Source: Haloarculaceae archaeon (GTDB lineage Archaea; Halobacteriota; Halobacteria; Halobacteriales; Haloarculaceae). From it: DNA of 64,000 nucleotides. The notes beneath the pieces were generated by a model, which saw nothing but the letters and a program-made list of their open reading frames with translations, had not been told where the DNA came from and did not search any database. Shown piece by piece: positions 1 to 64,000 of the stretch. The stretch spans positions 24,182 through 88,181 of the forward strand of contig SKTU01000005.1 in the NCBI GenBank assembly GCA_007122455.1. Reading direction: 5' to 3'. The position numbers were made by a program, and so were the translations under genes. The first letter of the stretch is position 1. Every line of letters begins with the position of its first letter.

Positions 1-1
1 C

Positions 2-1606
2 GGAAACGGTACCGACGACGATACAGCGCCGACCGAGGACGAGCTGGGGGGCTCGATCGAGGCCGGTTGGCTCATGGACCAGATCCAGAACCTCGACCCA
101 CACTTCGTCAATCGCGGCGAGCAGATGGCCATTCACCACAACATCCACGCCGCGCTCGTACGGCTCGACGCCGAGGGCAACATCGTCGGTGAACTGGCCG
201 AGGACTGGGAACTTCTGGACGACACCACCTACCAGTTCGATCTCCACGAGGGTGTGACGTTCCACAACGGCGACCCACTCGACGCCGAGGCCGTTCAGTG
301 GTCGATGAACCGGCTCCGAGATACCGAGGAGTCGCCGCACTTCGGCAAGGTCGAATCGATAACGAACATCGACACACCGGACGAAACCACGGTCGTCATC
401 GAGCTCGAGGAGCCACTCTCGCCGTTCCTCGCGTTCATGACTAACGCACCCGGCCGCGCCGGGACGATCGTCAATCGGACGGCCCTCGAAGAGATGGGCG
501 ACGACGACTACAACTTCATGCCCGTCGGCGCAGGGCCGTTCGAACTCGTCGACCGGACGCCCGGCGAGTCGCTGACTCTCGAAGCCTACGACGACTACTT
601 CGAGACCGACGAAGAGGGCAATCAGCTTCCCTACCTCGACGAGATCGAGATCAATCTGATTCCCGAATCTTCGACCATCTGGTCGGCCTTCGAGACGCAG
701 GAGATCGAATTTGCCCAGGCACTGCCCGCCGAGCAGGCCAACCAGGCCGAGGGACGCCCCGACATCCAGGTCGAGGGGACCGACCAGGGCTACCGCGCGG
801 TGTCGTTCCTCGCCAAGGATCCCCAGGAAGAGCCCGAGTGGGCGGTCGTTGCCGGGAACCCAGACAGCGTCGACGAGGTAACCGACGCCTGGGAGGGCGA
901 AGAGATCCCGACCGCTGACCCCCGCGTCCGCCGTGCGCTCTCGAAGGCTATCGATCGCGAGGAACTCGTCGAGCGTGCCCTGATGGGTTGGGGTATTCCC
1001 GCCCACTCGCTGTGGCAACCCTCCGTCGCGATGGCCTACGAGGAGGAGCCGGATCCGGGCCAGTATTACGACCCCGAGGCTGCCCGAGAACTGCTCGACG
1101 AGGCGGGCTACACCGGCGATCCGCGCTTCGAAGTGGAGATGTTGACCCGCCCCGGAAACGACGAGCGAGTCTGTACGGTCATCCAGGACATGTGGGCCGA
1201 CGTCGGCGTCGAAATAACGCTCAACGTCCAGCAACCCGCGGGCTACTGGGACACCTTCTACAACTACGAGTCGATGGTCGCGCTCACGTCCTCGGCGACG
1301 ATGATCGATCCCTGGATGGCGTGGTTCCGCCAGCTTACGACCCCAACCGGCGAGGGGAACATGGGGGTCTGGCAGAAGGGTCTGTGGTCCAACGAGGAGT
1401 TCGACGAACTGCTCCTGGAGTCGCGGGCGACGCCCGACCCCGACGAGCGGATGGAGGTCGTCCGCGAGGCCGAGGAGATCTTCATGGAGGAAGCTCCCTA
1501 CGCGATGACGCACTTCCCCCTACGGCCGGTCGGATCCCACGAGGATCTCTCGGGCGTCCAACTGCCGGTCGGCCTCACGAACTTCCACTACGCACGTCTC
1601 GAGTAA
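2..1606 (+). CDS. ABC transporter substrate-binding protein, dipeptide/oligopeptide (SBP_bac_5) family, 5' truncated by window
   Basis: ORF is open through the window edge upstream of the ATG at 74; SBP_bac_5-like sequence (YQFDLHEGVTFHNGDPLDAEAVQWSMNR; DPRVRRALSKAIDREELV); followed by permease and ATPase genes. Confidence 0.93.
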   Translation, partial: GNGTDDDTAPTEDELGGSIEAGWLMDQIQNLDPHFVNRGEQMAIHHNIHAALVRLDAEGNIVGELAEDWELLDDTTYQFDLHEGVTFHNGDPLDAEAVQWSMNRLRDTEESPHFGKVESITNIDTPDETTVVIELEEPLSPFLAFMTNAPGRAGTIVNRTALEEMGDDDYNFMPVGAGPFELVDRTPGESLTLEAYDDYFETDEEGNQLPYLDEIEINLIPESSTIWSAFETQEIEFAQALPAEQANQAEGRPDIQVEGTDQGYRAVSFLAKDPQEEPEWAVVAGNPDSVDEVTDAWEGEEIPTADPRVRRALSKAIDREELVERALMGWGIPAHSLWQPSVAMAYEEEPDPGQYYDPEAARELLDEAGYTGDPRFEVEMLTRPGNDERVCTVIQDMWADVGVEITLNVQQPAGYWDTFYNYESMVALTSSATMIDPWMAWFRQLTTPTGEGNMGVWQKGLWSNEEFDELLLESRATPDPDERMEVVREAEEIFMEEAPYAMTHFPLRPVGSHEDLSGVQLPVGLTNFHYARLE

Positions 1607-1628
1607 CACGATCATCTAGAGATTTCGA

Positions 1629-2588
1629 ATGAGACGGTATATTGCGAAACGGCTGCTACATTCACTCGTCGTCGTCTGGATCGTCGCCACCGTCGTCTTC
1701 GCCGTCGTTCGGGCTATCCCAGGCGACCCCGTCCAGCTCATGCTCGGCGGGGACGCCACCCAGGAGGCCCGTGAACAGCTTCGAACTCAGCTTGGCCTCG
1801 ACGAACCGATCTACGTCCAGTACGCCCGCTGGATGGGCCGACTCGCCCAGGGCGATCTCGGTGAATCCCTCTCTACCGGCGTACCGGTACTCGAACTGCT
1901 GATCCAGGTCGGCCAACCGACCGTCAGCATTGGGCTGCTCGGTATGCTCATCGCACTGTCGATCGCCATTCCGGCCGGCCTGATCAGCGCACTCCATCAG
2001 TACGAGTGGGACGATTACGTCGCGACGTTCATCGCCTTCCTCGGGATCAGTATGCCCGGCTTCTGGGTCGGCATCCTGCTGATCGTCTTCATCTCACAGC
2101 GCTTCGAATTCCTCCCGGCCTTCGGCTACGTCGGTCCGGGAGAAGGAATCCGAGCCTGGTTCAGCCACATCATCCTCCCAGCGATCGCCGTCGGCGTCCC
2201 CTACGGCGGCATTATCATGCGGATGATGCGCTCGTCGATGCTAGAGGTGATGAACGAGGACTACATGCGAACCGCCCGCGCGAAGGGTCTCTCACCGCAA
2301 CTTATCGTGATGAAACACGCCTTCCAGAACGCCCTGATTCCGGTCGTAACGATCGCTGGTATCCTGCTCGGAACGCTTCTGGGCGGGGTCGTCGCCGTCG
2401 AGATCGTCTTCGGTATCCAGGGCCTCGGACGGCTACTCATTAACTCGGTCCACCAGCGGGATTTCCCGGTCGTCCAGGGAAGCATCGTCATCATCGCGGT
2501 GATCTTCGTATTGACGAACCTGCTCGTGGACCTGCTGTATACGGTCCTCAATCCCAAGATCAAGTACGGCGACGGGGGTGAATCCTGA
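1629..2588 (+). CDS. ABC transporter permease, DppB/OppB-like
   Basis: Hydrophobic; RTARAKGLSPQLIVMKHAFQNALIPVVT permease EAA-type motif; operon context. Confidence 0.93.
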   Translation: MRRYIAKRLLHSLVVVWIVATVVFAVVRAIPGDPVQLMLGGDATQEAREQLRTQLGLDEPIYVQYARWMGRLAQGDLGESLSTGVPVLELLIQVGQPTVSIGLLGMLIALSIAIPAGLISALHQYEWDDYVATFIAFLGISMPGFWVGILLIVFISQRFEFLPAFGYVGPGEGIRAWFSHIILPAIAVGVPYGGIIMRMMRSSMLEVMNEDYMRTARAKGLSPQLIVMKHAFQNALIPVVTIAGILLGTLLGGVVAVEIVFGIQGLGRLLINSVHQRDFPVVQGSIVIIAVIFVLTNLLVDLLYTVLNPKIKYGDGGES

Positions 2589-3501
2589 TGGGAATCCTCG
2601 CGAACGTCTTCGCGCGGTTCGTCGACACCGACAAGGCACGGGTGTTCGGCATTCGGACGGACATGCTCGAGCGCCTGGGACTCGTCTTGGGCCGGGACCG
2701 CAAGGCCCAACTCGGAGTCGCTATCGTCGGCATCGTCGGCTTCATGGCCGCCTTTGCCCCGATCCTCGCGCCGCACGATCCGATGGGCCAGGATTTCCCC
2801 GTCCTGCTCGAACCGCAGTTCGTCGGAGCGGGCGCCCTCGGGACCGACTCCTACGGTCGGGACATGCTCTCGCGGCTCATCTACGGCGCTCGAATCAGCC
2901 TGCTCGTCGGGATCGGCGCGGTCGCCGTCGGTGCCATCATCGGGATGGTCATCGGACTGGTCGCCGGCTTCTTCGGTGGGCTCGTCGACGATGTCCTCAT
3001 GCGTATGATCGACATTTTCTGGGCGTTTCCCTACTTGCTCGTGGCGATCATGCTCGTGGCCATCTTCGGTCAGGGGCTCTGGAACGTCATCATCGCGCTC
3101 GGATTCGCCTACATCGACGACTTCGCCAGGATCATCCGCGGCGAGGTACTCGCGTTGCGCGAAGAAGAGTTCACCCTCGCCGCACGGAGCATCGGCCTCA
3201 CGAGCCGCGAGATCATGGTCGGGGAGATCTTCCCGAACACGATCGCCCCGCTGCTCGTGATGTACACTGTCTTGGTCGCCCGCGCGATGATCGCCGAGGC
3301 GACGTTGTCGTTCCTCGGGCTCGGCGTCAGACCGTCGACACCGACCTGGGGTTCGCTGCTCGGCCAGGGCCGCGGCTTCGTGACCGAGGCGTGGTGGATC
3401 GGAATCCTTCCGGGCTTGATGATCGTAATCACCGTGTTCGGAATCAACCTCTTTGGAGATGCACTACGAGACGCGTTCGACGTACGGAGGAGTGAAGGCG
3501 G

Positions 3502-3505
<4 letters not shown>
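2588..3505 (+). CDS. ABC transporter permease, DppC/OppC-like
   Basis: LGTDSYGRDMLSRLIYGARISLLVG typical of DppC; overlaps upstream stop; operon context. Confidence 0.93.
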
Positions 3506-4589
<1,084 letters not shown>

Positions 4590-4593
<4 letters not shown>

Positions 4594-5747
4594 ATTCGCT
4601 CGAAAGCGAAATCGAGCCGGAAACGGGAACGGAAACAGAAACGGCTGCAGAACCGCTGTTGAAGGCCACGGATCTCCAGAAATATTTCGAGACCGAAACC
4701 GGCCTGACCGAGCGTATACTCGGCAACCAGCAGTACGTCAAGGCCGTCGATGGAGTCGATCTCAGCATCGACCGTCAGGAAACCGTCGGCGTCGTCGGCG
4801 AGAGTGGCTGTGGCAAAACCACTCTCGGTCGAACGCTATCGAAGCTCTACGAACCGACCGGTGGGACGATCGAGTTCGACGGCGAGGACATCACCGACCT
4901 CTCCTCGAAGGAACTCCGGGAACTCCGAAGTCGCATCCAGGTGATCTTTCAGGATCCGCTTTCCTCGCTCAATCCGCGGAAGACCGTCGGCGAAATCCTC
5001 GGGAAACCCCTGGAGATTCACGACATCGCGACGGGCGAGGCGAAACGGGAACGGGTCGCGGAGCTCCTCGAGGAGGTTGGTCTCCAGCCGAGCCACGCTA
5101 GCCGCTATCCACACGAGTTCAGCGGCGGGCAACGTCAACGGATCGGCATCGCGCGAGCAATCAGCATTGAACCCGATCTGATCATCGCGGATGAGCCGGT
5201 GAGCGCACTGGACGTCTCCGTGCAGGCTCAGATCATCAACATGATGAAGCGCCTCCAGCGGAAGTACGACCTCTCGTACGTTTTTATCGCCCACGACCTC
5301 AGCGTCGTCAAACACATCAGCGACCGGGTGATGGTGATGTATCTCGGCAACATCGTCGAGCAGGGTCCGAAGGACGCGATCTTCAACAACCCACAGCATC
5401 CGTACACCAGGGCGTTGCTCTCGTCGATTCCGACAATCGACGAGACGCCCGAGAAGCGCCGGACTGCGCTCCAGGGGACGCCACCCAGTCCTATCGATCC
5501 GCCGTCGGGCTGTCCATTCAGCACGCGATGCCCCGAGTACATCGGCCCGGAGTGTAGCGACGAGCATCCGGAGCTGGAAACCGTCGCGGACAAGCCCGGT
5601 TCCATCGACGCGCCCGAAGACGTTCCGACGATCCTCGAAGAGTACGAGAGTCCCGAATCACACCACGCAGCGTGTCACTGGCTCGAACGGTCGGGCGACG
5701 AACGGTGGAGCCACGAGGCGCCGGCCATCGGCGAACGCGGCGAGTAG
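4590..5747 (+). CDS. ABC transporter ATP-binding protein, DppF/OppF-like
   Basis: Walker A GESGCGKT, SGGQRQR signature, LIIADEPVSALD, CPFSTRCPEYIGPEC. Confidence 0.95.
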
Positions 5748-6014
5748 TCGGCTGATTCCTTCGATTCGGAATCGATCGGCGGCGACTGGATTCCGTCCTT
5801 CGAAAGTGTGACGTGCTGAATACGCACTCTCTACTCGGTAAAACCGCATAACCGATCACGCTCTGTGGATTTCAACAGGACCCCTGCAGAAGTTCTCGGT
5901 AGATATCGCCAAAGATTGGCTCACGGAATAGTCGTGTGCTTCGGGCTCCGTGGGAGCGGTCTCGAGAAGCTACGTCGCGAAAAAGATTTATCGGACTCCA
6001 CGCTACTCACTACC

Positions 6015-6638
6015 GTGCCAGCCCTCCACGCCACCCGTCGGCACCTACTCAGTGGCATCGCCGCGGGAATGGTAGCCCCCCTCGCAGGTTGTGCCGCGGG
6101 GGAGGCCGACGACGTCGACGTCCGAGACGAGATCCGGGACCCCGGCTCCGAACTCCCTGACGGAGCGACGACAGATATCGAGATCCGGTCGCTCCGCGCC
6201 CCGGATGAAGAGCCGTTCGTCCGCGTGGCAGACGAGGACGAACCAGAGGAGGAAGGGCCATCCCGACACCGGGCACAGGCGTTCGTCCTCGACGACGGCG
6301 ACGCCGCAGCCCTCCGGATCGACGGCGACCACGACGCCGCCGAGGAAATCCTGAGATTCGTCGAGGCGACCGACTTCGAGAGCGCCTCCGTCGTCGTCCA
6401 CCAGCGCGGCATCGAGGCGTGTTACGAGCGCCGCGTCGAGTACGTCGAACTCGAACCGGATCGGTACCGCGTCCAGTTCTGCCGGCAGTTGAAGGATGCG
6501 ACGGAACACTGCGAGGCCGACGCGACCGAGATCGAGGCGGTCTTTCTCAGAGTCCCCCAGCCCTACGACGAGGAACCGTCTCGACGCGGGAGCGGCGAGC
6601 GCTCCGCGTGTCGCCACTACGGCGAGGAGAGCGCATGA
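6015..6638 (+). CDS. Putative lipoprotein, hypothetical
   Basis: Likely GTG start inside ORF 5865..6638 giving (M)PALHATRRHLLSGIAAGMVAPLAGCAAGEADD: twin-Arg plus lipobox; TATA-like aaaaagatttatc about 25-30 bp upstream. Confidence 0.6.
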   Translation: MPALHATRRHLLSGIAAGMVAPLAGCAAGEADDVDVRDEIRDPGSELPDGATTDIEIRSLRAPDEEPFVRVADEDEPEEEGPSRHRAQAFVLDDGDAAALRIDGDHDAAEEILRFVEATDFESASVVVHQRGIEACYERRVEYVELEPDRYRVQFCRQLKDATEHCEADATEIEAVFLRVPQPYDEEPSRRGSGERSACRHYGEESA

Positions 6639-7939
6639 GGGGGGAGAGTCGCAGGAACGTCCTGGCCGGACTGGGCGCCGCGACGATCGCAGTCACCGCC
6701 GGCTGTAGCGTTTTCGATCGGAGCGGCGAGGCGGAGCCGCCGCGGCTCGATACCGACGAAATCGAACGGATCGTTCGCGATCCGGTACCCGAGACGGAGC
6801 GTCCGGCGCCGCTCCAGCCCGACGAGGCGTCGATCGAGGCCGGCCTCGAGAGGTGTGCGGAGCTGATCGACGCCGTTCCGGCCACGATCACGACCGAGGA
6901 GATCCCGAACGGCGTCGTTCGCGAGGAGGTCGGATCCGCGAGAGAGAGCGCACTCGACGGCCGAGAGGCGGTCGAGGACGCACCGGATCGGTTTCGTTCC
7001 CTCGTGGCGCTCCGGAACGCGAGAGCGGACGCCCGCGAGGCGTCAGTCGCCTACCGGGCCGTCGGGACGGATCTCCACACGGAGATAGAGGCCGAGCGGC
7101 TCGCGGCCCGGGGCGACGTCGGTGCCCGCCTGGCGCGGACGAGCTACGCGGGCGACGAGCGCGACCGAACGCTGCTCGTCGCCTACCGGATCGAGGAGCT
7201 CCTCGTCGACGCCCGACGACGGATGAACTGGGGATCCCGACCGCCAGATCCGGGAGCGCTGGACGTCGGCGAACTCGCCGGCGACGTCGAGTACGCGGCG
7301 GCGACGCTGGACGCGGTCGACGCGCTCGCGGATCGCCACGCGTCCGTCGCCGAGGAGGCGGTCGACTTCACCGCTACGCTCGAGAGCGCGCTCGAATCGT
7401 CGCTCCGGGCGGTGAGCCGCGCCGATCCGCCCTCACGGGAGAGCACCGTCGAGGACGTACTCGGCCGGGAACCGGACCGACGTGACGTCCGAGAGCTGGC
7501 TCACGAGGCGATCGCGCCGGTCCGTCGGTGGCAGCAGACGCTCTCGACGGAGCTGTCGGAGGGGCGACTCGCCACCGGGATCAGCCGGGCGATCGAAGTT
7601 GAACGGGACGTCAGGGCGCTCGAAGCGGTCGTCGATCGGATCGACGGCAGTCTCCCGGAACCGGACGGTTCCGAGCCGATAAGATCCGAACGAACGGCGA
7701 TCGTCGACGCCGCCGAGGCGGCTCCGATATCCCCCGACGACCGGTCGCTCGCCGGCGACCTGACCGCCCGAGCGCTCGAACGGCTGGCGTGGATCGACCG
7801 GTCGCTCGCCGGCTACGTCGAGCGCGGCAACGACGCCCGACTCGCGCGGGAGTACGCCCAGTACGTCCACCTTCGGGCACAGCTGGAGGCGCTTCCGCAG
7901 GCAGTCGAAGCCGTCCTCGCTCGACTCGACACTCGATAG
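6635..7939 (+). CDS. Putative Tat lipoprotein, hypothetical, largely helical
   Basis: ATG at 6635 overlaps upstream TGA; MRGESRRNVLAGLGAATIAVTAGCSVFD has RR motif and lipobox. Confidence 0.65.
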   Translation: MRGESRRNVLAGLGAATIAVTAGCSVFDRSGEAEPPRLDTDEIERIVRDPVPETERPAPLQPDEASIEAGLERCAELIDAVPATITTEEIPNGVVREEVGSARESALDGREAVEDAPDRFRSLVALRNARADAREASVAYRAVGTDLHTEIEAERLAARGDVGARLARTSYAGDERDRTLLVAYRIEELLVDARRRMNWGSRPPDPGALDVGELAGDVEYAAATLDAVDALADRHASVAEEAVDFTATLESALESSLRAVSRADPPSRESTVEDVLGREPDRRDVRELAHEAIAPVRRWQQTLSTELSEGRLATGISRAIEVERDVRALEAVVDRIDGSLPEPDGSEPIRSERTAIVDAAEAAPISPDDRSLAGDLTARALERLAWIDRSLAGYVERGNDARLAREYAQYVHLRAQLEALPQAVEAVLARLDTR

Positions 7940-8038
7940 CCGGGCGGGGCCGCCGACATCGACACGGCGTCGGTCGACGGCTCACAGTCCCGACGGCTCG
8001 GGAACAGCGATATCGGGCTCCGGTCCGTATCCGAGGGC

Positions 8039-8656
8039 ATGGGACGACCTGCCGACGCCTACAACGCGTTTCGGAGACGGATCTTTCCGGCGTTTCACGG
8101 GATACTGGACGTGCTGATCGGTGGATACGCGCTGAGCGACACGCCTCCCGAGGAGTACGTCGGAACGCTCCGCTGTTCCGAGCCCGAGGTCGAAGCGATG
8201 CTCTCCTCGGTCGGCTTCACTCGGAACGTCGTGGCCTCGCTGAAGGTTCGCGTCGACGGGAACGTCTCCGACGGATCGTGGGTCTACCGCGAGTCGCTCC
8301 TCGCCGACCACCAGCTGCACGCCATCCTCCACCGGACGGAGGACGGGGTCGAGACGTACGCTCACTGGGAGTATTCGTCGATCCGGCACCCGTACCGTCA
8401 CTATCTCGCACGGGAGTACGACGCCGAGAAAGGCGTCCGGCTCATGCGATCGGTGTTAGAAGGGGCCACGGAGAGTCACGGGATCGCCTGGACGACCGTT
8501 CCCCGACACCAGCGACACACCTGGTACATCGATCTCCTGCGGACGGTATCGGACGGGGTCGCCCTCAGAGTCGTCGGCGTGCGCGACCGGTTTACGGGGG
8601 GACTGACCGAGGAGAGTCCGGGGATCGTCCAGCGGGCGAAGTCGGCGCTGCGCTGA
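8039..8656 (+). CDS. Conserved hypothetical protein
   Basis: 206-codon ORF with good haloarchaeal amino-acid composition; no family recognised. Confidence 0.6.
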   Translation: MGRPADAYNAFRRRIFPAFHGILDVLIGGYALSDTPPEEYVGTLRCSEPEVEAMLSSVGFTRNVVASLKVRVDGNVSDGSWVYRESLLADHQLHAILHRTEDGVETYAHWEYSSIRHPYRHYLAREYDAEKGVRLMRSVLEGATESHGIAWTTVPRHQRHTWYIDLLRTVSDGVALRVVGVRDRFTGGLTEESPGIVQRAKSALR

Positions 8657-8747
8657 GTCGACGCGTTGGACTGGGTCGGTCCTCGCTCGAACCGAAAACG
8701 GGGAGAAGGGACTTAACGTCCGACGGCAAACCCCATCCTGTCAAGCG

Positions 8748-9827
8748 ATGCTCCTGATACTCTGTGTCGACCTCGACGACGACCTCGGCCGCAAAACCGG
8801 CTTCGAGACGCCGGTTATCGGCCGCGAGAGCGTCGAGGCCGCCGCGGTCGCGCTCGCGACCGCGGATCCGGAGGATTCGGACGTCAACGTCTGCTTTCAG
8901 GGGATCCACCTCTACGACACGATCGACGACGAATCTGTCGAGGTCGCCGTCGTCACCGGCACCGCAGCCGCCGACGTCTCCGCGAACCGAAAGGTCGGCG
9001 AGGAGGTCGACACCGTCCTCGCGTCGCTGTCGACCGGCGAGGACGTCCGTGCCCTGGTCGTCACTGACGGGGCACAGGACGAATCCGTGCTTCCGGTCAT
9101 CCGCTCACGCGTCCCGATCGACGGCGTTCGCAGGGTCGTCGTCAGGCAGGCACAGGACCTCGAGTCGATGTACTACACGTTCAAGCAGGTGCTCGCCGAC
9201 CCGGAAACCCGCGGAACGATCCTCGTCCCGCTCGGGATTCTCCTCCTCATCTATCCGGTGGCGATCCTCGCCGAGCGGATCGGACTCCCGGGATCGGCGC
9301 TCGGATTCCTCTCGGGACTGCTCGGACTGTACGTGCTCTTTCGGGGACTCGGGTTGGAACGGGCGGTCGACGACGTGGCCGAGCGGCTCCGCGTCGGGCT
9401 CTTCGGTGGCCGGGTCCAGATCATCACCACGGTCGTCGCCGCGGCGCTCGTCGTCGTCGGCGGGGCGAGCGGGATCGAGACCGTCGGCGAACTGCTCGAT
9501 CCGTCGCCTGTAGAGAGCGCCGCGGCGTTCACCTACGGCGCGGTCCAGTGGGCGGCCGCCGCGGGCACTGTCGCCGCACTGGGTCGAATCACCGACGCCT
9601 ACCTCGAGGGGAGCTTCAGGTGGCGGTATCTCAACGCGCCCTTTTACGTGCTCGCGATCGCCGTCGTCCTCCACGGCGTGAGCGCCTTCTTCCTCTCGCT
9701 GCCGTTCGCGACGCTGTCGTATCTCGCCGCGACGCTCACGGCCGGGACGCTGCTCGGGCTCGCGAGTACGCTCGCGTTTGCGGTTGCGGAACAGCGAAGC
9801 GCGGAGCAGTCGGGAACGGCGGCCTAA
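8748..9827 (+). CDS. DUF373 family membrane protein
   Basis: MLLILCVDLDDDLGRKTGFETPVIGRE N-terminus; multiple TM segments. Confidence 0.85.
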   Translation: MLLILCVDLDDDLGRKTGFETPVIGRESVEAAAVALATADPEDSDVNVCFQGIHLYDTIDDESVEVAVVTGTAAADVSANRKVGEEVDTVLASLSTGEDVRALVVTDGAQDESVLPVIRSRVPIDGVRRVVVRQAQDLESMYYTFKQVLADPETRGTILVPLGILLLIYPVAILAERIGLPGSALGFLSGLLGLYVLFRGLGLERAVDDVAERLRVGLFGGRVQIITTVVAAALVVVGGASGIETVGELLDPSPVESAAAFTYGAVQWAAAAGTVAALGRITDAYLEGSFRWRYLNAPFYVLAIAVVLHGVSAFFLSLPFATLSYLAATLTAGTLLGLASTLAFAVAEQRSAEQSGTAA

Positions 9828-10570
9828 CCGACGACGAGCGCCCGGGCGCCGGAGACGCCGAGGGACCGACTCCGCCACCCGTCGCCGGCGTCGACGAGAA
9901 CGGTTCCCGTCGCGGTGATCGCGTACGTCGCCGGCCCGTGAGCGACGTCGACGATCGGCTCCTCGATCGGACGCTCCAGTTCCGTCCACGAACCGTCGCG
10001 GTGTTCGTAGAGCGATCCGTCGACGACGGCGTGTTCGCGCGTTCCGTCGCTCGCGACCGCCGTGGCCCGTCCCTCCAGTTCGATCATCCATCCATTGCCG
10101 AGTCGGTATACTCCGGAGCCGGTCGCGGCGAGCGGACCCGCGGCGGCGACGTCGTACGCGTCCTCGAGGCCGGCGTGACGTCCGTCGAACCGGTAGACGC
10201 CACCGGACGCAGCGACGAGTCCCCCGTCGATCGCCCGGACGTCGTCTATTTCGGCGAGCGACGTCCACGTATCCACGTACTCGGCGAGCCGTCCGTCCCC
10301 GGCCGCGAGGAGATTGCCGTCGAAAGCGACCGCGTCGGCGGCGCCGAATCCGGTCGGACCGTCGTTCACCAGAACGTCCTCGTCGGTGGCGACGGCGAGC
10401 CGGGCGGTATCGACAGCGACGTCGCGTATCGGGCCACGCCGCAGCAGCGAGAACTCCCCGACGATGTCGTCGGAGACCTCGACGTGGACGAGTCCGGTGT
10501 CGGAGGCGACGAGGAGTGTCGTCGCTCCGGACCGGGCGTCGAAGACGCGCTTCTCGTCGATATCGGTCAT
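9824..10570 (-). CDS. Beta-propeller-like conserved haloarchaeal protein (resembles HVO_0234 family)
   Basis: Start trimmed to MTDIDEKRVFDARSG; repeated LVASDTGLVHVEV / LAVATDEDVLVND / LVAASGGVYRF blade-like units. Confidence 0.6.
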   Translation of the reverse strand: MTDIDEKRVFDARSGATTLLVASDTGLVHVEVSDDIVGEFSLLRRGPIRDVAVDTARLAVATDEDVLVNDGPTGFGAADAVAFDGNLLAAGDGRLAEYVDTWTSLAEIDDVRAIDGGLVAASGGVYRFDGRHAGLEDAYDVAAAGPLAATGSGVYRLGNGWMIELEGRATAVASDGTREHAVVDGSLYEHRDGSWTELERPIEEPIVDVAHGPATYAITATGTVLVDAGDGWRSRSLGVSGARALVVG

Positions 10571-10595
10571 GTGTGAGCGTGGGATCTCCGCAGCG

Positions 10596-11366
10596 TTAGG
10601 CGTTCCCATCGCCGATCGGCTTCGCGGCTGCCCGATAGGTGGCGTAGACGCGTTCGGCCCACACGACCGCCTCCGGGGCGCTGGAAACCGCCATACCGCG
10701 CACGACGCCGCCGTTGTATCCGAAAAGTGCCGCGAGCTCGTCCTCGAAGAGGAGCAACCCGAACGAGAGCGCTTCCGAGAGACTGTACAGGGTACAGCGA
10801 TCGTCCCCGCGCGTCTCGCTGAACCCCTCGGCCGTCGCAGCGAGGTGATCGAGCGCGTCATCGACGAGTACCAACTCGACGCGATCGTACGTACCGTCCC
10901 GAAGATCCGCACGCAGCTGCGGGAGATACCGCGGAACCGCAACCGGCGAGACGCAGCGAAGGACGTCCGACTCGGGGTCGATCGCCTCCATCCGGCGAAG
11001 CGGCTCTTCGGGAGCGTGAGGTTTCGAAAGCGCGACGGCACCCCGTTCGAAGAGTGCGAGCGGGAACGCCTCCTCTTCCGGTAGCGACTCGAGGAGCGGA
11101 CGGGCGTCGTCGAGTCGCCGAAGCCGGGCCCGGTAGTCGTCGTGTCGACGCCACAGCAGTCGGCCGCTCGTCGTCAGCGCGTAGTTACCCCGTCCTTCGA
11201 CGACCAGTCCCTCGTCCGTCAGTTCCCGCAACGCTTTGTAAACTGTCGACCTCGAAACCCCGAGCTCGTCGCGGAGGTCCCGCTGGCCGAGTGGACCGTC
11301 CGCCAGCGTGCGGAGGAGATCAGCTCGCTTGGCGATCAGCGCCGCCACGTGATCGACCGATGACAT
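10596..11366 (-). CDS. Winged-helix transcriptional regulator (TrmB/FilR1-type)
   Basis: Start trimmed to MSSVDHVAALIAKRADLLRTL; HTH LGQRDLRDELGVSRSTVYKALRELTDEGLV; C-terminal FilR1-like region. Confidence 0.75.
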   Translation of the reverse strand: MSSVDHVAALIAKRADLLRTLADGPLGQRDLRDELGVSRSTVYKALRELTDEGLVVEGRGNYALTTSGRLLWRRHDDYRARLRRLDDARPLLESLPEEEAFPLALFERGAVALSKPHAPEEPLRRMEAIDPESDVLRCVSPVAVPRYLPQLRADLRDGTYDRVELVLVDDALDHLAATAEGFSETRGDDRCTLYSLSEALSFGLLLFEDELAALFGYNGGVVRGMAVSSAPEAVVWAERVYATYRAAAKPIGDGNA

Positions 11367-11581
11367 TGTTCGACAATCCACGTGACGGATTAAAACCGTA
11401 CCCATCCGACCAACCGTTCGAGAGTCGAGACGAGTCCGAGCTGTCGAAACAACCGTCGGGCCATAACGTGAAACACTGTGGGAACGCAGAGAGTACTGTC
11501 CCCGGTGACGCACTCATCGGCTCCGAGGGAACGCCCTCCGTTGTCAGACCGTTTTATCCGTGTAGGGACCGACATCGTCGT

Positions 11582-12367
11582 GTGGTAGCCCCACCCACGG
11601 AAACCGTCGTGGTCGTCGTGCTCCTCTTGATCGGTGCTGCTGCGTTCGGGGTCGCACCGATCGCACTGAGCGTTGGCACCGCCCACCGGGCGTGTCGGGA
11701 TCTCTACCGCGGACTGTGGCTGTTACGCGTCGAGACGACATCCACGACGACAGCGTCGACAGGAAAGGGGTGGATCGAACTCGTCGGTCGGATCGTCGCC
11801 GAGGAACCGCTTCGGTCGCCGTTCGAGCGAGTCGACTGCGTCGCCTACGAGTACGAGGTGACGAAACGGCCATCCGAATCGGATCCCACGTCGTCCGACG
11901 TGACAGTGCGCGGACGACGGTGGACGTCGTTTCACCTCGAGGACGACGCCGGGCGCGCACTCGTCGATCCGACCGAACCCGAACTAACGCTACGACCGGG
12001 ATACGACGCTACGTTCGAATGGGGAGCCGAACCGGACCACGTCAAGGCGTTCGTCGACGACGTCGTCTTCGATCTCGGCGCTTTCGAAGGGGTAATTCGG
12101 GAGCTCTCCCCCGGCGACGAGTTCCGATACGTCGAGCGCCGGCTGGATGTCGGGGAGACGGTCCACGTGTACGGCCCTCGACGACCGATCGCGGACGACG
12201 GGACGACACTGGCCGATCCCGTAATCGTCTCGCCGACGGCGCTGTCGGCGAGACCGCAGTTCGTTCGCGCGATCGGCGGCTTGGCGGTTTCGCTTCCGTT
12301 CCTGGCACTCGGGATTACGGTCTGTTTCGCTGCGACGTACTGGCTCCTCGGACTCGTACTCGTTTGA
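11582..12367 (+). CDS. Membrane protein with GIDE-like domain
   Basis: Likely GTG start; N-terminal TM, then WIELVGRIVAEEPLRSPFERVDCVAYEYEV typical of GIDE-type domains, C-terminal TM. Confidence 0.6.
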   Translation: MVAPPTETVVVVVLLLIGAAAFGVAPIALSVGTAHRACRDLYRGLWLLRVETTSTTTASTGKGWIELVGRIVAEEPLRSPFERVDCVAYEYEVTKRPSESDPTSSDVTVRGRRWTSFHLEDDAGRALVDPTEPELTLRPGYDATFEWGAEPDHVKAFVDDVVFDLGAFEGVIRELSPGDEFRYVERRLDVGETVHVYGPRRPIADDGTTLADPVIVSPTALSARPQFVRAIGGLAVSLPFLALGITVCFAATYWLLGLVLV

Positions 12368-12413
12368 CTCGCACGGTCGGAACCCCTTTCCCCTCCGCCG
12401 CTGATGGACTAGT

Positions 12414-13784
12414 ATGCAGGTCTTCGGCTCGAGCGGGGTTCGCGGCGTCGCCGGCGTGGAACTGACGCCGGCGTTCGTCGGGCGGATCGCCGCAGCGGCC
12501 GGCGTCGTTTTCGACACCGACGCAGTCGCAGTCGCCCGTGACACGCGTACGACCGGCGAACTGTTCGCGGATGCGGCCGCGAGCGCGCTCGCCTCGGTCG
12601 GATGTAACGTCCACCGACTGGGACCGATCCCGACGCCGGCTGCCCAGTTCTACGCCGACTCCACCGGCGTGCCGGCGGTCGTCATCACGGCGAGCCACAA
12701 TCCGCCGGAGTACAACGGCGTCAAACTCGTCGGCTCCGACGGGGTGGAGCTCTCGCGGAACCGCCTCGAACAGGTCGAAGCGCGGCTACTCGCCGAAGAC
12801 GTCGAGCGCGTCCGCTACGGGGAGGTCGGACGGAGTCGCCGCGTAGAGGGGGTAGCAGACGACTACGTCGACTCGGTGCTCGCCGCCGCCGATGCGGACC
12901 GCGAGCGGATCGCCGATGCCGGACTGACCGTCGCCCTCGACCCCGGCCACGGTGCCGGTTCGCTGACTAGTCCCCGATTCTTCCGCGAACTTGGTTGCTC
13001 GGTCGTCACCGTCAACGCCCAGCCGGACGGCCACTTCCCCGGCCGCCATCCCGAACCGACGGGCGCGAACCTCGCCGATCTCCGACGGCTCGTCCGGACG
13101 ACCGACGCCGACGTCGGGATCGCCCACGACGGCGACGCCGACCGAGCGGTCTTCGTCGACGAGAACGGTGAGCAGATCTCCGGCGACGCGTCGTTCGCGG
13201 CGCTTACGGAGGCGACACTCGGTCCGGGTGACACCGCGGTGTCGGCGATCAACGTCTCCCAGCGTGTCGTCGACGTCGTCAAGGGGACAGAGGCCGACCT
13301 CGACCTCACGCCGATCGGTAGCACCTACATCATCTCGCGGATCCGGGAGCTCCGAGCCCGCGGGGAGACGATCCCCATCGCCGGCGAGGGGAACGGCGGG
13401 GTCCTCTTTCCGACGTACCGAATCGCCCGCGATGGAGCCTACACCGCGACGAAGTTCCTCGCACTCGTCGCCGAGCGTCCGGCCAGCGAGGTCGTCGCAC
13501 CGCACGGCGGCTACGCGAAACGGCAGCTCAATCTCGGCTACAGTACCGACAACGAGCGAGAGGCGATGCTCGCCGCCGCCGAGGAGCACGCGAGAACGGC
13601 CGACGCGGAGCCGACGACCACCGACGGCTTCCGACTCGACTACGGCGACGCGTGGACGCTCGTCCGCGCGAGCGGTACCGAACCACTGGTCCGGGTCTAC
13701 GCTGAAGCTCGAACGGAGTCCCGAGCCGAGGCGCTCCTCGAGGAGCTCCGGACCGCCGTACTGCCCGCCAAGGCGTCGAGCTAG
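12414..13784 (+). CDS. glmM: Phosphoglucosamine mutase / phosphohexomutase
   Basis: Phosphoserine loop TASHNPPEYNG, metal loop DGDADR, sugar loop GEGNGG, C-terminal RASGTEPLVRVY. Confidence 0.9.
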   Translation: MQVFGSSGVRGVAGVELTPAFVGRIAAAAGVVFDTDAVAVARDTRTTGELFADAAASALASVGCNVHRLGPIPTPAAQFYADSTGVPAVVITASHNPPEYNGVKLVGSDGVELSRNRLEQVEARLLAEDVERVRYGEVGRSRRVEGVADDYVDSVLAAADADRERIADAGLTVALDPGHGAGSLTSPRFFRELGCSVVTVNAQPDGHFPGRHPEPTGANLADLRRLVRTTDADVGIAHDGDADRAVFVDENGEQISGDASFAALTEATLGPGDTAVSAINVSQRVVDVVKGTEADLDLTPIGSTYIISRIRELRARGETIPIAGEGNGGVLFPTYRIARDGAYTATKFLALVAERPASEVVAPHGGYAKRQLNLGYSTDNEREAMLAAAEEHARTADAEPTTTDGFRLDYGDAWTLVRASGTEPLVRVYAEARTESRAEALLEELRTAVLPAKASS

Positions 13785-14920
13785 CCGTCGTTCGACTGTT
13801 CCTCGAGCGCCGCGGCGAGACGTTCCCGCTCGGCGTTGGCGGCCGCGAGTTCGTCGGCGATCGCCCCGCTTTCGATTCGCTTCCGCTCCGCATCTGAGAG
13901 TTCTTCCCGGACGACGGCCGACGAACGGAGCCGTTCGTACTCCTCGAGCCGGCTGAGTGCCCGCACCGACCGAAGCGCAGCGACGCCCTCATCGTCGATT
14001 CGGCCGACGACGGAGACGAGCTCCTCGGTCCGAAACCGCAGCTCCGCGGCCGGCGGCGGCGGCCAGTTGACTCGGAGCGGTTCGGCGGAGAGCCGCTCGA
14101 GATACGTCCGATTCGTCGCCACGCGTCGCTTCAGCAGACCCGAATCGTCGACGTAGTGATCGAGCTTCGATCGGGAGTAGTCGGCGTACTCGAGCAGCGT
14201 CGCGAGCGATTGCTCGCCGACCGGATCCGAGCGAACGAACTCGAGCAGTTCGGCCGGCGGCGGTTCGTAGTCGACGAGCGGGTAGCCGGCGGCCGTTTCG
14301 ACGAACTCGAGCAGTTCTCGAACGGAGGCGTCCCGTCGAAAGGCGGTGAACGCCTCCTCGATCCACTCGTTGTACGTCGCTATCGGCTCCCGGAGCGTCT
14401 CAATCGGTGCGTCGAGATCCGCCTCACTCAGACGATCGAGACGCTCGAGATCGTCGATCCGTTCGTCGATTTCCTTCAGACGGCGCTCCGCCGTCCGACG
14501 AGCCTCCCGGTGTGACTCGCGGGCGGCCGCCAGCTCCGAGCGCGCGTCCGCGTAAGCGCGTGCCGGTGCGAGTGCCTCCCGGGCGCGTTCGAAGTCGCGG
14601 GTCGAGAGGGATTTCGAGACGCCGCCGGTTTTGACGTGCTCGTCAGCCGCCCGGAACGCGTCGCTTTCGGGGAGATCCGACGGTAGCTCCTCGAACGTCT
14701 CGGCCAGGTCGTTCCGGAACTCGATGTACCCCTTGAAATCGTCCCAGTCGGTCGCGCGCTCCTCCCAGCTGTCGAGCACTGCGGCGACCCGCTCGTAGGC
14801 GTCGGCGACGACGTCGACGGTGTCAGGGTCGTCCGGCATCGCCTCCTCGGCGTGCTCCAGACGGTCGCGCGCAGCGTCGAGTGCCGCGACCGGGTCGTCC
14901 TCACTCGTCGTAGACGTCAT
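13781..14920 (-). CDS. Conserved coiled-coil haloarchaeal hypothetical protein
   Basis: Start trimmed to [28 protein letters not shown]; heptad-rich; convergent with glmM, overlaps hisI end. Confidence 0.65.
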
Positions 14921-15266
14921 CTGGATCGAAGACGCGTTCGCCGACCGTCTCACCGTCGATCGTCCGGTAAAAGCAACTCTCGTATCCGGTGTGGCAGGCG
15001 CCGCCGGTCTGCTCGACGACGTACAGGAGGGCGTCGCCGTCACAGTCGACGCGGATCTCCTCGATCCGCTGGGTGTGGCCGCTGGAGCCACCCTTTCGCC
15101 ACAGTTCCTCGCGGCTCCGGGAGTAGTAGTGTGCGAACCCCGTCTCCCGAGTCCGCTCGAGAGCTTCGCGGGAAGCGTACGCCAACATCAGTACGTCGCC
15201 CGTTTCTGCGTCCTGGGCGACGGCGGGAAGCAGCTCCGCCTCGTCGAAAGCGAGGTCGACACTCAT
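14901..15266 (-). CDS. hisI: Phosphoribosyl-AMP cyclohydrolase
   Basis: [51 protein letters not shown]...[22 protein letters not shown]. Confidence 0.95.
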
Positions 15267-15304
15267 GGGAGAACGTGAGTCCCTGTCGCGCATAGGCCTG
15301 TTGA

Positions 15305-16285
15305 TCAGACCGCGCCGATCGCGAGGAGTAACCCGAAGAGGACGTCACCGTACGTCAACGCGACGACCAGTCCGACGAACATCGGAACGACGAACGGAAT
15401 ACCGGGGGTGATCCAGACCGAATCGGGCTCCGTCGCGAGCAGCTCCAACCCCTCGCGAAGCTGTGCCGGGGTCGTCCCGTAGGCGTCGTGTTCCGCGAGG
15501 AACCGCTCGGCCCCCCACGCGTCGATCGGCCGGATCGCGGCTCGCGATCCACCGTCAGTGACGGCACGTTCGCCGGCGATCGATCCGTCGCCGGGGTCGT
15601 TCCGGGCGACCGACAGCGGGTAGCGGTACCGCGCCGGCTCGGTCCGTAGCTCCGACAGCGAGATCCCTCGCCACCGGAGATACATCCGCAACGCGTCGAG
15701 ATCTAGCCCGTCGCGCGTGAACCCGTCGGTCGTCTCCAGCAGTCGACCGTACTCGTCGACGACCGATCCGACGGCGACCGGACGACCGACGAACATCGCG
15801 GGCGTGAACTCCCGGTCGATAGCGTTCCTCGCGGTTAAAACGAGCGGGTAGCAGAGCCCGGCGAGGACCGTATTCGAGAGGATCGTGAGCGAGAAGACGC
15901 CGATCGTCGCTTCGGTCGCCGGATACGCACCGCTGGTCAGATAGAAGGTCGGGTAGGTGGGAAACAGAAGGGCAAGCGTCATCAGCGCCTTCGCATCGGC
16001 GCCGCCGAACCCGCCGAGGAGCCAGAAGAGATAGCCCAGTGGTGCGATCAGTCCGAGCGACAGCACCACCCGAACAATGAAGAGTCGTCGCTGGAACGCC
16101 CCGGTGTCCGTTATCAACCACGCGTCCCACGCCAACGCGAGAACGCCGACGGCGACGAGCGGGAGCCACGTCCGGTTCGGAACTCGTCTCGTCTTCACGT
16201 CCCGGTACGCTGCCCACGCGAAGACGGGAACCGCAATCAGCCGGAGTGCATCGGGACCGGAAACGAAGCCGAGGGACAACGACAC
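15305..16285 (-). CDS. A24 family prepilin/preflagellin peptidase-like membrane protein
   Basis: [13 protein letters not shown] and [19 protein letters not shown] (GxGD-type aspartyl protease motif variant). Confidence 0.8.
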
Positions 16286-16348
16286 AGCTACCCCTGCGTC
16301 GACCTCCGTTATAAATGACCGGTCAGTTCGGGCGACCGATCGGCACGG

Positions 16349-16909
16349 TCAGGCCCACTCGATACCGTCGAACGTCGCCCGGAGTTCGAAGGACGGATCG
16401 ACGAGTTCCGCCGGCGGCTCCGGCGCCGACGCTCCAGAGACAACCGCTCGAAGCCGGCGTCTCACCCGTTCGTCGACGCGAGACCACGGGAGTCGGTCGT
16501 CGCGAGCGCCACCGAGAAACATCGTGACGTGGGGGGCCGGCGGCGCTCGTCGAAGCCGACCGCCGACCGTCGCAACGGCGTCGGCGATCGGCGACGCGAG
16601 CCGGTCGATCGGAAACGGGGCGTCGAGCGCGACCACCATCGGGTTCCTCGAGGAGGGCCAGAGTCGGTGTCCGTCGATCTCGATCGTCCACGGGGCAAGC
16701 CCCTCGAGGAGCGCTCGAACGGACCGATCGAGTCGGTCGACCGAGGTAGCTGGAACTGCGACCGACACCACGCTGAGATGCGGGTCCGTCTCGGGTCGGT
16801 AGACGTCGGGTGCCCCCAACCACTCGTAGAGCCGCACCCGGTGCTCGTCGATCGGTGAGGGATCCTCGAACCGAAGCGGCAACCAGCCGTGGACGAACGA
16901 ATCCGGCAT
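16349..16909 (-). CDS. 2'-5' RNA ligase-like 2H phosphoesterase
   Basis: Two HxS/T motifs: PHLSVV and PHVTMF, about 95 residues apart. Confidence 0.65.
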   Translation of the reverse strand: MPDSFVHGWLPLRFEDPSPIDEHRVRLYEWLGAPDVYRPETDPHLSVVSVAVPATSVDRLDRSVRALLEGLAPWTIEIDGHRLWPSSRNPMVVALDAPFPIDRLASPIADAVATVGGRLRRAPPAPHVTMFLGGARDDRLPWSRVDERVRRRLRAVVSGASAPEPPAELVDPSFELRATFDGIEWA

Positions 16910-16946
16910 CAGTTATGGGTCGAAAGAAACGATCGTGGAGTCGGCG

Positions 16947-17855
16947 TTACTCCTCGACGACCTCGACGACGCCGATCATGCCCACGGTGACGTGTGGCTC
17001 GCAGACGTACTTCGTGGCGCCGACGTGGTCGTCGGTGAACTCGAACTCGTACTGGTGGCCCGCATCCTCAACGAGTTCGCTCTCGAGGTCGGCGGGGCCC
17101 TCTTCGGTGACGACGTTGTGAGCGCCGCCCTCGCCCGTCCACTCGAAGACGACGGTCGTCCCTGGCGAGATCCGAACCGCGATCGGGTCGAACGCGAGTC
17201 CGTCGTCGCCGGCACCGACGTCGACCGTCACGGAGTCCTCGCCGGTCGCGTCGACCGGCCCCTCGTATCCCTCGACGTCGTCGAGCCAGCCGTCGTACGT
17301 TTCGACGTCTTCCTCGTCGTCTTCGTCCTCGCCGGCGACGAACTCGCCGAGATCCTCGTCCGGATCGGCCACGACGACGGCGCCCTTCATTCCCTGCGCC
17401 TCGTGGGGTGTACAGAAGTACCGCGTGATCCCGCGGTCGTCCTCGTCGACGGTGGCGGTGTGGGTGAAGCCGGCTTCGTCTTCGAGATCCTCGTAGCCGA
17501 TGTCGGCGGGGCCGTCGTACACCTCGACGTTGTGGGCACCACCCTCACCAGTCCACTCGAAGGTGATCTCGGTGCCGGGACTGACGGCGACGGCGGCTGG
17601 ATCGTAGGCGAAACCGTCGTCGCCGGCGCCGACGAGAATCGTCACGGCGTCGTCCTCCCGGCTATCGATGGTCGCCTCGTAGCCGCGAGCGTCCTCGAAC
17701 CACTCTCCGTACTCCGGCTCCGCGTCGGCTGGATCGCGGTCTTCCCGAGCACCGGCACCGTAATCGCTATCGAAGCAACCGGCGAGCGCCGTGGCTGCGG
17801 CGACTCCGGCAACCTGAAGCGCTCGACGGCGCGGAATCGAGTTCTGATTCGGCAT
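16947..17855 (-). CDS. Tandem halocyanin (two blue-copper domains), lipoprotein
   Basis: Start trimmed to MPNQNSIPRRRALQVAGVAAATALAGCF; two domains each with WTGEGGAHNV and C-x2-H-x4-M ligands (FCTPHEAQGM; VCEPHVTVGM). Confidence 0.88.
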   Translation of the reverse strand: MPNQNSIPRRRALQVAGVAAATALAGCFDSDYGAGAREDRDPADAEPEYGEWFEDARGYEATIDSREDDAVTILVGAGDDGFAYDPAAVAVSPGTEITFEWTGEGGAHNVEVYDGPADIGYEDLEDEAGFTHTATVDEDDRGITRYFCTPHEAQGMKGAVVVADPDEDLGEFVAGEDEDDEEDVETYDGWLDDVEGYEGPVDATGEDSVTVDVGAGDDGLAFDPIAVRISPGTTVVFEWTGEGGAHNVVTEEGPADLESELVEDAGHQYEFEFTDDHVGATKYVCEPHVTVGMIGVVEVVEE

Positions 17856-18048
17856 CGTCGTCACGTAGGTACTCGACCCGTATAGGTGAATCACTTCGTC
17901 CCGGAGTCGGGGAGCGACCCGCAAACATATATATCTCGACAGATGATCGTCAGGATTCTGACTCCGGCGCGTTGCGTCCGTCAGTTTCCCACCGGGTGGG
18001 ACACCACTACCCGTCTTTTGCGCACAACGTTCCAACCGTCAACGGTCA

Positions 18049-19203
18049 ATGAACCCCAATCGACGCACGTTCGTCGGGACGGCAATGGCGACCGGGATCG
18101 TCGCGATCTCCGGCTGTGTCGGCGGCTACGTCGGCAGTAGTGAGCTTCCAGCGGAAGACGGTCGGAACGACCCTACCACGGACGAGAGTGACGAGCGGAT
18201 TCCGGGACACGAACTGACTGACCATCCCTGGACCGGAGCACCGACCGTTATCGAACTGGCCGACGGTGGTTCGAGTACGCTTCGGACGGTGCCATCGCGG
18301 CACGCGATCCTCAGCGAGGCCGCCCAGGGCGGCCCGGTCACGCTTCCGGAGGTGTGGGCGTGGCAGGCCGACAACCACGAACCGAGCGTCCCGGGACCGA
18401 TGTACCGCGTCGAAGAGGGTTCGACGTTCGACATCACCCTCGAGAACAGCGAGGACGTCCGCCCCCACACGCTCCACGTTCACGCGATCGAGAAGTCGTG
18501 GATGGACGACGGTGCGCCGGCGAGTACCGGACAGCGAGTCGACCCGGGCGAGGAACAGACGTACCGGTTTCTCGCCGATACTCCCGGTACCCACCTCTAT
18601 CACTGTCACTATCAGACCCAGAACCACCTCGATCTGGGGATGTACGGGATCGTCCGCGTCGACCCGACCGACTACGAGCCGCCGGACCGGGAGTTCTTCC
18701 TCACGATTCGGGACTGGGACACCAGACTCTCTAGACAAGTTGCCGGCGCCGGAACCGACTACAGCCACCGGGATCGGAATCCCGACGTGTTCACGATCAA
18801 CGGTCGGTCGGGACCGTACTCCTTTCACCCCGAGGAGGGATCGCCGCTGATCGTAGAGGAGGGCGACACCGTCCGCGTCCACCTCACGAACAACGGCTAC
18901 GAATCCCACCCGATTCACCTCCACAACCACCGCTTCGAGGTCGTCGAGAAGGACGGAGGAGACGTTCCCGAGGCAGCGAGGGTCGAACAGGACGTCACGA
19001 ACATAGCGCCGGCCGAACGGAAGACGATCGAGTTCACCGCCGACGCCGACCCCGGCATCTACCTGCTACACTGCCACAAGGTCCACCACGTGATGAACGG
19101 CGACACGTATCCCGGCGGAATGGTCGTCCCTCTCGTGTACGAATCGGCGATGGACAGCCCTCAGTTCGAGGCGGCGATGGAGAAGGCCGGCTTCGACGGG
19201 TAG
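18049..19203 (+). CDS. Two-domain multicopper oxidase, lipoprotein
   Basis: MNPNRRTFVGTAMATGIVAISGC; HTLHVH, HLYHCHYQTQNHLDLGM, HPIHLH, YLLHCHKVHHVMNGDTYPGGM. Confidence 0.88.
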   Translation: MNPNRRTFVGTAMATGIVAISGCVGGYVGSSELPAEDGRNDPTTDESDERIPGHELTDHPWTGAPTVIELADGGSSTLRTVPSRHAILSEAAQGGPVTLPEVWAWQADNHEPSVPGPMYRVEEGSTFDITLENSEDVRPHTLHVHAIEKSWMDDGAPASTGQRVDPGEEQTYRFLADTPGTHLYHCHYQTQNHLDLGMYGIVRVDPTDYEPPDREFFLTIRDWDTRLSRQVAGAGTDYSHRDRNPDVFTINGRSGPYSFHPEEGSPLIVEEGDTVRVHLTNNGYESHPIHLHNHRFEVVEKDGGDVPEAARVEQDVTNIAPAERKTIEFTADADPGIYLLHCHKVHHVMNGDTYPGGMVVPLVYESAMDSPQFEAAMEKAGFDG

Positions 19204-19205
19204 CG

Positions 19206-19502
19206 CTACTTGACTCGGAGCGAGTACGCGATGATAGAGAGCCCCGAGAGGACGAAGAGGCTCTCTATCAGCACGCCGAGACCGAGGTCGACGCCGAGCA
19301 ACTCGAAGGTGAACCCCGCCAGGAGCACGCCGACGACGATCAGCCCGAACCCGACGGAGAGCAACTGGAGGGACCGATCCCCCGTCCGTCGGTACGCCTT
19401 GTAGGCGAGATACGTCACGATTCCGCCCACGACGAGGATGAGCGTCTTAACCATGGCGAGCAGCAGCTGTACTTCCGAACCGATCGTTGAGTGTGGGCTC
19501 AT
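19206..19502 (-). CDS. Small membrane protein, haloarchaeal
   Basis: Start MSPHSTIGSEVQLLLAMVKTLILV; three TM; ATGA overlap with upstream HTH gene. Confidence 0.65.
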   Translation of the reverse strand: MSPHSTIGSEVQLLLAMVKTLILVVGGIVTYLAYKAYRRTGDRSLQLLSVGFGLIVVGVLLAGFTFELLGVDLGLGVLIESLFVLSGLSIIAYSLRVK

Positions 19503-19876
19503 ATCTCCTTTTTCACCTCGGACCACAGGTCGGCGAGCCGTTCGTCGGCGTGCCGAGCCGGTCGCTCGATTTCGACGTCGAGTTCGCTGGCCCCGTCACG
19601 AGTGATGACGACCTCGTCGAAGTCGACCTCGTAGCGGCTGGCGTGGCTCCCGTCGGATCGGATCTCCGTCCCCTCGTAGAGGAGCGTCGCGTCGGTCAAC
19701 TGCTCGAGCTTCCGGTAGAGCGTCGATCGCGGGATGTCGCACCGTTCGACGAGTTCGCGAGCCGTTCTGGGCTCCTCGAGGTGTTCGATGATCGTGCGGC
19801 AGTCGTCGTCGTACAACGCACCGAGTACCGCGTCGAGGTCGGGGTCGTCGGCATCGGCCAGCGGATCCCGGACCAT
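19499..19876 (-). CDS. Winged-helix transcriptional regulator
   Basis: MVRDPLADADDPDLDAVLGALYDDDCRTIIEHLEEPRTARELVERCDIPRSTLYRKLEQLTDATLL. Confidence 0.8.
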   Translation of the reverse strand: MVRDPLADADDPDLDAVLGALYDDDCRTIIEHLEEPRTARELVERCDIPRSTLYRKLEQLTDATLLYEGTEIRSDGSHASRYEVDFDEVVITRDGASELDVEIERPARHADERLADLWSEVKKEI

Positions 19877-19964
19877 ACTGACCCTGAAACCACTGGATAC
19901 AAAAACCATCCGGGAACGAAAAGCCGGCGTCGCCAGAAAGGTTAATCGCGGCGTAATCAGGCGT

Positions 19965-21260
19965 TCAGGGCCAGAGTCCGCGGTTCTCGTGGGCCTCGGC
20001 CAGCCGCGACAGCGCTACGATGTAAGCGCCGTCGCGCCACGTCACGCCGCGTTCGTCGACCTCCCGTCTGACGTTCTCCCAGGCGGAGAGCATCTCCGCT
20101 TCGAGTTCCTCCTGAACCCGTTCGAGGGACCACGACCGGCGATTGATGTGCTGAAGCCACTCGAAGTAGCTCACCGTGACACCACCCGCGTTGGCGAGGA
20201 TGTCCGGGATAACGGCGACGTCGCGCTCGGAGAGGATCGCGTCCGCCGGCGTCGTCGTCGGCCCGTTAGCCCCTTCGACGACGATGTCGGCGCGCACGTC
20301 GGCGGCGTTGTCGGCCGTGATGACGTTTCCGATCGCCGCCGGGATCAACACGTCGACGTCGAGCGCCAGCAGTTCCTCGTTCGATATCGTCGTCTCGCCG
20401 GCCTCGGTGACCGCTTCGGGTTCCTCGGCGTGGGAGGGAATCGACGACGGATCGATCCCCGCCGAGTCGTAGGCCGCCCCACCAACGTCGCTGACGGCGA
20501 CGACGGTTGCCCCCCACTCGTCGAGGAGGCGGGCGGCGTTGGCGCCGACGCTCCCGAACCCCTGGACGGCGACGGTCACGTCGGAGATCGATCGATCGTA
20601 GTAGTCGCACGCTTCGCGCGTGATGATCGCGACGCTCCGACCGGGCGCCTCTTCGCGGCCGTAGCTGCCGCCGTTGACGGGCGGTTTACCGGTGACGACG
20701 CCGGGAACGGTTTCGCCCTCGACCATGCTGTAGGCGTCCATGATCCACGACATCGTCTGGGCGTCGGTCCCCATATCGGGGGCGGGAATGTCGGTTTTCG
20801 GGCCGATCACGTCGCGTATCTCGTGGGTGAACCGGCGCGTGAGCCGCTCCTTTTCGCCCTCCGAGAGGCTCTTCGGATCGACGACGACGCCGCCCTTGGC
20901 GCCGCCGAACGGGAGATCCATCACCGCACACTTCCAGGTCATCCAGATCGCGAGTCCGATCGACTCCTCACGGGAGACGTCGGGGTGGTACCGAAGCCCT
21001 CCCTTTCCCGGGCCGCGGACGTTGTCGTGGTGGACGCGGTAGCCGGTGAACACCTCGACAGTACCGTCGTCGCGCTCGACCGGTATCGTCACCTCGTGAA
21101 CGGAGTCGGGATGTCTGAGCCGCTCGACGATCGCGGGGTTGATGTCGATGTGGGCCGCGGCGCGTTCGAGCTGCTGTCGCGCCGTCGCCAGCGCGGAGTT
21201 CGGCGTGTCGTCCGGGAGGTCTGTACGGTCGGCCGTCGGGGGAGAGCTGTTCGAGGACAC
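19965..21260 (-). CDS. Glutamate dehydrogenase (Glu/Leu/Phe/Val dehydrogenase family)
   Basis: [55 protein letters not shown]; likely GTG start at 21260. Confidence 0.95.
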
Positions 21261-21267
21261 GAGTGAA

Positions 21268-21414
21268 TTATTCGATGGAGAACGTTCGGTTCTGATACGA
21301 ATCGGTATCGCCGCAATTCGAACATCTACCGGGACGTTTTTCGGCGGTTCGCAGCTCGCCACACCGGAGGCACTCGTACGTTGCAGGTCCGGTTGCAGTG
21401 TCGGGAACGTGCAT
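21268..21414 (-). CDS. Rubrerythrin-like zinc-ribbon miniprotein
   Basis: [48 protein letters not shown]; two CxxC knuckles. Confidence 0.75.
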
Positions 21415-21572
21415 ACGTTCGGTATGGGTGATGGAGTTATATAATATTAATGATAATATGTTGTATAAACACATTATATGTTAATTAACGTTCGTGAGGG
21501 TTGGATCGACAGCGACGGGAGCCAACGGTCGATCGCACGCGGAAGTCACAAAGGTCATTTACCGACACCTGC

Positions 21573-21755
21573 ATGCTGGGACCGATGCGTAGCGAAGAGA
21601 TACCCCGGAAGGGAAGCGGTAAATCCCGGACCCGTGAATCAGTATCGGCGCGTCTCTATCGGTTCTGGAGTTCACTGGAGCGCGGGTGGAAAGCCATCTG
21701 TCTCGCCGCACTCGTCGTTCTCGCGGTCCGTCTCGGCGTTCCCGTTCCATGGTAG
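21573..21755 (+). CDS. Small single-TM protein, hypothetical
   Basis: 60-codon ORF ending in GWKAICLAALVVLAVRLGVPVPW; stop overlaps the downstream start (ATGGTAG). Confidence 0.45.
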   Translation: MLGPMRSEEIPRKGSGKSRTRESVSARLYRFWSSLERGWKAICLAALVVLAVRLGVPVPW

Positions 21756-22756
21756 CGGTCGACTCGTTTCGATGTCTCCTTCCGGGGATCGCCCTCCTCG
21801 TCGGACTCGGTCTCCTGGCGCGCGGCCTGACGGCGGTCCTGCCGGTAGGGAGCCACCTCGTCGTCGTGATCGCGCTCGGAGCACTCCTCGCGAATACCGT
21901 CGGCATCCCCGAAACCACGAGACCGGGCGTGAGCACGCACGGGCTCTGGCTGGAGATCGGGATCATCCTGATGGGTGCGAGCATCGCGCTCGATCAGGTC
22001 GCCGCCGAGGGAAGCCGCGTGCTCGTCGTCGTCGGCTTCACCGTCAGTTTGACCATCGTGACGGTCGAGGCGCTTTCGAGGGGCGTCTTCGACGTTCCGG
22101 AGAAGGTCGGCTCGCTTCTGGCGTCCGGTTCGAGCATCTGCGGCGTCTCGGCGGTCGTCGCGGTCGCTGGAAGCATCAGACCAACCCAGAAGCAGATCGT
22201 CTACGCGGTCGGCACCGTCCTCCTGTTCGACGCGATGACGCTCGTCGTCTACCCGGTCGTGGGACGGCTACTCGGCCTCCCGGACGTCGTTTTCGGGATC
22301 TGGGCCGGCGCGACGATGTTCAGCACCGGCCCCGTCGCCGCCGCCGGCTTCGCCTACTCCCCCGAGGCCGGCGAGTGGGCCGTCCTCGTCAAACTCACTC
22401 GGAACGCGCTCATCGGCGTCGTCGCCATCGGCTACGCGCTGTACTACGTGCGCCGCGGCGCCACCGAGACGACTGTCGACAGTAACGTCGGCTACCTCTG
22501 GGAGAGCTTCCCGAAGTTCATCCTCGGCTTCGTCGCGCTCATGTTGCTCGGAAGCGCCGGCCTCATCAGCGAGGCGGAGACGGCCGCACTCGGGAACGCC
22601 TCGAACTGGCTGTTCCTCGTTGCGTTCGCCGGACTGGGACTCAGTATCGACATTCAGGAGGCCCGCAGTACCGGCGTTCAACCCGTACTCGTCGTGCTGA
22701 CATCGCTACTACTCGTCAGCACGGTGACGCTGCTCGTCCTCCTCGCGATCTTTTGA
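21749..22756 (+). CDS. YeiH family putative sulfate exporter
   Basis: GIILMGASIALDQVA, ASGSSICGVSAVVAVAGSI, multiple TM segments. Confidence 0.88.
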   Translation: MVAVDSFRCLLPGIALLVGLGLLARGLTAVLPVGSHLVVVIALGALLANTVGIPETTRPGVSTHGLWLEIGIILMGASIALDQVAAEGSRVLVVVGFTVSLTIVTVEALSRGVFDVPEKVGSLLASGSSICGVSAVVAVAGSIRPTQKQIVYAVGTVLLFDAMTLVVYPVVGRLLGLPDVVFGIWAGATMFSTGPVAAAGFAYSPEAGEWAVLVKLTRNALIGVVAIGYALYYVRRGATETTVDSNVGYLWESFPKFILGFVALMLLGSAGLISEAETAALGNASNWLFLVAFAGLGLSIDIQEARSTGVQPVLVVLTSLLLVSTVTLLVLLAIF

Positions 22757-22785
22757 AAACGTGATCGAACTCCGACGCGTTCGAT

Positions 22786-23886
22786 TCAGCTGTCGATACC
22801 GAACACCGCTCGCGCGTTTTCGTTCAGCACCGTTTCGAACGCCTCGTCGTCGAGGTTCTTCCGGATCGTCTGGACGATCGTCGACGGGTTGTCGAAGTCC
22901 CAGTGCGGGAAGTCCGACGCGAAGAGGATCGATTCGGGGCCGAGCAGCTCGAAGACGAGTTTCATCTGGCTCGCGTCGAGGGGCTCCTCGAGCGGCTGCG
23001 TGCCGAAGTAGAACTGGTCACGAACGTACTCCTCCGGGGACTTCTCCAGCAGCGGCGACGCGTTCGGCTGCATGCTGTGCTCCTTGTTCAGCCGGTAGGT
23101 CATGTACGGCGCCCACAGCAGACCCGCCTCGAGGAAGACGAAGTCGAGGTCCGAGAACTTCTCGGGCGTCCCCTGTTCGATGAGGCTCGTCATCGTGAGC
23201 ATCTGCGACCACGGGTGACCGAGCGCGTTGACCGACACGTACTCCTCGAGCGCCTGGTTCTGCCGCGGGAAGTCCGTGAGGAACGCGTCGACGTGACCGT
23301 GGTAGACGACCGCCAAGTCGTTGTCCTGCGCCGCCTGATACATCACGTCGTACTTCGGATCCCCGAGCGGCTTGTCCGGTCCGCCGGTGGCGATGTAGAT
23401 GCCGACGATCTGGTCTTCGTCACCGAGGCGATCGATCTCCTCGGCCGCCCACTCCGGATCCTGCGTCGGGATCGTAACCGTTCCGTAGAAGTGGTCGTAC
23501 TCGTCGAGAAAATCGTTCAACAGGACCTGATTGTAGCCGTGGGCCAGCTCGATGGCGAATTTGGTCTCCGGGAGACGCGGGATCCACGACATCGGGTTCA
23601 ACACCGGATAGTCGACGCCGAACTCCCTGCAGAGCCGCTCGTCGAGCTCGTGAGCGTCGGCGATCGTGTGCGGCTCGCTATCGATCTTGCCGCCGGAGTT
23701 TCGGTCCCAGCCGCTCCACGGGAGCGGGGACGGACCGGAGTGATTTAACAGTCGACGCCGGTGAGGCTCTCCGAGATACTGCGCGACGTCCTCATAGTCG
23801 ATCGCGCCACCGAGGTGAACGTCGACGTCGATGACCGTCGATTTCGCGATCGGTCCGGACGGCGACGTCGTCTGTTGGGATGCCAT
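22786..23886 (-). CDS. Amidohydrolase family protein (ACMSD-like TIM barrel)
   Basis: Start trimmed to MASQQTTSPSG; VIDVDVHLGG, YHGHVDAF, FASDFPHWDFDNP. Confidence 0.8.
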   Translation of the reverse strand: MASQQTTSPSGPIAKSTVIDVDVHLGGAIDYEDVAQYLGEPHRRRLLNHSGPSPLPWSGWDRNSGGKIDSEPHTIADAHELDERLCREFGVDYPVLNPMSWIPRLPETKFAIELAHGYNQVLLNDFLDEYDHFYGTVTIPTQDPEWAAEEIDRLGDEDQIVGIYIATGGPDKPLGDPKYDVMYQAAQDNDLAVVYHGHVDAFLTDFPRQNQALEEYVSVNALGHPWSQMLTMTSLIEQGTPEKFSDLDFVFLEAGLLWAPYMTYRLNKEHSMQPNASPLLEKSPEEYVRDQFYFGTQPLEEPLDASQMKLVFELLGPESILFASDFPHWDFDNPSTIVQTIRKNLDDEAFETVLNENARAVFGIDS

Positions 23887-23960
23887 ACCGTAGCGTAACC
23901 CACCGAAGCTCTTTGCCTTTTCGCATTTTCCAGTCGGAATGGGAGAAACGTACTGCAGTA

Positions 23961-24329
23961 CTACGGAATCGAGACGACGACGTTGCCGTTCTCCTCGCGT
24001 GCGGAGAACGACGGCAGCGAGTAGGCGTCGTTCGTCGTACAGTCGCCGGTTTTGAGATCGAACTCCCAGGCGTGCCACGGACAGTAGAGGAACTCCCCCT
24101 CCCTGATCCAGTCGTGAGTCGTTTCCAGGGTTTCCGGGTCGAAGTCGGCGGTGTACTTGCCGGTTATCGTCCCCTCACAGCAGGGCGCGCCCTGGTGGGG
24201 GCACCAGTTGAGGTACGCGCAGTAGTCGCCGTCGAGATTGAAGACGCCGATCTCGAACCCCTCCAGTTCGACCACGAGCCGGCCGCCCTCGGGGAGCGCG
24301 TCGGCATCGGCGACGACGTGTTCAGCCAC
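23961..24329 (-). CDS. Rieske (2Fe-2S) protein
   Basis: CPHQGAP...CPWHAWEFDLKTGDC Rieske cluster motifs. Confidence 0.9.
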   Translation of the reverse strand: MAEHVVADADALPEGGRLVVELEGFEIGVFNLDGDYCAYLNWCPHQGAPCCEGTITGKYTADFDPETLETTHDWIREGEFLYCPWHAWEFDLKTGDCTTNDAYSLPSFSAREENGNVVVSIP

Positions 24330-24530
24330 GGTGCGTCACCTGTTCGGGATCCGGTTGCTTGCGTGTGGTTTTGACAGACACAGCCATCAGTTCGGACCGG
24401 GCGGTCTGGAAGGCCATAAAGCTTCTGACGAACGGCTCGGCGCTCCCCCGCGGAACCGCCGTTTGCCCCGAAGACATCGCTAACCGAGAGTGAAAAACGT
24501 GGATGTTCGAGGCATAACCCCTGCGTGGGT

Positions 24531-24546
24531 TAGATGACGCGGTTCT
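24531..24546 (+). repeat. 16-bp direct repeat copy 1 (tagatgacgcggttct)
   Basis: Identical to 26280..26295 (3' end of ferredoxin gene). Confidence 0.85.
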
Positions 24547-24588
24547 CTTTCCCGCCGTGCTCGCATCCACCGAAGAATCGTCGTCTCA

Positions 24589-24631
24589 ACTATCGTAGCT
24601 TGAACTACGATAGTCTAGACTACGCTATATA
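24589..24631 (+). promoter_or_regulatory. Operator-like inverted repeat overlapping a TATA region
   Basis: actatcgtag-cttgaa-ctacgatagt perfect 10-bp arms (24589-24614), related half-site actacgctat (24619-24628), TATATA at 24626-24631; ATG at 24667. Confidence 0.65.
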
Positions 24632-24666
24632 CACATTTTATGTGCTGATGAACCGAAGGGAAGAGC

Positions 24667-26073
24667 ATGGCTGCGTTCGTCAACCGAGAACAGGAACTCG
24701 ACAGACTCCATGAGTTATACGAGAGTGACTCTGCGGAGCTAAGTGTCGTCTACGGACGTCGGCGGATGGGGAAGACAGCGCTCGTCGTCAAATCCATCGA
24801 AAACCGTGACGACGCGGTGTACCATCAGGCTGCACACGGAACAACGGAGCAGCAACTCGACTCCTTCATCGCTGATGCTGCAACGGTGTTCTCGGGAATC
24901 AACCGGATTCGAAAGGACTGGGAGAACGTTCTCACGTATCTCGCTGAACAGGACGCAATCGTGATCCTCGACGAATTCCCGTACCTCGTAGACGAAAACG
25001 AAGCGCTCCCCTCTCTCATTCAGCGGCTCTGGGACCACAACGTCGAAGATACGGCTGCGACCTTCGTGCTGACTGGCTCGGCCATCGGGATGATACACAA
25101 GATAGCGCTCGACGGGAGTTCACCGCTGTACGGCCGTATCTCCAAACGGCCGAACGGAAAACTCGAAATCGGGCCGCTTCCGTTCGCCGCCGCGATGGAG
25201 TTCTTCCCGAACTACGCGCCAACCGAACAGGTAATCGCGTACGGCGTGTTCGGGGGAACACCGGAGTACCTCAGGGCTGTGGACGACACGCAGTCACTAC
25301 AGGGGAACATTACAGAAACCTTGCTACTCCGTGATGGCGGCCTCCACGAGGAACCCGAAGACGTTCTGTACCGGGAACTGGATGAGGTGGATCGGTATTT
25401 CGCCGTTCTGAAAGCGATGGCCGAGGGGAACCACAAGCGAAACGAGATCATCCAGGCTGCCGGGATCAACGCCAACAGCGCGAGTTACTACCTCTCGCGC
25501 CTGCGGGAACTCCAGATAATCGAACAGGAGTATCCGGTTACCGTTGACCCGTCCCGGAGTCGGAACAGCCGGTATCGAATCCGAGACCAACTGTTCGCGT
25601 TCTGGTTCCGGTTCGTACACGGCCGTTCGTCCCGGTACGAAGTGTTCGGGGCGGATGCGTACGACGAACTCGTCGAACCACATCTCCCGGACTTCGTCAG
25701 CACGACCTTCGAACGACTCTGTCAACGAGCAGTTCTCTACGAGTACGGGGACGTGTACACGTTCACGGAAGTCCCGGATCGGTGGTGGGACACCGATGGA
25801 CGCGAGATCGATATCGTGGCCCCGACGAACGGTGACACGTTACTGGTCGGGGAGACGAAATTCCAGCAACAACCGATGGGATACGACGTCCTGGCCCAAC
25901 TCGAACAGGAGGCACCCGAAGTCAAGTGGTCGCCGACCGACGGCGACGTGAACTACGAGTACGCACTGTTCAGCCGAAGTGGGTTCGCGTCGTCACTGGA
26001 GGAAGCGGCTGGGGAGCGGGACGACCTCGGTCTCTTCACGGTTGACGATGTCGTTGAGACACTGTCCGACTGA
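24667..26073 (+). CDS. Archaeal AAA-type ATPase with C-terminal DUF234 (nuclease-like) domain
   Basis: Walker A YGRRRMGKTALV, Walker B AIVILDEFPYL, wHTH NEIIQAAGINANSASYYLSRLRELQII, C-terminal DGREIDIVA...GETKF. Confidence 0.88.
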   Translation: MAAFVNREQELDRLHELYESDSAELSVVYGRRRMGKTALVVKSIENRDDAVYHQAAHGTTEQQLDSFIADAATVFSGINRIRKDWENVLTYLAEQDAIVILDEFPYLVDENEALPSLIQRLWDHNVEDTAATFVLTGSAIGMIHKIALDGSSPLYGRISKRPNGKLEIGPLPFAAAMEFFPNYAPTEQVIAYGVFGGTPEYLRAVDDTQSLQGNITETLLLRDGGLHEEPEDVLYRELDEVDRYFAVLKAMAEGNHKRNEIIQAAGINANSASYYLSRLRELQIIEQEYPVTVDPSRSRNSRYRIRDQLFAFWFRFVHGRSSRYEVFGADAYDELVEPHLPDFVSTTFERLCQRAVLYEYGDVYTFTEVPDRWWDTDGREIDIVAPTNGDTLLVGETKFQQQPMGYDVLAQLEQEAPEVKWSPTDGDVNYEYALFSRSGFASSLEEAAGERDDLGLFTVDDVVETLSD

Positions 26074-26278
26074 CTATGTGGGGAGCAGTCCGTTCTACAC
26101 GCGGTTACTCAGATGACACGCAGCTCGCGGCTGAAAGGGACACATAGTTTTGTTTGCAGTCCAAGTCTCAGCGTAGAATTGTCATTAGATGGCCTAATGG
26201 TGGATAGTTCCCGAGAATCGGTGGCCGCGCGATCCCGGGATACGGTTCATTTGTTTAACGCGCGTTGTACGCTGGTTT

Positions 26279-26668
26279 CTAGATGACGCGGTTCTGCAGG
26301 TAATCGAGGTGTTTGGCGTTGTAGACGATCTGGACCGTGTCAGCCGCCGGCGAGCCGATGCAGGTCAGCCGGACCTTCTTCTCCTCGACTTCCTCGTCCG
26401 AGAGGATCTGCTGCATGTCCATGTCGATCTCGCCCTCTGTGACGATGGCTGCGCAGTTTGCGCACGCGCCCGCTCGGCACGAGAACGGCCAGTCGTACCC
26501 CTGTGCCTCCGCGGCTTCGAGGATGTATTCGCCTTCTGCGACCTCGAGGTTACCGTAATCCTCGTCGCTGAGGTCGGCGTCGGCGGCCGCCTCGAAGAGG
26601 TCGTCGTCGTCCATCTCCCAGCCGTGGTCGTCCAGCACTTCGTAGTTGAGGTATTCTACCGTGGGCAT
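26279..26668 (-). CDS. 2Fe-2S ferredoxin, plant-type, haloarchaeal with N-terminal insertion
   Basis: [13 protein letters not shown]...LTCIGSP cluster motif; acidic N-terminal insertion. Confidence 0.93.
26280..26295 (+). repeat. 16-bp direct repeat copy 2 (tagatgacgcggttct), 3' end of ferredoxin CDS
   Basis: Identical to 24531..24546. Confidence 0.85.
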
Positions 26669-26735
26669 CAACGGGAAAGTTCACTCCCCTCTGTGTTGAA
26701 GGTTGCTGTTGTCCGTCACATCCCGACAGAGAATC

Positions 26736-27926
26736 TCACACCGGGAGAAATCGAAAGACGACGAACGCACCAACGGTCGCGATCGCCGGAACAATGTTCT
26801 GCATAACGATCACCCGTCCCGTCGTCGCCGGGTCGAAGAGGTCGGCAGCGGACGGAATCTCGTCGGGCGACTCCTCGCCAATCGGTTGGGCGGCGTCTGT
26901 CGGCGACTGCTCGACGTCGCCGACGGTCGCCCCCGAGTCGGCTGCGAGCCCCCCGACGGTGACGCTCGCCTCCTCACCGTGAACACCGCCCCGAATCGTC
27001 GTGGTCCGGGTGGCTCGCCCCCAGCCGAGTCCGACGATGCTCATCGTCGCGATGATGACGAAACTCGCCGGAATCCCGATCGCCGACAGGAGCGCCACCA
27101 GCGTCGAGGAGATGACGGCGACGACGATCGCCGCGGTCAGCGGAAGCTCGGTCAGATCGTTCCCCATCGTGTCCAGCGTTCGTCGGGCGATCGTGAGTGC
27201 ACCGATCCCGACGGCGGCCGAGGCGATCAGGATTCCGGCGTTCATGCTCAGAACGCCGCTGCCGACGAGCGGAGCGACGGCGTTGGCGACGTTCGAAGCG
27301 CCGCTGGAAAATGCCATGAAACAGCCGATGGCGATCAACACGAGCGTTCCCACGAACTCCCTCCGGGTGGTTCCCTCCGCGAGCCCAACTCGAGGCACCG
27401 TCCCCGAGCGATCGAGCCGGAACGGTCCCGTTTCGCTCCCCGCGATCGCCACCCACTGATTGAGATACGGATAGAAATACCGCCCGACGACGCCGCTGAT
27501 CCAGAATGCCACGAGCGGGGCGACGATCCACCACGAGACGATCTGCCCCATCACGACCCAGTTGAGCTGACCGGTCGCCAGACCGAGTCCCGCGATCGCT
27601 CCGACGGCCGTCATCGACGTCGACGCCGGGACGCCGAACGAGTTCGAGAAGAACAGCGCGAAGCCGATAAAAAAGAGCACGACGATGCTCGCCTCGAGGG
27701 TGAAGAGCGACGACGGGACGATCCGTCCACCGAGCGTATCGACGACCTCCCGGCCGATCGTCCACCCGCCGAGAAGAAAAAAGAGCGTCATCAGGAGTCC
27801 GGCGACGACCTTCGGGATCACGTTCGCACCGACGGCCGGTCCGAAGGCCGGCGCCGTCGTCGCCCCGCCGATGTTGTATCCGACGAAAACGGCGACGGCG
27901 ATGCCGACGACTACCAGAACCTCCAT
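26736..27926 (-). CDS. Inorganic phosphate transporter, PiT family
   Basis: Start trimmed to MEVLVVVGIAVAVFVGYNIGGATTAPAFG; FSSGASNVANAVAPLVGSG duplicated PiT motif. Confidence 0.9.
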   Translation of the reverse strand: MEVLVVVGIAVAVFVGYNIGGATTAPAFGPAVGANVIPKVVAGLLMTLFFLLGGWTIGREVVDTLGGRIVPSSLFTLEASIVVLFFIGFALFFSNSFGVPASTSMTAVGAIAGLGLATGQLNWVVMGQIVSWWIVAPLVAFWISGVVGRYFYPYLNQWVAIAGSETGPFRLDRSGTVPRVGLAEGTTRREFVGTLVLIAIGCFMAFSSGASNVANAVAPLVGSGVLSMNAGILIASAAVGIGALTIARRTLDTMGNDLTELPLTAAIVVAVISSTLVALLSAIGIPASFVIIATMSIVGLGWGRATRTTTIRGGVHGEEASVTVGGLAADSGATVGDVEQSPTDAAQPIGEESPDEIPSAADLFDPATTGRVIVMQNIVPAIATVGAFVVFRFLPV

Positions 27927-28002
27927 ACCGGCACGTGGAGGCGATCTGAAATAAGCACCACGAACGAACACGCTTTTTATTCCCGACTCCGCCCGTTCCG
28001 GT

Positions 28003-28734
28003 ATGTTTCCCGAGTTCGAGATCGTCCCGGCCGTCGATATGCAGGACGGGCGCGTCGTCCAGCTCGTCGGCGGCGAGCGCGGGACCGGAACCGAGTACGG
28101 CGATCCGGTCGAGGCGGCCGAGCGGTGGGTCGACGCCGGCGCCGAAACGCTCCACCTCGTCGACCTCGACGGCGCATTCGAGGGAAAGCGGGCGAACGCC
28201 CCCGCGGTCGAAGCGATTCTCGACGCCGTCGACGTCGAAATCCAGCTCGGAGGCGGCATCCGAACTGCGGCGGACGCGGTGTCGCTCCTCGAACTCGGCG
28301 TCGACCGACTCATCCTCGGAACGGCCGCCGTCGAGAACCCAGAGATCGTCGGCGAGATCAGCGAAACCCACCCGGAAACGGTGATGGTGAGTCTCGACTC
28401 GAAGGACGGGGAGGTCGTCATCTCGGGGTGGACCGAGGGAACCGGGCTCGATCCCGCCGACGCCGCCGCGCGCTACGAGGACGAGGGCGCCGGTGGCATC
28501 CTCTTTACCGACGTCGACGTCGAGGGACAACTCGGAGGGGTCCGTCGAGCCCCCCTCGAACGCGTCGTCGACGCGGTCGAGATCCCGGTCGTCGCCAGCG
28601 GCGGCGTCGCGACGCTCGACGACGTCCGGGCGCTTCGGGACGCCGGCGCCGCAGCCGTCGTCGTCGGAACCGCCCTCTACGAGGGGCGGTTCACGCTCGC
28701 GGAGGCGGCCGCGGCGGTGGCGCGATCGGAGTAA
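28003..28734 (+). CDS. hisA: Phosphoribosylformimino-5-aminoimidazole carboxamide ribotide isomerase
   Basis: EIVPAVDMQDGRVVQLVGGE...LVDLDGA...IQLGGGIR...TDVDVEGQLGG. Confidence 0.95.
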   Translation: MFPEFEIVPAVDMQDGRVVQLVGGERGTGTEYGDPVEAAERWVDAGAETLHLVDLDGAFEGKRANAPAVEAILDAVDVEIQLGGGIRTAADAVSLLELGVDRLILGTAAVENPEIVGEISETHPETVMVSLDSKDGEVVISGWTEGTGLDPADAAARYEDEGAGGILFTDVDVEGQLGGVRRAPLERVVDAVEIPVVASGGVATLDDVRALRDAGAAAVVVGTALYEGRFTLAEAAAAVARSE

Positions 28735-28783
28735 CGAGGTGCGAAGGTTCTTATTCGGGTAGGCAATACCTTTTTCCTACTCA

Positions 28784-31700
28784 ATGGCACGCGCGGAGGA
28801 CACCGAAGTTATCGAGGCGTTCGAGCAGTTCTACCGCGACTACTACCGAAACGAGATCGGCGAACTCGCCCAACGGTATCCGAACGAGCAGCGATCGCTC
28901 TACGTCGACTGGGGAGATCTCTACCGGTACGATCCGGACCTCGCGGACGACTTCATCGCCCAACCCGAACAGATGCGCGACTACGCCGAGGAGGCGCTCC
29001 GGCTCTACGACCTCCCGGTCGACGTCAAACTCGGGCAAGCGCACGTCCGCATACAGAACCTGCAGGAATCGACGTCGATTCGGGAGATCCGCGCACGCCA
29101 TCGCGGCCAACTGATCGCCGTCAGCGGTATCGTCCGCAAAGCCACCGACGTCCGTCCGAAGATCACCGAGGCCGCCTTCGAATGCCAGCGCTGCGGCACC
29201 CTCTCTCGGATCCCACAGACCAGCGGCGAGTTCCACGAACCCCACGAGTGCCAGGGCTGTGAACGACAGGGACCGTTCAATATCAACTTCGACCAATCGG
29301 AGTTCGTCGACGCCCAGAAGCTCCGCATCCAGGAGTCTCCCGAAGGGCTCCGTGGCGGCGAAACGCCACAGAGCATCGACGTCCACATAGAGGACGACGT
29401 CACCGGCGAGGTGACTGCCGGCGATCACGTCCGCGTGACGGGGATCCTCCACCTCGACCAGCAGGGGAACAACCAGGAGAAATCTCCGATCTTCGACGTC
29501 TACATGGACGGCCTCTCGGTGGAGATCGAGGACGAACAGTTCGAGGACATGGACATCACCGACGAGGACAAAAAGAAGATCATCGAACTCTCCGGCCAAT
29601 CGGAGATCTACGAGAAGATGGTCGGCTCGATGGCGCCCTCGATCTACGGCTACGACCAGGAGAAACTCGCCATCATCATGCAGCTGTTCTCCGGGGTGAC
29701 CAAGGAGCTTCCGGACGGCTCCAGAATCCGTGGAGACCTCCACATGCTTCTGATAGGGGATCCCGGGACGGGGAAGTGCGTGGGCCCCGAAACCAGGGTC
29801 ACGCTGGCCGACGGATCCGAACGGGAGATCGGAGCGCTCGTCGAGGCGAAGCTCGATGATCCGAAGCCGGTCGACGACGGCGTCTACGACGAGGTATCGT
29901 TTCAGGTTCCGTCGCTTGCGTCCGACGGACGCGTCGTACTCCGACGCGCGACGCGAGTCTGGAAGCGTCAGGCACCCGAACGGATGTATCGAATCCGAAC
30001 CGAGAGCGGCCGCGAGCTCGAAGCGACGCCGAGCCATCCGCTGTTCAGCCCATCGGCCGCCGGCATCACGGCGACGAAGGCGGCCGAACTGTCGGCGGGG
30101 GAGTTCATCGCCGTGCCGCGACAGCTCCCAACCGTCGGTGACGACAGCCTCGACGTCTCGTTCCGGCGCTCCGAGGCGAGCGACGCGGATCGCGTCGAGC
30201 CGCCAGAGACGCTGACGCCGAAGCTTGCCCGTCTCCTCGGCTATCTCGTCGCCGACGGCCACGTCGAACAGGAAGGGGTCGTTCGGATCGCCAGCGACGA
30301 TCGAGCGGTTCTGGACGACGCGGCAGCCGCTCTCGACGATCTCGGCGTGAGTCACGACCGTGAACTCGTCTGCCGCTCGGGTGAGCTCGTCCGGTTCCTC
30401 CGGGAGATCGAACCGACGATCCCGAGTGGCTCCGCCGAACAGCGCGTCCCGGCTCCCGTGCTCCGCGCGACCCGCCCGGTAAAGCGCGGATTCCTCCGGG
30501 CGTTCGTCGACACCGGAGGAGTGGTTTCCCCGGAGCGGCGTTCGATCGTCGTCGAATCGTCGAGCAAGGAGCTCCTCGAAGGGATTCGGAGCCTCTTGCT
30601 ATCGTTCGGCATCGACGCACGGCGCCGCGAGCGCTCCGGCGGCCGCTACCGACTCCGAATCGACAGGGAAAATTTCACGCGATACGTCGAGGAGATCGGG
30701 TTCGTGACCGATCGAAAGGCGAGTCCGGCGGCCGAACGCCCGAACACCGCCGAAGACGCGAACCGGGACGTCGTTCCGAACGTCGGGAACGCACTCTGCA
30801 CGCTCAGAGAATCGTTCGGGCTGACGCAGGGCGACTGCGGACTGCCGACGACGACCTACCGTCAGTACGAGTGCGGCGACCGGAACCCGAGCCGCGAATC
30901 GCTCCGTACGATACTCGACGCGTTCACGGCCGCATCCGACGACGGAGTCGCAGCCGACGGAGGGACGGCCGTCGAAGGTAGCCTGGCGTCGCTCCGGTCG
31001 CTGACCCGAGAGGGCGTCGGGTGGGACCGGATCGTCTCGATCGAATCCGTCGAACCGGCGTACGACTGGGTGTACGACCTCGAGGTAGAGGGAACACACA
31101 GCTACGTCTCCAACAACGTTCTCTCGCACAACTCACAGCTTCTCCAGTACGTCCGCAACCTGGCGCCGCGATCGGTGTACACGTCCGGAAAGGGATCCTC
31201 CAGCGCGGGTCTCACTGCGGCTGCCGTCCGCGACGACTTCGGCGACGGCCAACAGTGGACCCTCGAAGCCGGCGCCCTGGTGCTGGCCGACCAGGGGATC
31301 GCCGCCGTCGACGAGCTGGATAAGATGCGGTGCGTCACCGGGGATACGCTGGTACACCTGGCTGACGGGCGCGTATCCAGGATTCGCGACCTCGCGCTGG
31401 AGGCCGCAGAGAGCGGAGAGATCGAGCCACTGGAGAACGGTCGAACGATCCGCGACGTCGATCTTACCGCGTGGACGATGACGGACGACGGCCGTCTGGT
31501 CGAACGGTCAGTGACCGCAGTTCACGAGTACGACGCTCCGGAACGGCTCACCGAGGTTACGCTCGAGTCGGGCGAATCCGTCGTGACGACGCCGGATCAC
31601 CCGTTCTTCGTGTTCGAGGACGGCGAACGGAGAGAGCGAGCCGCCGAGGAGCTGGACGCCGACGACTGGGTGTACGTTCCGCGCCGCCTTTCGCCGTCGG

Positions 31701-34700
31701 TAACCGACGGCGGCACGGTCACGGCGGCAACGGCCGTCGGTCGAGCCGAGGGCTCATCGTCGTCCGCGTTCGGGAGGGTCCTGGGATATCTCTCCGGGAG
31801 CGGTAACGTGTACTACAACGACCCGGATGGGCGCTACGGACTCGAATTCATCCATCAATCGGAAGCGTTGCTCGCAGATTTCGAGAACGCGTGCCGAAAG
31901 GCGTTCAGTGCCGAGCCGGTTCGGTACCCCAGCGAACAGCGCGAGGACGGCGTCGGGACCGTTCGGCTTCGCGGGCGTGAGTATGCCGACCAGGTGCTCG
32001 ACGCCGGAACGAACCTCGAAACGTGCGAGGAGGAGGCGTTTCCCGCGGCTGTTTCCGAAGCTGACCGGAATACCAAGGCAGCATTCATCAGAGCGATGGC
32101 CGACAGCGAAGGGGGCGTCGATACGGCGTCCGGAAACGTAACTATCTCCTCGACGAGCGAAGAGCTCCTCGTCGGGATCAAGAGCCTGTTGCTGGAGTTC
32201 GGAATCTCCTGTCAGATCCAGACGCGTGAACGGAGCGGGGATCTCGACCTGCACGAACTCGTCATTACAGCAGCGGACTCGATCCGGGCGTTCGAGCGCG
32301 AGATCGGATTCACGCTCGAACGAAAACAGAGCGCTCTCGAGACGGTTTGTGCCAGCGTCGATGGTGATCGAACCGGTTGCGACGTGTTACCGGAGTGTGG
32401 CGAACTGCTCGCACAGGTCCGGGAATCCCTGCGACTCTATCAATCCGAGTGCGGACTCGCCGGTTCGACGTACTGCAGTTTCGAGGACGGGGAGGCGAAC
32501 ATCTCGTTACAGCAGGGAGAAACAGTTCTCACAGCCTTCGAGGATCGCATCGATCAGGCTGAATCGGACACCGAGACGCTGTCCCAGAAGTGTGACTGGT
32601 CGACGCTGGAGCGACTGACGGATCGATACCACGTATCTCAGGCTGAACTCGCGGACGGACGTTCGTTCAGCCAGCAACGTGTTTCGGAGCATTGGGGGCG
32701 AAACACGTCGCTTCGAGAGGCGGTTCGACGTCGCCTTCGGGAGATCGTATCGGCCGTTGCCCGAACGGAGATCGACGTGTTCGCCGATCTGATAACCGGT
32801 GACGTGAAATGGCGCCGTGTCAGCGAACTCGAAACGGTGGAACCGAACTACCGGGACGACAGAATACCGATTTTCCGACGGGAGATCGCGAAGCGGCTCG
32901 CCTGTGGTCCCGACGAAGCCGAGAAACGTGCTGAGGACGTTCTCCAGCGAGCGCCGAAGATCGACTCGTGGGCAACGCTTCGGGGAGAGCTCGAACGGCA
33001 CGAAATCCATCTAGAGGCGCTCGTGGACGATCTCGGCGTCGCCTCGTCGACGATCCCCGGGTTGATCAGCGGCGTCGGAACCGACCGGTTCGACGATTTA
33101 AAAGCTGCAGCCGAGGACCGAATCTCCGAGAAGCGGGACCGGATTCGGACGCTTCTCGAGCGGATCGAGGATCGAAGCGGACCGAACGTGTACGACCTCA
33201 CGGTCGCGGGAACACACAACTTCGTGGCTAACGGCATGGTCGTCCACAACTCGGAAGACCGCTCCGCCATGCACGAAGCGCTCGAGCAGCAGTCCTACCA
33301 CCCCGACACCGAGATCCTCCTGGCCGACGGGCGCCGGGTCGAGATCGGCGAGTTCGTCGACGAGCGGATGGCGGCGGCCGGGACGGTCGTCGACGGCGTC
33401 GACTGCGAGATCCTGCCGGTCGACGACCTCACGGTCCACTCCGTCGACTTCGAGACGGACGAGACGACGAAGCTCCCGGTTGACCGCCTCAGTCGTCACG
33501 AGGCCCCCGACGAGTTCGTCCGGGTGAAGTTCTCGAACGGCCGAGAGGTGACGGTGACGCCCGAACACCCCATGTTCGTCGACGAGGATGGAAGGGTCGA
33601 AACCGTCGAGGCCCGCGACATCGAGACGGGGGCGTTCGTCCCGGCGCCGCGGAAGCTGCCGAACTCCACTGCCACAGTCGAGTTCGACGCTGAATCGCAC
33701 GTCAGTGAGGAGACGGGCGTGACGCTTCCAGGAGCGCTATCCGGCGATCTGGCGGAACTCCTCGGATTCCTCGCCACGGGGGGAAGCAGCTACGCCGAAC
33801 CGACCCACGAGATCAGCTTCTCGACCCGAGACGAGCGGACACTCGACCGGATTGACGAGTTGGTCAACTCGGTTTTCGGGGTGGAGAGCACCGACGCGGT
33901 CGACGAGAGCGGAACGGTGAGCAAGCGGTGGGTGTCGGCGGATCTGTACCGCTGGTTCGAATCGAACGTCCCCGAACTGATTTGCGGCGCGCACGAGAGG
34001 CGGATTCCCGCGCGGGTACTCGGTGCCTCCGAGGAGACGATCCGACGGTTCCTGGTCGGGGCCTTCGCGGCCGCCGGCAGTGTCGAGAGCGAAGCGACAC
34101 TCTCGGCGGGATCGAAGGGGTTGGCCGAGGACTACGCGGACGCGCTCTCGAAAGTTGGCATCGCCTCCCGCCTCCGCTACGACGACGCGGAGGGTGTCTG
34201 GAACGTGTACGCGACGGACGAATCGACGGAGCGGTTCGTCGACCGGATCGCCGAGCCGAGCGACGAGCCCCGGCGTGCGGACGTGTCCGAACGGCGGTGT
34301 GGCCTCCGACGATACCGCGTCTGTGAGGTCGAGGCCGTCCCGAACGAAGGCGAAAACGCCTGCGAGTGGGTCTACGACGTGACCGTCGAGCCGACGAACA
34401 CGTTCGTCAGCAAGGGTGTCGTCCTCCACAACTCGATCAGTATCTCCAAGGCGGGCATCAACGCGACCCTGAAGTCGCGGTGTTCGCTGTTGGGCGCGGC
34501 GAACCCCAAATACGGACGGTTCGACCAGTACGAACCGATCGGCGAACAGATCGACCTGGAGCCGGCGCTCGTCTCTCGATTCGATCTCATATTCACCGTC
34601 ACCGACCAGCCCGATCAGGAGGAGGACGCCGCACTGGCGGATCACATCATACAGACCAATTACGCGGGAGAGCTCAACACGCACCGCGAACAGACGGCGA

Positions 34701-35296
34701 CCTCGAACGTGACTCGGGAGGAAGTCGAGAACGTTACCGAATCGGTCGAACCGGAGATCGAAGCCGAGCTGCTGCGGAAGTATATCGCCTACGCCAAGCG
34801 GAACTGCTTCCCGACGATGACCGAGGAGGCGAAGGAGGCCATTCGGGATTTCTACGTCACCCTTCGTGCGAAAGGTCAAGACGAGGACGCGCCGGTCCCG
34901 GTCACTGCGCGGAAACTGGAGGCGCTGGTCCGGCTCTCGGAAGCCTCCGCCCGAATGCGACTCTCCGACACCGTCGAAGCGGAGGACGCCGAGCGCGTCA
35001 TCAACATCGTCCGATCGTGCCTCCAGGACATCGGCGTCGATCCGGAGACCGGCGAGTTCGACGCCGACGTCGTCGAAACGGGACGCTCGAAGACCCAGCG
35101 TGACCGAATCAAGGACATCAAATCGCTCATCAGCGAGATCGAATCGGAGTACGACGAGGGGGCCCCGGTCGACGAGGTGCTGGATCGCGCCGAGGAGATG
35201 GGCCTGGAGCGCTCGAAGGCCGAACACGAGATCGAGAAGCTCCGACAGAAGGGGGACGTCTACGAACCGAGGACGGACCACCTCCGGACGGTCTGA
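28784..35296 (+). CDS. mcm: Replicative DNA helicase MCM precursor with three inteins (2170 aa; 698-aa host protein after excision)
   Basis: MCM N-domain and zinc site (CQRCGTL...CQGCERQG), split Walker A GDPGTGK|SQLL, Walker B AAVDELDKMR|SEDRS, arginine finger ALVSRFDLIF; removing inteins restores an uninterrupted MCM core. Confidence 0.97.
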   Translation: MARAEDTEVIEAFEQFYRDYYRNEIGELAQRYPNEQRSLYVDWGDLYRYDPDLADDFIAQPEQMRDYAEEALRLYDLPVDVKLGQAHVRIQNLQESTSIREIRARHRGQLIAVSGIVRKATDVRPKITEAAFECQRCGTLSRIPQTSGEFHEPHECQGCERQGPFNINFDQSEFVDAQKLRIQESPEGLRGGETPQSIDVHIEDDVTGEVTAGDHVRVTGILHLDQQGNNQEKSPIFDVYMDGLSVEIEDEQFEDMDITDEDKKKIIELSGQSEIYEKMVGSMAPSIYGYDQEKLAIIMQLFSGVTKELPDGSRIRGDLHMLLIGDPGTGKCVGPETRVTLADGSEREIGALVEAKLDDPKPVDDGVYDEVSFQVPSLASDGRVVLRRATRVWKRQAPERMYRIRTESGRELEATPSHPLFSPSAAGITATKAAELSAGEFIAVPRQLPTVGDDSLDVSFRRSEASDADRVEPPETLTPKLARLLGYLVADGHVEQEGVVRIASDDRAVLDDAAAALDDLGVSHDRELVCRSGELVRFLREIEPTIPSGSAEQRVPAPVLRATRPVKRGFLRAFVDTGGVVSPERRSIVVESSSKELLEGIRSLLLSFGIDARRRERSGGRYRLRIDRENFTRYVEEIGFVTDRKASPAAERPNTAEDANRDVVPNVGNALCTLRESFGLTQGDCGLPTTTYRQYECGDRNPSRESLRTILDAFTAASDDGVAADGGTAVEGSLASLRSLTREGVGWDRIVSIESVEPAYDWVYDLEVEGTHSYVSNNVLSHNSQLLQYVRNLAPRSVYTSGKGSSSAGLTAAAVRDDFGDGQQWTLEAGALVLADQGIAAVDELDKMRCVTGDTLVHLADGRVSRIRDLALEAAESGEIEPLENGRTIRDVDLTAWTMTDDGRLVERSVTAVHEYDAPERLTEVTLESGESVVTTPDHPFFVFEDGERRERAAEELDADDWVYVPRRLSPSVTDGGTVTAATAVGRAEGSSSSAFGRVLGYLSGSGNVYYNDPDGRYGLEFIHQSEALLADFENACRKAFSAEPVRYPSEQREDGVGTVRLRGREYADQVLDAGTNLETCEEEAFPAAVSEADRNTKAAFIRAMADSEGGVDTASGNVTISSTSEELLVGIKSLLLEFGISCQIQTRERSGDLDLHELVITAADSIRAFEREIGFTLERKQSALETVCASVDGDRTGCDVLPECGELLAQVRESLRLYQSECGLAGSTYCSFEDGEANISLQQGETVLTAFEDRIDQAESDTETLSQKCDWSTLERLTDRYHVSQAELADGRSFSQQRVSEHWGRNTSLREAVRRRLREIVSAVARTEIDVFADLITGDVKWRRVSELETVEPNYRDDRIPIFRREIAKRLACGPDEAEKRAEDVLQRAPKIDSWATLRGELERHEIHLEALVDDLGVASSTIPGLISGVGTDRFDDLKAAAEDRISEKRDRIRTLLERIEDRSGPNVYDLTVAGTHNFVANGMVVHNSEDRSAMHEALEQQSYHPDTEILLADGRRVEIGEFVDERMAAAGTVVDGVDCEILPVDDLTVHSVDFETDETTKLPVDRLSRHEAPDEFVRVKFSNGREVTVTPEHPMFVDEDGRVETVEARDIETGAFVPAPRKLPNSTATVEFDAESHVSEETGVTLPGALSGDLAELLGFLATGGSSYAEPTHEISFSTRDERTLDRIDELVNSVFGVESTDAVDESGTVSKRWVSADLYRWFESNVPELICGAHERRIPARVLGASEETIRRFLVGAFAAAGSVESEATLSAGSKGLAEDYADALSKVGIASRLRYDDAEGVWNVYATDESTERFVDRIAEPSDEPRRADVSERRCGLRRYRVCEVEAVPNEGENACEWVYDVTVEPTNTFVSKGVVLHNSISISKAGINATLKSRCSLLGAANPKYGRFDQYEPIGEQIDLEPALVSRFDLIFTVTDQPDQEEDAALADHIIQTNYAGELNTHREQTATSNVTREEVENVTESVEPEIEAELLRKYIAYAKRNCFPTMTEEAKEAIRDFYVTLRAKGQDEDAPVPVTARKLEALVRLSEASARMRLSDTVEAEDAERVINIVRSCLQDIGVDPETGEFDADVVETGRSKTQRDRIKDIKSLISEIESEYDEGAPVDEVLDRAEEMGLERSKAEHEIEKLRQKGDVYEPRTDHLRTV
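29777..31132 (+). other. Intein 1 of MCM (452 aa), at Walker A GDPGTGK|S
   Basis: Cys1 (CVGPETRVTLADG), block B ATPSHPLF, blocks F/G DWVYDLEVEGTHSYVSNNVLSHN followed by Ser+1. Confidence 0.95.
31331..33250 (+). other. Intein 2 of MCM (640 aa), at DELDKMR|S
   Basis: Cys1 (CVTGDTLVHLADG), block B TTPDHPFF, blocks F/G NVYDLTVAGTHNFVANGMVVHN followed by Ser+1. Confidence 0.95.
33293..34432 (+). other. Intein 3 of MCM (380 aa), at HEALEQQ|S
   Basis: Ser1 (SYHPDTEILLADG), block B VTPEHPMF, blocks F/G EWVYDVTVEPTNTFVSKGVVLHN followed by Ser+1. Confidence 0.94.
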
Positions 35297-35297
35297 G

Positions 35298-35552
35298 ATG
35301 GACCGCATCGCCGCCATCCGGACGATCGAGGAAGCGCTGGCCGATTTCGAGGCCGGCGAGATCGAGCTAGCGCGCTGTGAAAAGCGGATCCGTGCGACGG
35401 TCCGTAGCTTCGCGACGGAGTTCGACGGCGAGTTAGCCGCATACCGATCGGAGTCGGGCACGATCGTCGTCGCCGACTCCGAGCGAGAGGCACGTGACCG
35501 GGTTCAGGAGCTGACCGGCGAGCGAGCACCGGTCGTCGAGCGGCTCGACTGA
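35298..35552 (+). CDS. Small conserved haloarchaeal hypothetical protein
   Basis: MDRIAAIRTIEEALADFEAGEIELARCEKRI; ATG immediately after mcm stop. Confidence 0.7.
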   Translation: MDRIAAIRTIEEALADFEAGEIELARCEKRIRATVRSFATEFDGELAAYRSESGTIVVADSEREARDRVQELTGERAPVVERLD

Positions 35553-35609
35553 CCGGAAACATCGTAGCGTTCCGAAAAGTTAAACAGAACAACAGATGTC
35601 GAACCGACT

Positions 35610-35948
35610 GTGCTGTTGGTGGTGACGTACTCCCAGTCGGCTCGGTCATCGCTTCGAAACGTCTGTCGAATCCACGAGGGAACCGTCGTTCGGCGGCTCG
35701 GTCGGGCGGCGCTGTTCGAGGAGACGGAACACGGCGCGTTCCTCGGCCTTCGCCTTCGGGAAAAACATCCCGATAGCGTACAGGTCGAGCGCACCGAACC
35801 GTTCAACGAGTTTCGGGACGTCGACGAATCGGTGCGCGCGGCGGCGATCGATTACGAGAACCGCGAACGCGAGAGCACGCCATACGCGAAATTCGCCGCC
35901 GGAACGTCACACCCCGAACCCGAGACGCTGAAGCAAACGGAGCTATGA
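35610..35948 (+). CDS. Conserved haloarchaeal hypothetical protein
   Basis: 112-aa ORF in collinear cluster; ATGA overlap with next gene. Confidence 0.7.
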   Translation: MLLVVTYSQSARSSLRNVCRIHEGTVVRRLGRAALFEETEHGAFLGLRLREKHPDSVQVERTEPFNEFRDVDESVRAAAIDYENRERESTPYAKFAAGTSHPEPETLKQTEL

Positions 35949-36709
35949 GGGTCGATCTCTCTTCGTACGATCTCGATCCGGCAGCCGTTGCGACGACCGT
36001 GCGAGCTGCCGACGGACCGTTCGAGTTGGAGCCGACGGCGGCTCACGAACACGTCGGTTGCATCACTCCGGAGATGGAGTTCGACCGGCGAGCGGCGATG
36101 GCTGCAGCGGCACGTACGCGCGACGTGACCACGACCGTCGACGACGCGCTCGCATCGGCTCGAGAGGAGCGCCGGGAACTGGAGCCGATCGATCCGGAGA
36201 CCACCGACGCCCGCCGACGAGTCGCAGAAGCGGCGGCGGAGTTGGACGAACTCCGTGAGGAAGTCGCCGCAAAACGCGGTCGGCTGAACGCACACCGTGA
36301 ACACGGTGACGGAAACAAAGCAGAGGCCGAATATCTCGACGCCGTCCGATCGCTCTCGGAGGCCGAAACCGAGTACGCTGCTGCCGTCGAGCAGCTCGAG
36401 GAGGCGGAGGCTGCGGCCCGCAAAGCGAGGGACGAACGGGAGCGTCAGCTTCAGCTCGTCGACCGGATCGACAATCTCCAACGAACGGCCCGCGAGGAGC
36501 GAGTGGATGCGATTCGACCGGCAGTCGAGGACGCGGTACGTGCCGCCCCCGGCGACAGTACCGAACTGGCGACCGCCGACGGACCGACCGCGGCCATGGC
36601 GCTTGCCCGCGTCTCGGAGCTTCGGGCGCCGGTCGTCCTCTCCTGTCGTCGCTTTTCCGACGTCGAGACCGCCGGCAGGTGGCTGGACGCGTCGGTAATT
36701 CGGCTCTGA
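35945..36709 (+). CDS. Conserved haloarchaeal coiled-coil hypothetical protein
   Basis: Heptad-rich central region (AEAAAELDELREEVAAKRGRL...EAETEYAAAVEQLEEAEAAARKARDERERQL). Confidence 0.7.
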   Translation: MRVDLSSYDLDPAAVATTVRAADGPFELEPTAAHEHVGCITPEMEFDRRAAMAAAARTRDVTTTVDDALASAREERRELEPIDPETTDARRRVAEAAAELDELREEVAAKRGRLNAHREHGDGNKAEAEYLDAVRSLSEAETEYAAAVEQLEEAEAAARKARDERERQLQLVDRIDNLQRTAREERVDAIRPAVEDAVRAAPGDSTELATADGPTAAMALARVSELRAPVVLSCRRFSDVETAGRWLDASVIRL

Positions 36710-36739
36710 TTTATCCCGAAAGCCGAGAGCAGAGAGCGT

Positions 36740-37273
36740 ATGGTGAGGCGTTCGATCACGACCCGGAGATCGGATGGGGTTACGTTCGTCCAGGTGACGG
36801 TTTCAGTCGAAGAACGGTCCCGGCTTCGGATAGAGTACCACGGCGACGGAACGGTGCTTCCGCCGCGCCGTGGTGGCGAGCCGGAGTCCGGCTGGAACGA
36901 GGGGGGGACCGAACGAGTTGTCGACGTCGGTTCGTCGGGGATCGGATTCGCTGTCGTCGAGCCCGTCGAGCCCGAGGACGTCGAGTTAGCTGTCGATCCG
37001 ATTCCCGACGAGTCGGCGGGTGCCGTCGATGCCTGGTTCGATCGCGTCGACGAGCGGCTTCGATGCGCCGAAGAGATTGCAGCGGCTCGAACGCTGGAGG
37101 AAGCGACGGCGGCAGTCGCAGCAGCCGGCGGGCTCGGGGCGGTCGAGCGTCTCGCGGCGGCGGTCGTCCGTGATCGTCGATTGCTCGAGCGAATCGAAAC
37201 CGCACCGGACGCATTGCTCGAACGGGCCGAGCGAACGGAGCTCCCGACCGCGGAACTGCGACGGCTCGCCTGA
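36740..37273 (+). CDS. Conserved haloarchaeal hypothetical protein
   Basis: 177-aa ORF, collinear, abuts convergent tfb. Confidence 0.65.
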   Translation: MVRRSITTRRSDGVTFVQVTVSVEERSRLRIEYHGDGTVLPPRRGGEPESGWNEGGTERVVDVGSSGIGFAVVEPVEPEDVELAVDPIPDESAGAVDAWFDRVDERLRCAEEIAAARTLEEATAAVAAAGGLGAVERLAAAVVRDRRLLERIETAPDALLERAERTELPTAELRRLA

Positions 37274-38140
37274 TCAGTTCCTGACGTCCCGGTAGGTGTT
37301 CCGAATTGTCACTGCGGAGACGCCGGCGACGTCAGCGGCGTCGGTCTGCGTGAGATCGTGACCGGCAGCCTGTGCAGCCGTGTAGAGACACGCGGCGGCG
37401 ACACCACTCGGATTCCGTCCCGCAGCCGTGCCGTCCTCGTGGGCAGTTGCCGCGATCTCGCGGGCGCGACACTCGACCTCCTGGGGGAGCTCCAGTTTCG
37501 AGGCGAACCGAGCGAGATACTCGCGGGGGTCGATCGGACCGGTCGAAAGACCCAACTCTCGGTTGAGAGCGTCGTAGGCGGCCTTCAGCTCGTCGGCGTC
37601 GGCAGCCGCGATCGAGACGACTTCCGCGAGCGTTCGCGACACCGAGTCGGTCCGACAGACGGCGTAGACCGCTGCCGCGGCGAAACCCTCGATAGAGCGT
37701 CCGCGGAGGAGGTCCGCTTCCTGTGCCGACTCGAAGAGAACGCAGGCCCGTTCCTGAAGCGTATCTGGAAGCTCCAGTTGGCTCGTCAACCGCCGAATCT
37801 CGGTGAAACCGTACACCTGGTTCCGCTCGCGTTTACTCGAGATTCGAGCACGGTTGTGCTGGCGGCGCATCCGCGCGACGCGGCGACGCTTCCGCCCTTT
37901 TAGCCGCGTCGAACGGCCAATCTCGGTGGAGAGCCCGCGATCGTGTCGCGACCGGGTCAACGGCGCACCGGTCCGTTCGGGGTTCGTCTCGTCGTCGTCG
38001 AACGAGCGCCACTCCGGGCCTCGATCGATCGCGTCTTCGGCGACGATCAGTCCACACTCGCTACAGACGGTTTCCGTGTCGGTACTCCGGAGCCGCCCCT
38101 CACACTCGGGACAGTTTCGTGCTGTCGTGCTGCTCATCAC
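37274..38140 (-). CDS. tfb: Transcription initiation factor IIB
   Basis: Zinc ribbon CPECEGRLRSTDTETVCSECGLIVAEDAID, WRSFD, two cyclin-like repeats (FAAAAVYAVCR; VAAACLYTAAQ). Confidence 0.93.
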   Translation of the reverse strand: MMSSTTARNCPECEGRLRSTDTETVCSECGLIVAEDAIDRGPEWRSFDDDETNPERTGAPLTRSRHDRGLSTEIGRSTRLKGRKRRRVARMRRQHNRARISSKRERNQVYGFTEIRRLTSQLELPDTLQERACVLFESAQEADLLRGRSIEGFAAAAVYAVCRTDSVSRTLAEVVSIAAADADELKAAYDALNRELGLSTGPIDPREYLARFASKLELPQEVECRAREIAATAHEDGTAAGRNPSGVAAACLYTAAQAAGHDLTQTDAADVAGVSAVTIRNTYRDVRN

Positions 38141-38310
38141 ATGCGAAACTGCGTCCGGATGACACTTTAAAAGACACCGAGGTCACCCGTTCGGAGGGCA
38201 CGTCTGCCGGCGAAAACGTACCGGTAACCGGTACGTTCCCGGTGGCGTCACAGTCGAACCGATCCAGTCACTGAAAAGATTTAATGGAGAGGACGAACCG
38301 ACGCCCGGAC

Positions 38311-38808
38311 ATGGGGCTGTCGGATATCGCGGCGGGGATCGAGGTGACGGCCGAACAGCGCAATCGAGGCGTTGCGACGACCGACGACACGGAGACGTCG
38401 CTCGACGAGCGCCTGGCACCGTTCGCCGACGAACTGCCGTGTCAGCCGACTGCGGCCGCTCGACTACTCGACGCGTACGCGGACGGAGCGAGCATCGGTC
38501 GAGCGGCCGCAGTCGCGGGAGTTCCGCCCACGGACGCCTCGAAAACTCTCTATCGACTCGGCGAACCGATCGATCCACTCTCGCCGACCGCCGAGCGAGT
38601 GATCGACGACTGGCTCGCCGGAGAGCTCTCCCGAACCGAAGCTCGAACGCTCGCGAACGTCGGCGACGCCGAGTTCGCCCTCGGCGTCTACGTCGCGACC
38701 CACGAGCCGATCGAGGGAGCGGAACACGCCGTCGCGGACGCGCTCGCGATCGATCGACGAACCGATCCGCTCGCCGACACGAGGGGTGACGTCGAAGAGT
38801 GGATGTAG
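38311..38808 (+). CDS. Conserved haloarchaeal hypothetical protein
   Basis: Start MGLSDIAAGIEVTAEQRNRGV; TATA-like aaaagatttaat 27-35 bp upstream of this ATG. Confidence 0.6.
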   Translation: MGLSDIAAGIEVTAEQRNRGVATTDDTETSLDERLAPFADELPCQPTAAARLLDAYADGASIGRAAAVAGVPPTDASKTLYRLGEPIDPLSPTAERVIDDWLAGELSRTEARTLANVGDAEFALGVYVATHEPIEGAEHAVADALAIDRRTDPLADTRGDVEEWM

Positions 38809-38847
38809 CCAAAAATCCGTGCGCTTCCTTGCGAATCTGCCGGAGGG

Positions 38848-38925
38848 TATATAACGCCCGGTCGCTTGTGATCACGGTATACAACTGTAGTGCCCTCGCA
38901 CCCGCTTCGAGAGCGGCGTAGCGAG
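38848..38925 (+). promoter_or_regulatory. TATA box (TATATAA 38848-38854) and potential structured leader hairpin (38895-38925) upstream of tctB-like gene
   Basis: ctcgc-ac-ccgct-tcgag-agcgg-cgta-gcgag two-helix hairpin by eye. Confidence 0.4.
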
Positions 38926-38969
38926 TGACGGGGCGTGGCGCGCCGTGGAACTATAGTTTCCCGACAATC

Positions 38970-39635
38970 ATGAGAACAGGTGAACTCAAATCAGGAGTCG
39001 CAGGTACCGTCAGAGACCGGATCGGATCGGAGCATGTTCTTCAGCTGTTCTTCCTAGTCATAGCCGTATACGCCTACATCGAGGCGTTCGGGTTCACGTT
39101 CGGCGGTCGGGTCTTCCCGCAGATGTCGGCACTGATCGTGATCGTCGGCATCCTACTGCTGACGATTCGAGGCTACCTCCCGTCCGGGATCAGATCGTGG
39201 ATCGAGGGAGGAGTCGACCTCACCGAAACGGTCGACGCTGACATCGACGCGGACGTCGATCCGGAGACCGAACAGACACGAGTCGAGGCCGAACACGAGT
39301 TCCCGCGGTTTCAGAAGCCGCTCCATCCCGTCACCTTCACCGCCCTGATGGTCGTCCTCTACGTCGTCGCCGGATACGCTGTCGGCTTCCTGTGGGTGAC
39401 GCCGGTGTTCGTGGCCGGCTATCTCATCTGGTTCGATAAGCCGCTGCTCTACGTCGTCGCGCTCGCAGCCCTCGGATTACTCGTCGCCTACACGTTCATC
39501 ACAGTGTTCAACATTCGGCTACACCAGGGGCAGCTGATCTCCCTCACACTACTCGAAGCCACGTTCGCAGTCGAACTGCTCCAATCACAGTTCGACGTTA
39601 CGGCTGAAATCCCGTTGTCGGGAGGCCGTCGATGA
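38970..39635 (+). CDS. Tripartite tricarboxylate transporter TctB family protein
   Basis: MRTGELKSGVAGTVRDRIGSEHVLQLFFLVIAVYAYIEAFGFTFGGRVFPQM; four TM; upstream of TctA. Confidence 0.8.
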   Translation: MRTGELKSGVAGTVRDRIGSEHVLQLFFLVIAVYAYIEAFGFTFGGRVFPQMSALIVIVGILLLTIRGYLPSGIRSWIEGGVDLTETVDADIDADVDPETEQTRVEAEHEFPRFQKPLHPVTFTALMVVLYVVAGYAVGFLWVTPVFVAGYLIWFDKPLLYVVALAALGLLVAYTFITVFNIRLHQGQLISLTLLEATFAVELLQSQFDVTAEIPLSGGRR

Positions 39636-41158
39636 GCTTCGAGGCGCTCGGTGTCGCCGTCGATATCGTCTTCTCGTGGCCGACGTTCGGTTGGATGATC
39701 CTCGGCATTCTCATCGGGATCGTCCTCGGGGCGGTTCCGGGTATCGGCCCGGCGATCGGGATGGCGCTGTTGCTACCGCTCACCAGCGGGATGGCCGGCC
39801 CAGACGCGATCATTCTCTTCGTCTGTGTCTACCTCGGCGGAAAGTACGGCGGTAGCATCGCCGCGATCCTCATCAACACGCCGGGGACGGCGGGCGCCGC
39901 AGCGACGACGCTCGACGGCTATCCCATGTCCAGAGACGGGAAGGCGATCACCGCACTGTCGATCTCGGCGACGGCCTCGTTCGTCGGCGGGCTCATCGCG
40001 ATCCTGATCCTGTTCGCGATCTCGCCGTTCCTGGCACAGATCGTTCTCGCCTTCGGTTCGCCGGAGTACTTCCTCGTCGCACTCCTCGGCATCGCGATGA
40101 TCACCGTGGTCGCCAAAGGCGGGATGGTGAAGGGGCTCGTCGCCGGCGGGTTCGGCCTCCTGATCACCTCGATGGGGTTCGCCCCGGCTACCGGTGACCT
40201 CCGGTACGTCTCGCTACAACATCCGATGTTTCTGGACGGGATCGGCTTCGTCGCCGTGCTGATCGGCGTCTTCGCCGTCGGGGAGATGCTCAACCTCTCG
40301 AAGGAAACGGGAAGCATCGCACAGTCCGGCGACCAACTGGGTGGCGGCGGACTGTCCGGCAGCCGGATAGAGGGGATCCGCGAAGTCATGAACAATCCGG
40401 TGACGGTGGTCAAATCCTCACTGATCGGCATGGCTGTCGGGGCAGTTCCCGGCGCTGGCTCGTCGGTCTCGAACTTCGTCTCCTACGCTGAGGCGATGCG
40501 GAGTGACGTGGATCCGGATTCGTTCGGAAAGGGGAACCCGCGTGGCGTGATGGCGGCCGAGTGCGCCAACAGCGCGACCGTCGCCGGGACGCTCATCCCG
40601 ACGATCTCGTTCGGAATTCCCGGAAGCGGCGCCACTGCAGTGCTGCTCGGAGCGCTTCTGCTCCACGGGTTCAGACCCGGTCCCCGGCTGTTCACCACGA
40701 ACATCGAGCTGACGTACAGCTTCTTCGTCGCGCTGTTGATCGGGAACTTCGTAATCTTGACTGTGGGGCTCATCGCGATCACCTATCTCGGCTACATCAC
40801 GAAGGTCGACACGGACCTGATCATCCCGATCGTCATCGTGATGGCGATCTTCGGCTCCTTCGCCGTCCGAAACAACTTCCTCGACGTCATGACCGTCGCC
40901 GCGTTCGGCATCATCGGCTTCTACATGGTCAAACACCAGTACTCCATCATCGCGCTGGTGCTGGGCGTCGTTCTCGGGCCGATCGCCGAGCGGAACCTCT
41001 ACCGGTCGCTCCAGATCAACCCCCACGACGGGATCCGAAGCGCCGAGATCTTCTTCACTCGGCCCATCTCGCTCGTGCTGGTGATCGGCCTCGTGCTCAT
41101 CCTCTTCGGCCCGGCTCTCAAGGAAGCCATCAGCCGACGACGAGCGAGCAGCGAGTGA
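39632..41158 (+). CDS. Tripartite tricarboxylate transporter permease, TctA family
   Basis: GAVPGIGPAIGMALLLPLTSGM; YLGGKYGGSIAAILINTPGTAGAAAT. Confidence 0.95.
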   Translation: MSFEALGVAVDIVFSWPTFGWMILGILIGIVLGAVPGIGPAIGMALLLPLTSGMAGPDAIILFVCVYLGGKYGGSIAAILINTPGTAGAAATTLDGYPMSRDGKAITALSISATASFVGGLIAILILFAISPFLAQIVLAFGSPEYFLVALLGIAMITVVAKGGMVKGLVAGGFGLLITSMGFAPATGDLRYVSLQHPMFLDGIGFVAVLIGVFAVGEMLNLSKETGSIAQSGDQLGGGGLSGSRIEGIREVMNNPVTVVKSSLIGMAVGAVPGAGSSVSNFVSYAEAMRSDVDPDSFGKGNPRGVMAAECANSATVAGTLIPTISFGIPGSGATAVLLGALLLHGFRPGPRLFTTNIELTYSFFVALLIGNFVILTVGLIAITYLGYITKVDTDLIIPIVIVMAIFGSFAVRNNFLDVMTVAAFGIIGFYMVKHQYSIIALVLGVVLGPIAERNLYRSLQINPHDGIRSAEIFFTRPISLVLVIGLVLILFGPALKEAISRRRASSE

Positions 41159-41170
41159 GCCGATCGCGGC

Positions 41171-41869
41171 TCAGAGGTAATCGCCGAGGAGACCGCGCTG
41201 CTCTTCGGGATCGATCCGAACAGACAGCGTTTCGTCGAGCAGTTCGGCGACAGCCGCACGGGCCGGATCGTCATCGACTGCCGGGAACGACCCTTCGAAC
41301 TCGGGGATCGAGACGTCGGCATCGGGGTGGGCGTCGGTTCGAGTCACGACCGTTTCGGCCGGCTCGACGCCGACGTCCGCGAGCCGATCGCTCATCCGCG
41401 GGACGGCGTCGGCGGCGCGGGCGGCGTCACAGACGACCGCGACGCGGTCGGCGCCCGTGACTGCTGCGACGGCCTGATTGGCCGCCACCGGGGGCGTATC
41501 AACGAGTACGCGATCGAACGCCCGCTCGGCCTCGCCGATTCGCTCGGTGAATCGCCGCGCCGCGTCGGCCGACTTGCCGCGAGCGATCCGCTCGAACGGC
41601 GCACGGGCGGGCGCGACCGCGAGTCTTCCCGAGCCCGCGCGGCGATCGACGAGCCCCTCCTCGAGCGGCGTCTCGGATCGGCAGAGTTCGATCATGTCGG
41701 GGTCGATACGCCCGGTGAGACGGTCGGCGAGCCCCTGGGTCCCGTAGGCGGCGTCGAGCACACAGACGTCGCGACCGTCCCTCGAGAGCAGCGTCGCCGC
41801 TTCGAGCGTCACGCGCGTCGTCCCGACACCGCCGGCAGCCCCACAGAGGGCGAGCGAATCGCTGGTCAC
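41171..41869 (-). CDS. ParA/MinD-like P-loop protein with degenerate Walker A
   Basis: CGAAGGVGTTRVTLEAATLLSRDGRDVCVLDAAYGTQGLADRL; FDRVLVDTPPVA. Confidence 0.8.
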   Translation of the reverse strand: MTSDSLALCGAAGGVGTTRVTLEAATLLSRDGRDVCVLDAAYGTQGLADRLTGRIDPDMIELCRSETPLEEGLVDRRAGSGRLAVAPARAPFERIARGKSADAARRFTERIGEAERAFDRVLVDTPPVAANQAVAAVTGADRVAVVCDAARAADAVPRMSDRLADVGVEPAETVVTRTDAHPDADVSIPEFEGSFPAVDDDPARAAVAELLDETLSVRIDPEEQRGLLGDYL

Positions 41870-41914
41870 GCCGGGTGTCGGCGGGGCCTCGAATAAAAAT
41901 CTGTGCTTCGAACG

Positions 41915-42337
41915 TCAGCCACCGCCGATCGCATCGGCGATCCGATCGAGTTCGTCGTCGTCGAGGTCGGGGGATTCGCCGGCGACGGCGTGGATCGGCC
42001 GACCGCCGTCGCCCTCGAATCGGGGGACGATGTGAACGTGCAGATGCGGGACCTCCTGTCCGGCCTCGGGACCGTCGTTGATACCCACGTTCACCGCGTC
42101 GGCCTCGACGGCGTCCTCGATTCGTGGCGTGAGCTCTCGGACGACGGCGAAGACGTCGGCTGCGACGTCCTCGGGCGCGTCTCGCAGTCTCTCGTACGGT
42201 TCCTTCGGAATGACGAGCGTGTGTCCCGGTGCGAGGGGGGACGCATCCAGAAACGCGAGCGTCGTCTCCGTTTCGTGGACGACCCGTGCCGGGATCTCGC
42301 CGTCGACGATCCGCTCGAAGATCGTTCGGTCGGACAT
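41915..42337 (-). CDS. HIT family protein
   Basis: TIFERIVDGEIPARVVHE; HLHVHIVPR. Confidence 0.93.
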   Translation of the reverse strand: MSDRTIFERIVDGEIPARVVHETETTLAFLDASPLAPGHTLVIPKEPYERLRDAPEDVAADVFAVVRELTPRIEDAVEADAVNVGINDGPEAGQEVPHLHVHIVPRFEGDGGRPIHAVAGESPDLDDDELDRIADAIGGG

Positions 42338-42363
42338 ATCGGACGTGTCGGTCGCCACTCCTA

Positions 42364-43008
42364 TCAACGTTCACCCGGTGCGGCACCGAGTTCGACGAGT
42401 GCGTCGCCGATCTCGCTCCGGTACGTTTCGGGATCGTAGCCGAGACGCCCGAGCCAGACATCCTGATACGACGGGTGCAACACCGGGAGGATCGGCGGAA
42501 GATCCTCCGGACGGATCGGATCGAGAACCGAGTCGAGAAAGCCGTCGAGCGTTCGGTCGACGGCCGACAGAAGCGTCTCGGTCGCGTGCTTGCCGGTCGG
42601 GACGACGCAGGCGGGATCGACCGCCTCGAGTTCGGAGAGAAGGTGCGACCGGCAGTTCTTCCGCTCGGTGGCGGTCGGTTCGCGGTTCGATCCCGATCCA
42701 TCTGCGGGGAAACATTTGACCGCGTTCGTGAAGTAGAGCTCCCCGGTGGCGTACCCGATCGTCTCGAAGAGGTTCCGGATCCGGCGTCCCGAATGCCGCG
42801 ACGTGTACGCCATCCCAGTGTGATTTCCGCCCGCCCACGGATCGGCGTTCGGATCGCCGGCGCCTGGGGCCTCCCCGACGACGACGATCGTCGCGTCCGT
42901 CGAGCCGACGCCCCACGAGATCCGGTTTCTGTCGTCGACGAGCGCCGGACAGCGCCGACAGTCCGCCGCCAGCACGTTCCTGTCGTCGCGATCGGGAAAC
43001 GTCGCCAT
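42364..43008 (-). CDS. Uracil-DNA glycosylase family protein
   Basis: VVVGEAPGAGDPNADPWAGGNHTGMAYTSRHSGRRI; FTNAVKCFP; LHPSYQD. Confidence 0.88.
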   Translation of the reverse strand: MATFPDRDDRNVLAADCRRCPALVDDRNRISWGVGSTDATIVVVGEAPGAGDPNADPWAGGNHTGMAYTSRHSGRRIRNLFETIGYATGELYFTNAVKCFPADGSGSNREPTATERKNCRSHLLSELEAVDPACVVPTGKHATETLLSAVDRTLDGFLDSVLDPIRPEDLPPILPVLHPSYQDVWLGRLGYDPETYRSEIGDALVELGAAPGER

Positions 43009-43084
43009 GAGCGTCGGTTCGACGTCGGGGAGTGTGGGCGTTTCGGACGAAAGGCCTATGACCACCGTTGGCCGACTGGATCGT

Positions 43085-43318
43085 ATGCGGGAAACAACCG
43101 TTTTGCTCGCGGAGCTTTTCGCCTACGCCCTCGCGTCGGCGCTGCTCACGGTCGCGGGTGCGTTCGCGGAGCTGACCAGCCTCTCGTATCTCGCGGCGGG
43201 AAACGTGACGTTCGCCGTCTGGCTCGTCGCGATCGGTGCCGTCGCGCTGTACGGCGGCGTCGTACTGCTGGGATGGCGTGAAGTTCGACCGCGACTCCTC
43301 GCGCTGCGGGGTGGCTAA
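43085..43318 (+). CDS. Small membrane protein, haloarchaeal hypothetical
   Basis: MRETTVLLAELFAYALASALLTVAGAFAEL; two TM. Confidence 0.55.
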   Translation: MRETTVLLAELFAYALASALLTVAGAFAELTSLSYLAAGNVTFAVWLVAIGAVALYGGVVLLGWREVRPRLLALRGG

Positions 43319-43369
43319 GCGTCCCCCGCGGACCGATTGTCATTTAATGCCGCGGCCGGATGTACGCCT

Positions 43370-46300
43370 ATGAGCAGGTTCGCGGCGCCCGACGACCAGT
43401 ACGATCCCGAGTCGGTCGAGGAGCGGATCTTCGATCGCTGGGACGAGGTCGACGCCTACGAGCAGACGAAGGAACGGTTCGCCGACGAGGAGCCGCTGTT
43501 TTTCGTCGACGGCCCGCCGTACACCTCCGGTGCGGCGCACATGGGGACGACGTGGAACAAGACCCTGAAGGACGCGTACATCCGCCACCTCCGGATGCGG
43601 GGGCACCACGTCACGGATCGGCCGGGATACGACATGCACGGCCTCCCGATCGAGACGAAGGTCGAGGAGAAGCTCGGCTTCGACAACAAGAAGGACATCG
43701 AGGAGTTCGGCATGGAGAACTTCATCGAGGAGTGCAAGACGTTCGCCGACTCCCAGCTCGAGGGGCTACAGGACGACTTCAAATCCTTCGGCGTCTGGAT
43801 GGACTGGGAGAACCCTTACAAAACCGTAACGCCGGAGTACATGGAAGCCGCCTGGTGGGGATTCGAGCGGGCCCACGAACGCGGTCTCGTCACGCAGGGG
43901 AAGCGGTCGATCACCCAGTGTCCCCGGTGTGAAACCGCCATCGCGAAAAACGAGGTTGAGTATCACACCGCCGAAGCGCCGTCGATCTACGTGACGTTCC
44001 CGCTGACCGATCGGGAGGGGAGCCTCGTCATCTGGACGACGACCCCGTGGACGATCCCGGCGAACACGTTCGTCGCCGTCGACGAGGAAGTCACCTACGC
44101 GAAGGTGGCCTACGACGGCGACATCCTCTATCTCGCCGTGGGGGTCGTCGAGGACGTGATGAATCGACTCGGCGTTGAGGAGAGTGACTACGAGATCCTC
44201 GAAGAGTTCGCCGGCGAGGAACTGATCGGCGCGGAGTACGAGTTCCCGCTCGCCGAACAGGTTCCGGACGGCGCGAGCGGCGAGGGGGCCAGGCGAGTCT
44301 ACCACGCCGACTACGTCGAAGTCGACCGGACCGGGATGGTCCACTCCGCGCCGGGACACGGGGAGGAGGACTTCGCACGCGGCCAGGAACTCGGCGTCGA
44401 GATCTTCTGTCCGGTCGGCTCCGACGGCGTCTACACCGACGCGGCCGGCAAGTACGCCGGAACGTTCGTCCGGGACGCCAACGAGGAGGTCATCGCCGAT
44501 CTCCGGGCGAACGGTCACCTGCTACTGTCGGAGCCCGGCCACAGCATCGACGAGGGGCAGTGCTGGCGCTGCGATACCGACATCGTCCGGATCGTCACCG
44601 ACCAGTGGTTCATCACGGTCACCGACATCAAGGAGGAACTGCTCGACAACATCGAGGACAGCGAGTGGTACCCGAGCGAAGCACGCGACGGTCGGTTCCG
44701 GAAGTTCGTCGAGAACTCACCGGACTGGAACGTCTCGCGACAGCGCTACTGGGGGATCCCGATCCCGATCTGGACGCCCGAGAACTGGTCGGGTGAGATG
44801 GACGACGCCATCGTCGTCGGTACGCGCAAGGCACTCGCCGAGCGCGTCGAGCAGGAGATCGATCCAGCCGAGATCGACCTCCATCGCCCGACCGTCGACG
44901 ACCTCACGATCACCGAGAACGGGACGACGTACACGCGAGTTCCGGACGTCTTCGACGTCTGGCTCGACTCCTCGGTCGCGTCGTGGGGGACGCTGAACTA
45001 TCCCGAGAGGACCGAGGAGTTCGAGGAGCTGTGGCCCGCCGATCTGATCATGGAGGCCCACGACCAGACCCGGGGCTGGTTCTGGTCCCAGCTCGGGATG
45101 GGCTCGGCAGCGCTCGGCGAGATCCCCTACAAGGACGTGCTGATGCACGGCTGGGCGCTCGCCGAGGACGGCCGGAAGATGTCGAAATCCCTCGGCAACA
45201 TCGTCGCCCCGAGCGAGGCGATCGAGCGACACGGCGCCGACCCGATGCGGCTGTTCCTGCTGGGGCAGAACCCCCAGGGCGACGACATGCGCTTCTCGTG
45301 GGACGAGATGGAGAACCGCCAGCGGGATCTCAACATCCTCTGGAACGTCTTCCGGTTCCCGCTTCCGTACATGCGACTCGACGGCTTCGATCCCGCATCG
45401 ATCGCGATCGACGACGCGGCACTGGAAACCGTCGACGAGTGGGTGCTCTCGCGACTCCAGAGCGTCATTGGCGAGATGACCGGCCACTGGGAGGAGTATC
45501 GTCAGGATAGAGCTCTCGACGCCCTGCTCGAGTTCGTCGTCGAGGACGTCTCCCGCTTCTACATTCAGGTCGTCCGCGAGCGGATGTGGGAGGAGGCCGA
45601 CTCCGAGAGCAAGCGGGCCGCGTACGCGACGCTGTACCGCGTGCTCGTCGAAACAACGAAGCTGCTCGCGCCGTATGCGCCGTTCGTCGCCGACGACATC
45701 TACGGGACGCTCACCGGAGACGACGGCTTCGAGACGGTTCACATGTGTGAATGGCCCGAACTCGACGAGACGCTCCACGATCCTCAGCTCGAGAGCGACA
45801 TCGAGGTGGTCGAGGCCGTAGAGGAGGCCGGCTCCAACGCCCGTCAACAGGCCGAGCGGAAGCTCCGGTGGCCGGTTCCGCGAGTCGTCGTCGCCGCCGA
45901 CGACGACGCGGCCGCCGCTGCCGTCGACCGCCACCGGGGGCTCCTCCGCGACCGGCTCAACGCTCGCGAGATCGAACTGGTCGAACCGGGCGCCGACTGG
46001 GAGGAACTCGCCTACAGCGCTCGCGCGGACATGTCGATCCTCGGACCGGAGTTCGGTAACGAGGCCGGCGACGTGATGAACGCGATCAACGCCGTGTCGG
46101 TTACCGAACAGAGCGTCGAGGCGCTCCGGGAAGCCGTCGCCGCCGAACTCGGCCGCGACGTCGAGTTGACCGAGGAGATGGTCTCGTTCAACACCGAGAC
46201 GCCGGCCGGAATCGAGGGAACGGCGTTCACAGTCGACGGGGACGACCGCGGCGTCGTCTACGTAGACACCTCGCTCACCGAGGAGATCGAGTCGGAGGGG

Positions 46301-46561
46301 TACGCCCGCGAGATCATCCGACGGATCCAGGAGATGCGAAAGGAGTTAGATCTCGACATCGAAGCCGAGATCCGCGTCGAACTGACCGTCGCGGACGACC
46401 GGGTCGCCGAACTGATCGACGAACGCCGCGACCTCGTCGCCGAGGAGGTCCGTGCCGGCTCGTTCGAGGAGATCGACGACGGTGGCCACCGTCGAACGTG
46501 GGAGATCGAGGGGATCGACGTCGAGATCGCGATCGAGCCGCTATCGACGACGGCGGCCTGA
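43370..46561 (+). CDS. ileS: Isoleucyl-tRNA synthetase
   Basis: HIGH-like HMGT (GAAHMGTTWNK), KMSKS (RKMSKSLGNIV), editing domain TTPWTIPANT. Confidence 0.97.
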   Translation: MSRFAAPDDQYDPESVEERIFDRWDEVDAYEQTKERFADEEPLFFVDGPPYTSGAAHMGTTWNKTLKDAYIRHLRMRGHHVTDRPGYDMHGLPIETKVEEKLGFDNKKDIEEFGMENFIEECKTFADSQLEGLQDDFKSFGVWMDWENPYKTVTPEYMEAAWWGFERAHERGLVTQGKRSITQCPRCETAIAKNEVEYHTAEAPSIYVTFPLTDREGSLVIWTTTPWTIPANTFVAVDEEVTYAKVAYDGDILYLAVGVVEDVMNRLGVEESDYEILEEFAGEELIGAEYEFPLAEQVPDGASGEGARRVYHADYVEVDRTGMVHSAPGHGEEDFARGQELGVEIFCPVGSDGVYTDAAGKYAGTFVRDANEEVIADLRANGHLLLSEPGHSIDEGQCWRCDTDIVRIVTDQWFITVTDIKEELLDNIEDSEWYPSEARDGRFRKFVENSPDWNVSRQRYWGIPIPIWTPENWSGEMDDAIVVGTRKALAERVEQEIDPAEIDLHRPTVDDLTITENGTTYTRVPDVFDVWLDSSVASWGTLNYPERTEEFEELWPADLIMEAHDQTRGWFWSQLGMGSAALGEIPYKDVLMHGWALAEDGRKMSKSLGNIVAPSEAIERHGADPMRLFLLGQNPQGDDMRFSWDEMENRQRDLNILWNVFRFPLPYMRLDGFDPASIAIDDAALETVDEWVLSRLQSVIGEMTGHWEEYRQDRALDALLEFVVEDVSRFYIQVVRERMWEEADSESKRAAYATLYRVLVETTKLLAPYAPFVADDIYGTLTGDDGFETVHMCEWPELDETLHDPQLESDIEVVEAVEEAGSNARQQAERKLRWPVPRVVVAADDDAAAAAVDRHRGLLRDRLNAREIELVEPGADWEELAYSARADMSILGPEFGNEAGDVMNAINAVSVTEQSVEALREAVAAELGRDVELTEEMVSFNTETPAGIEGTAFTVDGDDRGVVYVDTSLTEEIESEGYAREIIRRIQEMRKELDLDIEAEIRVELTVADDRVAELIDERRDLVAEEVRAGSFEEIDDGGHRRTWEIEGIDVEIAIEPLSTTAA

Positions 46562-46566
46562 TCGGA

Positions 46567-47400
46567 TCACAGGTGTTCGGCGACCGTCGGGGCGACGGTG
46601 ACGCTCGAGACCGGTCGCTCGATCGTGTCCGTCCCGAAGATCGCGTCGACGCCGGCGTTCGCGAGCTGCGTTCTCGCGTTTGCAGCTAAGAGCGGGTGAA
46701 CGCACGCGACGAACACACGGGCGGGGGCCTCGAGCTGGGAGGTCGCGGTGCTCATCGTCGAGCCCGTCGCGACGATGTCGTCGATCAGGACGACGTCGCG
46801 ATCGTGCGTTTCGGCGTCGCTCGGCGTGATCTCGACGTCCGTGTCGGTGACGCGCGTCTTCTCGAAGTAGTCGGTCTCGCCGCTTCCGTAGCCGTCCCTG
46901 AGTGACGTCGCGAGCTCGATCGCGCCAGCGTCGGGGGCCAAAAAGAGCGGATCGTCCATCGTCGGGAGCGGTTTGGCGAGTCGCCGGGCCGCGTCGACGG
47001 GTGTACAGGAGACATCGAAGAACTCACAGATCGCCGTTTCGTGCGGGTTGACCGTGAGTACGCGGTCAGTTCCGGTCGTGATCGCCTTCGCGACCGCCCG
47101 CGCCGAGATCGGCTGCCCCGTCTCGAACGCCTCGTCCTGTCGACCGTACCCCATGTACGGAAGCACCGTGATCACTTCGTCGGCCATTTCAGCGGCGGCG
47201 TCCTGTAGCTGCAGCAACTCCACGTGGGCGCGATCGGAGAGCGTCGAGGCGACGACGATCGCCCGCTCGTCGGTGTCGGGGATTCGAACGAGCTGCTCAC
47301 CGTCGGCGAACCGATCGTACTCGACAGCCGCGAGCGGCTCCCCGAGGAGCTCAGCCAGGGCCGCAGCGAGCGACTGGGAGGCCGAACCTGGAACTATCAT
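46567..47400 (-). CDS. prs: Ribose-phosphate diphosphokinase
   Basis: DRFADGEQLVRIPD; YMGYGRQDEAF; DVVLIDDIVATGSTM. Confidence 0.95.
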   Translation of the reverse strand: MIVPGSASQSLAAALAELLGEPLAAVEYDRFADGEQLVRIPDTDERAIVVASTLSDRAHVELLQLQDAAAEMADEVITVLPYMGYGRQDEAFETGQPISARAVAKAITTGTDRVLTVNPHETAICEFFDVSCTPVDAARRLAKPLPTMDDPLFLAPDAGAIELATSLRDGYGSGETDYFEKTRVTDTDVEITPSDAETHDRDVVLIDDIVATGSTMSTATSQLEAPARVFVACVHPLLAANARTQLANAGVDAIFGTDTIERPVSSVTVAPTVAEHL

Positions 47401-47457
47401 GAGCGTCGGTGCGCGTTCCGGGTGTAAACCCGTTTTGCTCGGCAGCGAGAGGAGGTG

Positions 47458-48333
47458 TTACCGTTCGCGGACGACGACGAACTCCGCGAGGTCCTCGAGA
47501 TAGCCGACCGCCTCGGAGTCGACGGCGTCGGCGGCGTCGAGGGCCGCCAGCGCCGCGTTCGACTCCTCTCGCGCGCGGACGTTCGCCTCCGAGGCCGAGA
47601 TGTTCGTCACCTGCACGAGCGACGGACGCTCCATCTCGGCGTCCTGTCCGGTCGGTTTTCCCAGTTCGTCCGGATCGGCGGTCGCGTCGAGAACGTCGTC
47701 CCGGATCTGAAAGGCGACGCCGACCCGCTCGGCGTACTGGCCGAACGCCTCGACCGTGTAGCCGTCGGCGCCGGCGGCGATGGCGCCAAGCTCCGCCGCC
47801 GCGCGGAAGAGTGCCCCCGTCTTCCGGCGAGCGAGCTGCATGTACTCGGACTCGGTTGTCGGCTGGGCGACCAGCTCGGTCGCCTCCCCCTCACCGAGCT
47901 CGACCATCGACTCAGAAACGACCCGCATCGCCCGCTCGTTGGCCGAGAAAAGCGAGAACGCCTCTCCGAGCAACCCGTCGCTCGTCACGATCGCCGAACC
48001 GTGACCGAACGCCGCCCACGCACTGTCGACGCCGCGGCGCATTCCCGACTCGTCGATGATGTCGTCGACGACGAGGGACGCGGCGTGAACGAGTTCGATT
48101 CCGACCGCAAAATCGACGGCGTTCGTCGACGCCGCCGTCCCGAGACCACCCTCTCCGACGAGTTCACCGCCGGCCGCCTCGAACACCAGGAGCGTCACCG
48201 TCGGCCGCACGCGCTTGCCGCCGGATAACGATACGTGCTCGAGACGATCGGTCATCGCCTCGGGTGAGGTCCCGGCAACGACCGACCGCAGACGGGAGCC
48301 GATCATCGCCCGTCGTCGCTCGAGATACTCCAT
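47458..48333 (-). CDS. Polyprenyl (geranylgeranyl-type) diphosphate synthase
   Basis: GGKRVRP; VVDDIIDESGMRRG; FQIRDDVLDATAD. Confidence 0.92.
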   Translation of the reverse strand: MEYLERRRAMIGSRLRSVVAGTSPEAMTDRLEHVSLSGGKRVRPTVTLLVFEAAGGELVGEGGLGTAASTNAVDFAVGIELVHAASLVVDDIIDESGMRRGVDSAWAAFGHGSAIVTSDGLLGEAFSLFSANERAMRVVSESMVELGEGEATELVAQPTTESEYMQLARRKTGALFRAAAELGAIAAGADGYTVEAFGQYAERVGVAFQIRDDVLDATADPDELGKPTGQDAEMERPSLVQVTNISASEANVRAREESNAALAALDAADAVDSEAVGYLEDLAEFVVVRER

Positions 48334-48405
48334 ACGGCGAATACGATCGGTGGGCGCAAGTACGTGACGAATACCGATGCGGAAATCGGGACGAAGACCG
48401 AACGC

Positions 48406-49374
48406 TCAGACGTCCGGCACGTCGCCGCCGAACGCCTCGATGAGTTCGGGAACGACGTCGAAGAGGTCGTCGACGATACCGTAGTCGGCGATGTCGTAGA
48501 TCGGCGCGTTCGGGTCAGTGTTGATCGCGACGATCGTGTCGGCGCCCTTCATGCCGGCGACGTGCTGGACGGCGCCGGAGATCCCGATCGCGATGTAGAC
48601 GTCGGGCGTGACGACCTTCCCGGACTGGCCGACCTGGCGGTTCTTCGGGAGCCAGCCGTTGTCGACGATCGGGCGTGACGAGGACAGCGTCGCGCCGAGG
48701 GCGTCCGCGAGCGCTTCGACGAGCGGGATGTTCTCCTCCTCCTCGATCCCGCGACCGATCGAGACGAGCACGTCGGCTTCGCTGATGTCGACGTCGCCGC
48801 CGCTGACTTCCTGGAAGCCGGTGACGGTCGCGCCGATCGCATCCTCGTCGATGTCGGCCTCGAACGCCTCGATCGCGGCCTCGCCGGCGCCTTCGGCCGC
48901 GGGCCACTCGGCGGGGCGAATCGTGATCGCGTACGAATCGGCGTCGATGTCGTAGGTCGTCTCGACCTTCCCACCGTACTGCTCGCGCGTGACCTCGAGC
49001 GGATCCTCGCCCTCGACGCCGATGACGTCAGTGACGAGCGGTAGATCGAGGCGGCCGGCGACGGCCGGCGCGTAATCGAGTCCGTTGACCGTGTTCGGGA
49101 GGAGCAGTGCGGTCGGCTCGGTTTCGGCGTAGAGCTGCTCGATCGCCTGCGTGTAGACGCCGTGGTTGAACTCCTCGCCCTCCTCGACCGTGTAGATCGT
49201 GCCGACGCCGTCGAGGTTGAGCCGATCGGCGAAATCGTCGACGTCACCGCCGATGACGGCGAGTTCGAGCTCGGTTCCGAGCTCGGACGCGAGCTCGCGC
49301 CCGGCCGTGACGATCTCGAAGGAGACGTCCCGAAGTTCGCCGCGACGGTGTTCGGTAACTGCGAGGACCGTCAT
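48406..49374 (-). CDS. etfA: Electron transfer flavoprotein alpha subunit
   Basis: [44 protein letters not shown]. Confidence 0.94.
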
Positions 49375-50159
49375 CCCTCGACCACCCCCTTGTCGCGGAG
49401 GAACTGTGCGAGCTCGGACGCGGTCTCCTCGGCGTCACCCTCCCAGATGACGGCGTCGCTCTCGGATTCGGGTTCGTACATGTCGGTGCGTTCGACCGGC
49501 GTCTCGACGACGCTCTCGTCGAGTCCGATCTCCTCGAGGCTGCTCGTCTCGAGGGGTTTGCGCTGCGCCTGTCGGATGCCGCGGAGACTGGCGTAGCGCG
49601 GCTCGTTGATCCCGGTCTGGATCGTCAGCACGGCCGGCAGTTCGACGTCGGTGAGCTCCTCGATCCCGCCCTCCAGCTCCCGGTGGACGGAGGCGACGTC
49701 GTCGGAGAGATCGAGGGCGTTGACGACGGCGGCCCACTCGTAGTCGAGTCGTTCGGCGACGGCGACGCCCGTTGCGCCGTTGGAGTCGTCGCCCGCCTGG
49801 ACGCCCGTGAGCACGAGATCCGGCTCTTCGGCTTCCGCGACGGTCGTGATGATGTCGGCTTTCGTCGAGACGTCGAGGTACTGGGCGTCTTCGAGCGTGT
49901 CGTCCCACACGCGGAGGGCGCGGTCGGCGCCCTTCGCCAGCGCCATTCGGATCGTCTCCTCGGAGCGCTCGGGGCCGATAGTGACGGTAACGACTTCGAC
50001 ACCGTCGCGTTCCTCGGAGAGCTGTACGGCCTCCTCAACGGCGTAGTCGTCCCACTCGTTGAGGTTGTACTCGAGGTCACTGGCATCGATGTCGAGTCCG
50101 GAGATACCGAATTCGTCGTCGACTTCGGCGACCTCCTTCACTGTGACGAGTATTTTCAT
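49371..50159 (-). CDS. etfB: Electron transfer flavoprotein beta subunit
   Basis: LNEWDDYAVEEAVQL; VLTGVQAGDDSNGATGVAVAERL; ATGA overlap with etfA. Confidence 0.94.
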   Translation of the reverse strand: MKILVTVKEVAEVDDEFGISGLDIDASDLEYNLNEWDDYAVEEAVQLSEERDGVEVVTVTIGPERSEETIRMALAKGADRALRVWDDTLEDAQYLDVSTKADIITTVAEAEEPDLVLTGVQAGDDSNGATGVAVAERLDYEWAAVVNALDLSDDVASVHRELEGGIEELTDVELPAVLTIQTGINEPRYASLRGIRQAQRKPLETSSLEEIGLDESVVETPVERTDMYEPESESDAVIWEGDAEETASELAQFLRDKGVVEG

Positions 50160-50232
50160 AACGGCTAGTCGGGTAAATCTGACGTCTGTCCGGGGTTAAA
50201 CGTTTCCGAATTGCACGAGCACGTGGCTCACG

Positions 50233-51327
50233 CTACGGTTCGTTTTCGATGTCGTCCATCCCTTCTCCGGGGAGGCTGATGAGGTTCTCCCGACCGATCC
50301 GGAGCTTCTCGACCCGGTCCGTCTCGGCCATCGAGGACAGCAGTTGGGAGACCTTCGCGTTCGACCAGTCGGTCTCCTCGACGATCTTCGCCTGTTTCAT
50401 CCGACCGCCGTTCCGCTCGAGGAGCCGTTCGACCCGCTCCTCGTCGGAGAGGAGTTCGAGATCCGTCTCGTCGGGGAGGCCGGCTTCAGCTCCGGCCGCA
50501 CCGTTCGTGGTGGCCGATTCGGAGTCGGAATCAGAATCGGAATCGGAATCGGACTCCCAACCACCGAGCAACGGCATCGACAGCTCCGCCTCGCTGCGGC
50601 GACGCCACAGGAGGTATAACCCGAGCGCGAGCGCTGCACCGCTCAACACCAGCGCTCCGACGAGCAGCAGGTTCGACAGGTCGACGAGCGAGTTCGACGG
50701 TTCGACTCCGGGCTGGTAGACGATCTCGAAGTAGCCGGGCTGGAACAAGACCGGCCCGTCCCACTGCAGTGTCCTATCCCGAGGCGCAACGGGAGCAGTC
50801 GTTACACCGTACCCCTCCGGCGGTTGGAGCACGAGCGTCTGGCCCTCGGCGAGTCCAGGGAGCCACGTTCCGTCCGTCGTCTCGAACGCGTCGTCGACTA
50901 TCAGTCGTTCACCGTCGACCCTCGCGAAGTTCGTCCACGTGAACGACAGTCGGATCTCACCGACGCCGGCCAGCGTTCCGTTGTCGGACTCGATCACGTC
51001 CCAGTCCCGTGACGTATCGACGATCACCATATCGCGCTCCGTCGTCTCGGACGCTTCGACCGCGGCGGCTTCGAACGCGGTGAGAGTGACGTCGAAGTCG
51101 CCGGTACCCGTCCCCTGGGCGAACGCCTCGAACGTCTCGACGTCGGACTCCGTCTCCAGCGGGACGCGCACGACGACGTGCCACTTGGCGTCGCCGTCGG
51201 CCTGAATGTCCGCCTCAAGGCGAACTTCCTCGCTGGGCGATAGCTCGGCGGCGGCGACGGCGGGAACACCGGTCGCCAGCGCAAGCAGGAGGAGGGCACA
51301 CAGCAGAGTTCTGCGCAGGGACCGCAT
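50233..51327 (-). CDS. Membrane-anchored winged-helix regulator with extracytoplasmic domain
   Basis: Signal peptide, about 180-aa extracytoplasmic domain, TM LLLVGALVLSGAALALGLYLLW, SD-repeat linker, C-terminal wHTH MKQAKIVEETDWSNAKVSQLLSSMAETDRVEKLRIGRENLISL. Confidence 0.75.
   Translation of the reverse strand: MRSLRRTLLCALLLLALATGVPAVAAAELSPSEEVRLEADIQADGDAKWHVVVRVPLETESDVETFEAFAQGTGTGDFDVTLTAFEAAAVEASETTERDMVIVDTSRDWDVIESDNGTLAGVGEIRLSFTWTNFARVDGERLIVDDAFETTDGTWLPGLAEGQTLVLQPPEGYGVTTAPVAPRDRTLQWDGPVLFQPGYFEIVYQPGVEPSNSLVDLSNLLLVGALVLSGAALALGLYLLWRRRSEAELSMPLLGGWESDSDSDSDSDSESATTNGAAGAEAGLPDETDLELLSDEERVERLLERNGGRMKQAKIVEETDWSNAKVSQLLSSMAETDRVEKLRIGRENLISLPGEGMDDIENEP
50516..50557 (-). 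repeat. 6-bp tandem repeat encoding (SD)n linker
   Basis: gattcggagtcggaatcagaatcggaatcggaatcggactcc, about 7 near-identical hexamers in frame. Confidence 0.8.
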
Positions 51328-51421
51328 TGCCGGATTTGCTCACTGATGCGGCAAAACGCTTTCCATGATTCTCGTTCGAGAGTGGCGGGGTTTTTACGTC
51401 ATCGGCTCGTGCCGGACGCGT

Positions 51422-52642
51422 ATGAATCGATCCCGCGTGCTGGTGGTCGCCCTCCTCTTCTGTCTCGCCCCGATCGCGGGCGTCAGCGCGGTCGTGGGAA
51501 CCGCCGACGAGCCGGCGTCGACACCGGTCGTCGAAGGCGACGGCACGGCGGAGTATCTCGCGATACCGCCCGACGAGCTCGACAGCGACGGGTTCGAGCA
51601 CGGAGAGCTCGACGTCGCGACTGCGATCGCCTCCGACGGCGCGGAGCTCCGTTCGGAGTTCACCGCCACGGCGCTTCGGACCGAGCTCCGGACCGCCGAA
51701 ACCGACGAAGAGCGTCGTGATATCCTCCAACGGGCCGCCGAACGGACGGACGATCGAATAGAGACGCTCGAGACGCGCGAGCGGGCGGCGGTAACGGGGT
51801 ACAGCGACGGTGAGACGGACGGCACCGAACTGCTCAGAACCCTTTCGGCGGTCGACGCCGAATCCGAGGCGCTGCTCTCCATCGTCCGGGAGATGCACTC
51901 CGCACACGCTCAACTCGCGGACTCACCGCTTTCGGAGCGCGAGATGGCCGCCCAGCGGGCACGGCTCGATCCGCTATCCGGTCCGGTTCGCGGGGAGATC
52001 CGGACCGCAGCCAGCGGCGAGCAGCCGATCCGCATCTACGTCGAAACCCGCGACGACGAGATCGTGTTAGCGACGGTCGACCGACAGGATCGGTTCGTCC
52101 GAGAGGCACACCTCCGCGGGAGCAGCGATCTCGACGGCGAGGATCAGCTCGGCTTCGGCGGCGCCGAGGAGCGCTTCGAGGAGCTGTATCCGTGGATCGC
52201 CGAGGAGAACACCGGGCTCAACACGTGGGTCGTCGGTGGGCAGCCGTACCTCCACCACACCGGCGTCTACGCCGTCAGCGCGGCACACCACCACGGGTTC
52301 GGCTCGCCGGACGACCTGACGACGTACATCAGCGGCGCAACGACCGACGTGTTCTACGAAACCCAGCAACTACATCCGGAGGCGCTACCCGATAGATCGC
52401 TCGTCTCCGAGGACGACGGCCTCGAACTCCGGCTGAACTGGACGCGCGGCGGCGGTCCGATGGGTGCCGAGGTCGTCGACGCCGAAACCGAAGAGCCGCT
52501 CGACGCGACGATCGAGATCAACGACGAGCGGATCGGGACGACCTCGGGCGATCGGCTCTGGTTCGTCGCGCCGCGCGGAACCGTACACGTCACCGTCACG
52601 CACGAGGACCGGACTCTCGAAACACAGATCACCACCCGGTAG
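51422..52642 (+). CDS. Secreted/exported haloarchaeal hypothetical protein
   Basis: Signal peptide MNRSRVLVVALLFCLAPIAGVSAVVG; C-terminal carboxypeptidase-regulatory-like region VVDAETEEPLDATIEINDERIGTT. Confidence 0.7.
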   Translation: MNRSRVLVVALLFCLAPIAGVSAVVGTADEPASTPVVEGDGTAEYLAIPPDELDSDGFEHGELDVATAIASDGAELRSEFTATALRTELRTAETDEERRDILQRAAERTDDRIETLETRERAAVTGYSDGETDGTELLRTLSAVDAESEALLSIVREMHSAHAQLADSPLSEREMAAQRARLDPLSGPVRGEIRTAASGEQPIRIYVETRDDEIVLATVDRQDRFVREAHLRGSSDLDGEDQLGFGGAEERFEELYPWIAEENTGLNTWVVGGQPYLHHTGVYAVSAAHHHGFGSPDDLTTYISGATTDVFYETQQLHPEALPDRSLVSEDDGLELRLNWTRGGGPMGAEVVDAETEEPLDATIEINDERIGTTSGDRLWFVAPRGTVHVTVTHEDRTLETQITTR

Positions 52643-52678
52643 CGTCGGTTTATATACGAAGACGGGGGGAGCAACCCC

Positions 52679-53134
52679 GTGATCGACGATCGCGCGGGCG
52701 TTTCGATCGTCGCCGTCGTGCTCGTCGTCGCCGTCACCGTCGCAGCAGCGTCGACCGTCGCGGCGGTGGCCGTCGATCCCGGCGATCCGGCCCCGGTCGC
52801 AGTCGTCGGCGCAACCGCGTCGCAATCCGGCGAGATCACCCTCACACACCGGGCAGGCGAGCCGCTGGATCCGGAGGAGCTGGAACTGAAACTCTCGATC
52901 GACGGCGAACCGCTCGCCCACCAGCCGCCAGTCCCGTTCTTCGCAGCGAGGGGGTTTGCCCCCGGACCGACGGGAGCGTTCAACAGTGCGGCGTCCGACC
53001 CGCTCCGTCCGGGTGGTTCGACGACGTTCCGGATCGCGCCGACGAACGAACCGACACCGTCGGCAGGATCGACGGTTCGCATCCGACTGTGGGTCGACGG
53101 ACAGCCGGTCACCGACGTGACCGCGACCGCGTGA
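52679..53134 (+). CDS. Archaeal type IV pilin-like protein
   Basis: GTG start; (M)IDDRAGVSIVAVVLVVAVTVAAASTVAAVAV class III signal-like N-terminus. Confidence 0.7.
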   Translation: MIDDRAGVSIVAVVLVVAVTVAAASTVAAVAVDPGDPAPVAVVGATASQSGEITLTHRAGEPLDPEELELKLSIDGEPLAHQPPVPFFAARGFAPGPTGAFNSAASDPLRPGGSTTFRIAPTNEPTPSAGSTVRIRLWVDGQPVTDVTATA

Positions 53135-53139
53135 GGCGG

Positions 53140-53760
53140 TTACTCGGGGACGGACGCGAGCGTCGTGATCGCCCGCGGCGTTCCGGGGCGACGCTGCTGG
53201 ATCCGGTGCTCGAACGTCTCGAATCCTGCTTGTTCGAACATTCGGTCGGCTTCCTCCTCGTCGTAAAAGAGCATGATCGTGTCCGCGAGGCGGGCGAACA
53301 CCGTCGACTTCGGGTAGTCCGGACCGACGACCAGCACCGGTCCGCCGGGTTTGGTGACGCGACGGGCTTCCCGGAGCGCGTCGACGGGATTCGGCCAGTA
53401 TTCGATCGATCCCGACGACCAGTAGGCGTCGAAGCTGTCGTCACGGAACGGAAGCCGTTCGGCGTCGCCGCGGTGGAACCGGACGCGACCGCGCTTGCCG
53501 AACTTCGCGTACGCCTGCTCGAGCTGGTGAGCGGACTGATCGAGAGCGTACACCTCACCGGTGCGTTCGAGTAACCCCTCCGTGGCGAACCCCGTTCCGC
53601 ATCCGACGTCGAGAACGCGGTCGTCGGCGCCGATACCGAACCACTCCAGCGCCTCGTCGCGCATCTCTTCGTTCCAGATGAACGGGTTGATAGTGTCGTA
53701 CACTCGCGAGAGATACTTGTAGAAGAGCCGTGCACGCGCCTTGTCTTCGAGCACTCCCAT
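53140..53760 (-). CDS. Class I SAM-dependent methyltransferase (UbiE/MPBQ-type)
   Basis: VLDVGCGTGFATEGLL; FHRGDAERLPFRDDSFDAYWSSGSIEYWPNP. Confidence 0.9.
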   Translation of the reverse strand: MGVLEDKARARLFYKYLSRVYDTINPFIWNEEMRDEALEWFGIGADDRVLDVGCGTGFATEGLLERTGEVYALDQSAHQLEQAYAKFGKRGRVRFHRGDAERLPFRDDSFDAYWSSGSIEYWPNPVDALREARRVTKPGGPVLVVGPDYPKSTVFARLADTIMLFYDEEEADRMFEQAGFETFEHRIQQRRPGTPRAITTLASVPE

Positions 53761-53862
53761 TCCGAGGCGGTACGAACCAGCGTAGCATAACTCCCCGGAT
53801 TCGTGCTGTGCGGTTTCGCAACTACCAAATAGGCGCTTTCCGAATCTTCGCTTGACATAACT

Positions 53863-54195
53863 ATGGCCAGGCCAGAGGTTCTCGACCGAGTAAAGGAGGC
53901 CGAGCGCGAGGCCGACGAGATCGTCGCCGAGGCCGAAGCGGAGCGCGAACAGCGCATCGCCGAGGCGCGCAAAGAGGCCGAGCGTATCCTCGAGGAGGCT
54001 CGAGACGCGGCCGAGAGCTACAAGCAGGAGCGGCTTTCGGAGGCCCGCGAGGAAATCGAGGCCGAGCGTGAGGAGATCCTCGCCGAGGGCGAGGCGACGC
54101 GTGAGGCACTCGAGTCGCAGGCCGAAGCGAAACGCGAGGAGGCGGTCGAACACGTCGTAGATCTGTTCACGGAGGCGGTGAATGCTCAGACCTAA
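53863..54195 (+). CDS. atpH: A-type ATP synthase subunit H
   Basis: Coiled-coil EADEIVAEAEAEREQRIAEARKEAERILEEARDAA; first gene of atp cluster. Confidence 0.9.
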   Translation: MARPEVLDRVKEAEREADEIVAEAEAEREQRIAEARKEAERILEEARDAAESYKQERLSEAREEIEAEREEILAEGEATREALESQAEAKREEAVEHVVDLFTEAVNAQT

Positions 54196-56365
54196 GCGGA
54201 TGAGCCGGATCTCGGTGACGGGATCCAAACAGGTAATGGACGACGTCATCGAGGCCGTCCACGAGCTGCACCTGCTGCACATCACGGACTACGACGGTGC
54301 GTGGGAGGGGTTCGACCCCGGCGATCCCGTCGAAGGCGCCGAGGAGGCCGCCGAGAAGCTCGTGACGGTTCGAGCGCTCGAAAGCACGCTCGGGATCGAC
54401 CGCGACGACGCCGGTCCGACCCGGACGATCGACGACGAGAAGCTCGAGGAGGAGCTCTCGGAGATCCGAAACGCGGTCAACGAGCTCGACGATCGTCGCT
54501 CGGAGCTCCGCACCGAACTTCGGCGGGTCGACGAGCGGATCGACGCCGCGACCCCGTTCGCGGAGCTCGGGATCGATCTCGATCTGCTTTCGGGATACGA
54601 CTCCCTGTCGGTCGCCGTCGGTGAGGGCGACGAGAGCGCGATCCGCGACGCACTGGAGAACGCCGACGGCGTCGACGCCTACGAGACGTTCTCCGAGGGG
54701 GGATACGTTGCCGCCTTCGTCGCACCCGTCGTCGACATCGAGGAGGCACTCGTCGGCGCGGCGTTCACCCGCTACGAGGTCCCCGACCTCGAAGAGAGCG
54801 AGGCGACGAGCCCGCAAGGGTACATCGAGCAACTCCGTCACGAACGCCAGCGCCTCGAGATGAAACTCGAGGACGTCGAGGGAGACATTCAGCGGCGTCG
54901 ACACGACGACGCCGGCTTCCTGCTCGCAGCCGAGGAGAAACTCTCCATCGAGGTTCAGAAGCTGGAGGCGCCACTGACGTTCGCGACGACGAAGAACGCC
55001 TTCATCGCCGAGGGGTGGGTACCCACCGATCGGTTCGACGACCTCGAAGCGGCGCTTCGGGACGCGGCCGGCGAAAGCATCGAGGTCGAGGAGCTCGAGC
55101 GCGCCGCCTACGACGACGGTCACGCTCACGAACCGGAGGCCGTCGACGAGGAAGACGGCCAGCCGGTCGCCGCCGACGGCGGTCACGCCATGAGCGGCGG
55201 TGCCCCGCCGGTGATTCAGGACAACAACAAGGCGTCGAAGCCGTTCGAGATGCTGGTCGGCGTCATCAACCGACCGAGATACAACGAGCTCGATCCGACG
55301 CTCGTGCTGTTCCTCACGTTCCCGGCGTTCTTCGGGTTCATGATCGGCGACGTCGGTTACGGGATCCTCTACTGTGCGATCGGCTACGTCCTGCTCACGA
55401 AATTCGACAGTCCGGGCTTCCGTAGTCTCGGCGGCGTCGCGCTGTGGTCCGGGGTATTCACGATCTTCTTCGGCGTGCTGTACGGCGAGTTCTTCGGGCT
55501 TCACGAGCTCGGTTACATGATCTTCGGTGAGGGCGGTTCGCCGATGGAGAAGGGACTCTCGCCAGCCAATATCGCCTTCGCACAGCTGTGGCTCGTCGTG
55601 AGCCTCCTGCTCGGCATCGTCCACCTCACGATCGGACACGTCTTCGGCTTCTTCGACGACCTCTCCCACGGCATCGTCGACGCCGTCACCGAGAACCTCT
55701 CGTGGGTCTTCCTGATGGTCGGCGTTTGGACGTGGGTGTTCAGCACCCACACCGCGAGCGCCAAACCGGAGTTCCTCATCGGCGAGGAGAACATCTTCCG
55801 GGAGACCTACGGGCTCGCGTTCACCGGACTTCCGGAGGTCGTCGGGCTCGCCGCACTCGGGCTCGCCGCACTCGGTTTCGTGCTCCTGTTGGTCGGTGAG
55901 GGGGGAATCGGGCTCCTGGAGAGCCTCAACGTGCTCGTCAACGTACTCTCCTACACCCGTATCGCCGCAGTGTTGCTCGCGAAGGCCGGGATGGCGTTCG
56001 TGGTCAACCTGCTGGTGTTCGGCGCCTACGAGACGCCGGACGGTGGGGTGTATTTCCTCTACAACAACGATTACACCGTCTCGAACGGCGAGGTGCTCGA
56101 CTCGGCAGGTGAGCCGCTTGCCGGCGAGCTGATGTTCGCCGGGCTCCTGACCGGCGCCGAGGGCGCGGCGTTCATCGTCGCGTTGCTCGCGGGCGCAGTG
56201 ATATTCGTGATCGGGCACATCCTCGTGCTCATCCTCGGGATCACGAGCGCCGGATTGCAGGGAATCCGTCTCGAGTACGTCGAGTTCTTCAACAAGTTCT
56301 ACCAGGGCGGCGGAAAGCCCTACCAGCCGTTCGGCTACGACCGACAGTTCACGGCCGAAGAGTAG
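54182..56365 (+). CDS. atpI: A-type ATP synthase subunit I
   Basis: Cytoplasmic N-half plus polytopic C-half; NVLSYTRIAAVLLAKAGMAFVVN; RLEYVEFFNKFYQGGGKPYQPF. Confidence 0.95.
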   Translation: MLRPKRMSRISVTGSKQVMDDVIEAVHELHLLHITDYDGAWEGFDPGDPVEGAEEAAEKLVTVRALESTLGIDRDDAGPTRTIDDEKLEEELSEIRNAVNELDDRRSELRTELRRVDERIDAATPFAELGIDLDLLSGYDSLSVAVGEGDESAIRDALENADGVDAYETFSEGGYVAAFVAPVVDIEEALVGAAFTRYEVPDLEESEATSPQGYIEQLRHERQRLEMKLEDVEGDIQRRRHDDAGFLLAAEEKLSIEVQKLEAPLTFATTKNAFIAEGWVPTDRFDDLEAALRDAAGESIEVEELERAAYDDGHAHEPEAVDEEDGQPVAADGGHAMSGGAPPVIQDNNKASKPFEMLVGVINRPRYNELDPTLVLFLTFPAFFGFMIGDVGYGILYCAIGYVLLTKFDSPGFRSLGGVALWSGVFTIFFGVLYGEFFGLHELGYMIFGEGGSPMEKGLSPANIAFAQLWLVVSLLLGIVHLTIGHVFGFFDDLSHGIVDAVTENLSWVFLMVGVWTWVFSTHTASAKPEFLIGEENIFRETYGLAFTGLPEVVGLAALGLAALGFVLLLVGEGGIGLLESLNVLVNVLSYTRIAAVLLAKAGMAFVVNLLVFGAYETPDGGVYFLYNNDYTVSNGEVLDSAGEPLAGELMFAGLLTGAEGAAFIVALLAGAVIFVIGHILVLILGITSAGLQGIRLEYVEFFNKFYQGGGKPYQPFGYDRQFTAEE

Positions 56366-56548
56366 CGCGGCACCGCCGGCGCCTCGTTTTATCAGCTCCC
56401 GTATACGTTCTCGGCCACACGAATATCCTGAGAGGGGTTGTCACGCGCAGCGGTGCGGCCGCTTCGACGGCGTTTGGGAAGTTTTATGAACTCTCTGCGA
56501 ACATATCCGTCTGTTCGGAACCAGTCGATTCCATGAGGAAACCAAACC

Positions 56549-56812
56549 ATGTTTGAACTCGCTATGACCCTCGAAAGTGTTGCAACGGTACTTCAGCAGG
56601 ACGCGGGCGGCCCGGCAATCAGCGCGGAGGCTGCCGCCGCACTCGCAGTCGGACTCGCCGCCTTCGGTGCGGGCTACGCCGAGCGCGGTATCGGTGCGGC
56701 TGCGATGGGCGCGATCGCCGAAAACGAGGACCTGTTCGGTCGCGGACTCATCCTTACGGTGCTGCCGGAGACGCTCGTGATCCTGGCGCTGGTCGTCGTC
56801 TTCGTCGTCTAA
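56549..56812 (+). CDS. atpK: A-type ATP synthase subunit K (proteolipid)
   Basis: AALAVGLAAFGAGYAERGIGAAAMGAIAENEDLFGRGLILTVLPETLVILALVVVFVV. Confidence 0.95.
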   Translation: MFELAMTLESVATVLQQDAGGPAISAEAAAALAVGLAAFGAGYAERGIGAAAMGAIAENEDLFGRGLILTVLPETLVILALVVVFVV

Positions 56813-56833
56813 ACGCACCCCACTTCTCCAACA

Positions 56834-57415
56834 ATGAGCCTTGATACGGTCGTAGAGGACATCCGAGACGAAGCCCGCGCGCGTGCGGAGGAGATCCGCG
56901 CAGAGGGAGACGAGCGCGCCGAGGAGATCGTCGCCGAAGCCGAGCGCGAGGCCGAATCGATCCACGAGGACGCCGAGCGGGAGGTCGAACGGCGGATCGA
57001 CCAGGAGCGCGAGCAGAAGCTCTCCAGCGCGAAGCTCGAGGCGAAGCAGAAGCGCCTCGAGGCGCGACGGGAGACGCTCGAAGAGGTCCGAAGCGACGTC
57101 GAAGACGAGATCGTCGCCATCGACGGCGACGATCGAATGGAGCTGACCCGGGCGGTACTCGACTCGGCAGCCGCCGAGTTCGAGGAAACCGACGGGATCG
57201 TCGTCCACGGCCGCGACGACGACGAGGAGCTGCTCGAATCGATCACCGACGAGTACGACGGCTTCGAGGTCGGCGAACCGGTCGACTGCCTCGGTGGCGT
57301 CGTCGTCGAGAGCGAGACGTCTCGAGTTCGGGTGAACAACACGTTCGACTCCGTCCTCGAGGACGTCTGGGAGGACAACCTGCGCGAGATCAGCGCACGG
57401 CTCTTCGAAGAATGA
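56834..57415 (+). CDS. atpE: A-type ATP synthase subunit E
   Basis: Position and sequence (coiled-coil N-term, GGVVVESETSRVRVNNTFDSVLEDVWEDNLREISARLF). Confidence 0.95.
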   Translation: MSLDTVVEDIRDEARARAEEIRAEGDERAEEIVAEAEREAESIHEDAEREVERRIDQEREQKLSSAKLEAKQKRLEARRETLEEVRSDVEDEIVAIDGDDRMELTRAVLDSAAAEFEETDGIVVHGRDDDEELLESITDEYDGFEVGEPVDCLGGVVVESETSRVRVNNTFDSVLEDVWEDNLREISARLFEE

Positions 57416-58473
57416 GCATCAAAACGGAAGAGAGTTCGAACTACGAATACGTCGTCGCGAGAGTTCGTTCCCGCCGTGCGAAGCTGTTCGACGCCGACGA
57501 CTACCGGAAACTGGTTCGGATGGGGCCGAGCGAGATCGCCCGATTCATGGAGGAGACCGAGTACGAGGCCGAAATGAACGCACTCGGGACTCGCCACGCA
57601 GGTGTCGACCTCGTCGAGTACGCGCTCAACCGGAACCTCGCGAAGCATTTCGACGATCTGCTCCGGTTCGCCGACGGCGACCTCTACGATTACATCGCCC
57701 GATATCTCCGGAAGTTCGACGCGTGGAACGTCAAGACGGTGATCCGCGGCGTCTACACGGAATCCGACCGTGAGGACATCGAGGACGACCTCATCAGAAC
57801 CGGCGAGTTCTCCGAGCGACTCCTCGACCGGCTCGTCGAAGCCGGCAGCATCGACGACATCGTCGAGCTGCTCGACGGGACCTTCTTCGCCGATCCGCTC
57901 GCCGACGCGTACGACGAGTACGAGTCGACGGAGACGCTCGTGCCGCTGGAGAACGCCGTCGATCGCGCGTTTTACGCGCACCTGCTCGACGACCTCCCGA
58001 GGACCGAGCCGGACACGCCGACGGCGCTCTATCGGGAGTTCCTCGAGGCCGAGATCGACTTCCGGAACCTCCGGAACGCGCTGCGGATCGCCCGCAGCGG
58101 TGCGGAGATCGATCCCTCGGAGTATTACATCGAGGGGGGACGACTGTTCGGCCCGGAAGAGCTCCGACAGCTGGCGCGCAACGTCGACGAACTCGTCGCG
58201 AGGATCCGCGAAAGCAGCTACGGGAGCGATCTCGACGCCGCGTTGGATCACCTCGAAGAGGCCCAGAGCCTCATCGGATTCGAGCACGCCATCGAGGCAG
58301 CGCTGTTGGAGTACTCCGAGAAGCTGTCGAACCGATATCCGCTGTCGGTCTGTCCGGTGCTCTCCTACATTCTCGCGAAGGAGCGGGAAGTCGAGAACAT
58401 CCGAGCGATCGCCCGTGGACGGGAAGCCGGGCTTTCCGTCGAGGAGATCGAAGAGGAACTGGTGGTACAATGA
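57412..58473 (+). CDS. atpC: A-type ATP synthase subunit C
   Basis: YEYVVARVRSRRAKLF; YILAKEREVENIRAIARGREAGLS; ATGA overlaps. Confidence 0.95.
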   Translation: MSIKTEESSNYEYVVARVRSRRAKLFDADDYRKLVRMGPSEIARFMEETEYEAEMNALGTRHAGVDLVEYALNRNLAKHFDDLLRFADGDLYDYIARYLRKFDAWNVKTVIRGVYTESDREDIEDDLIRTGEFSERLLDRLVEAGSIDDIVELLDGTFFADPLADAYDEYESTETLVPLENAVDRAFYAHLLDDLPRTEPDTPTALYREFLEAEIDFRNLRNALRIARSGAEIDPSEYYIEGGRLFGPEELRQLARNVDELVARIRESSYGSDLDAALDHLEEAQSLIGFEHAIEAALLEYSEKLSNRYPLSVCPVLSYILAKEREVENIRAIARGREAGLSVEEIEEELVVQ

Positions 58474-58790
58474 GTCAGGAGATCGCAGTCGTCGGCAGTC
58501 CGGATTTTACGACCGGCTTCCGACTGGCCGGCGTCAGGAAGTTCGCGAACGTCCACGATACCGAAAAGGACGACGAACTCGACGACGCCGTCGAGTCGGT
58601 TCTCGACGACGAAGAGGTCGGGATCGTCGTCATGCACGACGACGACCTCGAGTATCTCTCGCGTACAGTCCGACAGCGAGTCGAAACGAGCGTAGAGCCC
58701 GTCTGTGTCACCCTCGGCGGTGGCACGGGGTCGGGGAACCTGCGCCAGCAGATCAAACGCGCCATCGGCATCGACCTGATGGATGAGTAA
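58470..58790 (+). CDS. atpF: A-type ATP synthase subunit F
   Basis: [21 protein letters not shown]. Confidence 0.95.
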
Positions 58791-58791
58791 T

Positions 58792-60549
58792 ATGAGCCAA
58801 GCTACCGCAACCGAAACCACGAGTGAGGGCGTCATCGAGAGCGTCAGCGGTCCTGTCGTGACCGCGATCGACCTCGACGCCCGCATGAACGACGTCGTAT
58901 ACGTCGGCGAGGAAGGGCTGATGGGCGAAGTCATCGAAATCGAGAGGAACCTCGTCACCATCCAGGTGTACGAGGAGACCTCCGACGTCGCACCCGGTGA
59001 ACCCGTAGAAAACACGGGCGAGCCGCTGACCGTCGACCTCGGCCCCGGAATGTTGGACAGTATCTACGACGGCGTCCAGCGTCCGCTCGACGTCCTCGAA
59101 GAGCAGATGGGAGCGTTCCTCGACCGCGGCGTCGACGCACCGGGTATCGACCTGGAGAAGACGTGGGAGTTCGACCCCGACGTCGAGGAGGGCGACGAGG
59201 TCGAATCCGGCGACGTCGTCGGAATCGTCCCCGAAACCGAGAGCATCGATCACAAGGTACTGGTTCCGCCGGGATACGAGGGCGGCGAGGTCGTCGACGT
59301 CAACTCGGGAGCGTTAACCGTCACCGACACGGTCGTCGAACTCGACAACGGCGAAGAGATCCAGATGCGACAGGAGTGGCCGGTTCGGGAACCCCGGCCG
59401 ACCGTCGAAAAGGAGACGCCGACGACGCCGCTGGTCTCCGGTCAGCGAATTCTCGACGGGCTGTTCCCGATCGCGAAGGGCGGGACAGCCGCCATCCCGG
59501 GGCCGTTCGGCTCCGGAAAGACGGTCACGCAACACCAGCTCGCCAAGTGGGCCGACGCGGACATCGTCGTCTACGTCGGCTGCGGCGAGCGCGGCAACGA
59601 GATGACCGAAGTGATCGAGGACTTCCCCGAGCTGGAGGACCCCAAGACCGGCAAGCCGCTGATGAGTCGGACGTCGCTGATCGCGAACACGTCGAACATG
59701 CCGGTCGCGGCGCGAGAATCCTGCGTCTACACCGGAATCACGATCGCCGAGTACTACCGCGACATGGGGTACGACGTCGCACTGATGGCGGACTCCACCT
59801 CCCGGTGGGCAGAGGCCATGCGGGAGATCTCCTCGCGCCTCGAGGAGATGCCCGGCGAGGAGGGTTACCCGGCCTACCTCGCAGCCCGACTCAGCGAGTT
59901 CTACGAGCGGGCTGGCAAGTTCAAGAACATCAACGGGACGGAGGGTTCCATCTCCGTCATCGGCGCCGTCTCGCCGCCGGGCGGGGACTTCTCCGAGCCG
60001 GTCACCCAGAACACGCTCCGCATCGTGAAGTGTTTCTGGGCGCTGGACGCCGACCTCGCGGAGCGGCGACACTTCCCGTCGATCAACTGGACCGAGTCCT
60101 ACTCGCTGTACAAGGACCAGCTCGATCCGTGGTGGCGGGAGAACGTCGACGAGGAGTACCCCGAATATCGCCAGTGGGCGGTCGACGTCCTCGACGAGGA
60201 GGGTGAGCTTCAGGAGATCGTCCAGCTCGTCGGAAAGGACGCGCTGCCGGAGGACCAGCAGCTGACGCTGGAAGTCGCCCGTTACATCAGGGAAGGGTGG
60301 CTCCAGCAGAACGCGTTCCACGACGTCGACACGTACTGTGAACCCGAGAAGACGTATCTGATGCTGACGGCGATCCGGACGTTCAGCGACGAGGCGTTCG
60401 CCGCCCTCGAGGCGGGGGTCCCGGTCGAGGAGGCCATCGACATCGAGGCCGCGCCGCGGCTCAACCGGATCAACACCCAGGAGGATTACGAGGCGTACAT
60501 CCAGGAGCTGAAGGACGACATGACCGAGCAGTTCCGGGAGCTCTACTAA
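58792..60549 (+). CDS. atpA: A-type ATP synthase subunit A
   Basis: [51 protein letters not shown]. Confidence 0.98.
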
Positions 60550-60551
60550 CC

Positions 60552-61964
60552 ATGCAAAAAGAATACAAAACGATCACGGAGATCAGCGGTCCGCTGGTGT
60601 TCGCCGAGGTCGACGAGCCCGTCGGCTACAACGAGATCGTCGAGATCGAGACGCCGAACGGCGAAGTCCGCCGTGGACAGGTGCTCGAATCGACCTCCGA
60701 ATACGTCGCGATTCAGGTCTTCGAGGGAACGTCCGGTATCGACCGGAACTCGTCGGTTCGTTTCCTCGGCGAGACGCTGCAGATGCCGCTCACCGAGGAC
60801 CTGCTCGGACGCGTGATGTCCGGTGCCGGCGATCCGATCGACGGCGGACCCGACATCGAACCCGAGGAGGAGCGGGAGATCGTCGGCGCGGCGATCAACC
60901 CGACCGCGCGGGAGTACCCACAGGAGTTCATCCAGACCGGCGTCTCCGCCATCGACGGGATGAACACGCTCATCCGCGGACAGAAGCTGCCGATCTTCTC
61001 CGGCTCCGGGCTGCCGCACAACGATCTGGCGCTACAGATCGCGCGGCAGGCGACGGTACCCGAGGAGGACGGCGCCGACGGGGGCGAAACGGAGTTCGCA
61101 GTGATCTTCGGCGCGATGGGGATCACCGCCGAGGAGGCCAACGAGTTCATGGACGACTTCGAGCGCACCGGCGCACTGGAGCGATCGGTCGTCTTCATGA
61201 ACCTCGCGGACGACCCGGCCGTCGAGCGGACGGTGACGCCGCGACTGGTACTGACCACCGCGGAGTATCTCGCTTTCGACAAGGGTTACCACGTACTGGT
61301 GATCCTGACGGACATGACCAACTACTGTGAGGCGCTTCGGGAGATCGGTGCCGCCCGCGAAGAAGTCCCCGGTCGCCGTGGCTACCCCGGTTACATGTAC
61401 ACCGACCTCGCAACGCTGTACGAGCGTGCCGGGCGGATCGAAGGGCGCGAGGGATCGGTGACGCAGTTGCCGATCCTCACGATGCCCGGCGACGACGACA
61501 CCCATCCGATCCCGGACCTCACCGGCTACATCACCGAGGGTCAGATCTACATCGACCGGGACCTCAACAGCCAGGGTATCGAGCCGCCGGTGAACGTCCT
61601 TCCGAGCCTCTCGAGGCTGATGGACGACGGTATCGGTGAGGGGTTCACCCGGGAAGATCACGCCGATCTCTCCGATCAGCTCTACGCGGCGTACGCGGAA
61701 GGTGAGGACCTCCGCGACCTCGTGAACATCGTCGGTCGGGAAGCGCTGTCGGAGCGGGACAACAAGTATCTCGACTTCGCCGACGACTTCGAATCCGAAT
61801 TCGTCCAGCAGGGGCACGACACCAACCGAGGAATCGAGGAGACGCTGGACATCGGCTGGGAACTCGTCAGCCAGCTCCCGAAGGAGGAGCTCAACCGGAT
61901 CGACGAGGAACTCATCGAGAAGTACTACGTCGAAGGCCAGGCCGAACAGGTTACTGCGGACTGA
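60552..61964 (+). CDS. atpB: A-type ATP synthase subunit B
   Basis: [64 protein letters not shown]. Confidence 0.98.
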
Positions 61965-62004
61965 ACGTTCCTCTCGCTGCTTTTCGGCGGTCGTCGCGCG
62001 CCGG

Positions 62005-62796
62005 CTACCGTCCCGTGAACTCCGGCTCGTAGTCGTCCTCGGCGAACGCGCGAGCGCCCTCCTTGTGATCCTCCGTCGCCAGCAGCGGCTCGAACACCTT
62101 CCGATCGTACTCCCGCCCCTCTCGGAGTCCCGTTTGCGTGGCCATATTGGCCGACTGTTTGATCGTCTGGAGCGCGAGCGGTGGCTTGCTCGCCAGCGTC
62201 TCGGCGAACTCGTCGACGGCGTCGTCGAGTTCGTCCTCGTCGTAGGCCGCGTTGACGATCCCCTCCTCGTCGGCGCGAGACGCGGGAATGTGCTCGCCGG
62301 TCATGGCGATCTCCTTCGCGACCGACGGGTTCGCGAGCCGGCTGATGAACTGGACGCCGCCGGCGCCGGGGATGATCCCGAGGTCGACCTCGGGGAGGCC
62401 GAGTCGGGCGTCCTCGCCGGCGAACCGGAAGTCACACGACATCGCGGTTTCGAGGCCGCCGCCGAGACAGTAGCCGCGGATCTTCGCGATCACGGGCAGC
62501 GGATAGTCGATGATGAACTGGTAGTGCGATCTGTCGACCTCCGTCGTCGGCGGACCCTCCTCGAACTCAGTGATGTCCGCGCCGGCACAGAAGTTCCCGC
62601 CCTCACCCTCGATGACGACGGTCCGCATGACGATGCCGTCGTCGTTGAGGTCGTTCAGCGTCCGCAGCCCGGCGACGATGTCGCCGCGAAGCTGTGCACT
62701 GAGCGCGTTCAGCGCGTCCGGTCGGTTCAGGGTCAGGTAGCCAACCCCGGTCTCCTCGTCGAACTCGACGGTCGTCGTCTCGAATTCTTCGTGCAT
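62005..62796 (-). CDS. Enoyl-CoA hydratase/isomerase family protein
   Basis: Start trimmed to MHEEFETTTVEFDEETGVGYLTLNRPDALNAL; GGNFCAGADI; GGGLETAMSCDFRFAGEDARLGLPEVDLGIIPGAGG. Confidence 0.93.
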   Translation of the reverse strand: MHEEFETTTVEFDEETGVGYLTLNRPDALNALSAQLRGDIVAGLRTLNDLNDDGIVMRTVVIEGEGGNFCAGADITEFEEGPPTTEVDRSHYQFIIDYPLPVIAKIRGYCLGGGLETAMSCDFRFAGEDARLGLPEVDLGIIPGAGGVQFISRLANPSVAKEIAMTGEHIPASRADEEGIVNAAYDEDELDDAVDEFAETLASKPPLALQTIKQSANMATQTGLREGREYDRKVFEPLLATEDHKEGARAFAEDDYEPEFTGR

Positions 62797-62911
62797 GTAG
62801 CCGCCCGTTCTCGACACATCTACTTGAATACTCGTGAGGAGCGAACCCGCGAGCGCGCGTCGAGACGACTGAAAAGGATTAACCCCATGGGGAAAGAACC
62901 GCTCGATAAGA

Positions 62912-63598
62912 ATGTCCAAGGACGTCAAACCGACGCGGAAGAACCTCATGGCGATCGAGGACCGCATCGAACTCTCGGAGCGGGGCCACGACACCTTGGA
63001 GAAGAAGCGTGACGGCCTCATCATGGAGTTCATGGACATCCTCGATCAGGCACAGGACGTCCGCTCGGAGCTGGAGTCGAACTACGAGCGGGCCCAGCGA
63101 AATATCAACATGGCGCGGGCGATGGAGGGCGACGTCGCCGTCCGCGGCGCCGCGGCCGCCTTAAAAGAGCACCCGGAGATCACGACCCAGTCGAAGAACA
63201 TCATGGGCGTCGTCGTCCCGCAGATCGAATCCTCCAGAGTCCGGAAATCGCTCGATCAGCGTGGTTACGGACTGGTCGGCACCTCCGCGCGGATCGACGA
63301 GGCCGCCGACGCCTACGAGGAACTGCTCGAGAGCGTCATCCTCGCCGCCGAAGTCGAAACGGCGATGAAGAAGATGCTCGGCGAGATCGAGAAGACCAAG
63401 CGGCGGGTCAACGCCCTCGAATTCAAGCTTCTGCCCGAACTCCGCGGGGCCCAGGAGTACATCGAGCAGAAACTCGAGGAGCAAGAGCGCGAGGAAATCT
63501 TCCGACTCAAGAAGATCAAGGCGAAGAAGGAGGCCGAAGAGGCCGAAGAGGAGGCGGAACTCGAACGCGAACGCGAGGCAGTTCCGGCCGACGACTGA
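62912..63598 (+). CDS. atpD: A-type ATP synthase subunit D
   Basis: [38 protein letters not shown]. Confidence 0.96.
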
Positions 63599-63601
63599 CG
63601 G

Positions 63602-63991
63602 ATGGAGTGTCCGGAGTGCGGCGTCGAGTTGGTGACGTTCGCTGTCCCGATCGAGTACAGGCGACACGTACCCGAAACCGCCGACGTCGCAGCGATCTGT
63701 CCGACGTGCCTCCGCCTCCTAGCGGCGGCCGGGGAGAATCCGAACGCAGCCTTCGACCGGATCGGGGGGTCGTTCCCGGCGACGGATGCGGCGGGCGTTC
63801 CGATGGCGATCGCCGTCGGACTGCTCGACTCGCTGGCGCTGCACCGCGATGCGGTCGAGGAACTGCTCGAGGCCGTCGAGGCCGCGGGCGTCGATCCGCT
63901 CTTGGTGCTCGATCGGCTCGACGCACAGGGGACCGTCCAGCCGACGTTCGACATCTCGCGACGGCGCCACCAGATCGAACAGCTTCGCTGA
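63602..63991 (+). CDS. Zinc-ribbon haloarchaeal conserved protein (DUF6276-like)
   Basis: MECPECGVELVTFAVP...AICPTCLRLL two CxxC; directly follows atpD. Confidence 0.65.
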   Translation: MECPECGVELVTFAVPIEYRRHVPETADVAAICPTCLRLLAAAGENPNAAFDRIGGSFPATDAAGVPMAIAVGLLDSLALHRDAVEELLEAVEAAGVDPLLVLDRLDAQGTVQPTFDISRRRHQIEQLR

Positions 63992-64000
63992 ACACAGCTT

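Follow-up and report, generated by a model that had tools for sequence, protein, structure and literature searches.

A Natronomonas MCM helicase gene with three inteins whose homing endonucleases are predicted to be inactive

An MCM gene interrupted at three published sites

The window, the whole 64,000-nucleotide stretch of haloarchaeal DNA that we analyzed, carries a gene for the replicative MCM helicase that is interrupted by three inteins (Table 1). Pfam domains on the open reading frame (ORF) comprise MCM_N, MCM_OB, MCM, MCM_lid, and the archaeal MCM winged helix, together with three stretches of Intein_splicing (PF14890; 8.8e-58) and five of LAGLIDADG_3; NCBIfam adds three N-terminal (TIGR01445) and three C-terminal (TIGR01443) intein splicing regions. 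Core haloarchaeal MCMs were defined as proteins of 697 to 702 aa without inteins that have Walker A/B motifs and share at least 68% identity inside the group. The window MCM belongs among them, with 698 aa and up to 90.6% identity to Natronomonas, and its N-terminal 331 aa are 88% identical to those of N. aquatica F2-12 and Natronomonas sp. LN261. Judged by these named relatives, the source organism is a Natronomonas (Haloarculaceae). The source assembly, a metagenome-assembled genome (MAG) with 149 contigs and 2.93 Mb in total (87% complete, 2.2% contaminated), shows one allele per gene. Downstream of mcm lie two adjoining genes (window 35945-37270) that match the Pfam families of unknown function DUF7856 and DUF7857; a TFB gene follows on the minus strand (37277-38140).

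Table 1. Features of the mcm ORF in the window and further loci of the same assembly
Feature	Sequence	Positions	Strand	Remarks
mcm ORF, core haloarchaeal MCM replicative helicase	window	28784..35296	+	ATG start, 2170 codons, single open frame, 698-aa extein
MCM extein 1	window	28784..29776	+	N-terminal and OB domains up to Walker A GDPGTGK
Intein, site MCM-a	window	29777..31132	+	452 aa, Cys1...HN|S, LAGLIDADG endonuclease and HTH_31-like segment
First LAGLIDADG acid, a intein	window	30254-30256	+	Asp kept
Second LAGLIDADG acid, a intein	window	30515..30517	+	E to G; FVDTGG, relatives Y(V/I)D(A/G)E(G/C)
MCM extein 2	window	31133..31330	+	SQLLQYVRN... to Walker B DELDKMR; contains empty site MCM-b
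Intein, site MCM-c	window	31331..33250	+	640 aa, full length, Cys1...HN|S
First LAGLIDADG acid, c intein	window	31799..31801	+	D to S; YLSGSG, relatives YLSGDG
Second LAGLIDADG acid, c intein	window	32108-32110	+	Glu kept
MCM extein 3	window	33251..33292	+	14 aa, SEDRSAMHEALEQQ, separates inteins c and d
Intein, site MCM-d	window	33293..34432	+	380 aa, Ser1...HN|S
First LAGLIDADG acid, d intein	window	33779..33781	+	E to G; FLATGG, relatives FLVAEG
Second LAGLIDADG acid, d intein	window	34073..34075	+	D to A; FAAAG, relatives FAGDG
MCM extein 4	window	34433..35296	+	remaining AAA+ core, lid, winged helix, stop
Second core-type mcm	L009 (G000:C83, 8.1 kb)	3274-6387	minus	carries two mini-inteins, 177 aa at site a and 160 aa at site b
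rfcS intein	L237 (G000:C22)	2318-4210	minus	631 aa; motif 1 E to G, SGAR; motif 2 intact
polB intein	L240 (G000:C46)	4293-5540		both LAGLIDADG acids kept
rpoA'' intein	L239 (G000:C86)	1-1047		both LAGLIDADG acids kept
DP2 (DNA polymerase II large subunit) mini-intein	L236 (G000:C33)	about 2329-2817		ends Gln (TGQ|C), not Asn

The preliminary description of this DNA had already given the 2170-codon ORF, the 698-aa MCM, and the three inteins with their coordinates, all of which proved exact to the base; its figure of about 68% intein content agrees with the 67.8% computed here. It had also placed the insertions correctly, at Walker A, just after Walker B, and at HEALEQQ|S, which are the published sites MCM-a, MCM-c, and MCM-d. 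The cut points read GDPGTGK|C...HN|SQLL (a), DELDKMR|C...HN|SEDR (c), and EALEQQ|S...HN|SISIS (d) and fall at extein positions 331, 397, and 411; in Haloferax volcanii MCM, these three sites are at 335, 401, and 415 (PMC3972481).

An intein splicing domain is recognized by a nucleophilic residue 1, a TxxH block B, and a C-terminal HN with Ser, Thr, or Cys as +1. The splicing residues named in that description were all found, and they agree with those of orthologous inteins. Residue 1 is Cys, Cys, and Ser in the a, c, and d inteins of the window, as it is in their orthologs (Cys in 68/68 a and 45/45 c inteins, Ser in 35/35 d inteins); block B reads TPSH, TPDH, and TPEH, and every C terminus, in the window and among the orthologs, has HN followed by Ser+1 at the three sites. 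The closest relatives are same-site inteins (aligned identity of 63% for a, 63% for c, and 71% for d), and the best solved-structure matches of the c intein are archaeal cell division control protein (MCM) inteins, 6rpp and 6rpq. None of the three is a mini-intein, that is, an intein of about 160 to 210 aa with its endonuclease domain deleted: they are 452, 640, and 380 aa long with LAGLIDADG_3 matches, and mini-inteins at sites a, c, and d in our survey have about 173 to 206, 180 to 205, and 180 aa. From these features, we infer that all three excise themselves from the precursor.

The preliminary description would have been refuted by a failure of the excised protein to align gaplessly with intein-less haloarchaeal MCMs. 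It passed this test: the excised MCM aligned with seven of them at 79 to 87% identity, with extein residues 300 to 450, in the catalytic core, free of gaps. We give almost no credence to the idea that the inserts are removed as RNA and are not inteins, or that the frame is an assembly artifact; we found no support for it, and it is opposed by the 2170-codon open frame, the three full splicing domains with their conserved splicing residues, and dozens of genomes, closed ones included, in which orthologous inteins occupy the same points. Because each intein interrupts the ATPase core, the earlier statement that all three must be excised is upheld.

We collected the core mcm genes of the family, drawing on about 145 genomes, and measured insert lengths at the four published MCM sites, a, b, c, and d (PMC3972481, PMC10643990). 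The occupancy count rests on 137 usable genes, among them second copies from MAGs; five mcm loci that are cut by a contig end or have a poor site d flank were excluded. Forty genes have no intein, 46 have one, 36 have two, 11 have three, and 4 have four. The three-intein genes comprise six with a+c+d, three with a+b+c, one with a+b+d, and one with b+c+d. The exact a+c+d combination occurs in three other Natronomonas (sp. LN261, G136, locus L017; G125, L018; G130, L023). Haloquadratum walsbyi MCM (Q18E84; 2216 aa) has inteins at a, b, c, and d (PMC3972481); both it and the window MCM are core haloarchaeal MCMs with several inteins at the same ATPase core sites, but site b, filled there, is empty in the window. 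The preliminary description regarded triple occupancy as noteworthy, which these data do not bear out. With a+c+d recurring in Natronomonas, with three or all four sites filled in 15/137 mcm genes of the family, and with an MCM of four inteins on record since 2014 (PMC3972481), three filled sites are ordinary for the group and add little as a novelty.

The same description called this MCM the only replicative helicase. Against this stands another mcm of core type in the assembly, on contig C83 (8.1 kb); the evidence assigns that copy to a contaminant from another family. The N-terminal part of its MCM is 90 to 91% identical to a different haloarchaeal family (f7) and 71 to 76% identical to Haloarculaceae, the window MCM included, and the neighboring thiolase is 86% identical to f7 versus 73% to Natronomonas. 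The other survey genomes with two core mcm copies (G108, G116, and G150) are fragmented MAGs. On these grounds, we rejected the C83 gene as a genuine second helicase and consider, from its sequence affinities, that it almost certainly lies on a contaminating contig. With the copy treated as a contaminant, the word "only" is probably right, although this assembly does not prove it. Residual PF00493 matches on contigs C128, C132, and C100 were not counted as MCM; their scores are near the cutoff, and the family also matches bacterial controls.

Catalytic acids and evolution of the endonucleases

The earlier reading missed the unusual part of this gene, which is that, by comparison with aligned relatives, catalytic acids of the endonuclease are lost in all three inteins. 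An active endonuclease has Asp or Glu in both LAGLIDADG motifs; the window inteins have Asp and Gly (a), Ser and Glu (c), and Gly and Ala (d). Both acids are present in 123/126 endonuclease-bearing mcm inteins of the family (48/49 at a, 22/22 at b, 21/22 at c, and 32/33 at d) and in 20/20 further endonuclease-bearing mcm inteins from other loci of the order. The three window inteins are thus the sole exceptions among 146, with 143/143 relatives intact. By exact count, the chance of 3/3 versus 0/123 is 1 in 325,500, a figure that assumes independent copies but is a guide only, the copies being related.

Two of the inteins are also shortened. The a intein is about 75 aa short of full-length Natronomonas a inteins (527 to 529 aa), and the d intein lacks about 141 aa after the LAGLIDADG core; in both, the missing parts map past this core, where relatives bear HTH-like segments. 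The HTH_31-like segment of the a intein lies at window 30794-30943 (ORF residues 671 to 720; Pfam 3.7e-4, below the cutoff), and the c intein has a similar stretch, VRESLRLYQSECGLAGSTY. These segments of the a and c inteins are probably part of endonuclease DNA recognition. A close comparison is with the three Natronomonas a+c+d genes, which share genus and sites with the window gene and, at L017 and L018, 87 to 88% extein identity. Their inteins are full length (522 to 529 aa at a, 639 to 641 at c, and 523 at d) with both acids present, whereas the window gene has shortened a and d inteins and has lost acids from all three.

The endonuclease parts also show signs of relaxed selection. In trees of these parts, the window tip branch is the longest at every site (0.60 for a, 0.57 for c, and 0.55 for d, against medians of 0.14, 0.27, and 0.09); in trees of the splicing parts, its rank is near-normal (5/49, 8/22, and 5/33). 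Because synonymous differences are close to saturation (pS, 0.5 to 0.7), the contrast is given as ratios of dN in endonuclease to splicing parts, with no absolute dN/dS claimed: 1.45 (a), 1.39 (c), and 1.83 (d) for pairs that include the window, compared to 1.03, 1.23, and 0.92 for other Natronomonas pairs. The contrast is weakest at site c.

By the substitution of their catalytic acids, all three homing endonucleases of the window mcm are predicted to be dead. A different reading, which we regard as very unlikely, is that the inteins are still mobile, either because the substituted endonucleases are active or through co-homing with an active neighbor, and that this is another spreading multi-intein allele. 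Inactive elements are co-converted by active neighbors in phage introns, and an acid is kept in motif 1 of the a intein and in motif 2 of the c intein. This gene, however, has no active neighbor, an acid being missing from all three; the d intein has neither acid and is about 141 aa short; and the endonuclease parts of all three evolve fastest in their families. Co-homing itself was tested with Haloferax mcm inteins, where no sign of it was seen (PMC10643990), which counts against continued mobility.

Other inteins of the same genome

Outside mcm, the rfcS intein is predicted to contain another dead endonuclease: its motif 1 reads SEAR or AEAR in relatives, with E in 7/7 compared. The polB and rpoA'' inteins, whose host genes group with Natronomonas, keep both acids. 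The genome also contains a mini-intein in DP2 and an nrdJ intein that runs off its contig. With the three mcm inteins counted, an acid is lost in 4/6 inteins of the genome that have both motifs readable. We rejected complete, genome-wide loss of homing, since polB and rpoA'' kept both acids; endonuclease decay in this genome is broad but incomplete. The lapse of homing selection thus does not extend to all inteins of the lineage.

The persistence of three inteins, or four with rfcS, in replication proteins with no apparent homing and near-normal splicing parts could also be read as retention for a function. Splicing of the three inteins would then be a posttranslational switch that gates MCM under salt, redox, or other stress, homing having gone; conditional splicing has been reported for haloarchaeal inteins. 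Inteins can persist without benefit to the host, however, since they are rarely deleted precisely, and any other deletion destroys the host gene. Moreover, close relatives hold 0, 1, 2, 3, or 4 mcm inteins, so the genus does not require a fixed switch. We consider such a switch very unlikely, and we hold equally little belief in its evolutionary form, in which homing was lost independently in the three mcm inteins and these were retained as splicing of MCM, and of the clamp loader RfcS, became a host-used replication control.

A probable late stage of the homing cycle

The explanation that we find very probable, given the sequence comparisons, is that the single core mcm of this Natronomonas was colonized at sites a, c, and d by inteins that have kept splicing and lost homing, which would place them late in the homing cycle, fixed and past homing. 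The colonizers of the ATPase core would be LAGLIDADG inteins of class-1 type (Cys1/Ser1) that belong to the haloarchaeal MCM families. Translation would give a single 2170-aa precursor, from which each splicing domain would excise itself and join its flanks, yielding the 698-aa helicase and three free inteins. The homing endonucleases, each without at least one catalytic acid and two of them also shortened, would be inactive. Homing selection would have lapsed, while purifying selection would still maintain splicing, MCM being essential. This stage would have been reached by three neighboring mcm inteins and by the rfcS intein of the same genome. Both the loss of cleavage and its cause in the homing cycle are what we infer from these data; other strains of the lineage may have intact endonucleases.

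A proven precedent for acid loss with the endonuclease fold kept and cleavage lost is the VMA intein of Pyrococcus horikoshii, which splices although both active-site aspartates are missing from its endonuclease and block E is shortened; cleavage returned only after catalytic residues were grafted in (PMC8966425). That case differs in the host protein and in involving a single intein. In one known mcm intein system with the same sites and families, both endonucleases are active in vivo, whereas those of the window are predicted to be inactive.

Many mcm inteins in the survey have lost the endonuclease outright and are mini-inteins. The dead-but-present state was seen in one genome only among the 146 endonuclease-bearing mcm inteins examined, the others keeping both acids, which suggests that it is short-lived. 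A triple-intein MCM is of a known kind; the clustered loss of all three homing endonucleases in one gene is the unusual part, and it bears on the question of endonuclease decay in fixed inteins, whether it happens and at what point (homing cycle; PMC1654191). The window mcm is of modest interest as a natural case of the late homing cycle, and a Natronomonas population of this type would offer a natural setting in which the decay could be timed and the fate of endonuclease-free inteins, persistence or purging, followed.
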